Source of the DNA: an uncultured bacterium
GTDB lineage: Bacteria > Patescibacteriota > Gracilibacteria > Absconditabacterales > Absconditicoccaceae
Reading direction: 5' to 3'
Assembly: GCA_937872535.1 (NCBI GenBank)
Contig: CALMTC010000012.1
Span: 1-60,449 of the forward strand
Length of the DNA stretch: 60,449 bases
Position 1 is the first letter of the stretch. The number at the start of each line of letters is the position of its first letter. A model generated the notes under the pieces. It made no database searches. It saw only the letters and a list, made by a program, of their open reading frames with translations, and was not told the origin of the DNA. Shown here in pieces: positions 1 to 60,449 of this stretch. The position numbers and the translations under genes are program-made.

Positions 1-80
1 ACACTTCGTAAGTAAGGTCGCATTCTTATTTTTTCTTCGTTTCCCTTGAAAAAATAAATGCTCATCTTAAAAAAACTCTA

Positions 81-251
81 GCCAACGCAAAATCTCGTCT
101 TTACTCTCCTCCTTACTCCTTGACTACTCACTACGTTTTTTCTTGAGTTCTACCGACTCGCCCTGATAGTGATCGAGGGCAGGCCATCAAAGGATTGTCT
201 CGTTTTTCCTCTTCTATCACGAGGTTGGACCTCAGACAAGGTTGCGTTGGC
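81..251. repeat. Dispersed repeat family 1, copy 1
   Basis: The copy is bounded by the 10-bp inverted ends GCCAACGCAA (81-90) and TTGCGTTGGC (242-251). The same element recurs at 13779-13926 and 38437-38594. An inner small hairpin, GAGGTTGGACCTC, is conserved in all three copies. This copy carries an extra segment of about 23 bp near 168-191 that can itself fold (GCCCT...AGGGC). The rest of the 1-404 interval holds AT-rich sequence and no gene that I can support. Confidence 0.75.
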
Positions 252-404
252 GATGATAACCAGTGATTTTCTACTGAAAATTTTTTTTGAGGCTTCTTTT
301 AGTATTATTTTACTTTAATTAAACAAATTTTTTTGCTATGGAAAATAGGTATGTAATCTCTATACTCTGGTGAGTAGCTGGGTTCTTTATTTTTTACAAA
401 AAAG

Positions 405-1247
405 ATGAGTGGAACGATTTATGTTCTTGATTGGCTTATATCCAAACATATTGAAGTGAGAAATGCTAGAAATACTGAACAGCTTAAACCATGAGATAAA
501 GTAATTTATAGAGTAGATGGTGAAGATGTCGATAAAATAGGTCTTAATGTCTGATTTTTTGTTCAAACTGATATTGTTGGAAGTTTTGTAGAGCATCTTT
601 CTGGAGAAAAAGAGATTTTTTTTCAGAAAAAATATGATGAGGCGTTAAAACTTTATCAGCTTTTTAGGAAGGATTTTAGATCTGAGTTTAGTGAGGCTAT
701 TCCAGTGACAGCGAGATTTAATTTACAGTGAACGACTATTTATTTTTATTTTTATTCGGAGCAGAGATTTCAGTTTTCAGATTTTGTGAGGAGATTTAGA
801 CAAAAGATTGGGATGAATTTCTTCTTGTATCAAGTCGGTGCTAGAGATATGATTAGACTTCATCCTCGTTCGAAAGATTGGCTTTCTCAGTGTTGATGCT
901 GACCTTGCTGATGTTCAGGACTTGGTCCATTGCCGAGTATTGAGATGGAAAATGTGGTGTTACAGAATCTTGAATGAAGAGATGTAGAAAAACTCAAGTG
1001 AAGGTGCTGAAAGCTCAAGTGTAGCCTTGTTTATGAAAGAGATTTGTATATTGAAGAGTCCAAGAAATTTCCAAAAAAGTGAGAGATTTTGAAAATAAAT
1101 GGTAAAGATATGACTTGTTTTTCGTATAATATTATGACTTGAGATGTTGTCTTAAAAAGTCTTGAAGGAGAAAACATGTTCACTACTATTACAGAGTTGA
1201 ATTTATTATCTTGAATAAGTCACAATGTTGCAAATACAAGTAGTTAG
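405..1247 (+). CDS. PSP1/RicT (YaaT) family protein
   Basis: This 280-residue protein matches the PSP1 C-terminal domain family (RicT/YaaT), cytoplasmic factors that bind iron-sulfur clusters and in Bacillus act with RicA and RicF on RNA processing. The signature is visible: DFVRRFRQKIGM, then QVGARD near residue 150, a cysteine cluster CGCGPCGC near 162-169, and a second pair in KGRCGKLKCS. Several glycines beside these cysteines are TGA, so the gene is only intact under code 25. ATG at 405 is the first start in this frame; a TATACTCTGG box lies about 35 bases upstream. The end overlaps the next gene by 23 bases, so the two are probably co-translated. No RicA or RicF partner is visible. The exact role in this phylum is inferred from the family. 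Confidence 0.88.
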
Positions 1248-2121
1248 TTGGCTTGTGGTCTGAGTAATTTTATTGGCTTTTCCTATCGGAATTGCTGCTT
1301 ATTATTTTATTAGATTTTTGATGAAGTGATATTCTCTTAGTAAAAAGAAATATCAGGAAGTGCAAGCTCTTTCTCATTATAGACAAGAACTTTTGAAAAA
1401 GGTAGCTGATGAAAGTAGACAAGAATTATCTATTGAAGAAAAAACTTCTGAAAATAGATTGATAGATATTCCTCTTGAGAATGCTGTTCAAAATTCTTCA
1501 TTAGAGGTTGAAAGTGAATCGAAATCAACTCAAAAGATTCAATTGACAGATAAAGAATATGATAAACACCAAAAACTTCTTGAAAAAATTAGATATGAAG
1601 CGCTTCTTCAAAAAGACAAAGGAAATGTCGATAACTATGAAAAAAAACTGATAGAATGATTGGCTATGGATCCAGAAAATTTTGAATTTATGAAGCTTCT
1701 GAGTGATTTTTATTTTTCTATCTGAAATCATACAAAGGCTTTATCTCTGCTCAAAAAAATATTAGAACAAAGACCTGATGATCATAAGGCTATCTGGCAG
1801 ATCTGAGAAATTTATCTAGCTAAGGGTGAATTTGATACAGCTGAGTTACTTATAGAAAAAGCTATTTCTCTGAAACCTAATGACCCAAAATACTATGTTA
1901 GTATGGTCGAAATTAAGTATAATACTCAAAAAAAAGAAGAAGCTGCTAATTTGATGGAAAAAGTTATCAAATTGAGGCCATCTCATGTTTGATATTTGTT
2001 GGCCTTGGCAAAACTGTATGAAGAAATAACAGATTATACCAATGCTAAAAAATACTACTTCAAGATACTTGAGTTTGAACCAATGCATGATTTAGCTAAG
2101 CAAAAAGTTCAGAGTTTGTAA
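1225..2121 (+). CDS. Membrane-anchored TPR-repeat protein
   Basis: This 298-residue protein has one N-terminal membrane segment (about residues 5-27), a charged and partly coiled region, then at least four tetratricopeptide-like repeats from about residue 140 to the end (for example KALSLLKKILEQRPDDHKA and the following helices). TPR domains hold protein partners, so this is probably a scaffold facing the cytoplasm. The ATG at 1225 lies inside the end of the RicT-like gene and gives a clean membrane anchor. Internal Gly residues are encoded by TGA. It ends in TAA. No partner is evident apart from co-expression with the preceding gene, and no specific function can be named. Confidence 0.85.
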
Positions 2122-2172
2122 TTATTGTTCATAAACCAGAGAAAAATATTTTTATATTATTATTTTTAGAAA

Positions 2173-2364
2173 ATGAAACATTTGAGTTCAAATAGAAAAA
2201 GATTTGCTGTAGTAATGATTGTTTTGATCGTTTTTATTATGTTGTTTTCAACTGTATCGACGCTGATTATGTATATCGGAACGGATCAAGGAAGCGGTGA
2301 AAATCTCTCTGGTGTTATGGTTGATCAACAGGTGGTGACTGGAGCTGTGACTACTGGGTCTTAA
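2173..2364 (+). CDS. Small single-span membrane protein
   Basis: A 63-residue protein with a basic N-terminus (SSNRKRF), one strong hydrophobic segment at about residues 12-34, and a short Gly/Thr/Val-rich tail. It is not a family I recognise. Its six or so Gly codons are all GGN, with no TGA. A possible promoter, TTGTTC, 16 bases, TATTTT, lies just upstream (near 2126-2153). It ends in TAA and stands alone between the TPR gene and the AlaRS-like gene. Because it is short, its reality rests on the clean start, the membrane segment and the spacing. Confidence 0.55.
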   Translation: MKHLSSNRKRFAVVMIVLIVFIMLFSTVSTLIMYIGTDQGSGENLSGVMVDQQVVTGAVTTGS

Positions 2365-2416
2365 AGTTTTTTGATAGTAGTTGAGAATAGGTTTTTTATG
2401 TTTTTTCCCTTTGGTG

Positions 2417-3355
2417 ATGAAAGGAATTGTCGATCATGTTCAAAGAGTAGCTAAGATGAGAGCACATACGGCGACTCATTTACTTCATGCTCATCTTACT
2501 CAGATTTTCCCTGATACGAAACAAGCTGGTTCGCTTGTAGATCAGGACTATTTGAGATTTGATTTTCAGGCTCCGAGAGCTTTGAGTGAAGCTGAAGTGG
2601 TGATGATCGAACAGCATATTAACTCTGAAATTCAAAATGCTTTGCCAGTGATAATTAAAGAAATGAGCTATCAGGAGGCTATCTGAACAGGAGCTAAGGC
2701 TTTTTTTGAGGATAAGTATGGCGATGTGGTGAGAGTTGTTTCGATTTTGGATAGCGGCCAGGAAAAAAAACTTTCTGTAGAGCTTTGTGGAGGGACTCAT
2801 GTTTCCAATACGAGTGAGATAGGAGCTTTTGTGGTGGTTGACCAAGAAGCTGTCGCATCTGGTACGAGAAGAATTTCTGCGTATACTGGACCAAAAGTAG
2901 GATTGTATGCTATGGATCAGGTTAAAAAACTTCATGAGATAGCTGTGGTTTTGGATTGTACACCAAAACAAATTTCTGAAAAACTTGAGAAAAATCAGAA
3001 AGAATACACTCAGCTTCAACAACAATTTCAATCTCTTCAAGATCAAATTCTGGTGACAAAAATAAGTTCATTCGCTGAAAAATCTAAAAAAACGGCTGAT
3101 ATAGAGATGGTGATCGATATTTCTGATGATTCGTTTTTGATGAGCTTGCCGCTGAAGCAGATTGCTGATCTGGCTAGACAGCACTACTCTACTCAGACAC
3201 TTGGATTTTTTGCGAGTACTGGAAACTATCTCATCAGCTGTCCTGCTGGCTCGTCGGCTAAAGAGCTTCAGAAAAAACTTGGTCTGCAGTGAGGCTGACA
3301 CGATCAGATGGTCCAATGAAAAGATAGTTCATTTAAAGAAAAACTAGGGCTGTAG
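2417..3355 (+). CDS. AlaRS C-terminal half: alanyl-tRNA editing domain plus DHHA1
   Basis: This 312-residue protein corresponds to the editing and C-Ala (DHHA1) parts of alanyl-tRNA synthetase, which hydrolyse mischarged Ser- or Gly-tRNA(Ala). The zinc-site motifs are present: HTATH near residues 16-20 and CGGTH near 124-128. A coiled stretch follows, then the DHHA1 signature GGGH near 291-294, in which two of three glycines are TGA. The aminoacylation and tRNA-recognition domains that normally fill the first half of AlaRS are absent. An in-frame TAG at 2378 shows that they are not encoded upstream in this frame. It is either a trans-editing protein like long AlaX or the beta half of a split AlaRS. 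ATG 2417 is preferred; GTG 2414 and TTG 2381 are alternatives. Confidence 0.85.
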
Positions 3356-3370
3356 CTCTGGTTTTTTTTA
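3341..3370. terminator. Bidirectional terminator between the editing protein and dtd
   Basis: AAACTAGGGCT and AGCTCTGGTTT form a stem with two G-U wobbles, followed by a run of T on the plus strand and matched by A's on the other side. It lies where two convergent genes meet and overlaps the stop codon of the plus-strand gene. Confidence 0.6.
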
Positions 3371-3820
3371 CTCAAAATCTCGTATGGTATTGACTGGGCC
3401 AGAAAGGTTTTGATTGATTTCCATATATTCTCCAAATTCTCCTGTGATGAATTTTATTTCTGATTCTTTCATCTGAAATACTAGTTCTTCATAAACGGAT
3501 TTGGCTCGGTCGAATGAGGCGCTTTGGCTGAAGTCTATTTTGCTCCCTTTGTCGTGTCTGCCGTAGAGGGTGAAATTTGATACAAGGAGAATTTCTCCGT
3601 TTATATCACTATTTGAGCTATTGATTTTTCCACTTTCGTCAGAAAAAAATTTTATTTGATTTATTTTATTGCAAAATTTCTCGATCGCTTTTGGGTAAAT
3701 TTTTTCATCGTTTTTATTGATACCCACAAAAATAACCAGTCAGGGTCATATCGATCTGGTTATCTTTTGATCTGGTATAGTGATGGTTGCTGAAAGTACT
3801 CTTTGGATAAGAAAACGCAT
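3368..3820 (-). CDS. dtd: D-aminoacyl-tRNA deacylase
   Basis: This 150-residue protein matches DTD, which removes D-amino acids (and glycine) wrongly attached to tRNA. The N-terminus MRFLIQRV and the following IGPGLVIFVGI are typical. The catalytic-region motif SQFTL is present as VSNFTLYG. The cross-subunit GPVT motif appears as GPVN near residue 142, a conservative change. The length is normal for the family. One conserved Gly (in IGPG) is TGA. It lies 23 bases downstream of metG on the same strand and faces an alanyl-tRNA editing gene, so this corner of the window is devoted to tRNA quality control. Confidence 0.9.
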
Positions 3821-3843
3821 TTTTTTGCTCTAAAAAAATATTT

Positions 3844-5454
3844 TTATTCTGGTTTTACTTCAAGTTCTACTCTTTCGTACATATTTTCAGGAGAAAGATT
3901 GAGAATGAAAGTATTGAGATTTATAAGTTCTTTGAGAGAGTCAGAAGAAAAAGTTTTTAATGTAGAAATGGTTTGAAGCTGAGCAATTCAGAGGATAGAT
4001 TGAATTTTTTCAAAACCTTTGGTGAGGAATGGAGCTGATAGTATTGCTAGATTTTTTATCATGAAGAGCAAAAATTGAAGATCAGCTTTTCATTCCATTT
4101 CATTTCAGTTTTTGATCTTGGTTCGAGGTTCTTCGTCTTGCATAAACTGGTTACAAAACTGGACAGCATTGTATCGGTCTTTGATAAGTGTCTGGAGGTT
4201 GTTGTTTTCTAGGTATGTTTTTTCAAATATTTCTGGAGAAAAATCTGTCATGATAAGCTCTAGGAGTTTGTTATTTTTGTAACTTTCTCAGATTTTTGGT
4301 CGCATAGTGCTATGTTTTTCTGAGAGAGAGACGCTAGATATTCAGTTTTTTTCTGAGAGCTTGGTGACTCTACTGATGAGATTTCCTCGTCCGCCAATGA
4401 GCATACTATTGTGCATATCGTGGAGTCTAGTGCGAGAAAAATCTCAATCGTTTCCGATGATAAGATCGTAGAGAAAGTAAAGAATGAGAGTGTCTCTTGA
4501 ATATTGGTTGATGATGTCTATCGGCTTGATGACATTTCAGAGAGACTTTGACATTTTTTGACCGTCGATGGTGAAATATCCTGTTACAAGACAGTGATTT
4601 GGTAGCTCGTAGTCAGCTGACATGAGCATAGCTGGTCGATAAATAGCATGAAATCTGACGATGTCTTTAGCTAGAAGATGGTAGTTAGCTGGTCGAAATC
4701 ACTCTTGGCCTGGATTTTGGCAAACAGTGAGGTAGTTGAGAAGTGCATCGTACCAGACATAAGTCACTTGGTCTGGAGCAAAAGGCAGTGGGATTCAGAA
4801 TTTATTGGTTTCTCTGGAGATAGAAAAATCTTCTAGTCATCCTTTGACGAAAGCTTTTACTTCATTGAATCTGTGATCTGGTATAACAAAATCAGCATTT
4901 TTTTCGTAAAAATCTTCGAGCTTTTTTTGGTATTTACTCAGTCTAAAAAATCGATTTTTTTCTACGATTTCTTCAGGTTTTTTCAGATGATCTGGACAGA
5001 GTCAATCTGGTGTTAGATCTTCAGGTTTTTTGAAGCTTTCACATCAAACGCAGTATAAACCTTTATATTCTCACTGGTAAAAATCTCTCTCATTTTCTGG
5101 TAGAGCTAAATTTTTGTCATAAACTTTTTGGAGAACTTTCTGAACAAATGCTTTGTGCTTTGTATCTGTTGTTCTGATAAAATCTGTGTAGGAAATTTCT
5201 AGCTCGTCTCGAACTTTTTTGTGCTGGCTAGCCATTTCATCGAGAAAGTCCATGACTGGAATATTTTTTTCTTGGGCTTTGAGCAAGATTTTTTGGCTGT
5301 TTTCATCTGTTCCAGTAGAAAATTTTACTTCATAGCCAAAAAGCCTCTTGTATCTTGCATATGTGTCGCAAATAAAGCTAGCATAAGCATGTCAGATATG
5401 AGGAATATCGTTGGCGTAGTATATTGGTGTGGTGATGAAAAACTTTTTGTCCAT
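3844..5454 (-). CDS. metG: Methionyl-tRNA synthetase
   Basis: This 536-residue class I synthetase charges tRNA(Met). Its start [14 protein letters not shown] is typical, with HIGH at about residues 19-22 and KMSKS near 303-307. A zinc knuckle is visible as CVGC near 138 and CPDH near 152. [10 protein letters not shown] and the following [10 protein letters not shown] belong to the catalytic core. The C-terminal EMAP-like dimerisation domain found in many bacterial MetRS proteins is missing, which fits a minimal form. TGA encodes several glycines. The start is the first ATG of the frame. dtd follows on the same strand. Confidence 0.95.
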
Positions 5455-5520
5455 TGTGAAAAATAGCCAGAGTAAAAAATTTTTAAATAATTTAAGGAGA
5501 GCAAAAAAAAGTAATAATTT

Positions 5521-5607
5521 CCCTTCGATAGGCCTGCCTGCGGTAGGCTTAGGGAACGAGAGCTACTATGAGATTGCTACCCCGCAGTACTGCAGGGCAA
5601 TGACGAA
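5521..5607. repeat. Tandem short palindromic repeats
   Basis: Two GC-rich palindromes lie in an AT-rich gap. The first, about 5521-5556, is CCCTTCGATAGGCC...GGCTTAGGG. The second, about 5579-5607, is CCCCGCAGTACTGCAGGG followed by CAATGACGAA. Relatives are at 11540-11577, 35769-35805 and 38571-38588. No gene is apparent between 5455 and 5615. Confidence 0.65.
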
Positions 5608-5615
5608 TTGTTTAT

Positions 5616-5786
5616 TTAGTGTTTTTTGTTGAAGTAGTTCGTGAAGATGAGGTAATTTCCCAGAAGAAGGAAGATGATACCGATGATGAACTCTCTGAGC
5701 TGATAGAGACCGAGAATGATAAGAATGATACCAGCTATGAGGATAAGATTAGTTTCGAGAGAATTTTTTGAGAATTGGTTTAGCAT
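5616..5786 (-). CDS. Small hydrophobic membrane protein
   Basis: A 56-residue protein made almost entirely of two hydrophobic helices (about residues 12-28 and 33-49) joined by the short polar turn YQLREF, with a basic C-terminal end. The family is not recognised. It ends in TAA, has no TGA codons, and sits between the palindromic repeats and the WG-repeat gene. Similar tiny two-helix proteins are common and of unknown role, so the call rests on the clean frame and membrane pattern only. Confidence 0.5.
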   Translation of the reverse strand: MLNQFSKNSLETNLILIAGIILIILGLYQLREFIIGIIFLLLGNYLIFTNYFNKKH

Positions 5787-5853
5787 TTTGTTGTATTGAT
5801 AAGTAAGGTAAAGTTATAATTCTGGTGTAGTGAAAAGTTATTTTGTTTCAAGA

Positions 5854-5882
5854 AAAAAGTGGGGTAAACTCCCCCACTTTCT
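5854..5882 (-). terminator. Hairpin terminator of the WG-repeat gene
   Basis: AAAGTGGGG and CCCCACTTT form a perfect 9-bp stem with a short loop. On the minus strand the stem is followed by a T-rich run. It lies directly after the TAA of the WG-repeat gene. Confidence 0.8.
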
Positions 5883-5886
5883 GTTT

Positions 5887-6300
5887 TTAGAATTTTCGAC
5901 CTTGTCTATTGATGAATTTTTGTTTTTTTTGAGGAATACTTACTTTCTCTGAATCATTTTTGTGGATGCATACTTCTCCACTTTTATTGATTCTTATTTC
6001 TTTTTTTTGATTTGTTATGACCTTACATTGGTCATTTTCGAAGTCGCCTACCTCTTTGTACTGAAAAGGTATAACAAGTTCTCCTTTGAGATTCATAAAT
6101 CCCCATAGTAAAGTTTCAAAATCTTCTACAGCAGCTAGGCCGCTTCGAAATTTTCTTATGGTTTTTAGATCGGACAGCAATATTTCATTTGTTTCAGTTG
6201 AAACTACTGAAAAAAGGCCGTTTTTTTTTTGTTTGGTTTTGACCTCTATTGGAGGTCTTTCTTTCACCCTCATGCGAGGTCTTGGATTTTTTTTTGCCAT
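5887..6300 (-). CDS. WG-repeat (KWG) protein
   Basis: This 137-residue protein has a very basic N-terminus (KKNPRPRMRVKERPP) and then a stretch typical of WG/KWG repeats: KNGLFSVV, FRSGLAAVEDFE, WGFMNLKGELVIPFQY. These repeats form small beta units of unknown function and are frequent in bacteria that live with hosts. No signal peptide is visible. All seven or so glycines are GGN; there is no TGA. The gene stands alone with its own promoter (agtcaa/taaata pair, 6335-6363) and terminator. The repeat family is recognised; the cellular role is not. Confidence 0.72.
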   Translation of the reverse strand: MAKKNPRPRMRVKERPPIEVKTKQKKNGLFSVVSTETNEILLSDLKTIRKFRSGLAAVEDFETLLWGFMNLKGELVIPFQYKEVGDFENDQCKVITNQKKEIRINKSGEVCIHKNDSEKVSIPQKKQKFINRQGRKF

Positions 6301-6334
6301 TTTTTTTATATCCGTTTTTTTGGTCGGACTCCAC

Positions 6335-6363
6335 TAAATATTGTTTTTTATTGAAAAGTCAAG
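6335..6363 (-). promoter_or_regulatory. Promoter of the WG-repeat gene
   Basis: On the minus strand TTGACT (6363-6358) is followed after 17 bases by TATTTA (6340-6335), with the ATG about 35 bases downstream of the -10 box. Confidence 0.5.
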
Positions 6364-6395
6364 TAAATTATTTTTTTTGCAGAATTAAAAATTTT

Positions 6396-7436
6396 TTAGA
6401 TCATGTGTTTGGCGTTTCGATCAACTTTGAAGTGTCTTTTGTTGATTTGGAGTTTTATAAATGCTTCATCGACGAATGATCTGATGTTTTTTCCTTTGAT
6501 GATGATGGAATATCTGTATTTTCCAAAAATTTTGTAGATGAGAGGCGGAGTGGCTGTGATTTCGATGGTCGGATTGTCTGATTTTTCTTTGAGATAAAGT
6601 AATTCTTGGTAAAGTTTGTTGACTTGAGAAAAAAGTTTTTCTTCGATTTCATTCTTATAGAGAAGAAGGCAAATTTCGTGGTATGGTGGGTAATTATGTT
6701 CTTTCCTAAAGATATTTTCAGTTTCGAAAAATCAATCGGGGTTTAATTTGCAGGCAAAACGAATGCTGGGATTATCTGGTTTGCTGGTCTGGACGATAAA
6801 ATGGCGAGAAGAATGTTTGCTGAGTCACTCATACAAAAATTGAAAATTATTTTCCTGGCTAGAAAAGTCTGGTATATTGAGACCAAGATCGGCATTGAGG
6901 TATATGACGAGATCGAAAAAATATTTGGCAAAAGGATGATTGAGCAAGGAAGTTCCGACAAAAATGAGATTCTGATTGAATGATTCTTCGATGTTTTTAA
7001 TCTTTTTGAGTGAGTTTACCGTTTCACTTTCTATCATCAGAGGCTTAATTTTATAATCTTTCTGAAGAAGCTCAGAAACTTTTTCGATACCAATACCATA
7101 ATGCTGAAGCTGTGTACTCTGACAATCTGGACAGTTCGATGGTTGGTTATACTGTTTTTTACAAATATGACAAAGGCCGATGAACTCTTGAGAATCTAAC
7201 TTGTGAAAAGCTATTGGTACTGAGCAGTTATCACACTGTGGAATAGTCCCACATTTTTGGCAAATAATTCAGGTGGCATAGCTTTTCTTATTGACGATAA
7301 TGGCTATTTTCTTTTTCTGGTCGATTGATTTTCTGAGAGATTTTTCTGTGATTTCTGAAAAAATCTGAGACTTTTCATTTCTCATATCTACTAAAAAAAT
7401 TTTTTTTTCTGGATGATCAAAAAGTTCGTAGTTCAT
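6396..7436 (-). CDS. PriA-like protein lacking the first helicase lobe
   Basis: This 346-residue protein matches the C-terminal part of primosomal protein N' (PriA). It begins exactly where helicase lobe 2 begins (FLVDMRNEK), followed by a NKKSYATG segment and the zinc-binding region with paired cysteines (CQKCG, CDNC, CHIC, CPDC, about residues 60-108). The C-terminal domain starts after YPPYHE. The N-terminal DNA-binding domain and lobe 1 with Walker A are absent, and helicase motif VI (normally GRAGR) is replaced by LYEGLSKHSSR. It therefore cannot be an active helicase. An in-frame TAG just upstream confirms the start. TGA codons encode Gly. It may be a structural replication-restart factor, as seen for other PriA remnants in reduced genomes. 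Confidence 0.8.
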
Positions 7437-7504
7437 TTGAATATTGTAATGCTATTTCAAAATCTTACTATATGAAAAAATTTATCTAAAAAAAGACATT
7501 GTCT

Positions 7505-7840
7505 ATGGGGAAAAAATTACAGTGATATGTCTGAGAAACTATAGTTCTTCAGCATTATTTGGGTAGTTGATGGACTTTATTAGAAAAAAATTATACTATT
7601 CCTGGTGGTGAAATTGATTTAATTATGTGAAATAGTCAGACAATTATTTTTTGTGAAGTAAAAGTGGTTGATAAGACAGATGATTTGATGGGTTATATTA
7701 CGCCAAAAAAGCTTAAGGCTTTGAAAAAAACGGTTGAAACCTATTGTCGAAAAAATAATGTAGAGAAAGATTGTAGATTGGATGTGATTTTTGTTAAAAA
7801 CTGAGAAATTCTGCAGCGTTATGAAGATATTTATTTTTAG
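7505..7840 (+). CDS. YraN/UPF0102 endonuclease-like protein
   Basis: This 111-residue protein matches the UPF0102 (YraN) family of small proteins with a PD-(D/E)XK nuclease fold. The active-site pattern is visible: GEIDLIM, then FCEVKV, then a lysine-rich helix after YITPKK. The substrate is unsettled in the family; a role in DNA or RNA processing is assumed. TGA encodes Gly at several places, including the family motif LGS-G-W. It is divergent from the PriA-like gene by 68 bases, and its end lies 16 bases before the preferred start of the CtpA gene, suggesting an operon. Confidence 0.85.
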
Positions 7841-7856
7841 ATTTTTTTTGCTGAGT

Positions 7857-9122
7857 ATGAAAAAAATACCTGCTCTTATCTTGGTGTTGGTTGGGTTTGT
7901 TCTTGGTTATATGACTTCTCTTGGTATTTACGGAGTTCGTTTTTTGAGTCTGCAGCCACTTTGATTTGATCAAGCTGCTCTTTCTGATCTTATGAAAGGA
8001 AGTCTTGGATCTGGAGAGATGGTTGGTTCGACTTACAGTACTTTTGATCAGATTAGAACTGTTCTTGAAGAGCAATATTTTTCGAGTGGAGAGCTTGATA
8101 GCGGAGCTATGATTGATAGAGCTTTGAAGGGCTATGTTGCTGCTTTGGACGATCCGTATACGGTTTATATGGACAACAAAGAAAATGAGTGATTTCAGAC
8201 AACACTTAAATGAGAGACTGACTTTGAATGAATCTGAGCTTATGTAGCTAAAAAAGACAATGGAGTGATGATCGAAGAGATCGTCAAAGGTTCTCCTTCT
8301 TTTAAGGCAGGATTGCAACCTCTTGATCTTATTATCGCTATAGATGGTACTGGAGTCGATAATCTTGATCTCAATCAAGCTGTTGAGAAAATTCGTGGAC
8401 CAAAGTGAAGCACTGTCGAACTTACGATTATTAGAGAAAAAAAAGAAAAAGCAGCTCAAAAAGATTTGATGAAAATAAAAGTCGTTAGAGATTCTATTTC
8501 TATTCCTTCTGTTTCTCAAAAAGTTATTGAATCTGCTGGGAAAAAAATTTGATATATTGCGATTTCGATTATTTGAGAAGAAACTGAAAAACTTTTCAAG
8601 GAATCAGTAAGTGAACTTAAAAAGCAGTGAGTTTGATGAATTATTTTAGATTTGAGAGGAAACTGATGAGGATTTTTACCTATTGCTGTCGAAATTTCTT
8701 CTCATTTTGTGGAATCTGATAAGGTTGTTGTTTCTACCAAATATAAAGCTTATCCTGATGAAGTTTATAAGTCAAAAGGTTATGGAGACTTTGAGAACTT
8801 TCCTGTTGTAGTTCTTGTTGATGGGATGACCGCTTCTGCTGGAGAGATTATTGCTCTGGCTTTGAGAGAAAACTGATGAGCTACTATTGTCTGATCTACT
8901 ACTTTTGGTAAGGGTTCTATCCAGACTATGGAAGAACTTCAGTGATGAGCATCTCTCAAGTTTACTATTGGAAAGCGATACTCCCCTACTGGGACTAATG
9001 TAAATGGTATTGGAGTAAAGCCAGATGAAGAAATTATTTTTGATACTGAAGAATACAAAAAAACACAGGCTGATAATCAATTGGAAAAAGCAAAAACTAT
9101 TCTTTTTAAAAAAATTAAATAA
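7857..9122 (+). CDS. C-terminal processing protease, S41 family
   Basis: This 421-residue S41A peptidase (CtpA/Tsp type) has an N-terminal signal anchor (MKKIPALILVLVGFVLGYM), a tail region, a PDZ domain (from about residue 130: GVMIEEIVKGSPSFKAGL) and the catalytic domain. The catalytic Ser is in TASAGE near residue 326 and the Lys in FGKGSIQ near 351, the usual 25 residues apart. LRGNGGG is written with two TGA codons. It cleaves proteins near their C-termini outside the membrane and often tunes cell-wall enzymes. ATG 7821, overlapping yraN, is an alternative start adding 12 residues; 7857 gives a normal signal anchor. The ferredoxin gene follows. Confidence 0.9.
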
Positions 9123-9130
9123 TATAAAAA

Positions 9131-9142
9131 TTTTTATTCTGG
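9131..9142 (+). promoter_or_regulatory. Putative promoter box TTTTTATTCTGG
   Basis: The box TTTTTATTCTGG lies 15 bases before the ferredoxin ATG. The same box, on the coding strand and 10-20 bases before the start, precedes tsaD, obg and the DUF4230 gene. TATTCT could serve as a -10 element. No matching -35 is evident. Confidence 0.4.
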
Positions 9143-9156
9143 TTTTTTGGTGTAGT

Positions 9157-9468
9157 ATGGCAGTAAAAGTAACTTTGGAAGATGAAGAAGGTAAAAAACT
9201 GATAAATTTTCAGGCTCAGGACTATAAAAGTTTTGTTGATATGGCTGAAGAGCTTGATTTTGAGATTCCATCATCTTGTAGAGCTGGAGCTTGTTTTGTC
9301 TGTGCTGCAAGGGTCAAAACTGGAGCTGAATGTATTGATATTTGAAAGATGTGAGTTCCTTTGGTGGATATCGAAGAAGACCAGATTTTAACTTGTATTG
9401 GTGGAATAAAGTCTGAATGTTTAGAAGATGGGAAAGATCATGAGGTTGTCTTGCAAAAACTTTTTTAG
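9157..9468 (+). CDS. [2Fe-2S] ferredoxin, plant type
   Basis: This 103-residue electron carrier has the ferredoxin cluster motif: Cys near residues 41, 46 and 49 (SSCRAGACFVC), and a fourth Cys in ILTCIGG near 85. The fold is that of plant or adrenodoxin-like [2Fe-2S] ferredoxins. It would pass single electrons in the cytoplasm. No reductase or obvious partner enzyme is adjacent. The BaiN-type flavoprotein at 15-16 kb is the only other redox protein nearby. Internal Gly codons include TGA. It follows the protease gene with its own putative promoter box. Confidence 0.92.
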
Positions 9469-9504
9469 TATTTTTTGTTTACAGTATTTTTTATTGTTTT
9501 TTAA

Positions 9505-9532
9505 TTGCTGATTATTAGAGTGTCCTTGTAAA
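9505..9532 (+). promoter_or_regulatory. Promoter of the 9546 gene
   Basis: TTGCTG (9505-9510), 16 bases, then TGTAAA (9527-9532), 13 bases before the ATG. Spacing matches the other promoters in this window, but the -10 box is weak. Confidence 0.35.
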
Positions 9533-9545
9533 ACAAAAAAATATT

Positions 9546-10088
9546 ATGCAAGATTATGTGAAAGCTTTTAATCGACTTAAGGGATCTTTTGTAGTTCTTA
9601 AGTTGGATGTTCTTTTTTTTTGGGACAGTTCTGTAGATACTCTTTTAATTGAAGATGTTCAGTTAACTAGGTATTTTAAAATTTCTGATTTGAAGATTCT
9701 TGGACTTGGAAAAGATGCTGTTTATATCAGTTTTCCCATGAGAGATGTTGTTCTTTCATTGGTATCGGACTTTTATGTTTTTGAAATGGTCCTACAGATT
9801 GAGCGCTATTTGGCTGATGGGAAATGTTCAAATGCACACTATTGCTCACTTTGTTCTGAATTGGAACATTATATGCTTTCAGAAACTTACTTTTCTTCTG
9901 TAAAATATGAGTTTGATGCATATGATAAGAAGGTTGATATTATCACTTTTTTTCAGGAACCTTATGAAAGATTAGATTATTTAGAGTGTACTTTTGAAAA
10001 ACTAGATGGAAACTTTTTAGAAGTTCCTAAAAGTATGATAGAAAATATTCGAATAATCCAGAAAAAAAATTTTTTTACAGTGGCTTGA
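9546..10088 (+). CDS. Unknown protein, apparently terminated by UGA
   Basis: A 180-residue soluble protein, acidic and aromatic-rich, with a Cys/His-rich patch near residues 92-105 (CSNAHYCSLCSELEHY) that could bind a metal. The family is not recognised. It has no internal TGA; its six Gly codons are GGN. The first in-frame TGA is at 10086-10088, and an intrinsic terminator begins on that codon's last base. If TGA is read as Gly, the frame runs through the terminator and 47 bases antisense into the next gene before TAA at 10197. The short form is therefore more likely to be the evolved product, which conflicts with code 25. Confidence 0.6.
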   Translation: MQDYVKAFNRLKGSFVVLKLDVLFFWDSSVDTLLIEDVQLTRYFKISDLKILGLGKDAVYISFPMRDVVLSLVSDFYVFEMVLQIERYLADGKCSNAHYCSLCSELEHYMLSETYFSSVKYEFDAYDKKVDIITFFQEPYERLDYLECTFEKLDGNFLEVPKSMIENIRIIQKKNFFTVA

Positions 10089-10117
10089 CCGTGGTTATTT
10101 AACTACGGTTTTTTTAT
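10088..10117 (+). terminator. Terminator after the 9546 gene
   Basis: ACCGTGGTT and AACTACGGT form a 9-bp stem with one G-U pair, followed by seven T's. It starts on the last base of the TGA codon. Confidence 0.8.
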
Positions 10118-10121
10118 AAAA

Positions 10122-10155
10122 AAACATCTTGGCTGCAATACAATCAAGATGTTTA
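10122..10155 (-). terminator. Terminator of the 10153 gene
   Basis: On the minus strand AAACATCTTG and CAAGATGTTT pair around a 13-base loop and are followed by a T run. It is back to back with the plus-strand terminator. Confidence 0.7.
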
Positions 10156-10509
10156 TCTGCTACAATGAAGAATGATGAATGTTCTGAGTTCTTCTTTAAT
10201 TGTTTTACTCAGATCATTTTTTTCTTTTTTATAATTCTTTCCTAGATAATCTAGAGTTTTCTTTCTTTCTGGTAGGCTATTCATTAGTATGAATAGTGGA
10301 TTTTCAATTCTTTTTAGGTGAAAGAATATTGTTTTTATAAATTCACTACCCAATTGAAAACTTTCTTTGCGGAAAGAATCTTTTTTTTTGTTCCAATACT
10401 GTTCTCTTTTGCCGATACCTAACTTTTCAATAGTTTTAATATGTATTATATCAAAAATATCGTGAATTATCTCGTCAACGAAGCTTTCTATGATCTCTTC
10501 TGTTTCCAT
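10153..10509 (-). CDS. Unknown helical protein
   Basis: A 118-residue, highly charged, mostly helical protein with no signal peptide or membrane span. The family is not recognised. The few Gly codons are GGN, with no TGA, unlike its operon-borne neighbours. It ends in TAA, has its own terminator, and on the minus strand is preceded by TTGACT, 16 bases, TGCAAT (10575-10548). It looks like one of the stand-alone accessory genes of this window. No function can be assigned. Confidence 0.6.
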   Translation of the reverse strand: METEEIIESFVDEIIHDIFDIIHIKTIEKLGIGKREQYWNKKKDSFRKESFQLGSEFIKTIFFHLKRIENPLFILMNSLPERKKTLDYLGKNYKKEKNDLSKTIKEELRTFIILHCSR

Positions 10510-10575
10510 GTTTTTTATTTTTTTTCACTATCTTTTTTTCCTTTTTAATTGCAAGGGTTTTTTTGAAAAAGTCAA

Positions 10576-11208
10576 TTAATCTAGCGCACTTGGTTTTATG
10601 ATGATTTCTTTGATAGTAATACCTGCTGTGGTGAAAAGATGGGAAAGAGCTTTGAGTGCATTTGATTCTGCTTCTTTTAAAATTCATTTGGATATAGCTT
10701 CTTTTTCAAAATTTTCTAAGGCTTGATTTCTGATTTCTGACTCTAACTGAATATTTCATCTCGTTAAGATTCCTAGTTGTCTTTCAAAAGGCTTGGTCTC
10801 TTCGCTGAGTCTTTTAGAAAGGATCTTGGCTGGTGGCAAAGAGATCGTGATCGATAAATCGTCATTTACTTTTATAGATCAGCTCTGAATTTCACTGAGA
10901 TCGAAACCAGCTTCGATGATTCACTGTGTCATCAAAATGATCTGATCTTTGAAGAGAAAATCTATGAGCTTGTTGTCTCGTTGCTGGCCTGGGAGGTAGT
11001 CAGAGAGAGCTTCTTTTCCTTCGATAATTTTTTGGAGAGTCATCTCTGCTGTGACTAGTTTCTGAGAAGCTTGGAGCTGAGTCATGACGGTGGTTTTTGT
11101 CAGATCGACTTTGATTCCTTTTTGTCGCTGAAAATAAAGCATCAATGCTAGACCTCCTAAAATACCAATAATAAGTGCTGAAATGACGAGTCTGAGTTTC
11201 TGAAACAT
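10576..11208 (-). CDS. DUF4230-like membrane-anchored protein
   Basis: This 210-residue protein has an N-terminal membrane anchor (about residues 7-25) and an extracytoplasmic domain resembling DUF4230. The recognisable piece is TQLQASQKLVTAEMTLQKII followed, much later, by an SPFH-like helix region ending in AGITIKEIIIKPS. The biochemical role of DUF4230 is unknown. TGA encodes Gly at several positions. A TTTATATTCTG box lies 11-22 bases before the start on the coding strand. It lies between a small unknown gene and the 10153 gene, all on the same strand downstream of obg. Confidence 0.7.
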
Positions 11209-11235
11209 TTTTTTATTGTCAGAATATAAATTTTT

Positions 11236-11463
11236 TTATTTTGGTGGATTGACGATTAGTTTATTGTAATTTATCAGTTCTTTTACAGTTTCCAGATAAA
11301 AAATTTTTTTAGGAGAATTGTAGTGAGAGAGTTCATTTTTGATAGCGAGTTCAAGTTGTTTAATTTTTTCTGTTTGGGTAATGGAATTTTGGATAGTTTG
11401 ATTGATGCGAATCATGTGGTCAAGATCGATTTGGCTCGGACTAAACTGAATTCCTATACTCAT
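11236..11463 (-). CDS. Small unknown protein
   Basis: A 75-residue soluble helical protein starting MSIGIQFSPSQIDLDHM. An upstream in-frame ATG at 11499 would add 12 residues (MCLICEISKSVI). The family is not recognised; the central TQTEKIKQLELAIKNEL stretch predicts an amphipathic helix. It ends in TAA 27 bases before the DUF4230 gene, so the two may be co-transcribed. No Gly is encoded by TGA. Confidence 0.5.
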   Translation of the reverse strand: MSIGIQFSPSQIDLDHMIRINQTIQNSITQTEKIKQLELAIKNELSHYNSPKKIFYLETVKELINYNKLIVNPPK

Positions 11464-11539
11464 AATGACACTCTTTGAGATTTCACAAATCAAACACATG
11501 ATTTTTTAGGCAGAAAATAAAATGAAAGGCAGGCTCTGT

Positions 11540-11577
11540 TCGTCTTCCCGCAGTTCTTCGGGGCAGGCGCAATGACG
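11540..11577. repeat. Short palindromic repeat
   Basis: CCCGCAGTTCTTCGGGGCAGG followed by CGCAATGACGG, related to the palindromes at 5579-5607 and 35769-35805. It lies in the gap downstream of obg. Confidence 0.55.
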
Positions 11578-11581
11578 GCTC

Positions 11582-13099
11582 TTAGTATTTGATGTATCTG
11601 TCTTCGACTCCTTGGTAGTGAGAAATAATTTTTAAGATGTCTCCATTCCTTACTCCATATTTTTCCAGTTTTTTGATGAAACCTTGTTTTTTCATCACAT
11701 TTCGAAATCGTAGTTCTGCTTCATCGTTTCCTCGAGGTACAATAAATGCTAATCTGACGACTTCAGGATCGGTTACGCGAAAAACTTTCGTATAGGGGAC
11801 ATCATTTTCATCGATGTACTCTTTCTCTTTCAAAGTAGAAAGTTCATCAGCTGTAACATCAGTGATTTCATGGGTTGTTTTTTTAGAGATTGCGATTTTT
11901 TCTATCGTGATGATCGACTGAAGAGTTTCAAATTCTTGGAGTATATGACCAAAGAAATCTTTCAGTTTTTCAATACCGTTATAGCTGGCTGCTGAAACTT
12001 TTTCTATTGATTGACTAATAGTCTTGCTGGTTATCTTAGTAGAATAATTTTTTTTGAAAAAAGTAAGAATAGTTTCTGTGAGATTTTTTTCATATTCTTC
12101 AATAATTTCTTCATCTCCATCTAAAAGATCAATCTTATTGATGATAAATGAAATTACTTTTTCTAAAATTATTTTTTCTGATGAATCCTCAAAATGTGCT
12201 TTAATGATAATCAGAATTTTATTTTTTTGCTGAGATAGTTCGAAAGAAATCTTTTTAATCGGTGAACCGTATTCGGTTGATTCAATGAATCTGGATGAGA
12301 TATAGTTCATAATTTCTTCTCGAAGGAGAGGAATTTCACTGATTCCTTGTTCATATCTACTAGCATCGACGACAAAAGCGAATACTTTGGCTTTTAAGAT
12401 GTGTCTCAAAAAGTCATTTCAAAGTCATTTTCACTGGCTGGCTCATTCGATAAGACCAGGAATATCGATGATGTTATATGAAAAATTGTGGGTTTTTACT
12501 GAACCGAGATTGGGGATGAGAGTCGTAAACGGATAGTCTGCAACTTTTGCTTTGGTGTTTGAACAGGCATTGATGATGGATGATTTTCCTACACTTGGAG
12601 TTCAGATTAAAGCTACATCTCCTAAAAGCTGAAGCTCTAGCTCGAATTCTCTAGTCTGTGCAGGTTCTCCGAGAAGACAAAAGTTGGGATACTGGTTTCT
12701 AGAGTTGGAAAAGTGCATATTTCCTATTCCCCCTGCTCCACCTTCGACAGCTATAAATTCTTCTCCGTCGCTTGTAAACTGATGAATTATTTTTCATGTA
12801 GAAATTTCTTTGATAGTCGTTCAGAGTGGGACTTTATAGTATTTATCATCTGCATTCTTTCCGTATTTTTCTTTTGATTGTCCTGGTTCACCATCATTTG
12901 CTGCAAGGTATCTGTTGTATCTAAACTGAAGCAGTGTGTTTTCATCTTTTGCACCAACAAAAATAATGTGACCTCCTCTTCCTCAGTTTCCTCAGGCTGG
13001 TCCTCCATAGGGCATAAAAGCTTCGCGTCTTGCTGAAATAGCTCCGTTTCATCATTTCCCAGAGATGCATGTTATTTTTACTTTATCATAGAATTTCAT
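11582..13099 (-). CDS. obg: GTPase Obg/CgtA
   Basis: This 505-residue essential GTPase is involved in 50S ribosome assembly and stress control. The Gly-rich Obg domain fills the first ~160 residues (GGPAGGNGGRGGHI and similar, with many TGA codons). The P-loop GTPSVGKSS is near residue 170, DIPGLIEGA is switch II, and NKIDLLD with SAASYNGI completes nucleotide recognition. The G domain carries an insertion around residues 250-300 compared with short Obg forms, and a C-terminal OCT-like domain ([14 protein letters not shown]) follows. The start codon lies about 20 bases after a TTTTTATTCTG box on the coding strand. It is divergent from rlmH. Confidence 0.95.
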
Positions 13100-13112
13100 G
13101 AATAACCTTGGT

Positions 13113-13127
13113 ATTTGTCAGAATAAA
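13113..13127 (-). promoter_or_regulatory. Putative promoter box of obg
   Basis: The minus strand reads ATTTTTATTCTGAC about 20 bases before the obg ATG, the same box as before the ferredoxin, tsaD and DUF4230 genes. Confidence 0.35.
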
Positions 13128-13178
13128 AATATTATTTATATATTTTAGAAGTTTTTTTATGATTGTAGCAATTTTCCT

Positions 13179-13628
13179 ATGAAAATCAAACTGCTCTGCG
13201 TTAGTGATAGTGATAAACATTTTCAGTCTGCGATCGATGAATATCTGAAAAGACTTGGGAAAGATACTGAGATTGTGACGATAAAACCTGAAAAAAATGG
13301 GACAAGAGAACAAATTATTATGAAAGAAACTCAAAAAATTTCCGATTATCTTGAAAAACATTTTTCTGGTTGGGCTCGTGTTTTGCTTGCTAAAAAAGGT
13401 AAAAACTGGTCAACGGAAGATTTTTTACATTTTATCACGAAAGAGGCTCGTATTGTTTTTGTGATTGGATGACCTTACTGAATTGATGAAAAATTTTTAA
13501 CTGAAAAAATAGATGCAAAGCTAGCTCTTGGAGCTTTGACGCTCCCCCACTGATTGGCTAAGCTGGTCTTGCTGGAGCAGATTTATAGGGTGGCGATGAT
13601 CCAGGGAGGGAGAGAGTATCACTACTAG
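13179..13628 (+). CDS. rlmH: 23S rRNA pseudouridine-1915 N3-methyltransferase
   Basis: This 149-residue SPOUT-class methyltransferase modifies pseudouridine 1915 of 23S rRNA in the assembled ribosome. The family core is clear: FVIGGPYGID near residue 95-105, LALGALTLPHGLAKLVLLEQIYRVAMI and the C-terminal HY. Conserved glycines of the SAM-binding knot are TGA-coded. The length equals the family norm. It ends in TAG. It is divergent from obg, another ribosome-linked gene, with about 80 bases between the starts. Confidence 0.95.
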
Positions 13629-13714
13629 GTGAATAATCTATGAAATATTTGTTTGCTACGACTTACTTACCTTTGGCAGACAGGTTTCATAATCTGTATT
13701 CTTATAATTTTTTT

Positions 13715-13930
13715 AAACCCTCGCCGGGTGGCATTTCTTTTTTGTCATTGCCACAAAAAAGAAACCAAAAAAACGCTAGCCAACGCAAAATCTCGTCTTT
13801 ACTCTCCTCCTTGCTCCTTGACTACTCACTGTGTTCTTTCTTGAGTTCTACCGACTCACCATCAAAGGATCGTCTCGTTTCTCTTCCTCTACCATGAGGT
13901 TGGACCTCAGACAAGGTTGCGTTGGCGAGG
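13715..13930. repeat. Dispersed repeat family 1, copy 2, with a flanking hairpin
   Basis: The core copy is 13779-13926 with the intact inverted ends GCCAACGCAA and TTGCGTTGGC. Before it lies a perfect 12-bp hairpin, TTTCTTTTTTGT paired with ACAAAAAAGAAA, at about 13736-13762. The gap 13629-14088 holds this element and nothing else that I can support as a gene; open frames inside it (for example 13640-13897) have no protein-like composition. Confidence 0.75.
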
Positions 13931-14088
13931 ATAACTAGTTCCAGAGAACCTCTAGTTTATCAGTTTTCCAGAAAATTAGTTTTTGTAAATGAGAATTATG
14001 TCATATCAAAAAAATTATTATTTTTTGAGTTGACCTCGTGAAAGAAAAAAATAGAGAGGAGATAAGTGTTGTTTTTAGTTTTTCAAGA

Positions 14089-14943
14089 ATGCCGATGATG
14101 AATGCGAAGGAGTATATGAAAAAGTTTGGAACGAGTTATTATTTTGCGAATTTGTTTTTTGATGGACAGACGAGAAAAAAAGTCTATGAGCTGTATGCTT
14201 TTGTAAGAATTCCAGATCTGGTGGTGGACAATGCTATGGTGACTCCTGAGGCTGCAATTTCTCAGCTGAGTGAGCTGTATGATCGTTGGCTTGATGTTTA
14301 TAAAAATCACCGCTATGATGATGAACTGTATGGCTCGGTAGCGAAAATTTTTCACGATCATCATATTGATTTCGCTTATAGTAAGGCATTTTTTGATGCT
14401 ATGATTCAAGATGTTCATAAGAAAAGATACGAAACTTATACTGAGCTTCAGGAGTATATGTACTGATCTGCTGAGGTCGTTGGCTTGATGATGTGCGACA
14501 TTATTGGCTGTGAAAAAGACTGATTGCCTTTTGCTCGTAAGTTGGGAGAGGCTATGCAGCTGACTAATTTTTTGAGAGATATCAAAGAAGATTATCTTGA
14601 TTTTGGGCGTATTTATCTGCCAGAAGAAGATCTTCATAGATTTGGGGTAAGCTATAAGCATATCAAGGATTTTTGCTATACTGGTGAAATAAATGAACAA
14701 TTTCTGGCTTTGATGCACTACTATATCGACAAGTGTGATGATTTGTACTTTGAGGCGATGCAGGGCTTACCTTTTTTGAGAAAGGGATCGAGAAAAGCTG
14801 TCTATATCGCTGCTAAACTCTATCAGGAAATTCTCAGAAAAATCCAGAGAGTGGGCTACAATGTTTTTTCTCATTCTGCTAAAACTACGAGGCTGGAAAA
14901 AATTGCTGTGATAGCGAGATATTTTTTTGGAGGGAGAAGATAA
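14089..14943 (+). CDS. Squalene/phytoene synthase family enzyme
   Basis: This 284-residue protein matches the trans-isoprenyl diphosphate head-to-head synthase family, which joins two prenyl diphosphates to squalene- or phytoene-type products. Both Mg-binding Asp motifs are present: DLVVD near residue 44-48 and DIKED near 165-169, with QLTNFLRD and GRIYLPEED around the second. The order fits a phytoene-synthase-like enzyme. ATG 14089 is preferred; GTG at 14038 would add 17 residues. No desaturase or other carotenoid or hopanoid gene is nearby. Internal glycines include TGA. It ends in TAA before a bidirectional terminator. Confidence 0.85.
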
Positions 14944-14985
14944 TATTTTGAAAAACTATAAAAAATAACTTTCTGGTTTTTATCT

Positions 14986-15020
14986 AAGAAAAAATCCTAC
15001 TCATCAAGCAGGATTTTTTT
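14986..15020. terminator. Bidirectional terminator
   Basis: AAAAAATCCT and AGGATTTTTT pair around an 11-base loop between convergent genes. T runs flank both sides. Confidence 0.75.
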
Positions 15021-16291
15021 TAATTTATGCTGAGTTTTTCCAGAATTGATAATCAAGCTTGTCTGCCAGTGGCTCGGCTGGATTGGAGGTTGAATCAGCC
15101 AGTGACGCCGTCGATGTCCATGACTTCACCAGCAAAATAGAGATCTGGACAGATGAGAGACTCAAGTTTTTTACTGGATATTTCGGAGAGAGAGACTCAA
15201 CCAGCAGTAACGAATTCGTCTCAGGGTCTGCGAGCGGTGAGGTTGATTTCTCGAGAGCCAGTGAGAAGATGGCAAACTGCTTTGCGTTGATCTTTCGTGA
15301 TGGAGCTGACTTTTTGAGTGGTTGAAATTTCACAGGCTTTACAGATTTCTTCGACGAGTCTATCAGGAAAAAAATTTCCTAGGATGGAGTTGATTTGTTT
15401 GGCTGGATGAGCTTGAAATAGGCTAATAAGATCTTTTTCTCGATCGTGAAAGTAGCGACTAGAGTCGATAGTCAGAAAGATTTTTTGTGGAGATTGAGCT
15501 GAGATTTCTTCTTTGGAAAGATAGGCAGAGAGAGCGAAAACTGCTGGTCAAGAAATACCAAAATGTGTAAAAAGCATAGGTCATGTCACTGATTTTTTTT
15601 CTCCTGAAAAGAGACTTGTTTCGAGTTTGGCTGATGGGAGGCTGAGTCCTGAAAGGTTTTTTGGTCGCTGCTGGGCTGAGAGGAAGCTATTTAACGATGG
15701 GCCGAGAGGTGTGATGCTGTGTCCTAGCTGACGAGCAAACTCATAACCATCTCCTGATGAACCGGTCTTGGCATAGGCATTTCCTCCTGTCGCAATGACT
15801 AAAATATCTACTGTCTGTGTGGTGTTATCATCGAGCGTCAGAATAAAATTTTTATCATTTTTTTTGATAGAAATGACTCAGTGGCCTAGATAATTTTCCA
15901 AAGAGTTGCTTTCAGAAAAAAGTTTTTCAAAGATGCCTACAATATCTTTACCGTCATCTGAAACCGGAAAAACGCGTAAATCTTCTTCTATTTTCAGTGG
16001 GACGCCATGATTTTCGAATCGAGCTTTGACTTTTTGAGGTGGAAATGAGGAGAGAGATGGTTTGAGGAAATCAGATCAGCGGATATATTTGGTCAGCAAT
16101 ATTTTTTTGTCTGTGATGCCAGTCGTGACATTGCAGCGGCCGCCACCGCTGATGAGCACTTTGACTCCGAGCTTGGTGTTTTTATCAAAAAGTGCGACGC
16201 TCAGCGGCTCGGTGCTTGGCATATTTTCTAGCAAAGTCGCTGCACACATCATTCCTGCTGCTCCTCCACCGATAATTGCTACTTTTTTCAT
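15020..16291 (-). CDS. BaiN/HI0933-type NAD(P)/FAD-dependent oxidoreductase
   Basis: This 423-residue flavoprotein belongs to the HI0933/BaiN group. The N-terminus has the dinucleotide-binding fold KKVAIIGGGAAGMMCA, followed by GVKVLISGGGRCNVT. ATGG and the C-terminal FAGEVMDIDGVTGGFNLQ motif are also present. TGA codons encode glycines in TAGG and TGG of this last part. Family members reduce or oxidise unsaturated substrates; the natural substrate is generally unknown. The length is normal. It is convergent with the phytoene synthase-like gene; functional linkage between the two is possible but not shown. Confidence 0.9.
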
Positions 16292-16427
16292 CTTATCTTA
16301 TTTAAAAAAATATTATTCTGCAAAACCTCCCTCACCCTCCTTCAATGAGGAGGGAATTAATTGTATATTTTCGAGTTTTATAGTTAATTTAATGCTGAAA
16401 TGCAAGTGGCTGTGATTTTTTTGAAAG

Positions 16428-16460
16428 TAAAAAGCTAGAGAAATTCCCTAGCTTTTATTT
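16428..16460 (-). terminator. Terminator of the 16468 lipoprotein gene
   Basis: AAAGCTAG and CTAGCTTT pair around a short loop. On the minus strand the hairpin is followed by T's, just after the TAA stop. Confidence 0.75.
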
Positions 16461-16467
16461 TTTGCGT

Positions 16468-16941
16468 TTATCGGTGCCGAGAAACTGGCACATCATTTTT
16501 GTAATAGTAGTAGTTACCACTACCAGCTGCAGTAGATCCTTCATATTGGATTTTTGTTTTACCATTTGGCTTTTTTTTTAACTTTAGCCTTTCACTTTTC
16601 TGGTAGTAGCTACTACCAGTACTGCCTGATGGAACCTGGATTACTTTTGTTTTAGTGTCAATTGGTACGAGTTCTTCTCTGATGATTGTCGTAGAATTTT
16701 CTACGATTTCTCCATCATCTTCGATAACTACAATTCCTGGATTTTCTTTTACAAAGGTTCCTGAAGCTTGAGAGCTTCCTGTGATTACGGTTTTATTGGC
16801 TCCAAGGTTATTGGCAATAATCTTAGCGGGTATACCGCTAGCGGTGACTTGAATTTCGTCTCCATTTGGGGAGCCGTAAAATGTACAACCGCTGAGAGCG
16901 GTAGAAATCGCTACAATCAGCATAATAATTGGATTTTTCAT
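16468..16941 (-). CDS. Secreted lipoprotein, unknown
   Basis: This 157-residue protein has a lipoprotein signal peptide with the lipobox LSGC at residues 16-19, so it is predicted to be lipid-anchored outside the membrane. The mature part is Ser/Thr/Gly-rich, with a YYYY patch near the C-terminus (GNYYYYKND). The family is not recognised. Some 17 glycines are all GGN, with no TGA, which contrasts with neighbouring core genes. A promoter TTGACT, 16 bases, TATAAG and a terminator frame it as a single-gene unit. Confidence 0.75.
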   Translation of the reverse strand: MKNPIIMLIVAISTALSGCTFYGSPNGDEIQVTASGIPAKIIANNLGANKTVITGSSQASGTFVKENPGIVVIEDDGEIVENSTTIIREELVPIDTKTKVIQVPSGSTGSSYYQKSERLKLKKKPNGKTKIQYEGSTAAGSGNYYYYKNDVPVSRHR

Positions 16942-16960
16942 TTTATTTTTTGTTTTTTAG

Positions 16961-16988
16961 CTTATAGGATTTTTTTTGAGAAAGTCAA
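16961..16988 (-). promoter_or_regulatory. Promoter of the 16468 lipoprotein gene
   Basis: On the minus strand TTGACT (16988-16983), 16 bases, TATAAG (16966-16961), with the ATG about 20 bases further on. Confidence 0.6.
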
Positions 16989-17006
16989 TTGTTTTTTTAG
17001 TACAAA

Positions 17007-17033
17007 AAAAAGAGAGAACGAGTCTCTCCTTTT
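17007..17033 (-). terminator. Terminator of the DoxX gene
   Basis: The minus strand has GAGAGA and TCTCTC around a 5-base loop, followed by eight T's. Confidence 0.7.
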
Positions 17034-17045
17034 CTATTCTTAGCT

Positions 17046-17495
17046 TTATTTACCAGTCTTATTTCCAAATACAATGTAATCAAGACTGATTTTTCCAGGC
17101 CCAGTTATCATAAGTCCAGCAAATACAATGAGAAGAGCTAATGTGAGCTGAGAAGCTTTGATGAGATCCAAAATATTGCTTTCAGCAGGAACAGTAGAAA
17201 GATGCATCAAAGTAGCAATAAACATAGTGAAAGCGATCAAAAATGCAGCTGGACGTTTCATGAATCCAAGGATAACAAGAATACCTCCTACGAATTCTGC
17301 AAATGCAGCCATAAATCCTCGAAATACTGGCCAAAAAGTAATTCCAATAAGAGACATGTTACCACCAAGCCAAGCTCGCATTTGAGTTCCTCCTGTAATT
17401 TTTGGTCGTCCAGCGATAACAAATAAGATTCCAAGTCCAACTCTGATGACAAGAAGTCCAATGTCTAAAGGTTTTGATGTTTTTGGGAAAAGCAT
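17046..17495 (-). CDS. DoxX family membrane protein
   Basis: This 149-residue protein matches the DoxX family: four membrane helices, an early RVGLGILFVIAGRPKI segment, and GGILVILGFMKRPAA in the middle. DoxX proteins are membrane subunits linked to quinone or thiol redox processes; the precise role here is unknown. About 18 glycines are all GGN, with no TGA, which is striking for so Gly-rich a protein and suggests recent acquisition or strong codon selection. It ends in TAA before its own terminator and is monocistronic. Confidence 0.88.
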   Translation of the reverse strand: MLFPKTSKPLDIGLLVIRVGLGILFVIAGRPKITGGTQMRAWLGGNMSLIGITFWPVFRGFMAAFAEFVGGILVILGFMKRPAAFLIAFTMFIATLMHLSTVPAESNILDLIKASQLTLALLIVFAGLMITGPGKISLDYIVFGNKTGK

Positions 17496-17655
17496 TTTTT
17501 TGTGTATTAAGAAAAGATTAAAAAAATATTAAAAAAATATACCACCTCTCTATAGTGAATTTGGATATTTTTACAAGAAAAAGATAGTTGTTTTGAGGAA
17601 GTATTTTTTTATAGTATTCAGAGATAAAATTTTTATTTTTAATGAGTTTAAAGCG

Positions 17656-19230
17656 ATGAAAAAAAATTTATTGTTTAGTATGGGAGTTTTTACGATTGTA
17701 TGTTTTTGATCGACTGTAATGGCTCAGAGCGAATGAGAGCCAATGCTTACGACTACAGCAGTAATTTGTAAACCATCTATTTCTGCTTCTCAAAAGAGTC
17801 AATTAGAAACGGCTAGTCTCTTTTTGAAAACGCGTGGTGGTGAAATTGATGCTCTTTTTTCTCAGAAAGAAAATATCGTAGCAATGGCTAAGAGTGTCAG
17901 AGAAGATTTAATTTCAAATATTGATGCTCTGCTTAGTTGTCAGTATGGAATTTTTTCTAGTTATAGAGAGGTAATAGCTGGAGTGAAAGATTATGTTCAT
18001 CAGTTGGTTGCAATGAAAAAAAATTATCAAACTTTACTTGATTTGAAGCCACTCAGAACGACAGATTCTCAGATTCTTGCTCTTCAATCTCATTTACTTG
18101 ATATACTTTTGCCTTTTGTTAATCAAGGTAGTGTTTTTTCTCAGAGCTCTAGTTGAGTATTAATGGCATCTGGAAGTATTCCTGAAATGGGATCACTCGA
18201 TCTCAATTTGAACTATGATGCTGTTTCTACTATGGATCTTCAACAAAATCTTATGGATTTACGTGCTAAACTTGATGCAACTGTTGATGCTTCTGATACG
18301 AACTGATTTTTTAAGATTGCTGGTAGTCTTAATTTTGATGTAGCGGTCAAGCAGTATGAAAAACTTTTTGTTCAGTTACTTACTGCGAAAGCTAAAAGTA
18401 CTAGTACTGAGACTACATCGCTTTGATTTTTTGATTCGATTCAAAAAGAATTTAGTGGCGCTAAAACTGTTCTTGGTGACTCTTTTTTAGAAGTTCCTTC
18501 ATCTGAGGCTCCTGAATTTGGTAGCTTTGTCAATGCTGCAAGGGCTTTTGTTGCTTTGAAAACTGTTCCAATGTTTGATTTTTATGAACAAAAAAATGGT
18601 GTTTATTATGGTTCAATAGGAGAATGAGCTTGTGGTTTCTTTGAAGGACAGATCAAAAATAACTGTTTGAATGATATCCAAGCTACTTTACTTGAAAATC
18701 ATACTTCTGTTTTCTTGAATACAAATCAGGATAATAAACTTGGTTTTACGACTGATTTACAAGCTGATGAAAGTATGCCAGTTTATCTCAATAATCATCC
18801 GATTGTTAGCTGGAATACTCAAAGAATTCACTCTGTTTCAGTTCCTTTCAATGCTGAAAAAACTCAATGAATGAATTATTCTGCTGATAAAGAACAGTTC
18901 TCATTAAATTTTTCTGATGAAAATGCTTCTTTGGATCTTTCTGGTGCTATGAAAAAAAATCTCATTGACTTGAAATGAGTTTTTCACTGATTTACGGAAA
19001 AATTTGATGGTTTTCTTTCTCTCTCAATGATTACAAATCCTCAGACTAATCTCAGAAATAGCGACCTTCTTTTTACTCTTAAAAAATCTGATAGTACTCT
19101 CTTTTCAGTTTCATTTCACGACCAAACAGTTATTTCATTTTTAAACTCGTTTACTAAGATCTTGCCAGCTAAAACTATGAGTCTGGAAGAGTTTACAAAG
19201 GCTATGGAAATGATGAAATCAGGTAACTAA
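17656..19230 (+). CDS. Large secreted protein, unknown
   Basis: This 524-residue protein has a Sec signal peptide (MKKNLLFSMGVFTIVCFGSTVMA, with likely cleavage before QSEGE). The mature region is rich in Ser, Leu, Asn and Gln with helical stretches and a single CGFFEGQIKNNC segment near residue 325-335 that could form a disulfide. The family is not recognised. TGA encodes many of its glycines, so it is a native, well-adapted gene of this genome. It ends in TAA, is followed by a strong terminator, and stands alone between DoxX and tsaD. It may be a cell-surface protein. Confidence 0.8.
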
Positions 19231-19252
19231 AAAAAATGTAATGTTTAGAAAA

Positions 19253-19284
19253 AAAGTCTCTACCTAGCTGTAGAGATTTTTTTT
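19253..19284 (+). terminator. Terminator of the 17656 gene
   Basis: TCTCTAC and GTAGAGA form a perfect stem around CTAGCT, followed by eight T's. Confidence 0.8.
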
Positions 19285-19296
19285 ATCTATAAAAAA

Positions 19297-19353
19297 TTTT
19301 TATTCTGGAAACTGATGAAAAAATGTAGACGCAATGAATTGCGTCTCTATGAA
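19297..19353. repeat. Composite repeat: TTTTTATTCTGG box plus GTAGACGCAAT palindrome
   Basis: TTTTTATTCTGG (19297-19308) is followed by the palindrome GACGCAATGAATTGCGTC at about 19328-19345. A close relative with the same order is at 40281-40335. Confidence 0.6.
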
Positions 19354-19382
19354 AAATACAAGGGTAAGAATCTCTGGAAAAA

Positions 19383-20414
<1,032 letters not shown>

Positions 20415-20420
20415 ATTTTC

Positions 20421-20436
20421 GCAGAATAAAAATTTT
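20421..20436 (-). promoter_or_regulatory. Putative promoter box of tsaD
   Basis: The minus strand reads AATTTTTATTCTGCG just before the start, matching the recurrent box. Confidence 0.35.
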
Positions 20437-20456
20437 TTTTATAGTTATCTGAATTT

Positions 20457-21815
20457 TTATGAGTCAAAATCAAGAATTGTATCAATAAAATCTGTATTAG
20501 TAGTTTCATAATCTGCTTTCATCGTTCTGATGTGTTTGAGACAGTACATGAGAAGTAAACTGGTAGCTCATCAGTACAGAAAAATCATAGAGAAAAGAAG
20601 CTGTGTAGCGAGATTTAGTTGGATAAGAAAAAAACAGTTCACAATAAAACCTCACACTGTTGACCAAAACCAGAAAACGAGATCTTGAACACGAAGATAC
20701 TCTCTTTGGATAAGTTTTTCAGAGTTGAGAAGTCAGATCATCAGAAGAATATTTCGCATGACTCCAATGGTCACAAAATAGAGAATTTCGTTGCCAAAAA
20801 TTGAATAAATGCTTACATAGATACAAAGGTTCATAATGGCAAAGACAAACGGTCTTTGGATTTCATATTCAAAATCTATTTTTTTTATCATTGAATAATT
20901 GATACCAAAAAGTGCTAATCAACCTCGAAAGAAAAACTGAAGAAATGAGTCTTGAAACTGAGTTACACTCGAAAAAAAGTATATCATCATCGCTCAGACT
21001 ATGATAACATTGATTATACTAATTGCTTTTTTTATCCTGTTATCTGCTTGGTAAAAAAACTCATATAAATCAAGAAAAAATGGTATGATTGTTGGCTTTT
21101 GTATTTCAGATATTTTTAAGCCTTGGAGCAAATCTTTTACATCTATTTTGATTTCACTGTGCTGTGAATAGTAATGATATTTTCCTAAATAGACAATGAG
21201 TGCTATAAAAAATGTATAATATAGCTGAGCTAGGAAAAAAGCTACTGCTGGCATCGTTTTATTTATATTGATGATCCAACCGATCAGAGCTAAGGTAAAA
21301 AATAAAAGCAGTAAGTATTGTTCTTTTTTCCCAACTTTTACGAATGATCATAATGCAAAGATAATAAAACTATAAAGAGCCATAGTACTATAGATTGCTA
21401 ATAAGAAGACCTCAAAAAAAATAGATCAATGGTCTCGTCATATGAGTCAAAGTAAAACAATCCATCATATGTAGTAGAAAAATTGGAAAAGGTTGATTCC
21501 ATCTTTATAGTGCCAAAAGTACGAACAAATTCGTAAAAATGCGTTTAAAATTATTGTACTTCCTATAATTGACACTAAATTAAATCAAAGATATTTTAGC
21601 ATTCCTACTGTTCCTATTGTCATCATTCCCCATCCTCGATAGACACTTTGTTCTTCAATAATTTCTAAAAAATTTTTTTCTCTGGTTCGTGCTCCAGAAT
21701 AAAAACTAAAAAAAATCATGAGCAATAATAGTGGCAAGATGCTTAAATATCGCATCCCTATTTGCTGAAAGAAAAAAAAGAAAAAAAGATGAGATAGTAT
21801 TAGAGTGACTACCAT
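20457..21815 (-). CDS. Polytopic membrane protein, unknown
   Basis: This 452-residue protein consists of about ten or more hydrophobic helices with short loops and one longer cytoplasmic-type loop (about residues 205-235: KIDVKDLLQGLKISEIQKP). The family is not recognised. It begins four bases after the stop of the 21820-22959 gene, in a different frame, so the pair is clearly one transcriptional unit. TGA encodes several glycines, including GG pairs. The two proteins probably form one membrane complex. It ends in TAA upstream of tsaD. Confidence 0.75.
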
Positions 21816-21819
21816 TTCT

Positions 21820-22959
21820 TTACAGAAAATTAGAAATAATAAAATCCTGAAGTCGATATCGAATAATGAATGCTATTGGAAATAAGAGTAGCAGAATGAT
21901 AATTTTTTGAGTCCTTAATGGTTTTGCTAAAGAGATTACTATCCCTGCGGCTCAGAGTTGAATAAGATAAATATATCGGCTAGGAGTTATTGGTTGTTGA
22001 AGAATATCTTGTCGCACCATCAGTAATAGTCACCATTCTATGAGCACAAATACTAAAAAATAGTCAACATAGTCATATAATTTACTTAATATTGCTGGAA
22101 TTTCTTGAAATTTAGCCAGAAAATCTTTTTGAAGAAATTTTTGATAAATTGCTCCTTTTCCTAAAATGGCATAATAAGCATCTTCATATGTTTTTGCTAC
22201 TCATGCTTGAGTTACTTTTTGAGCTTTTTTATATTTATCGTACTCTGATACGACATCAAGAGTCGAAACAAGAGAATTTTTCATGACTTTCGTCTCATTA
22301 GTTTTCATTACCTCTAAGTATTCTAGTTCTATTTCCTCCATAACACCAAAAAGTTCTTCTAGGAGAATACTCATTTTGTCAACATTGTTTCATAGCTTTG
22401 TTTTTTTTAATTCTTCCTCAAGAGTCTTAATCTTTCTTAGATTAGCGGTTCACACATTTCCTGTTGTCTTTTCTACGAGATCTTGTATGTCTTTTAGAGT
22501 TGTTTCTGTGAGAGCTTGTACTTTTTCTATATGTTCATCAGTATATTTGTTTTTTTCTTCAGCTTGGAGAGCTTCTTGGGCTTGAAGTATCATCTGATTT
22601 TCTTTTTCTACTTGTAATTTTGTCTCTTCTACCCACTGGTTGATTTGGTCTGCTGAAAGTGAATTATCAAAAACTTGGGCTGAAAGTATAGAAAATCAAA
22701 GTGTTTGGATCAATCAAAGTGAGCTTTTTAGGTCAGTATCATTGTGAATAATTTGAAATGTTTTTCCATTATAGTCTACAGCTATGCTATTGTTTCAAAA
22801 GGTTTCTGGTTTTCAGTTAAACTGAGTCAATGATAAAATAATAATTTTCATTTCTGAAAAAATTTCTCTTACTGCTTCCTCAGAGTCTATGGCAAGTAAG
22901 ATATTTGCGTTATATTGCTGATTTTCTTTTTTCTTTAAAATGGATAGTTGGTATAGCAT
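21820..22959 (-). CDS. Unknown protein: soluble domain, coiled coil and membrane tail
   Basis: This 379-residue protein has an N-terminal globular region of ~90 residues (LSILKKKENQQYNANILLA...), a long charged coiled-coil region (about residues 100-230) and three to four membrane helices at the C-terminus (from about 285). The family is not recognised. It is followed after four bases by another polytopic membrane gene. TGA encodes internal Gly residues. The stop TAA at 21820-21822 was checked by frame: the downstream membrane gene is in a different frame, so this is a two-gene operon and not one long gene. Confidence 0.75.
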
Positions 22960-23135
22960 ACTTTATAATATTTATAAAAAATGTCAATCCATTATTTATA
23001 GCTTGTAGCTCTATAATTTAAAAGCTTCAGAAGGCTTATTTTGGTCAATTTATTGAAATACTCATAAAAATCAATATATAAACTCGTCATTGATTTGTAT
23101 GAATCTTTTTTTTACGCTTTATCATTACTTAGTTT

Positions 23136-24554
23136 ATGGAACAAATTATTGGTAAAAGTATTCTTGATCAGTATTTTGACGATCAGACTATGTCTGCTCA
23201 TTTTAAGGAAAAATGTCCTCTTCTCCAAAAAAAAGGAAGACCTTGACATTGGGAATCTGTTATTTCTGATACTGTTTATTCAAAAACAGATCTTGAACAT
23301 ATTATTCAAAATATTTTTAGGGAAATTGACGAAAGAGATGATGGATTTCTGGAAATTGATAAAAGTTTATCTAAGGTGGTCCAGCTTGGCCCTTATAGAA
23401 TAGTTATCGTCTATGCTCCTTTGTCCGATGGGCTTGAAATTACTATCGTTAAACCTGTTAAAAAACTTAATCTTAGCGACTATAATTTACCAGAACATGT
23501 TATCAATCTTCTTACAGATAAGGCTCAATGAATTCTCATTTCTTGAGCTCCTTGATCTTGAAAAACCACTTTTTGACAAGCATTAATTGATGTTCTTGCT
23601 TCAAAACATAAAGTTATCAAAACAGTAGAGTCTCCTCGTGATCTTTTGGTACCAGAAGAAGTTGTTCAGTATAGTTTTTCTTATGCTTCTCATAGCGAAA
23701 TTAGGGATATTTTACTTTTGTCGAGACCTGATTATACGATTTACGATGAGGTAAGAAATACTGAAGATTTTCAGCTTTATAAGGATTTGAGATTGACAGG
23801 TATTTGACTTATTGGAGCAATCCATGCTACGAAAGCTATTGATTGAATTCAGAGGTTTATTTGAGTCATTGAAATCTGAATTATTCCACAAATTGTTGAT
23901 ACCGTTATTTTTATTGATTCTGGTGCTGTAGCTGAAATTTTACAGTTGAAATTAGTCGTCAAAATACCTCAATGAATGAATAGCGAAGATTTAGCTCGTC
24001 CTGTCATTCTTGTTACTAGTTTTCTTACAAATAAACCAGTATATGAAATTTATAGTTTTGGTGAACAAATTGTAGTTATGCCTTTGGATGAACTTTCTCA
24101 TGTTGCCAAGCCGGAAAAATCTGGTGTTACGAAGTTTGCTCAGCAGTATCTTCAAGAATATTTTGAAAGCACTCTTGATAATGACTTTATTCTTAAGGTA
24201 GAGTCTGAAAATAGAATTAAACTTTTTGTTCCAGAAGACGCTAAGGGTAAAATCATTTGAAAATGATGAGACAATATCAGAAAACTTGAACAAAAACTTG
24301 GGATAGAAATTTCTTTAAAATCATTGGAAGACTTACCTCATAAAATGATTTGATTGAATGATATTGAAGAAACTTGAAGAAATTCAATTGTTGTTCATTT
24401 GTGATCGTCTTATGCTCTCCAAATGGTTGTTTTTTCAGTCAGAAATGAAGTTCTTTCTTTCAAAGCAGATCAAAAGGGCGATGTTTTTATACAAGATAAA
24501 GGTATTGCTAGACTATTTGCTAAACATACTGTTCACCTTCTTGATTTAGCTTAA
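23136..24554 (+). CDS. COG1855-type ATPase with KH domain, PIN domain absent
   Basis: This 472-residue protein matches the PilT-like ATPase family COG1855, best known from archaea, whose members combine a PIN nuclease domain, a secretion-type ATPase and a KH RNA-binding domain. Visible are GRPGHWESV near residue 35, Walker A GAPGSGKTTF near 148, ESPRDL, RPDYTIYDEVR, IHATKAIDGIQRF and GIIPQIVDTVIF, then KH motif GKGGDNIRKLE near 375. The usual N-terminal PIN domain of some 150 residues is lacking. TGA encodes glycines in Walker A and the KH loop. It likely acts on RNA. The pyruvate kinase-like gene follows after 28 bases. Confidence 0.85.
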
Positions 24555-24582
24555 TTTTATTTTTTAAGGTTCTTTTTCAATT

Positions 24583-25980
24583 ATGACTAATTTTCATTTT
24601 TCAAAAATAATAGCGACTGTTGGTCCTTCATTAGCTAAAGAAACTATTCTTTCTAAAGTTATTAATCTGGTTGATGTTTTTAGAATTGATCTTTCTTTGT
24701 GATTTGATGAAATGAGAAAAAAGTATATTGATACTATTCTCAAGCTTGATAATAGTAAAACAATTATGATGCAGATAAAAGGATGAGAATTTAAGTCCAA
24801 AAATCACAAGGCAAAAACTTATAAAAAATGACAGCAAGTTCATATTGACTATTCTGAGTTTGTTGAAGAATCTGATTGAGATACTCTTTTTACAGACTAT
24901 CATAATTTATCATTAATTTCGACTGGAACAGAAATTAGTTTTGAAGATTCTACTACTATTTTTATTGTAAATGAAGTCAATGATACTCGTCTTTCTTGCG
25001 TTATTAAAACTGCTTGAACAGTCCATCCTCACAAGAATATTCATTTCCTTAACTTTGAAACTAATGATACTTATTTAACTCCTAGAGACAAAAAAGATAT
25101 TAGCCGATGAATGCAAGCTGGTGTTAGTATTATCATTGCTCCAAATGTAACTTTGGCTGATGAAGTTAATGAAGTAAATTACTATATCAAAAATAATGGT
25201 ACTAAACAATTAAAAGTTTTTGCTTATATTCAAAATAAAGAAGCTCTTAGTCAATTTGAAGAGATTTGTCAGTCTGCACATGGTATTATTTTTGCTGATG
25301 AACTTTTTCAGTGATTAAAACCTAAAGAGCAACTTAATTTTATAACTACTTGTAAAGTTTTAGCTAAGCCTCTTATTATTGGGACCCATTTTTTTAATGG
25401 TAAGAAAAAAAATAATGCTTTTATAGAAAGTTTTTCTGAGCATTGAATTGATTGATTTATGCTTACTGATGAAACTTCTATTGATGAAGATCCTCTTGCT
25501 GCTATAAGTGGACTTTATGATTGTATTCATCAAAGACCATCTCAAACTATAAATGCTATTAGTTTTCCTGATATGAGTATTTCAAATGAGAATGAAAACC
25601 AAATTCTAGATTATATTATTTTTAATGCTCATAGAATTACTCAAGAAATGGACATTAAAGCTATTGTTTGTTTTACAAGCACTGGTCTTACTACAGCAAA
25701 AATTTCTTCTTCTAAACCTCTTATTCCTGTTATTTCTTTTACTAAATCTGATGAAACTTATAGGTATATAAATATGATGTGGTGAGTTAAGTGATATAAA
25801 ATTTCACATACTTTTAATTATGAAAATCTCAAGAAAATTGGTAAAGAGATGATCAGAATTATTTTCAAATGAAATATATCACTTGATGATAAAATACTTA
25901 TAGTGCTTGCTCATGAAGATGAAAATGAAGTCTCGAATATGATGAATGGTATTGAGATTTATAAGTTTAAAAATATTTAA
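24583..25980 (+). CDS. Pyruvate kinase homologue, probably inactive
   Basis: This 465-residue protein has pyruvate kinase length and order (SKIIATVGPSL at the start; GIDGFMLTDETSIDEDPLAAI for the usual DGvDavMLSgETA segment; then a C-terminal domain). Key catalytic residues have been lost. The substrate loop RxNxSHG is RIDLSLG near 36-42. LDTKGPEIR is replaced by MQIKGGEFK. The SKIEN segment is AYIQNKEAL, the MVARGDLG segment is IIFADELF, and the TQMLESM segment is THFFNGK. It is unlikely to make ATP from phosphoenolpyruvate. TGA codes several Gly. Placed between an RNA-type ATPase and DnaB, it may be a repurposed regulatory protein. Confidence 0.78.
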
Positions 25981-26027
25981 ACATAAAAAATTCTGTTTTT
26001 ATTTGATAGTATTACTGAGTATATTGT

Positions 26028-27389
26028 ATGGTCAGCATTGAAGATATTAAACTACCTCCCCATCATATTGAAGCAGAAAAGGCAGCTATTTCTGCTATTT
26101 TTATTGAGAATGATGTGCTTTTTATATTTGATTGACTACCTCTTTTACCAGATGATTTTTATCAAAAAGAGCATGTCTTGGTCTATGAAGGAATTCATCA
26201 ACTTTGGCTGAGTCGTAAAACAATTGATGTTCTCACTCTTTCTGACCAGTTGCAAAAAATGGGCTATCTTGATATTGTTGGTTGAACTGACTATCTTTTT
26301 GAATTAGCTCATTTTTTGGTTAGTGTACAAGGTGCTCAGGATTATGCAAGAATAGTTAAAGAAAAGTCTATTTTAAGGAGAATTCTTAGAACAAGCCAAG
26401 GCATTATTGGTGATGTTTATGAACAAAAAGATACCCTTGAAATTATAGATTCTATAGAAAAAAAGATTTTTGATTTGACTCAAATCAATATTTCTGATTC
26501 CACTATGCATATTAAAGATATTTTGAATAAGAGAATTGATGTTTATATGGAAATTGTTGATAATCCTGAGAAAATTAATGAGAATAAAGTTCACACAAAA
26601 TATCAAAATCTTGATAAAACTCTTTGAGGTATGAAACCTTGAGAACTTATTATCTTAGCTGCCCGTCCCAGTATGTGAAAAACTGCTTTTGCTTTAAATC
26701 TTTTGGCAAATGCTTCTGTTCAACAACAAAAAACTTGTGTTTTCTTTTCTCTTGAAATGGGAGCTGATCAGATTGTGGATAGAGTTTTGTCGCTTATTGC
26801 AGGTATTCCTATGAGTAAAATTACTAAATGAGCTTTAGATAATAATGACTTTGCTCAGCTTGGAGATGCGATGGAAAAACTCGGTGAGACAAATATTTTT
26901 GTAGATGATAAGGCTGGAGCCAGTGTTTCTCAACTCAAATCAAAGCTTAGAAGACTTAAGATAGAAAAATGATCACTTGATTTGGTTATTATCGATTATC
27001 TTCAGCTGATGAATAGCGCAGGTTCTAAATTTGCTGGAAATAGAGTCCAAGAGATATCTGAAATATCTAGATGACTCAAAGAATTAGCTAGAGAACTTTG
27101 AGTCCCTATTGTTGCACTTTCTCAGCTTTCTCGTTGAGTTGAACAAAGAGTTGATAAAAAGCCAGGGCTTTCAGATCTCCGTGAATCTGGTGCTATTGAA
27201 CAAGATGCTGATACCGTTATTATGCTTTATAGAGAAGACTACTATGATCCAGAAACAGAAAGAAAGTGAACAGCTGATGTTTTGGTTAGAAAAAATAGAA
27301 ATTGACCAACTGGAGAAATAGAATTCTTGTTTGAAAAAGGTATTATGAAATTTTTAGAGTCTGATAAAGAAGTCTGATATTGAGAATAG
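26028..27389 (+). CDS. dnaB: Replicative DNA helicase DnaB
   Basis: This 453-residue protein is the hexameric replication-fork helicase. The N-terminal helical domain ([17 protein letters not shown]) is followed by the RecA-like domain: [22 protein letters not shown] near residue 200-220 contains Walker A with TGA at the essential Gly before Lys-Thr. Further motifs are [26 protein letters not shown] and [13 protein letters not shown]. These TGA positions are among the clearest proof of code 25 in the window. No intein is present. It ends in TAG. The next gene starts about 30 bases downstream, so dnaB, the 27422 gene and rsmG probably form an operon. Confidence 0.97.
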
Positions 27390-27421
27390 TTTTTACTTTT
27401 ATTCACGGTTTTTTGTACAAA

Positions 27422-27949
27422 ATGTACCCCAAAGAGTTCCTTTCGCATGTTTTACTTATGGGTTCACTTACTACTCTACCATTTTCTTCCGTTTCTGGGC
27501 AGACTGAAATTACGTCTCGTGAACTTTATAGTGTTTTCCAGAAAAAAAATTTAAATGGAGAAGAAAATGTATCTTTTGAATTTTTTATGGGTTTGCTTGA
27601 TAGTTTTGTTATGGATACATCTGCTGAATTTTATGATGCTCATATTTTGATGTCTTATACTAATTGGGAAGAATATCTTGTTTCTAGACCTGATCTTCAT
27701 GCGAAAACTTGAAAACTTTGGCATACAATGATTACTAGTCCTGAATTTTCAGAAGTCAATCCAGCTCAACTAAGATTTTTTCTTCTTGCCTGTATCTTTT
27801 GAGATGAATTTATTGAGAATGCAATGGTAGATCCGCAATTATATTCTCATTATGGTTTTACTGGTAAATCTATGAGATGAGCTCTTTCTCAATTTTTTAA
27901 CTCAGAAGATGGGCCTTGGTTGAACTCTTTTACATTTGAAGATAAGTAA
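27422..27949 (+). CDS. Unknown protein between dnaB and rsmG
   Basis: A 175-residue soluble protein of unrecognised family, with mixed helix and loop composition, aromatic-rich, and no signal peptide or membrane span. Two of its glycines are TGA-coded (HAKT-G-KLW and CIF-G-DEF among them), so it is native to the code-25 lineage. The stop overlaps the start of rsmG in the sequence TAATG, a sign of translational coupling. An upstream non-ATG start at 27380 would add 14 residues. Its position suggests a housekeeping link, but nothing in the sequence names one. Confidence 0.7.
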
Positions 27950-28527
27950 TGGTAATACCTTTAGAACGAAAACAGCTGGTTGATACCTTTTTGCACAAGA
28001 ATTCTCAACTCAATCTTTCTGCTATTAGAGATGCTGAGTGAGTTTATATCAAGCATATTCTTGATAGTCTTGAAGTTGAGAAATTTTTTTCCTTCCCCGA
28101 AGGTGCTACTGTTTGTGATGTGGGTACGGGTTCTTGATTTCCGCTTTTACCTCTGGCTATGCGTTTTCCTCAGTCTCATTTTACAGGACTTGATTCTGTA
28201 AGAAAAAAACTTATCGCAATTGAAGAAATGATGGCTGTTTTAGGGATTATGAATGCTGATACTGTTTGGACAAGAGCTGAAGATCACCACAAAAGTTATG
28301 ACATTGTAATGGCTAGAGCTGTTGCTTATATTGATTCTCTTCTTAACTGGACTTATCATCTTGTTAAACCAGGATGACTGTTTGTATTTTTTAAGCTTTA
28401 TACCGATGAAGAATATCAAGCTGTTTTGAAGTTCATTCGTCAAAAAAAACTGACCTTACTAAAAGAACATCGCTATAAACTTTTTGACTGAGATGTAGAA
28501 AGAATTATCTATATTCTCAAAAAATAA
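27949..28527 (+). CDS. rsmG: 16S rRNA m7G527 methyltransferase
   Basis: This 192-residue Rossmann-fold methyltransferase modifies G527 of 16S rRNA. LNLSAIRDAEGVYIKHILDSL is the family N-terminus, VCDVGTGSGFPLLPLA near residue 55-70 is the SAM-binding loop (with TGA for Gly), and VMARAVAYIDSLL and the following LVKPGG are further family motifs. The length is close to the norm. Its ATG overlaps the stop of the preceding gene. It ends in TAA next to a short inverted TTATTCTGG / CCAGAATAA pair. Confidence 0.93.
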
Positions 28528-28596
28528 TTATTCTGGAAACCAAAATACTATGGGATAGCGTCATTTATCTATTACTATTTTTCCAGAATAATAATT
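28528..28596. repeat. Inverted TTATTCTGG pair
   Basis: TTATTCTGG at about 28528 and CCAGAATAA near 28583 flank about 45 bases in opposite directions. The two boxes are single copies of the recurrent TTTTTATTCTGG motif facing each other. Confidence 0.4.
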
Positions 28597-28616
28597 TTTT
28601 ATGTATATGAATTACA

Positions 28617-28648
28617 AAAAAAAGCAGGAAAATATCCTGCTTTTTTAT
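28617..28648 (-). terminator. Terminator of the 28651 LRR gene
   Basis: AAGCAGGA and TCCTGCTT form a strong stem with a short loop. On the minus strand a run of eight T's follows, directly after TAG. Confidence 0.8.
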
Positions 28649-28650
28649 TA

Positions 28651-29718
28651 CTACATCATAATTTTTAAACCATTTTTTTTCATTTCTAATAAAAACGGAG
28701 GTAGACTTGTTATTTCTGTATCCGAAAGCCGGAGTTCTTTCAGGTTTTGTAAATTACCAATAGACTCTGGTAAACTTGTTATTCCTGTAGTCGAAAGCTC
28801 GAGTTTTTCCAGGTTTTGCAAATTACCAATAGACTCTGGTAAACTTGTTATTCCTGTAGTCGAAAGCTCGAGTTTTTCCAGGTTTTGCAAATTACCAATA
28901 GACTCTGGTAAACTTGTTATTCCTGTAGTCGAAAGCTCGAGTTTTTCCAGGTTTTGCAAATTACCAATAGACTCTGGTAAACTTGTTATTCCTGTAGTCG
29001 AAAGCTCGAGTTTTTCCAGGTTTTGCAAATTACCAATAGACTCTGGTAAACTTGTTATTCCTGTAGTCGAAAGCTCGAGTTTTTCCAGGTTTTGCAAATT
29101 ACCAATAGACTCTGGTAAACTTGTTATTCCTGTACAGAATAAATACAGCTTTTTCAGGTTTTGCAACTGACTAATAGACTCTGGTAGACTTGTTATTCCT
29201 GTATACGAAAAACTGAGTTCTTCCAGGTTTTGCAACTGACTAATAGACTCTGGTAAACTTGTTATTCCTGTATTCGAAAGCCGGAGTTGTTTCAGGTTTT
29301 GCAACTGACTAATCCAGTCTGGTAGACTTTTTATTCTTGTATTCGAAAGCAAGAGTTCTTCCAGGTTTTGCAACTGACTAATCCAGTCTGGTAGACTTTC
29401 AAGGTTTGTCTCACATAAATCTAGCTCTTTCAGGTCTCTGAATAGATTTATATATTTACCCACAAAATTTATATCTTTCCAAGAATTCTCATTTGATATT
29501 ACTATCTGTTTCTCCGTTATGTATTGTTGAAATACTTCTGAGGTTTGTGCTAGATCTTCTAAGAAAGTTATTATTTCGTTTGGGTCTACTTCTTTTAGTA
29601 GTGCTTGTTTTTTTTCTGAACCTGTTAGTTCAGAGATAAGGTGACCAATACCTTCCTGAGAGAGAGTGTTTTTGATTACAGCAAGAAGACCTTGCACCAC
29701 TTTTATTTCATTTTCCAT
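28651..29718 (-). CDS. Leucine-rich-repeat protein with near-identical repeats
   Basis: This 355-residue protein has an N-terminal helical region (~100 residues) and about eleven 23-residue leucine-rich repeats of the plant/bacterial type (LPESIGNLQNLEKLELSTTG is the core). Such repeats bind proteins. Five successive repeats are identical at DNA level. No signal peptide is visible, so it may stay in the cytoplasm or leave by a non-Sec route. All of its many glycines are GGN, with no TGA. The end is TAG TAA TAA, three stops in a row. It is a single-gene unit with TTGACA, 16 bases, TAGAAG upstream. A role in contact with other cells is a guess. Confidence 0.88.
   Translation of the reverse strand: MENEIKVVQGLLAVIKNTLSQEGIGHLISELTGSEKKQALLKEVDPNEIITFLEDLAQTSEVFQQYITEKQIVISNENSWKDINFVGKYINLFRDLKELDLCETNLESLPDWISQLQNLEELLLSNTRIKSLPDWISQLQNLKQLRLSNTGITSLPESISQLQNLEELSFSYTGITSLPESISQLQNLKKLYLFCTGITSLPESIGNLQNLEKLELSTTGITSLPESIGNLQNLEKLELSTTGITSLPESIGNLQNLEKLELSTTGITSLPESIGNLQNLEKLELSTTGITSLPESIGNLQNLEKLELSTTGITSLPESIGNLQNLKELRLSDTEITSLPPFLLEMKKNGLKIMM
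28770..29114. repeat. Five perfect 69-bp tandem repeats inside the LRR gene
   Basis: A 69-bp unit, one 23-residue LRR, is repeated five times without visible substitutions. Flanking units differ at several positions. Identity at silent sites points to very recent expansion by slippage or recombination. Confidence 0.9.
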
Positions 29719-29752
29719 TTTTTTATGTTCGTTGGTTTAGACGAACTTTTCA

Positions 29753-29780
29753 CTTCTAACTATAAAATTAAGAATGTCAA
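29753..29780 (-). promoter_or_regulatory. Promoter of the 28651 LRR gene
   Basis: On the minus strand TTGACA (29780-29775), 16 bases, TAGAAG (29758-29753). The -10 box is imperfect. Confidence 0.4.
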
Positions 29781-29916
29781 TCCCAAAGCTAAAAAATATA
29801 GTAAACTAAAAAAGCTTTTTTCTATAGAGATTTTTTATAAATGATAGCAGAGAATATGTACCAAATCTTTGGGATATTTCAAAAAGAGAGAGAAAAAAAT
29901 TCTGATTTTCTTATTT

Positions 29917-32409
29917 TTATCTTTCGATGAGTTCGTAATTAATTAGGAATTTTGCAATTTGGTTAAATACTTTTCCTGCTGTAGCATCTCACCAAAGATT
30001 ACTTCTGGGGCGACGAACTTGTACGACGACGACATATTTTAAATTGTCTTTTGTGACAATTCAGACAAAAGAACCGTTTGTTCGTCATAATCATTTTTGG
30101 TACTTTCCTTTGAAAGAGATCTGAGATGTTCAACTTTTTCAGCCGATTGTGTATCCTACAATATAACTGAATTTTTTAATTACTGGATTATTAACAGTTC
30201 TGAAGAGAGCTTCTTTTAAATAATCGCTAGTTGTCGGTTTGAATATCTGAAATTCTTTTTTAGTCTGATTCACGATAAATTGATTGGTGTCTCTTTTGTA
30301 TACTTTTTCTATAATGGTGGGTTTTACATAATATCAGCCATTTACTAGTGCTGCGTATGCTACTGCCATTTGAAGTGGAGTCGCTAAAAGTCACTGTCAA
30401 AATGAGTTATTAAAAAATCTAGCGACTGATACTGTGTTGCTATCTTCTACGAATCAGCCATCTTCTCATGCTAGTTCGACATTGGTCATTTTTCAGAATC
30501 ATAATTTTTCAACATAATTATAGAAATTTTCTTTACGAATTTTTTGTGCAATTCTTACCATACCAATATTACATGAAAATATGAAGGCATGAAGAAAATT
30601 ATTTTCTCAAAGGCAATTTTCATCAACATTTGAAATTGTATATGGTCAAATTGTTACTTTCCCTTCATCTTTATAAAAATCATAGAGACTAATTTCGTCG
30701 CTATCAACTCAGACACCAATAGTAATTGCTTTGAAAATACTTCCTGGTTCATAAGGGAACGCTATGTTTTTGTCGATGAAAGCTTGTGGTCATACTACAT
30801 TTTTGGAAGTATACTTTCTGAGATTTGTGTTTGTTCTATCCGTAAGAGTAGCTACTTTTACAGATCAGCCTGTTAGATAAAAAACTGGAATATCTGTAAA
30901 GGTCAGATCAGTGAGAAGACGAGCATCCTCAGGAGCTAGGGGTTGAAGATCATAAATGTCATTGTAATTATTTGGATCAAAAGTCGGATAGTTTGCAGAG
31001 GAAATAATTTTTCCATTATAAGGATCGAGCACGAGAGCTGAAACGGAATCTGATCTAAACTCTTCATTTCATGCTTTGATTATTTTTTCTACTTCTTTTT
31101 GGACTGCTGGATCTATTGTCAGATAGACATTATCTCAGTGCTGCACATCGACTACGGTAAAATCATTTGATCAAGCTTCTCCAATCCAAGGTGTCGAACG
31201 ACCTACAATATATCAATCTTTTCCCTTGAGAGCCTTATCAAAATATTCCTCTATTCCATACTGAGCTATACCATTTTTTCAGACATATCAGAGTACATTT
31301 GAAAGAAATTCACCGTATGGATAATATCTTTTTGCTATTTTTTCTGTTCCTAGACCATGAAGCAACGGAATTCAATCTTTAATTTTATTGAAATATTGAA
31401 GTTTTAGATCATTGACGAGTTTTATAATATTTGGATTTGCTTCAGAAATCAGTCTTACATATCTGTTTTCTTGGGCATAAAATACATTGGAAATATCTTT
31501 AAAACCTAACTCATATCAGTATTTTTGTAGAATTTTTTGAATTGCTTTGGTGGCGTTTCAAATGTGAGATACTTTTGAAGGTTCGATGTAGACATAATAT
31601 TTGGATTCTATGGAAATATAAGGTAAATTGAGAGCTTTTAATTCATCTAAAAAAACCGTATTTTCAAAAAAGCCAAGATAATTTTTTTGTCTATATCAAA
31701 TCACTATCATCTCATCCATTTTTTTCTTGATAAGTTCTAGTGCTTTAGCTGTAGTAAATAAATTTACTGCAGAATTAAATTGTACCATATATCCAGAACT
31801 TATTTGACTTTTCTGAGTGTAATAGGGATCTCGATTATAAATGTACTGGTTAATACCACTTAACCACCACCCTGTCAATTGCATATTAATTGTTCCGTCA
31901 ATATTCCCTGATCCTTTATAAAAAATTTCTGGTTCTTCTGGTAAAATTTTTGTCTGGCTAAATTTTTCGATATTTTTTATACACTGTATTTTTGATGGTT
32001 TGCTGGTAGTATTTATTTCACAGTAATGTTTGTAGATAATTGGAGACAATACTTCTATGAATTTAGCTTTATCATTTACATATTTGGGATCGACAAAGAC
32101 ATTAAAAAAGTCAATATTTTCTGTTAATTTAAGTGCTTTCCCTGCTTTATCAAGAACAAAAACATGTCATCTATTTGCTTTGAGAAGTGATTCACTGAAG
32201 TGCTGAGAGCTAAGAATATTTTCATAATAGGAAGCCATTACAACTTGCAGATAAAAAAGTCTTGCAAGAATGATGAAAAAAAGAAATCAGAAAAAAAAGA
32301 ATAGTTTTACTTCTTTTGTTATCTTTATTTTACCAAAAAATTTTGACTTATTGAGTCGTTGAGATATTTTTTTGAAGATGATTTTTCTATATGATTTTTT
32401 TACTATCAT
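29917..32409 (-). CDS. Penicillin-binding protein 2 / FtsI-type transpeptidase
   Basis: This 830-residue class B PBP cross-links peptidoglycan. There is a basic cytoplasmic start, one membrane span (about residues 36-55), a long non-catalytic region, and the transpeptidase domain with SxxK as EPGSIFKAI near 555, SCN near 612 and KSGT near 756. It is longer than usual because of an extended N-terminal part of the extracytoplasmic region. Many Gly codons are TGA, including in the KSGT region. It lies 50 bases downstream of the large surface-protein gene on the same strand, so wall synthesis and surface display may be co-expressed. Confidence 0.92.
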
Positions 32410-32459
32410 ACTTTTGATGATAGTATTTTTGAGTTTTATTTCAAATGCTTATATTTTTT

Positions 32460-34982
32460 TTACTGGACTATTTTTCCTAAATCGATCAAAAGAGTTTCTT
32501 TGTCGAGCATCAATTTATCATAGGAAGATAATGGCAGAATTTTTAATTTTTCAATAAGATTTTTAGTAGTAGTAATTTGATCTTCAATCGAAGGTATCGT
32601 TTCTAAGGTGCTCAAAAATCTGAGTAAAAATCTATTATTGAAACCGTAGTTTAGATTGATTCCTGCCGTCTTATCATTTGGTCTATAAAATGCATCAAAA
32701 ATCATTTTTGCTGCTTCGCCTCTTGATATTATACTATCTGCAGCAAAAAAATCTTGGAAAAATCATACTAAAGAATGGCTTCATGCTGTATTGTTTTTTA
32801 GTTCAATTGCTTTTTGGAGAAGTTTTTTAGCTTCTGAAGTTTTAATTTTTTCATATGGTTTAATTTTTTCGCTTGTATAATTTGAAAGTAACCCTAATTC
32901 ATCTGCACTATTAAGATATCCTATGACATTGGTTCTTTTACCAGCATCTGAAAATCTTGGTGTAAATTGATAACTTTCGAGATTGATGACATTTGGATAT
33001 TTAAGCAATCTTGTCAAAGCCATAATCATTTCTATACGCACAATTTTTTTATCTGGTAAGAATGATGTGTGGCGTTTAAATTTATATCCATAAAAAATAT
33101 CACAAGTAGTTAATCAAAGTATTTCTTTAGTATATTTGCGATTTAGTGTATATAAATCTCTATATGTCGTTGGATTTTTGGAATCATTTGGTCCTAGGCA
33201 ATAATTTTCTAGTATGATCTCCAGCTTTTCTGATGGTGAAGTTTTATTTTCTTCGTGCTGAGTTCTATGTGTCAGTGTATTATTATTTATAGCAGTATCT
33301 TGGAATCACTCACAGCTGATGGTTGCTGAGAGAGATCTTTCTTTTTCATCTCAAAGTCTCATTTGAATTGCTATCGTGCTTGATCAATTTATTCCCAAGA
33401 TCGGTAATGCACTGAACTGATAGAGACCGTTATTACTACTATATGGAATTGTTTGTCCATTGATTTTTCCATCAACTAGCAGCATATTTGCTGAATTTCA
33501 GATGAGAAGTTTAGTTGATGAAGATGCTCTTTGTCAAAAATTTTTAAGAGTAATGAGATAGGTAGCTATTCATGAAACTAAACTATTAACTTCAATTTTT
33601 TCTATACCACAATCTCCATAGTTTTCTGTTGCTCTTGGCGTGCCTTCAATTATCATATTTTTGCTTTGTGAGTTATTTCCTTGGTTCACATCAAGAGTAC
33701 TTGAAGAAATTGTGGCGATCAATCAAGCTGTTGCTCCCATTGGTCCTTGAACTTTTGCTTTTAGAGAAAAAGAAAGTACTCCAGATACTCATAAATTTGG
33801 AAGAGTAAATGTTCTTGATGAACCACTATTTGCTGAAGAGTTGAGAGAGCTGGATTCAAAAACCAGATTTTGAAAATTTACTGTAATTGAAGTATTTTGT
33901 GTTGTGGCTGGTCAAAAATTTTGATAACTGATTTCATAGTCTATTAGCATTCCTGATTCTATAGAATTACTTGGCGAGGCAGTTATTTGAGGAATTGCTA
34001 GATCTGCATCAATTTGACCTATTTGACCATATTTTGAGTTAGTATTATTGGTTTTATAGTCTGGCACTGGAGGCTCGTAAGCTGCTGAATCTATTGTTCC
34101 TGAAATTCCTGCCAAGGAATTTGCTGCGATGCTCGAATTTATTATTCCTTTGAGAGTAAATGATTTTGTTTCTCATGGAGCAAGGTTACTTACTGTGATT
34201 TTACGACCACCGCCACTTATTGCTCATCAATCACTAACATTATTTCCAGAAACACTACTAAAAATCATATTCTGAAAACTGATATTTATGAATGTACTAT
34301 TTGAAGTTATATCCGCTAAGCTGCTGTTTGAATAAGTGATCGTAAATGTCCCTGTTTGCCCCGCTGTCAAAGGAGATGGAGAGTACGAAATAGAATTAAT
34401 TAGCAAGTCAGTCTTTGGAGGATATACTGTAATTGGTCTCAAAGAGTTACATTCGTCATTTGTTGTCACGGCATTATTTGGTCAGCTTAGTTTTACACTT
34501 ACTTTATTTTCACCTTCTCTCAATTTTATCCTCAGAGGAAGGAGTACATCAGATGGATAAACAAAAGAACTAGGTAAATTGCTCGTTCTTTTAAATGTAA
34601 TAACTGGATAATTATTGCTCACTATGGAAAAAGCATTTGTATAACCTGTAGCAATTCCCAGAAATTCTGTATTTTCCATAAAAGTTACCTGAATGAGAGA
34701 TCCAGAACGCCCCACCATATCTGCATTATATCATAGATAGATAAGCATTTGCCCAACCTGTCCTGAATAAGGAGCTGGAGACTGTGGAAAATTATGAGTA
34801 ATGGGATATTGACGCAAAGTACTACAAAAAATATCAGCATTTGAGGTTTGAAATGATCCTATATTTGAAGAATTTTCATTTGCTGCAAACGAAAAATACC
34901 TATCACCAGAAAATATATTTTTTACTAGTATTGCAGTGCCGATCATCACTATAGTAAGTGCCCCTCGCATTCTTTTTTTCAT
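32460..34982 (-). CDS. Large surface protein with beta-repeat domains and SLH-like end
   Basis: This 840-residue exported protein has a basic N-terminus and hydrophobic signal (MKKRMRGALTIVMIGTAILV). It is followed by at least two repeats of a CARDB/DUF11-like beta domain (DLLINSISYSPSPLTAGQTG and DADLAIPQITASPSNSIESG begin them) and a Ser/Asn-rich middle. The last third resembles S-layer-homology repeats (VRIEMIMALTRLL, FTPRFSDAG, ISRGEAAKMIFDAFY). SLH repeats attach proteins to the cell wall. It is probably a wall-bound adhesin or S-layer component. TGA encodes many glycines. It precedes the PBP gene. Confidence 0.78.
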
Positions 34983-35057
34983 TGTGAGACTGAGAAAGAT
35001 AAAACCTTATAAAAAGTATATCTCTCTGCAGTTTTTTGTCAAATTTATGAGAAATTT

Positions 35058-35102
35058 TTTTCATAAAAAAACCACCTTCTCTTGGGAGAAAATGGTTTTT
35101 TA
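35058..35102 (-). terminator. Terminator of the pilin-like gene
   Basis: AAAACCACCTTCTC and GAGAAAATGGTTTT pair imperfectly across a short loop. T's follow on the minus strand. Confidence 0.55.
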
Positions 35103-35116
35103 TTTTTATCATGATT

Positions 35117-35512
35117 TTACTGAGTAGCAAAGTCAAGAACAAAGAATACTAGTGAAATGAAGAACCAAGCAAGAGCTATAAACGCTAGACCAATACCAGC
35201 TTGTTTCAAGATTTTGAAACCTTCGTTGTATTTTCCATCATCACCTGCTGCTGTTACCATATTGAAACCTCCGTAAAGAAGAATAATAAGAGTAATAAGT
35301 GAGAGTATTCCTAGTACCCAGTTAACAAGATTTGTAATGACTGTAAGAAGTCATTCACCTTGTACTTGATCAGTACCAGCTACTCCAAGACCTTGTACTC
35401 TAGCTGTTCCAAATCCTTGATTGGGTTGGATTGAAGTTTGAGCACTTGTAACCGCAGTAGCAAAGAATGCTAAAGCCAATGCAATGAGAGAACCATTTAG
35501 TAATTTTTTCAT
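35117..35512 (-). CDS. VirB2/TrbC-like pilin family membrane protein
   Basis: This 131-residue protein has a Sec signal peptide (MKKLLNGSLIALALAFFATAVTSA), a Gln/Gly-rich stretch, and two membrane helices separated by a short charged loop, AAGDDGKYNEGFK. The pattern matches the T4SS pilin-like proteins (TrbC/VirB2-like) often found in CPR genomes. No other type IV secretion genes are nearby, so the protein could be a stand-alone surface or membrane component. One Gly (QGEG) is TGA. It lies upstream of the surface-protein gene, separated from it by a hairpin. Confidence 0.7.
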
Positions 35513-35551
35513 CTTATTTTTGTATTATTTGATAAATAAATATCGTTGTAA

Positions 35552-35680
35552 CACCGATAAGCTTTAGAAATCTTTATATTCATCGTTTCACTCGAATCTA
35601 AAGAATCTAAATGCAATCGGTATGCATCTCTCATCCATAAAAATCTTTTTTACAGATTTTTATGGTGGTTGAATGTATTA
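35552..35680. repeat. Dispersed hairpin repeat family 2, copy A
   Basis: ACCGATAAGCTTTAGAAATC pairs with the downstream GAATCTAAA...ATCGGT arm (to about 35621). A conserved tail CTCTCATCCATAAAAATC and TTTTTATGGTGGTTGA follows. Copies B and C are at 47641-47752 and 51895-52020. Confidence 0.7.
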
Positions 35681-35768
35681 TACTGAAAATAATCTCATTT
35701 TGCAAATTTTTGGTGACTTTTTTAAGGAACTTATTCAAAAACTCATAATTATTTGTTTTGAACTCCCT

Positions 35769-35805
35769 TTCCCTTCGACAGGCTCAGGGACCGGGCAATG
35801 ACGAA
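35769..35805. repeat. Short palindromic repeat
   Basis: CCCTTCGACAGGCTCAGGGA followed by CCGGGCAATGACGAA, the same family as at 5521-5607. Confidence 0.6.
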
Positions 35806-35812
35806 TCTTTTT

Positions 35813-36169
35813 TTATCCTGTAAGTCCTGGAATATTTGGCATAGCTCATCCTCCCATCATGTTAGCAAGGTTTGAAGGGTCAAATCCTAAGATATCTTTG
35901 GTCTTTTCTTGGGCTATTTCTTGGGCTTTTTGCTGACCTTTTTCAAAAGCTGTCTTGATAGCTGCTTCTAGCTGAGATTTTTTTTCTGGTGAAAGATAAC
36001 TTTCATCCACAATCTGAACCTCTTTAAGTTTCATTTCTGCTGAAATGTCGATCATTACAATTGGGTTTTCTGAATTATCTTTTGCTCTTACAATTACATT
36101 TTTGAGAGCATCTTGTAGTTTTTTGTACTTATCATACATTTTCTTGAGTTCTCCAATCTGTCAAAACAT
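35813..36169 (-). CDS. YbaB/EbfC nucleoid-associated protein
   Basis: This 118-residue protein belongs to the YbaB/EbfC DNA-binding family, usually found beside dnaX and recR; here it lies after dnaA. The typical core is present: LKKMYDKYKKLQDAL, IVMIDISAEMKLKEVQI, and LEAAIKTAFEKGQQKAQEIAQE, then a Gly-rich tail LANMMGGGAMPNIPGLTG. Dimers coat DNA. TGA encodes Gly in the start (MFGQIGELKK) and in the tail. It lies about 90 bases downstream of dnaA on the same strand. Confidence 0.88.
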
Positions 36170-36260
36170 CGAGAAATAGTTAAGTTATAAATTATCTTTG
36201 TTGAATATAGTCATTATTTTCTCCAATGCAATCTTTCTTTTTTAGTTTTTCTCTCGAAGG

Positions 36261-37754
36261 TTAGGAGTTCATTTGCTCTGCAATCATGGCATAGTCTTTT
36301 GCTATTTGAGCATCAGATTTCATAATTTTTTCAAAGTTTTTGATAGCATAAATAACGGTAGCGTGATTTTTTCATCAGAAGTAGTCTCCAATTTTTTCTA
36401 GTGTTCGAGAAAAATGTTTTTTGGCAATATACATCAACATTTGTCTAGCAAGAGAGTGTTCTTTTTTCCTGCTATCTCCTTTTATATCGCTCGTTGCAAT
36501 GCTGTAATAGTCTCCTACCATTTCTATGACTGAGCCTAGATTTTTCTCGTTTCTCTTATTGAGATTACTTACTTGAAGAGTCTGGGAAATATCTGAAGCG
36601 GTTTTGTAGCCTAGTGTTTTGAGACCAGCATAGATATCTTTTTGTTCTAAATGTTTTCCCAGAAGTTTTTGCTGTGTAGCAAAAAGATTTAATGCTCCCT
36701 CCAATTCTCTGACATTGTCTTTGATGGACTGTGCTATAATTTCGAGATAGTCGTCTTCTAATGGATTATCATTGAGTTTGATTTTTTCCTTGAGAATAGC
36801 GAATCTCGTTTCGTAGTCAGGATTTTTGATGTCACAGACAAGACCATTTCCAAAACGGCTTTTCAGACGAGCTTCGATGTTATTGAGCTCCTTCGGAGGA
36901 CGATCTGAAGTCATGACGACCTGTTTTTTCTTTGAGACAAAATCATTGAAAATATTGTGAAAAATTTCTTGAGTTTTTTCTTTATCAGCAAGAAACTGAA
37001 TATCATCTATCATCAGTACATCAACTCCATCAAATTTATGAAGAAGTTCATTTAATTTTTTTCTTCTAATTCCTGAAACAATTTCGTCGATAAGTTTGCT
37101 GGCTGGCATGTAAGTGATCACTTTTTCTTTCTGATTTTCCATAATGGTATTGCCGATGGATTGCATCAGATGTGTTTTTCAAAGTCCTACGTTTCCGTAG
37201 AGAAAAAGTGGATTGTGGATTTCTCCAGGTTTTTCCGCTACGGCTTTTGCTGCTGAAAATGCTAAATTATTGCTATCCCCTACTACAAACGAATTGAATG
37301 AATATTTTCTCTCAAACATAATTCCAAAAAAATCAGAAAGCGTTTTTTTTGTTTTAGTGTCAAACTCCTGAGTTATTTTTTGAGTCTGTTCAAGATCTTT
37401 AGTCGGAATATCAAGGAGTTTGGTAAGATTGGCTTGGAGGGGATGCTTTCCTGATTGAAATGGTGGGAAAACTATGAGTTTTGGCTTAAAATGAGTATTA
37501 TATATTTGCTGAATAGCTGCTTGCATTGATTTTCCAAAAAATTTTTTAACCTGCAAAAGTACAAACTCATTTGGCAATCAGATATAAATGACTTGCTCTT
37601 TGTCATCAATAGATAAACATCAGCACTTTGCCAAAAAAGAGACGATCTTTTTCGAGTCGTCATGGTGAGAGATATTTGTGACAATTTTTTCCCAAAGAGA
37701 AACAAGAAATGAAATTTTTTCTTGATCGTACTCTTGGACGACATCAATAAGCAT
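36261..37754 (-). CDS. dnaA: Chromosomal replication initiator DnaA
   Basis: This 497-residue protein opens the replication origin. The N-terminal domain I is divergent. The AAA+ core starts near residue 150 with [15 protein letters not shown], Walker A GNVGLGKTHL near 188 (TGA for the Gly before Lys), Walker [11 protein letters not shown] near 245 and the R-finger region ARLKSRFG. Domain IV at the C-terminus has [11 protein letters not shown], the DNA-binding signature, with the two Gly as TGA TGA. Only 63 bases separate it from the upstream gene, so no room exists for an origin there. I found no cluster of DnaA boxes (TTATCCACA-like) around it. Confidence 0.96.
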
Positions 37755-37817
37755 TGAACGCTGTGTCTTCACCAGAGATAAAATTTTATATTATTTTCGT
37801 TTTTGTGTGAGAAAATT

Positions 37818-38213
37818 TTAGATATCTCGGCTGAGAGGTTTCATTTTTTTTACGCTTTTTGAAGTTGTTGTTTTAACGACCTGTTTTATTTTTGAATCAG
37901 CTGCTTCTTTGCGAAGAGAAACTTTTTGAGAGGATGGAGTGAAAGTTTTTTCTAAAGCTCCAGTATTTTGAGCTGTTATCTTTTTTCGATCTTCAAATGA
38001 AAGATAAACTCACTGTGGTTTGCTACCATTCATAATCATTTTAAAGTCATTTGGATTTTTAATGATTTCTTTTTGGAGATCTTCAACTCCTAGAAAATGT
38101 TCTTGATCGATAAGAGAAGCTAAAGAAATAACTTGATTTGCGTTCATTTTTTGTTGTAGAGATAAAACAGATATTGGGGTGATCATACTGAATTGATTAA
38201 AAGATTCAATCAC
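37818..38213 (-). CDS. Unknown basic protein upstream of dnaA
   Basis: A 131-residue soluble protein starting MIESFNQFSMITPISVLSLQ. The first half is helical (LASLIDQEHFLGVEDLQKEI) and the tail is Lys/Thr/Ser-rich and probably disordered (KTTTSKSVKKMKPLSRDI). The family is not recognised. At least one Gly is TGA. It is immediately upstream of dnaA, with 63 bases between, and co-directional, so it may be part of the dnaA operon. A DNA-associated role is plausible because of the basic tail but unproven. Confidence 0.65.
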
Positions 38214-38265
38214 TCTTGTTTCACTTTGTCTTTACAGTTTACTAATTTAGGTATTTTTTTAAAAA

Positions 38266-38400
38266 ATTATTCTGGTTATTGTTGAAAAATATTTTTATCT
38301 GTTAATATCTTCGCTTGTTTTGTCCTCGCCGGACCGGCAGTACTTTTTTCTGCCGGGAAAATCCCGTTACGATTCAATCTAAAAATCTTCACGGGATCAC
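38266..38400. repeat. TTATTCTGG box and GC-rich hairpins
   Basis: ATTATTCTGGTTATTGTTGAA (38266 on) is the recurrent box with its extended tail. After it come small inverted GC repeats: CCGGACCGGCAG paired with CTGCCGG, and CCCGT...ACGGG with the following GATCACAAACAATTTGAAAG. That last part also occurs at about 45915-45942. The gap 38214-38694 has no gene I can support. Confidence 0.5.
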
Positions 38401-38436
38401 AAACAATTTGAAAGTGAAAAAACTCAAAAACCCCTC

Positions 38437-38594
38437 TCCACCGCAAAATCTCGTCTTTACTCTCCTCCTTACTCCTTGACATACTCACTATGTTTTTTCT
38501 TAGTTCTACCGACTCGCCATCAAAGGATCGTCTCGTTCTTTTTCTTCTACCACGAGGTTGGACCTCAGACCCCGCAGTACTGCGGGGCGTTGGC
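38437..38594. repeat. Dispersed repeat family 1, copy 3, interrupted by a palindrome
   Basis: Same element as at 81-251 and 13779-13926, with decayed ends (TCCACCGCAA, GGGCGTTGGC). The palindrome CCCCGCAGTACTGCGGGG (38571-38588) sits just before the right end and is absent from the other copies, so it looks inserted into the older element. Confidence 0.75.
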
Positions 38595-38694
38595 GAGGAT
38601 ACTAGATTCAGCGAAGCTTTAGAAGCTTATTTTTTCAGTGAAATTAGTTTTTGTAAATTATATGAAAACCAGAAAAAAATTTTTATACTTTTTA

Positions 38695-39639
38695 TTAGTA
38701 ATTTTCGAGGGCTTTTATTCTATCTTCGATGAGAGGATGAGTAGAAAGGAGAGATGTGAAGAATTTTTTTGGTCAAGAGAGATGGTGAGCGAAAGGTGTT
38801 TGGATACACATCGCTGCTACGGTTTGTTTTTCAATACTTTCGATGACTGGATCGGCTGAGATTTTCTCGAGAGCTGAGATCATTGCTAGTTTATCTTTTG
38901 TGAGTTGAACAGAGCCAGCATCAGCTAAATATTCTCTTTTTCTGGAGATAGCGAGCTGAATAAGTGGATAAAATACATAGCCCAAAACGAGTAAAACTAA
39001 CCCAAGAATAATCAGATAACCACGGCCACTGTCTTTATTATCTGAAGATCTGGAGTTGAGACCGATCCTGAGCAGAATTTCTCCAAGCGTGCCTATGATT
39101 CCAATGAAAACTACTACGATGATCATCAGAAGGGAGTCTTTATTGATAATATGAGTCAGTTCGTGTCCAGCTACTGCTTCAATCTCTGTTCTATTGAGCT
39201 TGTTTATAATCCCACGAGAAAAAACTATCCAAGCATGCTTGATATCTCGACCCACTGCAAAGGCATTGAGACTGTCGTCTTCGATGATTCCAATTTTTGG
39301 AGTAGGGAGACCACGAGAAATACATAGATTTTCTACAATGTTGTATATTTCTGGTTCATCTTTTCTGGTAACGGGCTTAGCTCCTGAAAATGAAAAAATC
39401 ATCTGTCTATGAAAGAAAAAACTTATCAGTCACCAGATAATTATTATTGGACCTAAAAAAACGAATACTGATGAAACTTCCATAAATATTTCATTTCCTA
39501 TATTTGCAGAAGAATAACCTTCATAAAAAGCCAATGCTAAAAATATGAGGTAGATAATTCCAAATAAAAATACTGGGAAAAGCAGTACAAGAAAAAATGA
39601 TTTTCGTCTATTGGATCGAATTGCTGATTGAAGTCACAT
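38695..39639 (-). CDS. htpX: Zinc metalloprotease HtpX
   Basis: This 314-residue M48 membrane peptidase degrades damaged membrane proteins. Two N-terminal membrane helices (about residues 17-40 and 57-77) are followed by the catalytic site HELTH near residue 158-162, a second helix pair, and the Glu-containing RKREYLADAGSV motif that completes zinc binding. TGA supplies several glycines. It ends in TAA. It is preceded by lemA, 23 bases upstream, an association seen in many bacteria. Confidence 0.93.
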
Positions 39640-39662
39640 GCTTTTTTGAGCTATTAACTAAA

Positions 39663-40214
39663 CTAGAAGTGTACTTGAGGAACTTTTTTTTCTGCTTCAT
39701 CTGTCACTTCAAAATAACCGCGTTCTTTTTGGAATCCATACATCCCAGCTAAAATATTATTTGGGAAAACTTCCAAAGCTACATTGTATTCTTTGATCGC
39801 TGAGTTGAAAAATCTTCTTACTGCTGCAATTTTATTTTCTATATCAGCAAGTTCAGTTTGGAGCTGTAAAAAATTCTGATTTGCTTTTAGGTCTGGATAG
39901 TTTTCTGAAACTGCAAAAAGCGATTTTAAAGCTCCAGTAAGCATGCTGTCTGCTTCGATCTTGTCGTTTGTTGACTGAGCTGACATAAAACTTGTTCTGG
40001 CTGAAGTCAGCTTTTCGAGAGTATCTTTTTCGTGACTAGCGTAGCCTTTTACTGTGTTGACGAGATTTTCAATCAGATCAAATCTCATTTTCATCTGAAC
40101 ATCAATGTCTGCAAAAGCATTTTCTACATTGTGTTTGAGTCAAACGAGTCTGTTGTAGATGGAGATCAAAAACAAGATTACAACTGCTACGACAATAAGT
40201 ATTCCGATAAACAT
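39663..40214 (-). CDS. LemA family protein
   Basis: This 183-residue LemA family protein has an N-terminal membrane segment (about residues 2-20), then the family core [39 protein letters not shown] and a long helical bundle. The C-terminus ends in PQVHF. LemA proteins sit in the membrane with most of the chain outside; their biochemical role is unclear. A TGA encodes Gly in VGLK. It is adjacent to htpX on the same strand, so the two are likely co-expressed in envelope stress. Confidence 0.9.
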
Positions 40215-40280
40215 TTTTTCAGCTATAAGAAAATAAATTTTTTTTACGATAGTCTTTTTTTTTCTCTTTTCAATAAAAAA

Positions 40281-40335
40281 TTTTTTCTGGTTACTGCTGA
40301 AATAAATGTAGACGCAATAAATTGCATCTCTATAG
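40281..40335. repeat. Composite repeat, second copy of 19297-19353
   Basis: TTTTTTCTGGTTACTGCTGAA, then GTAGACGCAATAAATTGC followed by ATCTCTAT. It keeps the same order as 19297-19353, with a few changes in the palindrome. Confidence 0.6.
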
Positions 40336-40355
40336 AAAATTATTTTTTCAAAAAG

Positions 40356-40386
40356 AAAAATTCCACCTGTTTCAGGTGGAATTTAT
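40356..40386 (-). terminator. Terminator of the 40387 lipoprotein gene
   Basis: AAATTCCACCTG and CAGGTGGAATTT form a 12-bp perfect stem with a 3-base loop, followed on the minus strand by T's. Confidence 0.8.
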
Positions 40387-40875
40387 TTATTGGGTATTGA
40401 TCCATTTTTGAATTTCTGGATCTACGATGGTGACATCCCAAAACTGGTTTACAGCCATATCGAACTCAAAGATATATTGAGCTCTGTTCTGTGGATTAGC
40501 TTTTACTTTGGACTGGTAGCTTTTCAAACTACTCAGGTAATTTGCTTTTATACCAGCAAAGACGCCGTCTCTGTCTAGTAAATTCGGCTCAGTATAGGCA
40601 CCTCTGGATTCTTCGTTTTCCCAACGAGAGATTTCGGAAGCGTTTATACTCTGAATTTCATAGTCTAGAGTCTGTTTGAAGGTATATTCCAAGTCAGCTC
40701 TAGGCTGACTGTTTGACATATAGCCTCTTTTGAATACCTCAAATTGCTGGTTATATGCCTCAATCAGTGGAGACAAGATGTCTCGAGGCTCCGGAGTTGC
40801 TTCTTCCTTTTTTTTGCATCCTGAAGTGAGGATGGTAACCACTGCTATCATAAGCAGTAAACATACTTTTTTCAT
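40387..40875 (-). CDS. Secreted lipoprotein, unknown
   Basis: This 162-residue protein has a lipoprotein signal peptide with lipobox LTSGC at residues 16-20, then a Lys/Glu-rich linker (KKKEEATPEP) and a helical domain ending in INTQ. The family is not recognised. No TGA is used. The gene has its own promoter, TTGACA, 16 bases, TATCTT, and a strong terminator. It is one of several single-gene lipoprotein or small-protein units in the window. Confidence 0.78.
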   Translation of the reverse strand: MKKVCLLLMIAVVTILTSGCKKKEEATPEPRDILSPLIEAYNQQFEVFKRGYMSNSQPRADLEYTFKQTLDYEIQSINASEISRWENEESRGAYTEPNLLDRDGVFAGIKANYLSSLKSYQSKVKANPQNRAQYIFEFDMAVNQFWDVTIVDPEIQKWINTQ

Positions 40876-40898
40876 ATTTTTTTTGTTTTTGTGGCAGG

Positions 40899-40926
40899 AA
40901 GATAATTTTTATTTTAATTTTGTCAA
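40899..40926 (-). promoter_or_regulatory. Promoter of the 40387 lipoprotein gene
   Basis: On the minus strand TTGACA (40926-40921), 16 bases, TATCTT (40904-40899). Confidence 0.6.
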
Positions 40927-41042
40927 TAGATATTTTTGGGATTTTTTGAGTGAGATGGGTGGTTTTTTGAGGTTGACTTGATTTTTTTTCTCTTTTCCTG
41001 ATCTGGGAGGAGATCTTTTTTATATTTTTCTCTTTTTTCACC

Positions 41043-41558
41043 ATGTTTAAAGGAAAAGTTGTTATTTACAAAAATATTAACGGGAAAGAACAGCACATTT
41101 CTAAAGAATTTGATAATCCTCAGGACTATGAGTATTTTATCAAAAATTCTCCAGTAAAAGAAATTCAACATCTTGAACAATCTATTAAATTTCCTCAGCG
41201 AAATGAATTTACTGACTATATGGAAAATTTATTTGATAGTAAGTTTGTGAGCCATCTTAGTGATGCTTTTGGGAAAATTAGCTCTCAAGCTGAAAAAGCT
41301 ACTCCTATGCTCGTAAAAGCTTCAACTCCTACTAAAAAGCAAGCTACTCCAGCTAAAAAAACTGCCCCTGTAGCTAAGAAACCTATAGCTAAGAAAATAG
41401 TTTCAAAAGCTTCTCCTAAAAAACCGGTTAAAGTAGTCGCTAAAAAAGCTCCAGCCAAGAAAGTAGCCCCAAAGATGATTGCTAAAAAAGCGCCTGTTAA
41501 GAAGGTAATGGCTAAAAAAGTGGTAGCTAAAAAACCTGTCGCTAAGAAGAAAAAATAG
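41043..41558 (+). CDS. Histone H1-like Lys/Ala/Pro-rich protein
   Basis: This 171-residue protein has an N-terminal globular ~80 residues (MFKGKVVIYKNINGKEQ...) and a long C-terminal tail of PAKKA/VAKKA-type repeats, almost only Lys, Ala, Pro and Val. Such tails occur in eukaryotic H1 and in bacterial nucleoid proteins and bind DNA backbone without sequence preference. It ends in TAG and lies upstream of gyrB on the same strand with a possible terminator between. No TGA is used; Gly is rare. A nucleoid role is the best guess; RNA binding is also possible. Confidence 0.8.
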   Translation: MFKGKVVIYKNINGKEQHISKEFDNPQDYEYFIKNSPVKEIQHLEQSIKFPQRNEFTDYMENLFDSKFVSHLSDAFGKISSQAEKATPMLVKASTPTKKQATPAKKTAPVAKKPIAKKIVSKASPKKPVKVVAKKAPAKKVAPKMIAKKAPVKKVMAKKVVAKKPVAKKKK

Positions 41559-41573
41559 TTTCTCATTTACAAA

Positions 41574-41606
41574 AAACCTCTGAGAGAGATCTTGGTGGTT
41601 TTTTTA
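41574..41606 (+). terminator. Weak terminator of the 41043 gene
   Basis: AAAAAACC and GGTTTTTT pair around a long loop, followed by T's. Confidence 0.4.
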
Positions 41607-41608
41607 GT

Positions 41609-41636
41609 TTGAATTGAAGAAACCAATCAGTATAAT
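41609..41636 (+). promoter_or_regulatory. Promoter of gyrB
   Basis: TTGAAT (41609-41614), 16 bases, TATAAT (41631-41636), a perfect -10. The gyrB ATG is 39 bases downstream. Confidence 0.65.
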
Positions 41637-41674
41637 GACTAGGATTCAATTGTTTAGCTCCCCATTCATTTACA

Positions 41675-43591
<1,917 letters not shown>

Positions 43592-43604
43592 TATTTTTGC
43601 TCTG

Positions 43605-43640
43605 ACAAATCTCTGTCTGGAAAGATGGAGATTTTTTTAC
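43605..43640 (+). terminator. Terminator of gyrB
   Basis: AAATCTC and GAGATTT pair around a 14-base loop, followed by T's, just after TAG. Confidence 0.6.
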
Positions 43641-43644
43641 TTGT

Positions 43645-43673
43645 AAAAAAAACTGGCTTTCACCAGCTTTTAT
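43645..43673 (-). terminator. Terminator of dnaN
   Basis: On the minus strand AAAAGCTGG and CCAGTTTT pair, followed by T's, downstream of the dnaN stop at 43700. Confidence 0.6.
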
Positions 43674-43699
43674 ATTGTAGAATATAAATTTTTTTACAG

Positions 43700-44842
43700 T
43701 TATTTTACGAGAGGTCTGACAACATATTTATAATGAGAGTCGTCTTTATCTGTGAAAATGATTGGTTTATCGCTAGCAACGATTCCCATTACTAGTTCCG
43801 AACTTCCAATACTTCTGATAAAGTCTGAAACATATCTACCATTGAGACCAAAAGCTACTTCTTGTCCCTCAAAAACTGATGAAATCTCAGTCTTCGCGTC
43901 TCCTTTATCTGTGTCTCCAGAAGTGACGAAAAGTTTGTCTTGTTGCCCCTGAAGAGCTATGTAGTTGTTGATGTCTTTCGTCAGAATAGAAATTTTTTTG
44001 ATAGATTTGTCGAGTTGATCTTTATCGACAATTATTTTTGTATTGTGCTGAGTTGGCATGATATTTTCATTGTCGTATTCTGGAAAATTTCCTTGAATAA
44101 GAAGTGATGTAGCCATTATTCTCATATTTTCAACATTGAATACAAAAGAAACAAGATTTTCAGACATTGTTATTTCCATTGATTCTGCTTTGTGACTGAT
44201 GGCATAGTCTGCAAGTTTTTTAATTTCGTTGATATTGGTCTTTGGGATGATGAGACTCATTTCTGGACTTGAACCTTCGTAAGGAATCTTATACTCAGCT
44301 AATCTAAAGGAGTCTGTTCCTACGAAAATAAGATTATTTGTCTTGCTATCTTTTTTTATCTTGATAAGTACTCCTGTCAAAACTGGTGAGAAATTTTTTT
44401 CTGTGACAGCGTATTCTACTTTTTCTACTCACTGAGAAAAAAGTTTTGATTCAAGGCTGAGAGAATGGACTTTTACAACTTCTGGAAGAGCTACATATTC
44501 GTTAGCTGAAATTCCTTTAATTTTGAAAGAATCGCTTGGAGATTTGATAGACATAGTTTCTTTGGCTGAATCTATGTTTAATTCTACTTCTTTTTCGTCG
44601 ATACTTTTAATGATGTCTGTAAAAGTTCTAGCATTTACTGTAATAGCTCCTTCGTTACTCACTTTACCTGGTATTTCAATCTCAACAAATTTCTCCATAT
44701 CTGTAGCTCTGAAAATCAAGGAATCCATAGTCCCTTTGATGTAGATATTTTCCAAAATCTGAAGCGTAGAGTGCTTGGAGACAAATCTTGATACTAAATC
44801 TAAAATATCATTGAGCTGAGCGACTTGTAATGTGACTTTCAT
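43700..44842 (-). CDS. dnaN: DNA polymerase III sliding clamp
   Basis: This 380-residue protein is the beta clamp that tethers the replicative polymerase to DNA. Three similar domains are seen, with STLQILENIYIKG near the start, SPVLTGVLIKI near the middle and the C-terminal YKYVVRPLVK in place of the usual PMRL end. The length is typical. Only one Gly (FSQ-G-VEK) is TGA among many GGN. It has a clear promoter. Convergent with gyrB and about 6 kb from dnaA, it adds to the replication-gene cluster. Confidence 0.95.
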
Positions 44843-44875
44843 TGTTTCAGTATCAAGGTATAAAGCTTTTTCTAT

Positions 44876-44903
44876 TTTATAGTAAAGATAGGGCTAAAAT
44901 CAA
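44876..44903 (-). promoter_or_regulatory. Promoter of dnaN
   Basis: On the minus strand TTGATT (44903-44898), 16 bases, TATAAA (44881-44876), with the ATG 33 bases downstream. Confidence 0.6.
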
Positions 44904-44932
44904 TAAAAATTTATTATTCTGCTTTTTTATGA

Positions 44933-44966
44933 AAAAAGTCTCGTAGATTACGAGACTTTTATTTTT
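44933..44966 (-). terminator. Terminator of the 44976 gene
   Basis: AAAGTCTCGTA and TACGAGACTTT form an 11-bp perfect stem with a 3-base loop, flanked by A's and T's. Confidence 0.8.
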
Positions 44967-44975
44967 TGCATCATC

Positions 44976-45368
44976 TTAACTATTGGGTCTGGAACCTCGC
45001 CCCAAGATTTGATTAAAGTCGTAGCGATTCACTACAGGATCTGGAACAGGATGAGTTTTACCAGTAGAAATATCCAGAATATATCTTTTCCCATCTTCAA
45101 GCATGATGATAAATTCATCAGTACCTATTGGGCTACCTTCTATGGCTTTAAATGGGCCATAATAAATTCCCATTACAGCGAGAATGTATCTCTGGTGTAG
45201 TTCTCCATATCTTTTCTCTTCATTCCAATCCAGGAAGGTTTTTCCTTCAGTAGATGGTTCATATTTATAAACCATCGAGTTCTTTTTTTGGTACTCGTTA
45301 TTACTAAATACCAATTTTTCCTCAGCATTTTTCAGAATACTGATCTCTTTTTCTTTTAAATTTTTCAT
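44976..45368 (-). CDS. Unknown soluble protein
   Basis: A 130-residue protein with a charged helical start (MKNLKEKEISILKNAEEKL) and a beta-rich second half (YILAVMGIYYGPFKAIEGSPIG, DEFIIMLEDGKRYILDI). The family is not recognised. Some eleven Gly codons are all GGN, with no TGA. The promoter (TTGACA, 16 bases, TATAAG) is near consensus, and a perfect terminator follows, so the gene is a self-contained unit, probably well expressed. Confidence 0.7.
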   Translation of the reverse strand: MKNLKEKEISILKNAEEKLVFSNNEYQKKNSMVYKYEPSTEGKTFLDWNEEKRYGELHQRYILAVMGIYYGPFKAIEGSPIGTDEFIIMLEDGKRYILDISTGKTHPVPDPVVNRYDFNQILGRGSRPNS

Positions 45369-45388
45369 TTTTTTTGTATTGGGGCCAG

Positions 45389-45416
45389 CTTATAATCATA
45401 TATCATTTTTTGTCAA
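45389..45416 (-). promoter_or_regulatory. Promoter of the 44976 gene
   Basis: On the minus strand TTGACA (45416-45411), 16 bases, TATAAG (45394-45389). Confidence 0.65.
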
Positions 45417-45536
45417 GTCTTTTATCATTTGTTGTTCTATTCACAACTCAATAGCTTATTTTCTGTTTCTTTTCATTGAATATGAGGAAAATAATAATAT
45501 AAGGATTGGAATTATTTTTTATCTTTCATTTTTTCT

Positions 45537-45869
45537 ATGAGAACACTTATCTTAATGGTTGTTTCTTTTGTTCTTTGATATGTAGTCGCAACTTTTTATA
45601 ACATTTGATCTTTAGCTCTTTTGAGTGATGGTGCTATTGATCAAGTAGTCAATAACTATTCTGAAGCGATTAGTGCTTCGCTTTCTGGAGCTATGATGTC
45701 TGGAAGCCAAGAACTAAGAGAAACAGCTAAAGAGTCTGTAGAAGAATTTAAGCAATCTCTTTATGATCGCATCAATGAAAAAAAAGCTGAGCTCAAAGAA
45801 GAAGCTAAACAAACTATATCAGAGAAACTAAAGAGTCGAGTTGATGAGCTTTTGGGAAGCAGTATGTAA
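45537..45869 (+). CDS. Small membrane-anchored coiled-coil protein
   Basis: This 110-residue protein has an N-terminal membrane segment (about residues 3-30, with two TGA-coded glycines) and a C-terminal helical coiled-coil (about residues 55-105: ELRETAKESVEEFKQSLYDRINEKK and on). The family is not recognised. Neither transcription partner nor enzyme motif is evident. It ends in TAA about 100 bases before the MoxR gene, with a repeat-like segment between them. Confidence 0.65.
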
Positions 45870-45911
45870 TTTGAGTTAGAACCAGAATAACCCCGATCGA
45901 CTCTATTGATA

Positions 45912-45945
45912 TGTCTTACCGGGATCACAAACATTTTGAAAGTGA
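45912..45945. repeat. Short repeat shared with 38385-38420
   Basis: CCGGGATCACAAACATTTTG followed by AAAGTGA matches ACGGGATCACAAACAATTTG followed by AAAGTGA near 38391-38418, with one substitution inside. Confidence 0.5.
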
Positions 45946-45974
45946 TTTTTTTAGATTTTTTGGTAGATTTTAGT

Positions 45975-47087
45975 ATGAATGCACTCCTTTTCCTTTCTTT
46001 ACTTATTGCTGGTCTTGCTTTTCTTCTTTGGTATTTCTGGACTCAAAAAGACTCTTTGGTCGAATGAGATTCACCACTTGACCAAAAAAAACTTTTGGGA
46101 GCTATGAAGAAATCTTCTCTTGATACTAGTTTTTTTCAAGCTGGACTGGCTGGTATTGATATTATTGAACCAGAATTTGTAAAAATTAAAAAAGAAATTC
46201 AGAAAAAAATTGTTTGAATGGAAGATTTTTTGCATACAATTATGGTCAGTTTACTTTCGGGAGGTCATCTTCTGGTAGAATGAGCTCCTGGATTAGCAAA
46301 AACTAAGACTATCCAAACTATTTCAGATATTGTTGCTATGGATTTTAAAAGGATTCAGTTTACTCCTGATATGCTTCCAGCTGATATTATTGGTGTCGAA
46401 GTTTTCAACTCAAAAATTAAAGATTTTGAGATTAAACTTTGACCAATTGTCGGAAATATTATCTTGGCTGATGAGATCAATAGGACTACACCAAAAGTTC
46501 AATCTGCTTTACTTGAATCAATGCAAGAAAAGCAAATTACGATAGGCGGTAGTACTTATCTCCTTCCTGATCCGTTTTTTGTGCTAGCGACTCAAAATCC
46601 TCTCGAACAAGAAGGTACTTTCCCTCTTCCAGAGGCTCAACTTGATAGATTTATGTTTAAGGTGCTGGTCGACTACCCTACTGTAGCTGATGAACAAAAA
46701 ATTATTTCACTGATGGAACAAGATAGTACTGTTAGTGTAAAAAAAATGATTTCTCCAGCTACTTTTTCTCAGCTCAGACGCGAATCTCAAAGCGTCATCG
46801 TGGCTGATAGTCTCAAAGACTATATTGCTAGACTGGTTACAGCGACGAGAGAAACGAACTCTTATCTTCTTTACTGAGCATCTCCTAGAGCATCTCTTAG
46901 TTTACTTTTTGGAGCAAAAAGCTTAGCTTATCTTCAAGGTAGAGAGTTTGCAACTCACGAAGATGTCCAGCGTATAGCTCTTTCAGTTATGAGACATAGA
47001 GTAGGTCTCAGTTATGAAGCTCAGGCCGAAGGTATCTCTGTTGATCATGTTCTTTTGAATATTTTTAGTGGTGTAACTCTTGAATAA
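45975..47087 (+). CDS. MoxR family AAA+ ATPase
   Basis: This 370-residue protein has an N-terminal membrane helix (about residues 2-22) and a MoxR AAA+ domain: [12 protein letters not shown] (Walker A, with TGA) near 112, [25 protein letters not shown] (Walker B), and [20 protein letters not shown]-type sensor motifs. MoxR ATPases act as chaperones for metal or redox enzymes and von Willebrand-type proteins. The membrane anchor is unusual for this family. No VWA partner gene is nearby. ruvA starts two bases after its stop. Confidence 0.88.
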
Positions 47088-47089
47088 TT

Positions 47090-47641
47090 ATGCTTCATTA
47101 TTTTTTTGGAACAGTACAAGCCCACTGACAAAAAACGTATCTTATGAATAATCTTTTTGGTATTGAAGCTCATTATAAAGGAATTCAGAAGCAATCACAT
47201 TTTTTTCTCTTTCCTTATTTTGATGAAAATAATTCTACTACCATTTATTTTGCATTTGATTCAGCAACGCAGAAAGATATTTTTACCGATCTTTTGAAGA
47301 TTTCTGGCATTGGTCCAAAAACTGCTTATCATATAGCTTGGAGCGATCAAAAGGAACTTTCAAGAGCAATTGATGAGTTTGATGTTAAATATCTTCAATC
47401 TATTCCTGGTATCGGACCCAAAACTGCTAAAAGAATGCTTGTTGAACTTAAAAATTCTTTTTCTGGTAAAGATCTCGAAAAACTTGATATAGATGCTAAA
47501 CTCCTTAAAGATATTACTAAGTCTATGAAACAACTTGGCTATGAAGCAAATGCTGTCAAAGATGGTCTTAAAAAAATTCCTTTCAAACTTTCTCGTGACA
47601 ATCTAGCTGAAATCCTCAAATGGCTTATGAAAAATATTTAA
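47090..47641 (+). CDS. ruvA: Holliday junction DNA helicase subunit RuvA
   Basis: This 183-residue protein is the four-way junction binding subunit of RuvAB. The N-terminal OB domain (MLHYFFGTVQAHG, then GIEAHYKGIQKQ) is followed by two helix-hairpin-helix motifs, ISGIGPKTAYHI near 65-76 and IPGIGPKTAKRM near 100-112, and the C-terminal domain that contacts RuvB. The length is slightly short but complete. TGA encodes Gly early in the chain. It is coupled to the MoxR gene upstream. RuvB and RuvC are not in the window. Confidence 0.92.
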
Positions 47642-47752
47642 TACCGATAATCTTTAGAAATCTTTATATCCTTCGCTTCGCTTGAATCTAAAGAATCTAA
47701 AATCATCGGTATTTCTCTCATCCATAAAAATCTTTTTAAGGTGGTCTAGTTT
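47641..47752. repeat. Dispersed hairpin repeat family 2, copy B
   Basis: ATACCGATAATCTTTAGAAATC pairs with GAATCTAAAATCATCGGTAT, with the tail CTCTCATCCATAAAAATC. Its left arm begins at the last base of ruvA, so it may also act as a terminator. Confidence 0.7.
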
Positions 47753-47772
47753 AATTTCTACTCTGGATAGAC

Positions 47773-50217
47773 ATGTTTACTTTTGGCATTCTTTGACTTA
47801 ACGCAAGAAACCTCAATTATATAAAAAAATTTAACCCAAAAAAAACAATTCGTTTGGCTGATAATAAAGCTAGAACGAAAGATTTTTTGTCTGCTAGAGA
47901 TATTCCTGTTCCAAAAACTTTTGGCAGAATAATGAATCATCATGACTTGATGAACTATGATTTTTCGGAACTTGAACAAGAAGAATTTGTCATTAAACCA
48001 AATAAAGGCAGCAAAGGAAGATGAATTTCTATTGTCAGTTTTCGTAAAAATTCTCATGATACTATAAGCCCAAAAAGTTTCTGATTTTTTGATAAACTGC
48101 TCTACTGATCGTACTCATTTTTTGATCATACTTATACGATTTGAGGAGTTGACTATGACGATCTTAGTTTCAAAAAAAAACTCATTGCTATCCTTGATGG
48201 AGCTTATTCTTTGGGAGTCTGATCCGATACGATTTTAATTGAAGAGAAACTTATTCCATGAGAATGATTTGAAAAGTTTTGTAGTTATGGTTTGGCTGAT
48301 ATGAGAATTATTGTTTTTAATCTCGTTCCTATCGCTGCCATGGTAAGAGTTCCTACCATACATTCTGGTGGAAAAGCTAATCTTGCTCAGTGAGGAATTG
48401 GTTTAGGAATAGAGATTTGATCTGGAAAAATTACTTCTATGCAGCTGGATTGAGTTTTATACGATGAAAATTTCCCTGAAGAACATAAGCACTATCGTAA
48501 TAAAAAAATTCCTTTTTGGGATGAAATTCTTTTACATTCATCCAGAATACAATTTTTTACTAATATGGGTTATCTAGCTTTAGACTGGGTTATTACAGAG
48601 AAATGACCAAAACTTTTGGAAGTGAATGCGAGAGCATGATTGGAAATTCAAAAAATTTCTCTGACTCCACTCGAAAATGTCTTGGCTAAAATTAGTGATT
48701 TATCAATTCAGACGCCAGAAAAGTGAGTGAGTATTTGAAAAAGTCTCTTTCACTGATCTCATCAAAATATTTCTGAACAAGCTAAAACTATTTTTCTTTC
48801 TCAAAAAGGGACACTCGTTTCTCAGAAAGATGGGATAAAAAAAGAACAACCTGTTATTATTCGTCTTAATCTCACGAAAAGAAAAAATTATGTCTCTAGT
48901 AAAGTGATGCAGTGAAAAGTGCCTGAAAATTTTTCTTATACTTTAGTTTTACCTGATAGTGAGGCAAAGATTAAAGACCTTCAGCTTGCTGTTGACCCTT
49001 CTTTAAAGAAAAATACTATTATTTTAGGCCAAAGATCTCTTAGTTCTTTTGTCATTAAACCAGAACATAAATTTTATTATGCATCTGAGTTTTTGACTGA
49101 AGATGCTATTATCTCTGATGAATTGAGTGATTTACAGTCATTGGATCAGATTTTAGGATCGTATAATAAATATATCAATCTCGGTAGAATCTTGAGACCA
49201 CTCAACCTTCTCGATGAGTTTGATACTTTTATCACTAAGCACTGAAACTATAATCCTCAGTTTTCTTATAAGTTTCCAGAAATTGACTTTTTAGATAAAT
49301 TAACTTTTCAGCATGAGGACTTATTCAAGAAATTTTTTGAAATTAAGAAACTAAAAAGCCGTTTTGCTACTCTTTTCCGTGAAAAAATTCTTTACAATAT
49401 CGAAAAAATAAAACTTATTAGGGCTTATGTACTTCAAGATTTTGATGCCATTGCTCACTATAATACTTTTTTCTTTCATCCGTTTAATGAGCAGGTTTTA
49501 CATTTATGCCGTGAAAAATGTGATACTTTGCCTTTACTTGAGCGCAAAAAACTCGGTAAACAGCTTCACCTTGAAGATATCAAGAAGATTATTTCAACTC
49601 ATCTTACTAAAAACCATCTCACTGGTGTGAAAATTAAAGTGGTTTCATCTAGGTCCAGTAGAATATCAGTTTGATTTTGAAGACAAGCTACGATAAAGCT
49701 TCTTGCTCATTTAAGACTGAGAGAAAAAGAACTTAATGCACTTATTGCTCATGAAATAGACTGTCATCTCATGAGATACCAAAAAGGACAAAGACTTGGC
49801 CGAAATATTCTAAAAACTGGGACAGCACACTATATTTTTGATGAAGAGGGATTGGCTATCTTTCAAGCGAATAAAATCTATCAAACTGCAATTCCTGGCT
49901 ATGAAAATTCCAATATATATAAACATCATATTCAGCTATTTTCAGCTCAACAGACCAATTTTTCTGGTATGGTTGAGAATCTTCTTGACAACCAAACTCA
50001 TACAACCTCTCTTAAACTAAAAAACACCTTTAAATCTATTTTTAGACTAAAAAGGTGAATCATTGATACTTGAGTTATTCATTCTGGTTCTGTTTTTATG
50101 AAAGACAAAGTATACCTTGATGGTTATCTTAAAATAAAAAAATGGGTAGACCAAGGTGGTGATATAGATGATCTCATGCTCTGAAAAATAAAAATTGAAG
50201 ATTTTCCTTACCTCTAA
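47773..50217 (+). CDS. ATP-grasp ligase fused to DUF1704 metallopeptidase
   Basis: This 814-residue protein has two enzyme parts. Residues ~1-330 match the ATP-grasp family TIGR02291 (alpha-L-glutamate ligase-like): GILGLNARNLNYIKKFNP at the start, FVIKPNKGSKGRGISI near 72, VRVPTIHSGGKANLAQGGIGLG, and LLEVNARAG near 281. Residues ~540-814 match DUF1704/MATCAP-like metallopeptidase: HEIDCH near 658-663 and EEGLAIF near 690, the QEGLA motif. A middle ~200-residue region is unassigned. In other bacteria these two families are encoded by neighbouring genes. TGA encodes many Gly. It is likely to ligate and then trim an amino-acid or peptide group on an unknown substrate. Confidence 0.88.
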
Positions 50218-50256
50218 AAAAAATAGTGGACTACTCTCTCCACTATTTTTTTCTAT
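50217..50256 (+). terminator. Terminator of the ATP-grasp/DUF1704 gene
   Basis: AATAGTGGA and TCCACTATT form a perfect 9-bp stem followed by T's, between convergent genes. Confidence 0.8.
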
Positions 50257-50287
50257 GAGCTATTATTACGCAGTAAGTTTTTTGTAG

Positions 50288-51865
50288 TTAAGATGATAGA
50301 TTTTCTGAACTAGCAACATCTTCTACAGTCAGTCATTTTGTTACTGATTTCAACCACTTAAACGAGACTCCAAATAGAATTCCATTTAATGCTATGGCTG
50401 CTGCTATGAATGAAAGTTTTTCATAGTAAGGGATAGCAAATAGTGTATTGATTATATAGTTTCATCCAAAGGCAAACATAATTGATAGTCCAAGCAGATA
50501 TAAAATTTTTTGAGATGAAATTTGCGGTAACAGTTTGTGTTTTCGTGCTACAAAAAGCGAGCCCATCACGAATAATATTTCTAGAAGAAGCTGTGTAATA
50601 ATTCAACCAACAATATTATAGTGCTGGATTAAATAGAAACCTATAGAAGTACCTATTGTTACACCAACGAGATTGATCGACCAAAGTTTATTTTGCAAAT
50701 CTGCTGATACAAAAATATAATTGAAAATCTGCTTAATAAAACTAAGAATCAACACTATTCCTAAAAATGGAAGAATAAAGTCTGCTCCATAAGTTCAGAT
50801 ATAACCAGTCATATAACTTTCTCCTGCTATTTGAAAAATAATATTCTGATTAAATATGAAAAAATTTATAGCTGCACAAATAGCAATCCAGACTATAAGA
50901 AGCATGAGATTACCATAGCTTTTCATCTTTTGAGCGTGAGAATAGTTCGTCACTTTTTGCATGATACTATTTCAAAGTGCTGATGGAATAATCAATAAAA
51001 TTTCTATGAGAGAAAGTGCAATTCATCGTAATCATACATACTTATAATTGAGAAGAGTTGGAAAAAAGATTGAGAGAATAATCAAAACAATCAAAGTATG
51101 AAAACTACTTAAATAGTAAGCAAATCAATATTTTCGGTTTGAGCTCATTTGCTTTCGCGTAAACGATCGATCCAAAATCCATTTAAATGGAATATATTTT
51201 TTCCCTCTAAACCAAACAAATAAAAGCTGAGTAAGACCGCTTGCTACAACAGAAAAAACCATGACTGTAAAAATAGGCAATGGCACGATTCCTCAAGCAA
51301 AACTCATTTTAGGATAAAGCAAAACAGTCACTCATAAAATAGCAATCTGAACGATTCTTGCAAGAACGAGAGAGATACTCACCTGCTCCATTTTCCAGAA
51401 AAGCTGTAAAGGAAGCTGTACTATACCAGCAGCCATAAAACTTCCTGAAAAAATAACTCAGCCAAGCAATCACCAAAAAATATAAGGATTGTAAAAATAT
51501 GAGGGAATCAGATATGCTATAGCTAAAGCCACTGAATAAACTATCCCGATCATTACTAATCTGCTCGTAACAAATTTAGAATAATAAGTTGTTAATTCTG
51601 AATTTGCTTTCTTAAGTTCTTGTTTGGTTTTTTCTTCTTGTTTTGACTTTATTTGTCAAAGTTTTTTTAAAGCCAAAACATAAAGACCGAAATCTGCAAG
51701 AGCCGACCAAATTGCAAAATACTTGAGAATAGTAGTATAATCTCAGTATCTTAAAGGACCAAGATAAGGAGTCATTAACATCACTACCACAAATCAACCT
51801 CAAGCACTTAGTACTCTTCCAATAATCTGTCGAAGAGCATCTTTTACTACCAGTTTATACGACAT
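50288..51865 (-). CDS. Polysaccharide flippase-like membrane protein (Wzx/MATE-type)
   Basis: This 525-residue protein has about 12-14 membrane helices and starts with SYKLVVKDALRQIIGRVLSA, followed by a TPYLGPLRYGDYTTI segment that resembles the start of oligosaccharide flippases of the MOP superfamily (Wzx, MurJ). Such proteins flip lipid-linked sugars across the membrane. TGA encodes many of its glycines. It is convergent with the ATP-grasp/DUF1704 gene. No glycan-synthesis operon surrounds it, although a GT2 gene lies at 55.6-56.6 kb. Distinguishing Wzx from MurJ needs a profile search. Confidence 0.75.
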
Positions 51866-51894
51866 AGAGAAAAAAAATAACTAAATGAGTCCTC

Positions 51895-52020
51895 TACCGA
51901 TAAGCTTTAGAAATTTTTATGGTGGTCGAGTATGTCTTCATCGTCTGACTCGAATCTAAAATTTCTAAAAGCTATCAGTATCACTCTCACATCCATTCAA
52001 AATTTAATGGTGGTCGAGTA
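51895..52020. repeat. Dispersed hairpin repeat family 2, copy C
   Basis: TACCGATAAGCTTTAGAAAT pairs with ATTTCTAAAAGCTATCAGTA. The phrase ATGGTGGTCGAGTAT occurs twice in this copy. It lies between the flippase-like gene and ftsH. Confidence 0.65.
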
Positions 52021-52036
52021 TAGAAATTTTATTTCA

Positions 52037-54055
52037 TTACTTTTTAAATGAAGTTTTCTTCTTTATAGATTTATTTTTCTTTTGGGCTATTTTTACTGAT
52101 TTTTTTTCTTTTGTTACATGAATAGCATCCGCTTCAATAATCACTATTTTTTTCTCATCTTGAACATTTTTTAACATTTTTATAGCTTCAGATGGTGTTT
52201 TCATCAGATTCTCAAATTCTGATTTTGTAAGATATTCTTTTTCAATCAGTATAGAAGCCATGGTTTCAACCAGAGATTTATTTTTTTGAAGAATAGATTT
52301 TGATTTTTTATAGGCATCAGCTAGGAGCTCTTTTACTTTTGTATCTATTTTTTCTGCTGTCTTTTCACTGAAAGGTTTATTGAAAGAATCTTGCCCTTCA
52401 GTGTATGAAGCTAATCAAAGTTCATCGTCCATACCGTATTTGGTGATCATATCGGTAGCGATCTTGGTAGCTCTTTCAAAGTCATTGGAAGCTCAGGTCG
52501 TGATATGTTCCTTACCAAAGAAAACTTCTTCCGCAGCTCTTCAGCCCAATAGAGTCACTAGCTCATCGAGAAATTTTGCTTTTGAAATCAAAAACTTATC
52601 TTCTTGAGGTAACATCCAAGTCACTCCTAACGCCATTCATCTCGAAACGATCGAAATTTTCTCTACTGGATCCGCGTGTTCAAGATTGAATGCAGTGACT
52701 GCATGACCAAGTTCGTGATAGGTAACTATTTTTTTCTCGATATCTTGCAGAGATTTAATTTTTTTCTCTGGTCACATAACAATTTTTTCTAAAGCATACT
52801 CAAAATCGTGGCCTTCTATAATTTGTCTATGATCTTTCGCAATTCTGAGTGATGCTTCATTGACCAAAGTTTCAATATCTGCACCTACAAATCCTGAAGT
52901 CCTTCTGGCCAATGAGTTAAGATCTACTGTATCTGATACTTTTTTATCTTTGAGGTAGTAGTCTATAATTTCTATTCTCTCATGAAGAGTCGGTCTGTTG
53001 ACCATTACTTTCCTGTCAAATCTTCCTGTTCTCAAAAGTGCTGGATCGAGAGTATCAGGACGATTTGTAGCTGCTATGACAATAATTTTGGTATCTGTAT
53101 CAAAGCCATCCATCTCAGTCAAGATCTGATTGAGTGTTTGTTCTTGTTCTTGGTGTCACCCAGTATATCAGCTTCCTCTTTTTTTACCGATAGCATCGAT
53201 CTCATCAATAAAAATAATTGAGGGAGAGGCTTGTTTTGCTTTTGTGAAAAGTTCTCTTACCTTGGCAGCTCACATACCGACAAGCATTTCCATAAATTCT
53301 GATCACGATGCTGAAAAAAATGGGACATTTGCTTCTCCTGCTACTGCTCTCGCCAAGAGAGTTTTACCAGAACCTGGTTGACCAAATAATAATACTCACT
53401 TTGGTGGTCTTGCTCAGACTTTTTGATATTTTTGAGGATTTTTGAGATAATCTACAATTTCTGAAAGTTCTTGTTTTACTTCTTCCATACCAGCGATATC
53501 TGAGAACCTTGTTTTCATTTCTGATTTGGTCTTTAGCTTTCCAGCAGATATTGAAAACGGCATTCCTCCATTTTTTGGTCCAAAATATCTCATCACCAAA
53601 AAGAGTAGTAAGACAAAAAAGAGCAGAGGTAAAATTTGTTCTGTAAAAAATGACCCAATAAATGATGATTCATTAAATAGTATTTCAATGGTAGTCGAAC
53701 CTGTTAGTGAAATTCCAAGTTCTGCTAAAGAACTATCGGCAGGTTTATTAGCTGTAGTGATACGATATTTCTGTTCAATAAGTGGTTTTTTGAGGAACTG
53801 AGAGTACTGACTTACAGACTGAGAAATTTGTTGGTATCACTCAAAGTGAGTATTGTCTATCAGTTTGATTTTTTGAAAAGCTCCCTTTTGATAAAGATCT
53901 AGAAAATCATTGAGAGTGGTTTCTTTCGTTTCTTCTATTTTGGTAACGATATTTTTACCGTCTGGCGTCACTTGGAGCTCCATAGTATTGAGCTGCGTCA
54001 GACCAGCTATCACGATAACCATAAATCACAAAAAGAATAGCAATCATTTTCTCAT
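52037..54055 (-). CDS. ftsH: ATP-dependent zinc metalloprotease FtsH
   Basis: This 672-residue membrane AAA+ protease has two N-terminal membrane helices (about residues 3-21 and 147-165), an AAA module with Walker A GQPGSGKT near residue 229 (TGA for Gly), Walker [13 protein letters not shown], the second-region-of-homology [20 protein letters not shown], the zinc site HELGHAV near 447 and a C-terminal basic tail. Length and order are typical. TGA at Gly of ARPPKGVLLFG and others. It is preceded by the LRR gene, separated by a terminator. Confidence 0.96.
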
Positions 54056-54187
54056 TTGTATTTTTCTTTTTTAGTGTAATGTAAAAACTTCAACTTTTTC
54101 TATTGTTTATGTATAGTCAACAGCAAGTTGATTGCAAAAGAAATTCTCAAAAACTTTTATTCTGACTACTGCTAAAAAAATTCCTTA

Positions 54188-54224
54188 TTATAAAAACCCT
54201 AGCCACATAATGGCTAGAGATTCT
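54188..54224 (-). terminator. Terminator of the 54228 LRR gene
   Basis: CTAGCCA and TGGCTAG pair around a 5-base loop; on the minus strand GGG and five T's follow. It begins about 10 bases after the TGA that seems to end the gene. Confidence 0.8.
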
Positions 54225-54227
54225 TGG

Positions 54228-55052
54228 TCACTTGCAAATCTCACAATTAGGAGACAAGCTTTTTAAGGCTCCGTAATTAGTAATTTTTTTATTCCATCTC
54301 AGATCTAGTTCTCGTAGATTGCTTAAACCAGATAATGAACTGATATCACTAATCTGATTAACACTAAGATATAACACTTGCAAACTACTTAAACCAGACA
54401 ATGAACTAATGTCATTAATCTCATTTCTACTAAGACTGACTGTTTTTAGATTAATTAAGTTAGCTAATAAGCTAATGTCACTAATCTGATTGGTATGAAG
54501 ATAGAGTTCTTTTAGATTAGTTAAGTTAGCCAATGTACTAATATTAACAATCTTATTACTACTAACACTTACTACTTTTAGATTAGTCAAGTTAGCTAAT
54601 GAACTAATGTCATTAATCTGATTCTTATCAAGACAGAGTTCTTTTAGATTAGTTAAGTTAGCTAATGAGCTAATGTCACTAATCTGATTGCCCTCAAGAT
54701 AGAGTTCTTTTAGATTAGTCAAGTTAGCTAATGCACTAATGTCACTAATCTGATTGCAACTAAGATTGAGTTCTTTTAGAGTGATTAATTCAGATAATAC
54801 GCTAATGTCAGAAATCTGATTATATCCAAGATCTAGCTCTTGTAGAGCACTTAATCCAAACAATGCTGTAATGTCAGAAATCTTACTACCACCAGCAAGG
54901 TCTAGAGATTTCAGATTCACAAGGTTTTTTACGAAGTTTGGTATCTCTTCTAGTACTAAATTAGTCAGATACAAACTGGTAATTTTAGAATGAATAGCTG
55001 TATTATTTGCTAGTTCTTCTAATTTTTTTGTGTTTTTGATGGCAATTTTCAT
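54228..55052 (-). CDS. Leucine-rich-repeat protein, SDS22/internalin-like, ending at UGA
   Basis: This 274-residue protein has a short helical cap and about ten 22-residue leucine-rich repeats (NQISDISSLANLTNLKEL is the unit). The type matches SDS22/internalin repeats; no signal peptide is visible, so the location is unknown. Its few Gly codons are GGN. The frame ends with K then TGA (54230-54228), and an intrinsic terminator follows at once. If TGA were Gly, the frame would run through the hairpin and more than 80 codons into ftsH in a wrong frame before TAA. A standard-code stop is therefore more natural, which suggests recent gain from an organism with normal code. The promoter is near consensus. 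Confidence 0.8.
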   Translation of the reverse strand: MKIAIKNTKKLEELANNTAIHSKITSLYLTNLVLEEIPNFVKNLVNLKSLDLAGGSKISDITALFGLSALQELDLGYNQISDISVLSELITLKELNLSCNQISDISALANLTNLKELYLEGNQISDISSLANLTNLKELCLDKNQINDISSLANLTNLKVVSVSSNKIVNISTLANLTNLKELYLHTNQISDISLLANLINLKTVSLSRNEINDISSLSGLSSLQVLYLSVNQISDISSLSGLSNLRELDLRWNKKITNYGALKSLSPNCEICK

Positions 55053-55071
55053 AGTTTTTTTTGTGGATATT

Positions 55072-55099
55072 TTTATAATAATATTTCTAAAAAAGTCAA
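55072..55099 (-). promoter_or_regulatory. Promoter of the 54228 LRR gene
   Basis: On the minus strand TTGACT (55099-55094), 16 bases, TATAAA (55077-55072), with the ATG about 20 bases downstream. Confidence 0.6.
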
Positions 55100-55135
55100 T
55101 TAAAACTTCAGAAAAGTATGAATAATGTGAGATTA

Positions 55136-55597
55136 CTATCCACCAAAATTTTTTATGTCCCTTTTCATTTGTCTGTCGATATCTTTTTCTTTAAGAATTT
55201 GTTTTTTTTCTACTTTCTTGAGAAGTTTTCAAAGGCCTATTTGAATTTTAATAAGTTTAGTTTTCGTTTCAAAAACCATGAGAGGAATAATAGAAAGACC
55301 TGTCTTATGAGTTTTTCAGACTATTTTTGTGATTTCTTTTTTTTGAAGAAGAAGAGTTCTCGTAGCTTTGGGGTCGTAGTTTGGTGCTAATTTTGCAGAA
55401 GTTTTATGATAAAGAGGGACATTCATATTAGTAATAATCAACTCTGAACCCATGACTCTTACGATAGCATCTTTAATATCAACCTGCCCTATTTTTATTG
55501 ATTTCACTTCGTGTCACTGTAAAATAATACCAGCATCATAAGTGCTTTCAATGTCGTAGTCGGAATAGGCAAATTTATTTTTGGTGATTATTCTCAT
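55136..55597 (-). CDS. smpB: SsrA-binding protein SmpB
   Basis: This 153-residue protein binds tmRNA and rescues ribosomes stalled on messages without a stop codon. IITKNKFAYSDYDIESTYDAGI is the family start, GHEVKSIKIGQVDIKDA follows, and the C-terminal IQIGLGKLLKKVEKKQILKEKDIDRQ tail is typical. TGA supplies conserved glycines. The start ATG overlaps the last codons of the glycosyltransferase gene, so the two are coupled. The LRR gene that ends at UGA starts 83 bases downstream. tmRNA itself is not seen in the window. Confidence 0.94.
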
Positions 55598-56619
55598 AGT
55601 ATTTTAGACGAAGATAATGAAAGTGTAAACCCATTTTTTAGTCACTTAAAAAAGCTCATAAGTACATTGAATGGGCTAGTCGTTTGGAAGCAAATAAAAA
55701 GAGAAAAGTAGACTATCCAAATCGGTAATCAGATTAAAAAAAATTGTCATTTCTGATAGAGAGTAGCATTTTTTCTCACAAAAAGAATCATATTTTGAGC
55801 TTTTTGAAAAGCAAGATTTGGAGTAGATACAAATGAATGCTCTGCTATGGTTTTATCTCTTTCAAAGTGATAAATCTGTATTTCTTTACTCACAATCAGA
55901 TCTACTTCACTCAGAAAACAGCGATATGAAAAATCATAATCTTCCATGACAAATTTCAAGTTTTCATCGTACAGAGTAGCTTGAAATATTTTTGCTGGTC
56001 AAAATAGTGAAATGGAAGCTATCATTTGAGGTTTATAGTTTCATTTTGGCAGAGAAAAAAGTTTTCCTATTGTTTTTTTGAAAAATCAAAGTACGCCAGA
56101 ATAAAAATTTTTGGTAATAGGAAGAGGTCGAGCTAATCGATAGATAAATTTCTGAATACCGAGCGTTTGAATTATTTTGGTATTACGGTAATAGACTGTA
56201 GGAATCAATAAAAAATTTCCATTCTGGTTTTTTTGAATTTTTTCTCGCTGCTGTCGCTGCACTGCAAAAAAGTCGGGATCTATAAAAACATCATCATCAA
56301 AACACTGAATAAATTCACTTTTACAAAGTTTTATTCCTGTATTTCTTACAAAACTTACTCCTTTTCCAGCAGTGAATTTTCATCAAAAAGGGAGCGAGTC
56401 TCAGGAAAAAATAAATGAAACACTCTTGAAAAATGATGAGTGTAGTTTGCTGCTCAGATTATTGAGAAGTTTTTTTTTTTCGTCTCATGAAAGTATTTTA
56501 TCAATAATCACAAAAATCTCCTCAGGCTTGATAGTTTGAGCCTGAAGACAAAGCATTATTCTCTGAAGATTATTTTCTTGTCAACTTGATGGAATGACAA
56601 CTGATACTGTTTTTCTCAT
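55588..56619 (-). CDS. Family 2 glycosyltransferase with membrane tail
   Basis: This 343-residue GT-A fold glycosyltransferase has SVVIPSSGQENNLQRIM at the start, the GKGVSFVRNTGIK segment, and the DxD motif CFDDDVFID near residue 99-107. The last ~45 residues include one hydrophobic membrane segment. It would transfer a sugar to a lipid or surface acceptor. TGA codes many glycines. It overlaps smpB by ten bases. The acceptor cannot be named from sequence; cell-envelope glycan is likely. Confidence 0.88.
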
Positions 56620-56691
56620 ACTTTCAGTATAGCTATTGATAGCTTAATTTTCAAGACATATCAATCTTCGAAGTTTCCAGAATACTATTTT

Positions 56692-57792
56692 TTATGCAAG
56701 ATTTTTGGTTTGAATATCGATTTGAGACTGAAGCCAAGCAGAGCTAATAGCCTGATTATGAGCTTTTGCTCTATTAACTTCACGAGCCACGGAAAGAAGA
56801 AGTTGATAGCTTGTAGGCCCATGCTCTTTGGGAGTAATAGATACTAAGCTTCCATCTTCAAGGATAAGAGCGTTTTTTGCTAGATCTATCTTCGTAGATT
56901 GGCCATCTGTCTTGAGTGTTTTAGTTTTTAGATCAAAAACTTTCTCGAATTTTTCTCCAGGATATTTAGTCAACAAAACAGTTTCTGCTAAAGGATACAA
57001 AAGTGCTACTTGTTCTAATTTTCCACCATTTTCAAATACTTTCTGAAAAAGCTGGTTTGCTTTTTTTGTCTTACCATCGTAGTAGAATTCCGTAGCCGCC
57101 AGAGATAAGATTTGTTTATTATTTGGTTCTGCTTTTAATCACTGCTGATAAAGATTTATTCTTCTTTTGCGTTTTGAATTCGTGTAAATATCCTCAACCT
57201 TTTTTGTAACTTTACTTCCTTCCTTACCATCATTTATACTTATTTCATCAAATGCTTTAATAGTTGCATTGATAAAAACGATATTTGCTGGAAACTGCTG
57301 ACGAAGACCGTCGTATATCTGAAATGCATCTTCTGGTTTTCCACTTTTTTCATACTGTGCTGCACGATCTAATTCTTTTTTATATTTAAATTCTGGAAAA
57401 TTTGCTTCAAAATAACTTTTTATGGCATTATAAGTATTTTTTCCTGCTTTCCCATCAATCATTAAAGGTTTTTTATCTGCACCCAAAAATCATTTTCAGT
57501 TCAAATAAGCCTGCATCAGACCTATATCTTCTGCAGTCAACCCTGGTAGGCCTGAAGATCTATCAAGTCTCCCTTTTAGTATCACTTGGAAACTTTCATA
57601 ACTATCAGAAACTTTGAAATAGGCTATTTTTTCTGGTATAGCAAATTTTTTCTCGCAAGCTTGGAGAAAATTCTCTTTTGTTTCTTGATGTTCAGCTGTT
57701 TTAATCATTTGCAAAGCTTGAGTTTCTGTCTTATTCAAAAATAAGTCATTATTTTTTTCTAGATTATTTTTTTCATTTCATTCTGGAGACAT
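56692..57792 (-). CDS. TPR-containing protein, unknown role
   Basis: This 366-residue soluble protein has a charged N-terminus, a region (about residues 60-140) with LKGRLDRSSGLPGLTAEDIG and LMIDGKAGKNTYNAIKSYFE that resembles a peptidoglycan-binding helical unit, then TPR-like repeats around 140-260 (YEKSGKPEDAFQIYDGLRQQ). It has no signal peptide. TGA is used in three or more glycines. A strong promoter, TTGACA, 16 bases, TATAGT, lies upstream and faces the divergent 57902 gene. The family is not recognised beyond the repeats. Confidence 0.7.
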
Positions 57793-57822
57793 TTTTTTGG
57801 TCTTAGAAAATAAATTTTTTTC

Positions 57823-57850
57823 ACTATATCCCTTTTTTTATTTTTGTCAA
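57823..57850 (-). promoter_or_regulatory. Promoter of the 56692 TPR gene
   Basis: On the minus strand TTGACA (57850-57845), 16 bases, TATAGT (57828-57823). Confidence 0.6.
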
Positions 57851-57857
57851 ATTATGC

Positions 57858-57885
57858 TTGACTTCTATTTTCTTAATCTTATCTT
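57858..57885 (+). promoter_or_regulatory. Promoter of the 57902 gene
   Basis: TTGACT (57858-57863), 16 bases, TATCTT (57880-57885), 16 bases before the ATG. It is divergent from the neighbouring promoter. Confidence 0.55.
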
Positions 57886-57901
57886 TTTGTAAAAAAAAAT
57901 T

Positions 57902-58228
57902 ATGGAAGAGAAAAAAACAGTTCATTTCTATTATGCTCTATTTTTTTGTGTTATCGTCTTGATTATGATTGTCTCAAGATTTGTTTATTACGAACTAAGT
58001 ACAATACAAGTCACTGCAAAAATCGACAATCAGCTTCATTCTTTCAGAGTGCACAAGTATGACTTAAAAAATATTGACCCAATCGATAGTAGTTGTATTG
58101 TAGCCTGGGAAACTATACCAGAAGGCTATACTCCAATCTGTCCCACAAGACGCTTGTTCCCAATTAATGAACCTATAAATCTGTATAAAAATTATAGATT
58201 TGAAAAAATAAAAATCAGTGTTCATTAA
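57902..58228 (+). CDS. Small membrane-anchored protein, unknown
   Basis: A 108-residue protein with one N-terminal membrane segment (about residues 8-29) and an extracytoplasmic domain of ~75 residues containing two cysteines (SSCIVAWE and TPICPTRR) that could form a disulfide. The family is not recognised. It has essentially no Gly and no TGA, its own promoter and terminator, and a TAA stop. It is another stand-alone accessory unit. Confidence 0.68.
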   Translation: MEEKKTVHFYYALFFCVIVLIMIVSRFVYYELSTIQVTAKIDNQLHSFRVHKYDLKNIDPIDSSCIVAWETIPEGYTPICPTRRLFPINEPINLYKNYRFEKIKISVH

Positions 58229-58233
58229 ATCTA

Positions 58234-58268
58234 TATTAACTAGTAAGTTTCTTACTAGTTTTTTATTT
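58234..58268. terminator. Bidirectional terminator
   Basis: ACTAGTAAG and CTTACTAGT form a 9-bp perfect stem with a 3-base loop and T's after it, between convergent genes. Confidence 0.8.
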
Positions 58269-59108
58269 AAGCTCGTAAACTTGACCGATTTCTTCTCGTC
58301 AAATCTGAATATCATGCTCGGGAGCTTTTTCTCTGAGGAGCTGGATAGGCTCATCTAGCGGCTCGAGGCTGAGTTTAAATGTTTTATGATGAATCGGGAG
58401 AATCACTTTTGAATGAGAATGAGAAACCATCTCAAGAGCTTGGTGAGGAGTCACATGGTTTTTTTCATGGAGCTTATAAGCTCAGATTGGCATCAAAACA
58501 ACATCTGATTCTTGATATATATCTTGTTTGAAAAATTCTCCGTATGCTGTATCACCAGCAAAAATAATTTTTTTCTCATTTTTCTCTATCAGGTAACCGT
58601 TGTAACTTCTGCCATTTTTTCGATGACCTCTTGATCTGTCAGATTGGAAAAATGGGATTCTTGCTCCTCGATGTTTAGCTTCCAGAGCTGTAATATAAGC
58701 TCATTTGCTGAATTTTTTTTCTCATCGATCCATCTCTTTGATTTCCTTGAAATCACTTTTTCTTAGGTAATCAGTGTTATTTTTTGAAATTATAATTTCT
58801 GCTGTTTTTCAGAATTTTTTTGATAGATAAGATAAAGTTGGTAAATCAAAATGATCCATATGAATATGAGAAATCAAAATGATGTCAATCTGAGGGATAT
58901 CGCATATAGTCAAGGCTGGTTTTACTAATCTCTGAGGACCAATAGTTAATCAAGCTATCTTGAAGCCGATTCTCTGAGAAAAAACAGGATCTGTGAGAAT
59001 CCAAGTACCAAAAAAATTTATCAGTACTGTGCTATGCCCTACTCGCCCGATAGTAATCTTATCATCTGATCGATTTCGTGGATTTATCTTATGAAAAGAC
59101 TCTTTCAT
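58263..59108 (-). CDS. Metallo-beta-lactamase-fold hydrolase
   Basis: This 281-residue protein has the metal-binding motif SHIHMDHFD near residue 80-88, further His/Asp sites in GDTAYG near 185, and a C-terminal PIHHKTF. The pattern fits the UlaG/NAPE-PLD-like branch of the beta-lactamase fold (GHSTVLINFFGTWILTDPVF at the start is typical). The substrate is unknown; phospholipid- or nucleotide-related phosphodiesters are usual for this branch. TGA encodes glycines. It is convergent with the 57902 gene and follows dnaJ on the same strand. Confidence 0.88.
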
Positions 59109-59189
59109 ATCATTTGTACAATCACCAGAAATAAAATTTTTTAATTTTGTAAAAAAGCACTTAAGAAATTATTCGCTATTTGTTTGGTT

Positions 59190-60251
59190 CTATTTTAGTT
59201 CTTTAAGTTGTTGTCGTAGTTTTTCTTCTTGCTTAGAAAGTTTTTTAGGTATAGAAATTTTTGGTGAAACGATCAGATTTCCCCTTTTCCCAAAGACTCC
59301 TGAAGTACCAAAACCTTTCCCAGAAACCTTGATCACATCGCCAATCTGAGTTCACTTAGGGATTTTGACGGTCACTTTAGAGTCCGATGGATGAGAAACT
59401 TGTATTTCAGTTCCGAGGACAAGATCGATAATTCCAAGCTCTGCTTTTACAATGATATCCTCTCATTTTCTACTATATTTGTCACTTGGTTTGACAATAA
59501 TTTTGACAAATAGATCACCAGGCTGAGTCCCATATTCTGGAAAATTTCATCTTCACTCATATTTCAAAAACATACCATCTTCGATATTTTCTGGCACTTC
59601 TACTGTGATATCTTCGGTCGATGAGATGAGATTTGACGATGCTGGTTTACCATTTTTTTCATAGAGAAAACCAGAACCATGACATCTTTGGCAGGCGACT
59701 TGGACTTGCATCGTTCCAAATGGAGTTTTCGTAGCTTGGACTGTTGCTCATGAGCCATTACAGACCGGACAAGTTTCGGATTTGATATCTGGATCTTGAG
59801 TTGTTCTTTTGTATGAAAATGATTTTGATAAGCCCTTGTAAGAATCTTCAAATGAAATTGTCAGATTTACTTGAATATCTTGACCTTTTCTTGGTCTCTT
59901 GGCTCATCATCTTCCTCAGCCCATTCCTCCTAAAAGATCACCAAAAATGTCTCCGATATCAAATCATCCGAAGTCAAAATTACCTCACTGGAAACCTCCT
60001 CCTCCGAAACCTCAAAAATCTCAGCCTCCAAAGCCTCATTTTCTGACTGAGTCGTACTGCTGTCTTTTTTGTTTGTCGCCGACGACCTGAAAAGCTTCGT
60101 TGATTTGCTTAAATTTCTCTGAATCTCAGCCTTTATCTGGATGATGCTGTAAAGCTCATTTTCTAAAGGCTTTTTTTATTTCATCTTCTGAAGCGTCCTC
60201 TGACACTCCCAAAAGCTCGTAATAGTCTTTTTTTGGGTCGAAATCAAACAT
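59190..60251 (-). CDS. dnaJ: DnaJ-like co-chaperone with a reduced zinc finger
   Basis: This 353-residue Hsp40 stimulates the ATPase of DnaK. The J domain with HPD near residue 37-39 is followed by a Gly/Phe-rich linker whose glycines are largely TGA. The cysteine-rich region holds only two of the usual four CxxCxGxG repeats (CPVCNGSG and CQRCHGSG), then the C-terminal beta domains (EGRGNFPEYGTQPGDLFVKI). A canonical DnaJ has two zinc sites; here at most one can form. It ends in TAG. dnaK and grpE are not seen. Confidence 0.9.
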
Positions 60252-60382
60252 TGGTATCTTCACATTATCATAAAATTTTTACTCTGGTTTTTTCATAGCA
60301 CCTATTTTATATCAATGCTATTTTTTTTTTCAAGAGGGATTGTCATAATCTAAATATTAACATACTTTTCTTGAACTTATTA

Positions 60383-60410
60383 TTGACATTTCTAAAAATA
60401 AACTTATAAG
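60383..60410 (+). promoter_or_regulatory. Promoter toward the window end
   Basis: TTGACA (60383-60388), 16 bases, TATAAG (60405-60410). An ATG at 60442 could be the start of a gene that continues beyond the window. No coding region can be judged from eight bases. Confidence 0.45.
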
Positions 60411-60449
60411 TCCTGACTACTTTATATTGCTCTTTTCTCTTATGAATCA

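Follow-up and report, generated by a model that had tools for sequence, protein, structure and literature searches.

The window, i.e., the whole analyzed stretch of 60,449 nucleotides, harbors at 47773–50217 on the plus strand a gene encoding an 814-residue protein of three domains: an RloC-type ATP-grasp ligase (PF14397/TIGR02291-like; residues 1–307, 47773–48693), a domain with the fold of the RloA/RimB-type retropepsins, assigned by fold and profile evidence, whose catalytic triad is lost (residues 310–447, 48700–49113), and a MATCAP/DUF1704 zinc carboxypeptidase, assigned by Pfam and structural matches (residues 471–814, 49183–50214), all on the same strand. Read with NCBI code 25 (TGA = Gly), the gene is a single open reading frame of 814 codons spanning exactly these coordinates and including 23 in-frame TGA codons; the standard-code reading, which splits the frame into pieces, was rejected. 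Code 25 is supported by the conserved glycines of normal-code relatives, which occupy many of the TGA positions (G8, G84, G207, G278, G289, G318, G762 and G804) at a frequency of 93–100%, the mean Gly content being 7%. The kinship of the source genome, placed in the same family as SR1 bacterium RAAC1_SR1_1, presumably points to the same code. An assembly artefact is excluded by the presence of the same fusion in dozens of species. The earlier, sequence-only reading of this DNA had proposed an ATP-grasp ligase and a DUF1704 peptidase in one protein, and this proposal is borne out by the single frame, by the recurrence of the fusion in relatives and by the Pfam matches and AlphaFold2 folds described below. 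The RuvA, MoxR and flippase-like genes named there as its setting are not conserved around the fusion among relatives; they are probably irrelevant and were rejected as functional neighbors. Elsewhere in the window, a gene for a 365-residue leucine-rich-repeat protein (53955–55052, minus strand) adjoins an FtsH-like gene.

The rlo operon of Pseudomonas aeruginosa encodes the secreted retropepsin RloA, the seven-transmembrane-helix (7TM) protein RloB with an inactive transglutaminase domain, and the ATP-grasp enzyme RloC (PMC12239564). The ligase domain of the window's protein shows 34% identity in its alignment with Legionella RloC and matches Pfam ATPgrasp_ST (PF14397) at residues 12–299 (E = 1.4e-43, 149.5 bits against a cut-off of 31.4). 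Its match to NCBIfam TIGR02291 (179 bits, E = 9e-53) stays under the cut-off of 314 bits, and the relatives from the window's class score up to 276 bits; judged by these scores, the domain is homologous to TIGR02291 but lies outside the curated equivalog. The nucleotide-binding loop KPNKGSKGRG (residues 75–84, 47995–48024, plus strand) and the Mg/ATP site EVNARAG (residues 283–289, 48619–48639, plus strand) contribute K75, G79, G82, G84, E283 and N285 to the set of residues which, along with E157, D176, R178, R192 and D271, do not vary in the alignment of 76 fused relatives. In the AlphaFold2 model of the whole fusion (25-sequence alignment, mean pLDDT 83.9), the ligase end superimposes on RimK with Z 14.7 and rmsd 3.6 over 209 residues; ArgX/LysX are structural matches equal to RimK, and cyanophycin synthetase is also found among the matches.

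At the opposite end of the chain, Pfam MATCAP (PF08014) is matched at residues 485–697 (E = 8.5e-18, 64.9 bits against a cut-off of 27), and the score with NCBIfam TIGR02421 (57.9 bits) is below the equivalog cut-off of 338.65. This end of the model superimposes on human MATCAP (7z5g) with Z 22.8 and rmsd 2.9 over 268 residues, so structure prediction places both end folds expected from the earlier reading. The zinc-binding and catalytic HExxxH motif reads HEIDCH (residues 660–665, 49750–49767, plus strand), and the motif of the third zinc ligand (EEG/QEG; for its role, see PMC10499314) reads EEGLA (residues 691–695, 49843–49857, plus strand). HExxxH and E692 are retained in 75 of the 76 fused relatives, the one exception probably being due to a broken frame on its contig (L050). 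The catalytic motifs quoted by the sequence-only reading are located at these positions, and the residues of both active sites are kept in 75–76 of the 76 relatives. Hence, on the alignment evidence, both end enzymes are under purifying selection, while the middle domain has decayed: an intact ATP-grasp ligase, as judged from sequence, shares its chain with a degenerate retropepsin domain and an intact MATCAP domain. Characterized MATCAP/TMCP enzymes remove C-terminal Tyr and shorten C-terminal Glu chains (PMC10499314).

Between the two enzymes, the earlier reading had left a region of about 200 residues as a possible third domain; this region does fold, and it proved to be a catalytically degenerate retropepsin of the RloA/RimB type. 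Residues 310–447 were folded separately on a 72-sequence alignment (pLDDT 78), and their top structural match was RloA of Pseudomonas fluorescens (Foldseek rank 1; also in VIA-align, with Z 9.6 and rmsd 2.7 over 90 residues), followed by a Legionella DUF785 protein, RloA2, Ddi1 and retroviral proteases. Taken alone, such Z values would be moderate, but the sequence evidence agrees with them. The window's middle domain has no direct Pfam hit, PF05618 included, and a PDB sequence search with the middle domains of the fused proteins gave nothing useful. At the same time, a ligase–middle domain protein without MATCAP is present in other CPR classes; all 36 middle domains of these "split" relatives match PF05618; they also match RloA structures with E = 2.7e-11 and 7.7e-11, and are related to the fused middle domains with a profile–profile E of 6.9e-31. 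The fold, combined with the profile match to PF05618-positive relatives, therefore identifies the middle domain as an RloA/RimB-type retropepsin. In the alignment, N366-L367-T368 (48868–48876, plus strand) stands at the site of the catalytic Asp-Thr-Gly, and the second conserved retropepsin motif (ILG) is found as ILGQRSL (49021–49041, plus strand). By these sequence criteria, the domain is a pseudo-enzyme relative of the RloA/RimB retropepsins and not an aspartic peptidase. A free-standing PF05618 gene was found in none of the 59 related genomes.

Among the loci of other CPR classes, an intact DTG or DSG with Ala or Ser as the next residue is seen in each of the 38 retropepsins that have no linked MATCAP. 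Ten loci with a MATCAP gene adjacent on the same strand are divided evenly, five keeping the retropepsin triad and five having Asn for the catalytic Asp. Where MATCAP is fused, the triad is lost in 76 of 80 copies; the remaining four read DTG (three) or DSG (one) without the following Ala, and none of the 80 keeps DTGA. It is very improbable that the middle domain is still active as a retropepsin by way of an unusual active site, instead of being a spent enzyme: the catalytic Asp is still present in 48 of 76 fused copies, and the four copies with DTG or DSG speak for such an enzyme, but the window has Asn, almost no copy has preserved the triad's Gly, and DTG-A is retained by no fused copy.

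The ligase tree requires two independent fusions, one in the window's class and one in the L193/L194 lineage, and shows the triad lost at three separate places, with a coupled MATCAP each time. The independent-pairs test of triad loss against MATCAP coupling returned two pairs for, none against and five tied, i.e., too few events for significance; a raw Fisher test relating the loss of the triad to fusion (p = 4e-30) was set aside as evidence, since its rows are related by descent, and the MATCAP tree, which is poorly resolved and has long branches, was left out of the recruitment counts. On these sequence comparisons, the metallocarboxypeptidase likely took over trimming from the retropepsin in the course of CPR evolution. 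Against this stand the five lineages where an intact retropepsin coexists with an adjacent MATCAP as well as the four fused copies still reading DTG or DSG. The take-over may have proceeded from a MATCAP encoded by a neighbor gene through the decay of the retropepsin triad to gene fusion, this last step having occurred at least twice.

The search for the fusion and its neighbors in other CPR genomes, suggested by the earlier reading, revealed RloB as the recurrent upstream gene. Of the 80 named loci of the window's class, 46 have a gene for a seven-helix protein of PF14402 (the RloB family) directly upstream, as do almost all of the 60 loci from other CPR classes; the profile of CPR RloB matches that of Legionella RloB with E = 3.2e-23. 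The window itself has no RloB, and in its genome the gene lies on another contig (G000:C5:2859-4349, minus strand), where its product matches the CPR RloB profile with E = 2.3e-81 and PF14402 with 29.7 bits against 25. The mention of a transglutaminase-like membrane partner in the sequence-only reading was near the mark, but RloB, which takes this place, is encoded elsewhere in the genome and not in the window, and genes of the RloA, RloB and RloC types do not share one operon in this genome. Directly after RloB, the same genome encodes a tandem pair of proteins (384 and 377 aa) that look secreted and have no Pfam match (L125:521-2830).

For co-occurrence, a 7TM-only profile was used, since the full RloB profile gave false matches via PKD domains. 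In 59 related genomes, the full fusion and RloB are found together in 42 and are both absent in 17, three of the latter having a lone MATCAP. Across the phylum (381 genomes), the ligase–retropepsin protein and RloB share an identical set of 113 genomes. Matches to the fusion profile occur in six further genomes without RloB; two of them were shown to be MATCAP-only, and the other four are taken as such on sequence grounds because each has a MATCAP match. Four genera include species with and without the fusion–RloB pair, so the two genes seem to have been lost together repeatedly. The co-occurrence represents more than linkage, since in the single-contig assembly G005 the fusion and RloB are about 750 kb apart.

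Certain loci depart from this arrangement. An enlarged Rlo-type island (L126:4994-10487, genome G014) contains the fusion and, after it, a RimK-like ATP-grasp, a GNAT acetyltransferase, a stand-alone second MATCAP and RloB. A second ATP-grasp gene also follows the ligase–retropepsin gene in L144, L167, L173 and L177 from other CPR. Ligase–retropepsin proteins of 921 and 854 aa are encoded at L149:4408-7173 and L159:3218-5782; the chain in L149 ends in a second ATP-grasp domain (PF02655) and hence represents a different triple fusion.

The C-terminus of RloB differs between the two kinds of genomes. Of the 88 distinct sequences from genomes with fused MATCAP, 80 end in -EE or -EEE, as do those of all five loci combining the Asp-to-Asn retropepsin with an adjacent MATCAP, and none of the 47 RloB of split genomes without a nearby MATCAP does so; the background rate of EE within the last five residues is 2%. 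The tail sits behind a basic RFR-type stretch past the last helix. Given a periplasmic N-domain and seven helices, and in line with what is known of the family and with the positive-inside rule, the tail is presumably cytoplasmic; a hydropathy count of the RloB helices came out too high and was set aside. The distribution of EE tails suggests, at the level of sequence, that the RloB tail is acceptor and substrate. Tree-aware tests, of triad loss as well as of EE gain, returned 2–3 independent cases for and none against, the events being few and the tests underpowered. Counting against this reading, the RloB encoded in the window's genome has the C-terminus ...FKKLSK, and EE is also missing from RloB in five more members of the family (G001, G006, G008, G010 and G011), most of whose RloB relatives end in Glu. 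The EE-less tails (L125:2859-4349, L197, L200, L131 and L201) are mostly Lys-rich, i.e., KKLSK, KGKK, FKK, NKK and SSK.

These Lys-ending tails, the ArgX/LysX structural matches and the removal of tyrosine as well as glutamate by human MATCAP (PMC10499314) would fit a ligase that, in the manner of ArgX/LysX or tubulin tyrosine ligase, attaches a residue different from glutamate (such as Lys, Tyr or Arg), which MATCAP then removes. This is considered unlikely: EE tails dominate elsewhere, and no ligase columns convincingly separate Lys-tail from Glu-tail genomes.

RimK glutamylates RpsF and also synthesizes poly-Glu, and RimB trims poly-Glu and activates RimK (PMC11957791). The close structural match to RimK and the trimming of glutamylated RpsF by RimB would also agree with ribosomal protein bS6 (RpsF) as the target, but the bS6 tails in these genomes do not end in Glu (...FQPKKI in the window's genome), and the co-occurring RloB would have no role; bS6 was rejected as the substrate on the grounds of its tails, and there is very little chance of its being the target. 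In four members of the family (L241, L242, L246 and L247), the bS6 frame is 188 aa long with a bS18-like end, suggesting a fused bS6–bS18 gene read with code 25.

The favored and fairly probable interpretation is that of a glutamylation/deglutamylation machine, a condensed version of the Rlo type, where the metallocarboxypeptidase has replaced the retropepsin and the RloB tail or a molecule presented by RloB is the likely substrate. The earlier proposal of an amino-acid tag that is attached and trimmed back is counted as right. By analogy with RimK, the ATP-grasp domain would add amino acids, most likely glutamate, singly to a C-terminal carboxylate, and the MATCAP domain would remove the added residues as TMCP enzymes do. 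The dead retropepsin could be kept as a scaffold or as an activator of the ligase, in the way RimB acts on RimK. The most likely substrate would be RloB itself, at its cytoplasmic tail, or a molecule that it presents at the membrane, and the length of the (poly)glutamate tail might set the activity of RloB in envelope and osmotic homeostasis. A DUF1704 gene in Photobacterium is induced 27.5-fold at low salt (PMC10308900), a weak hint in the same direction. Put forward more tentatively is a narrower version, namely a one-chain writer and eraser of a C-terminal glutamate tail on RloB, i.e., a bacterial counterpart of the tubulin-tail code with the retropepsin left as a pseudo-enzyme activator.

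A role of the enzyme in the synthesis and degradation of a free compound, be it a metabolite or a storage polymer (for instance, poly-alpha-glutamate or a short peptide osmolyte), with RloB as sensor or exporter, is doubtful. Free poly-Glu is made by RimK with RimB (PMC11957791), the fusion has cyanophycin synthetase among its structural matches, and rlo mutants show osmotic phenotypes (PMC12239564); still, a free polymer gives no reason to expect EE at the RloB C-terminus where MATCAP is linked, and with a strict carboxypeptidase attached to the ligase, the polymer would be a futile cycle unless regulated.

The CPR genomes offer a natural experiment on Rlo, since ligase and trimmer sit on one chain whose membrane partner is obligate; they also provide a likely example of a protein in which a peptidase of one class has given way to a peptidase of another. 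The RloB tail turning acidic where a metallocarboxypeptidase is coupled provides a concrete guess of the substrate, i.e., the RloB C-terminus, and a bacterial function becomes probable for the MATCAP/DUF1704 family, whose characterized members act on tubulin. Among the papers searched, none joins these domains or describes the system in CPR; the 2009 amidoligase survey (Iyer and colleagues) may have noted some of the neighborhoods, so priority for individual gene associations is uncertain.

Among known systems, the bacterial QEGLA proteins (TIGR02421; Shinella, Vibrio) belong to the same peptidase family, but they are linked to N-formylglutamate amidohydrolase and not to RloC/RloB as in CPR; the DUF1704 gene of Shinella adjoins a glutathione-synthetase-like ATP-grasp. 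A stand-alone MATCAP adjoining an N-formylglutamate amidohydrolase-like gene, as in Shinella, is also seen at L135:3211-5128 (G045). A Legionella plasmid carries the RloA, RloB and RloC genes together without DUF1704, and none of the 128 matching plasmid records covers both halves of the fusion at one place; hence, the adjacency of ATP-grasp and DUF1704 genes in proteobacteria, assumed by the sequence-only reading, finds no support in the examples read (Legionella, Shinella). With the tubulin carboxypeptidases KIAA0895L and KIAA0895 (PMC10499314), the window's MATCAP shares the fold (Z 22.8) and the HExxxH and EEG motifs, but it is bacterial, fused to a ligase and has no tubulin substrate. Tubulin tyrosine ligases/polyglutamylases (TTL) with MATCAP likewise pair an ATP-grasp writer with a MATCAP eraser of C-terminal residues, though as separate eukaryotic proteins and with another ATP-grasp branch, so the likeness is analogy only.

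RimK/RimB and the RimBK hybrid of Desulfotalea psychrophila, where an active RimB peptidase is N-terminal to RimK (PMC11957791), also combine an ATP-grasp ligase with a retropepsin, theirs trimming polyglutamate. In the window's protein, the order is reversed (ligase–retropepsin), the retropepsin has lost its triad, a zinc carboxypeptidase comes next, and the ligase is nearer to RloC. In P. aeruginosa, hypo-osmotic tolerance, biofilm, morphology and antibiotic resistance are under the control of the Rlo operon; a loss of the RloA peptidases is rescued when rloB or rloC is lost, and RloA cleaves the poly-Glu substrates of RimB (PMC12239564). All three components, i.e., an RloC-type ATP-grasp, an RloA-type retropepsin fold and a 7TM RloB, are present and co-occur in CPR. 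Unlike in Pseudomonas, RloC and RloA are on one chain to which MATCAP has been added, the window's RloA-type domain is degenerate and cannot be periplasmic, and the CPR RloB examples scanned have no recognizable transglutaminase domain. Since RloA is periplasmic in Pseudomonas and the fused retropepsin must be cytoplasmic, the layouts cannot be identical. Overall, the fusion is a variant of the Rlo/Rim kind, in which a single chain holds the RloC and RloA parts of a condensed Rlo-type system.
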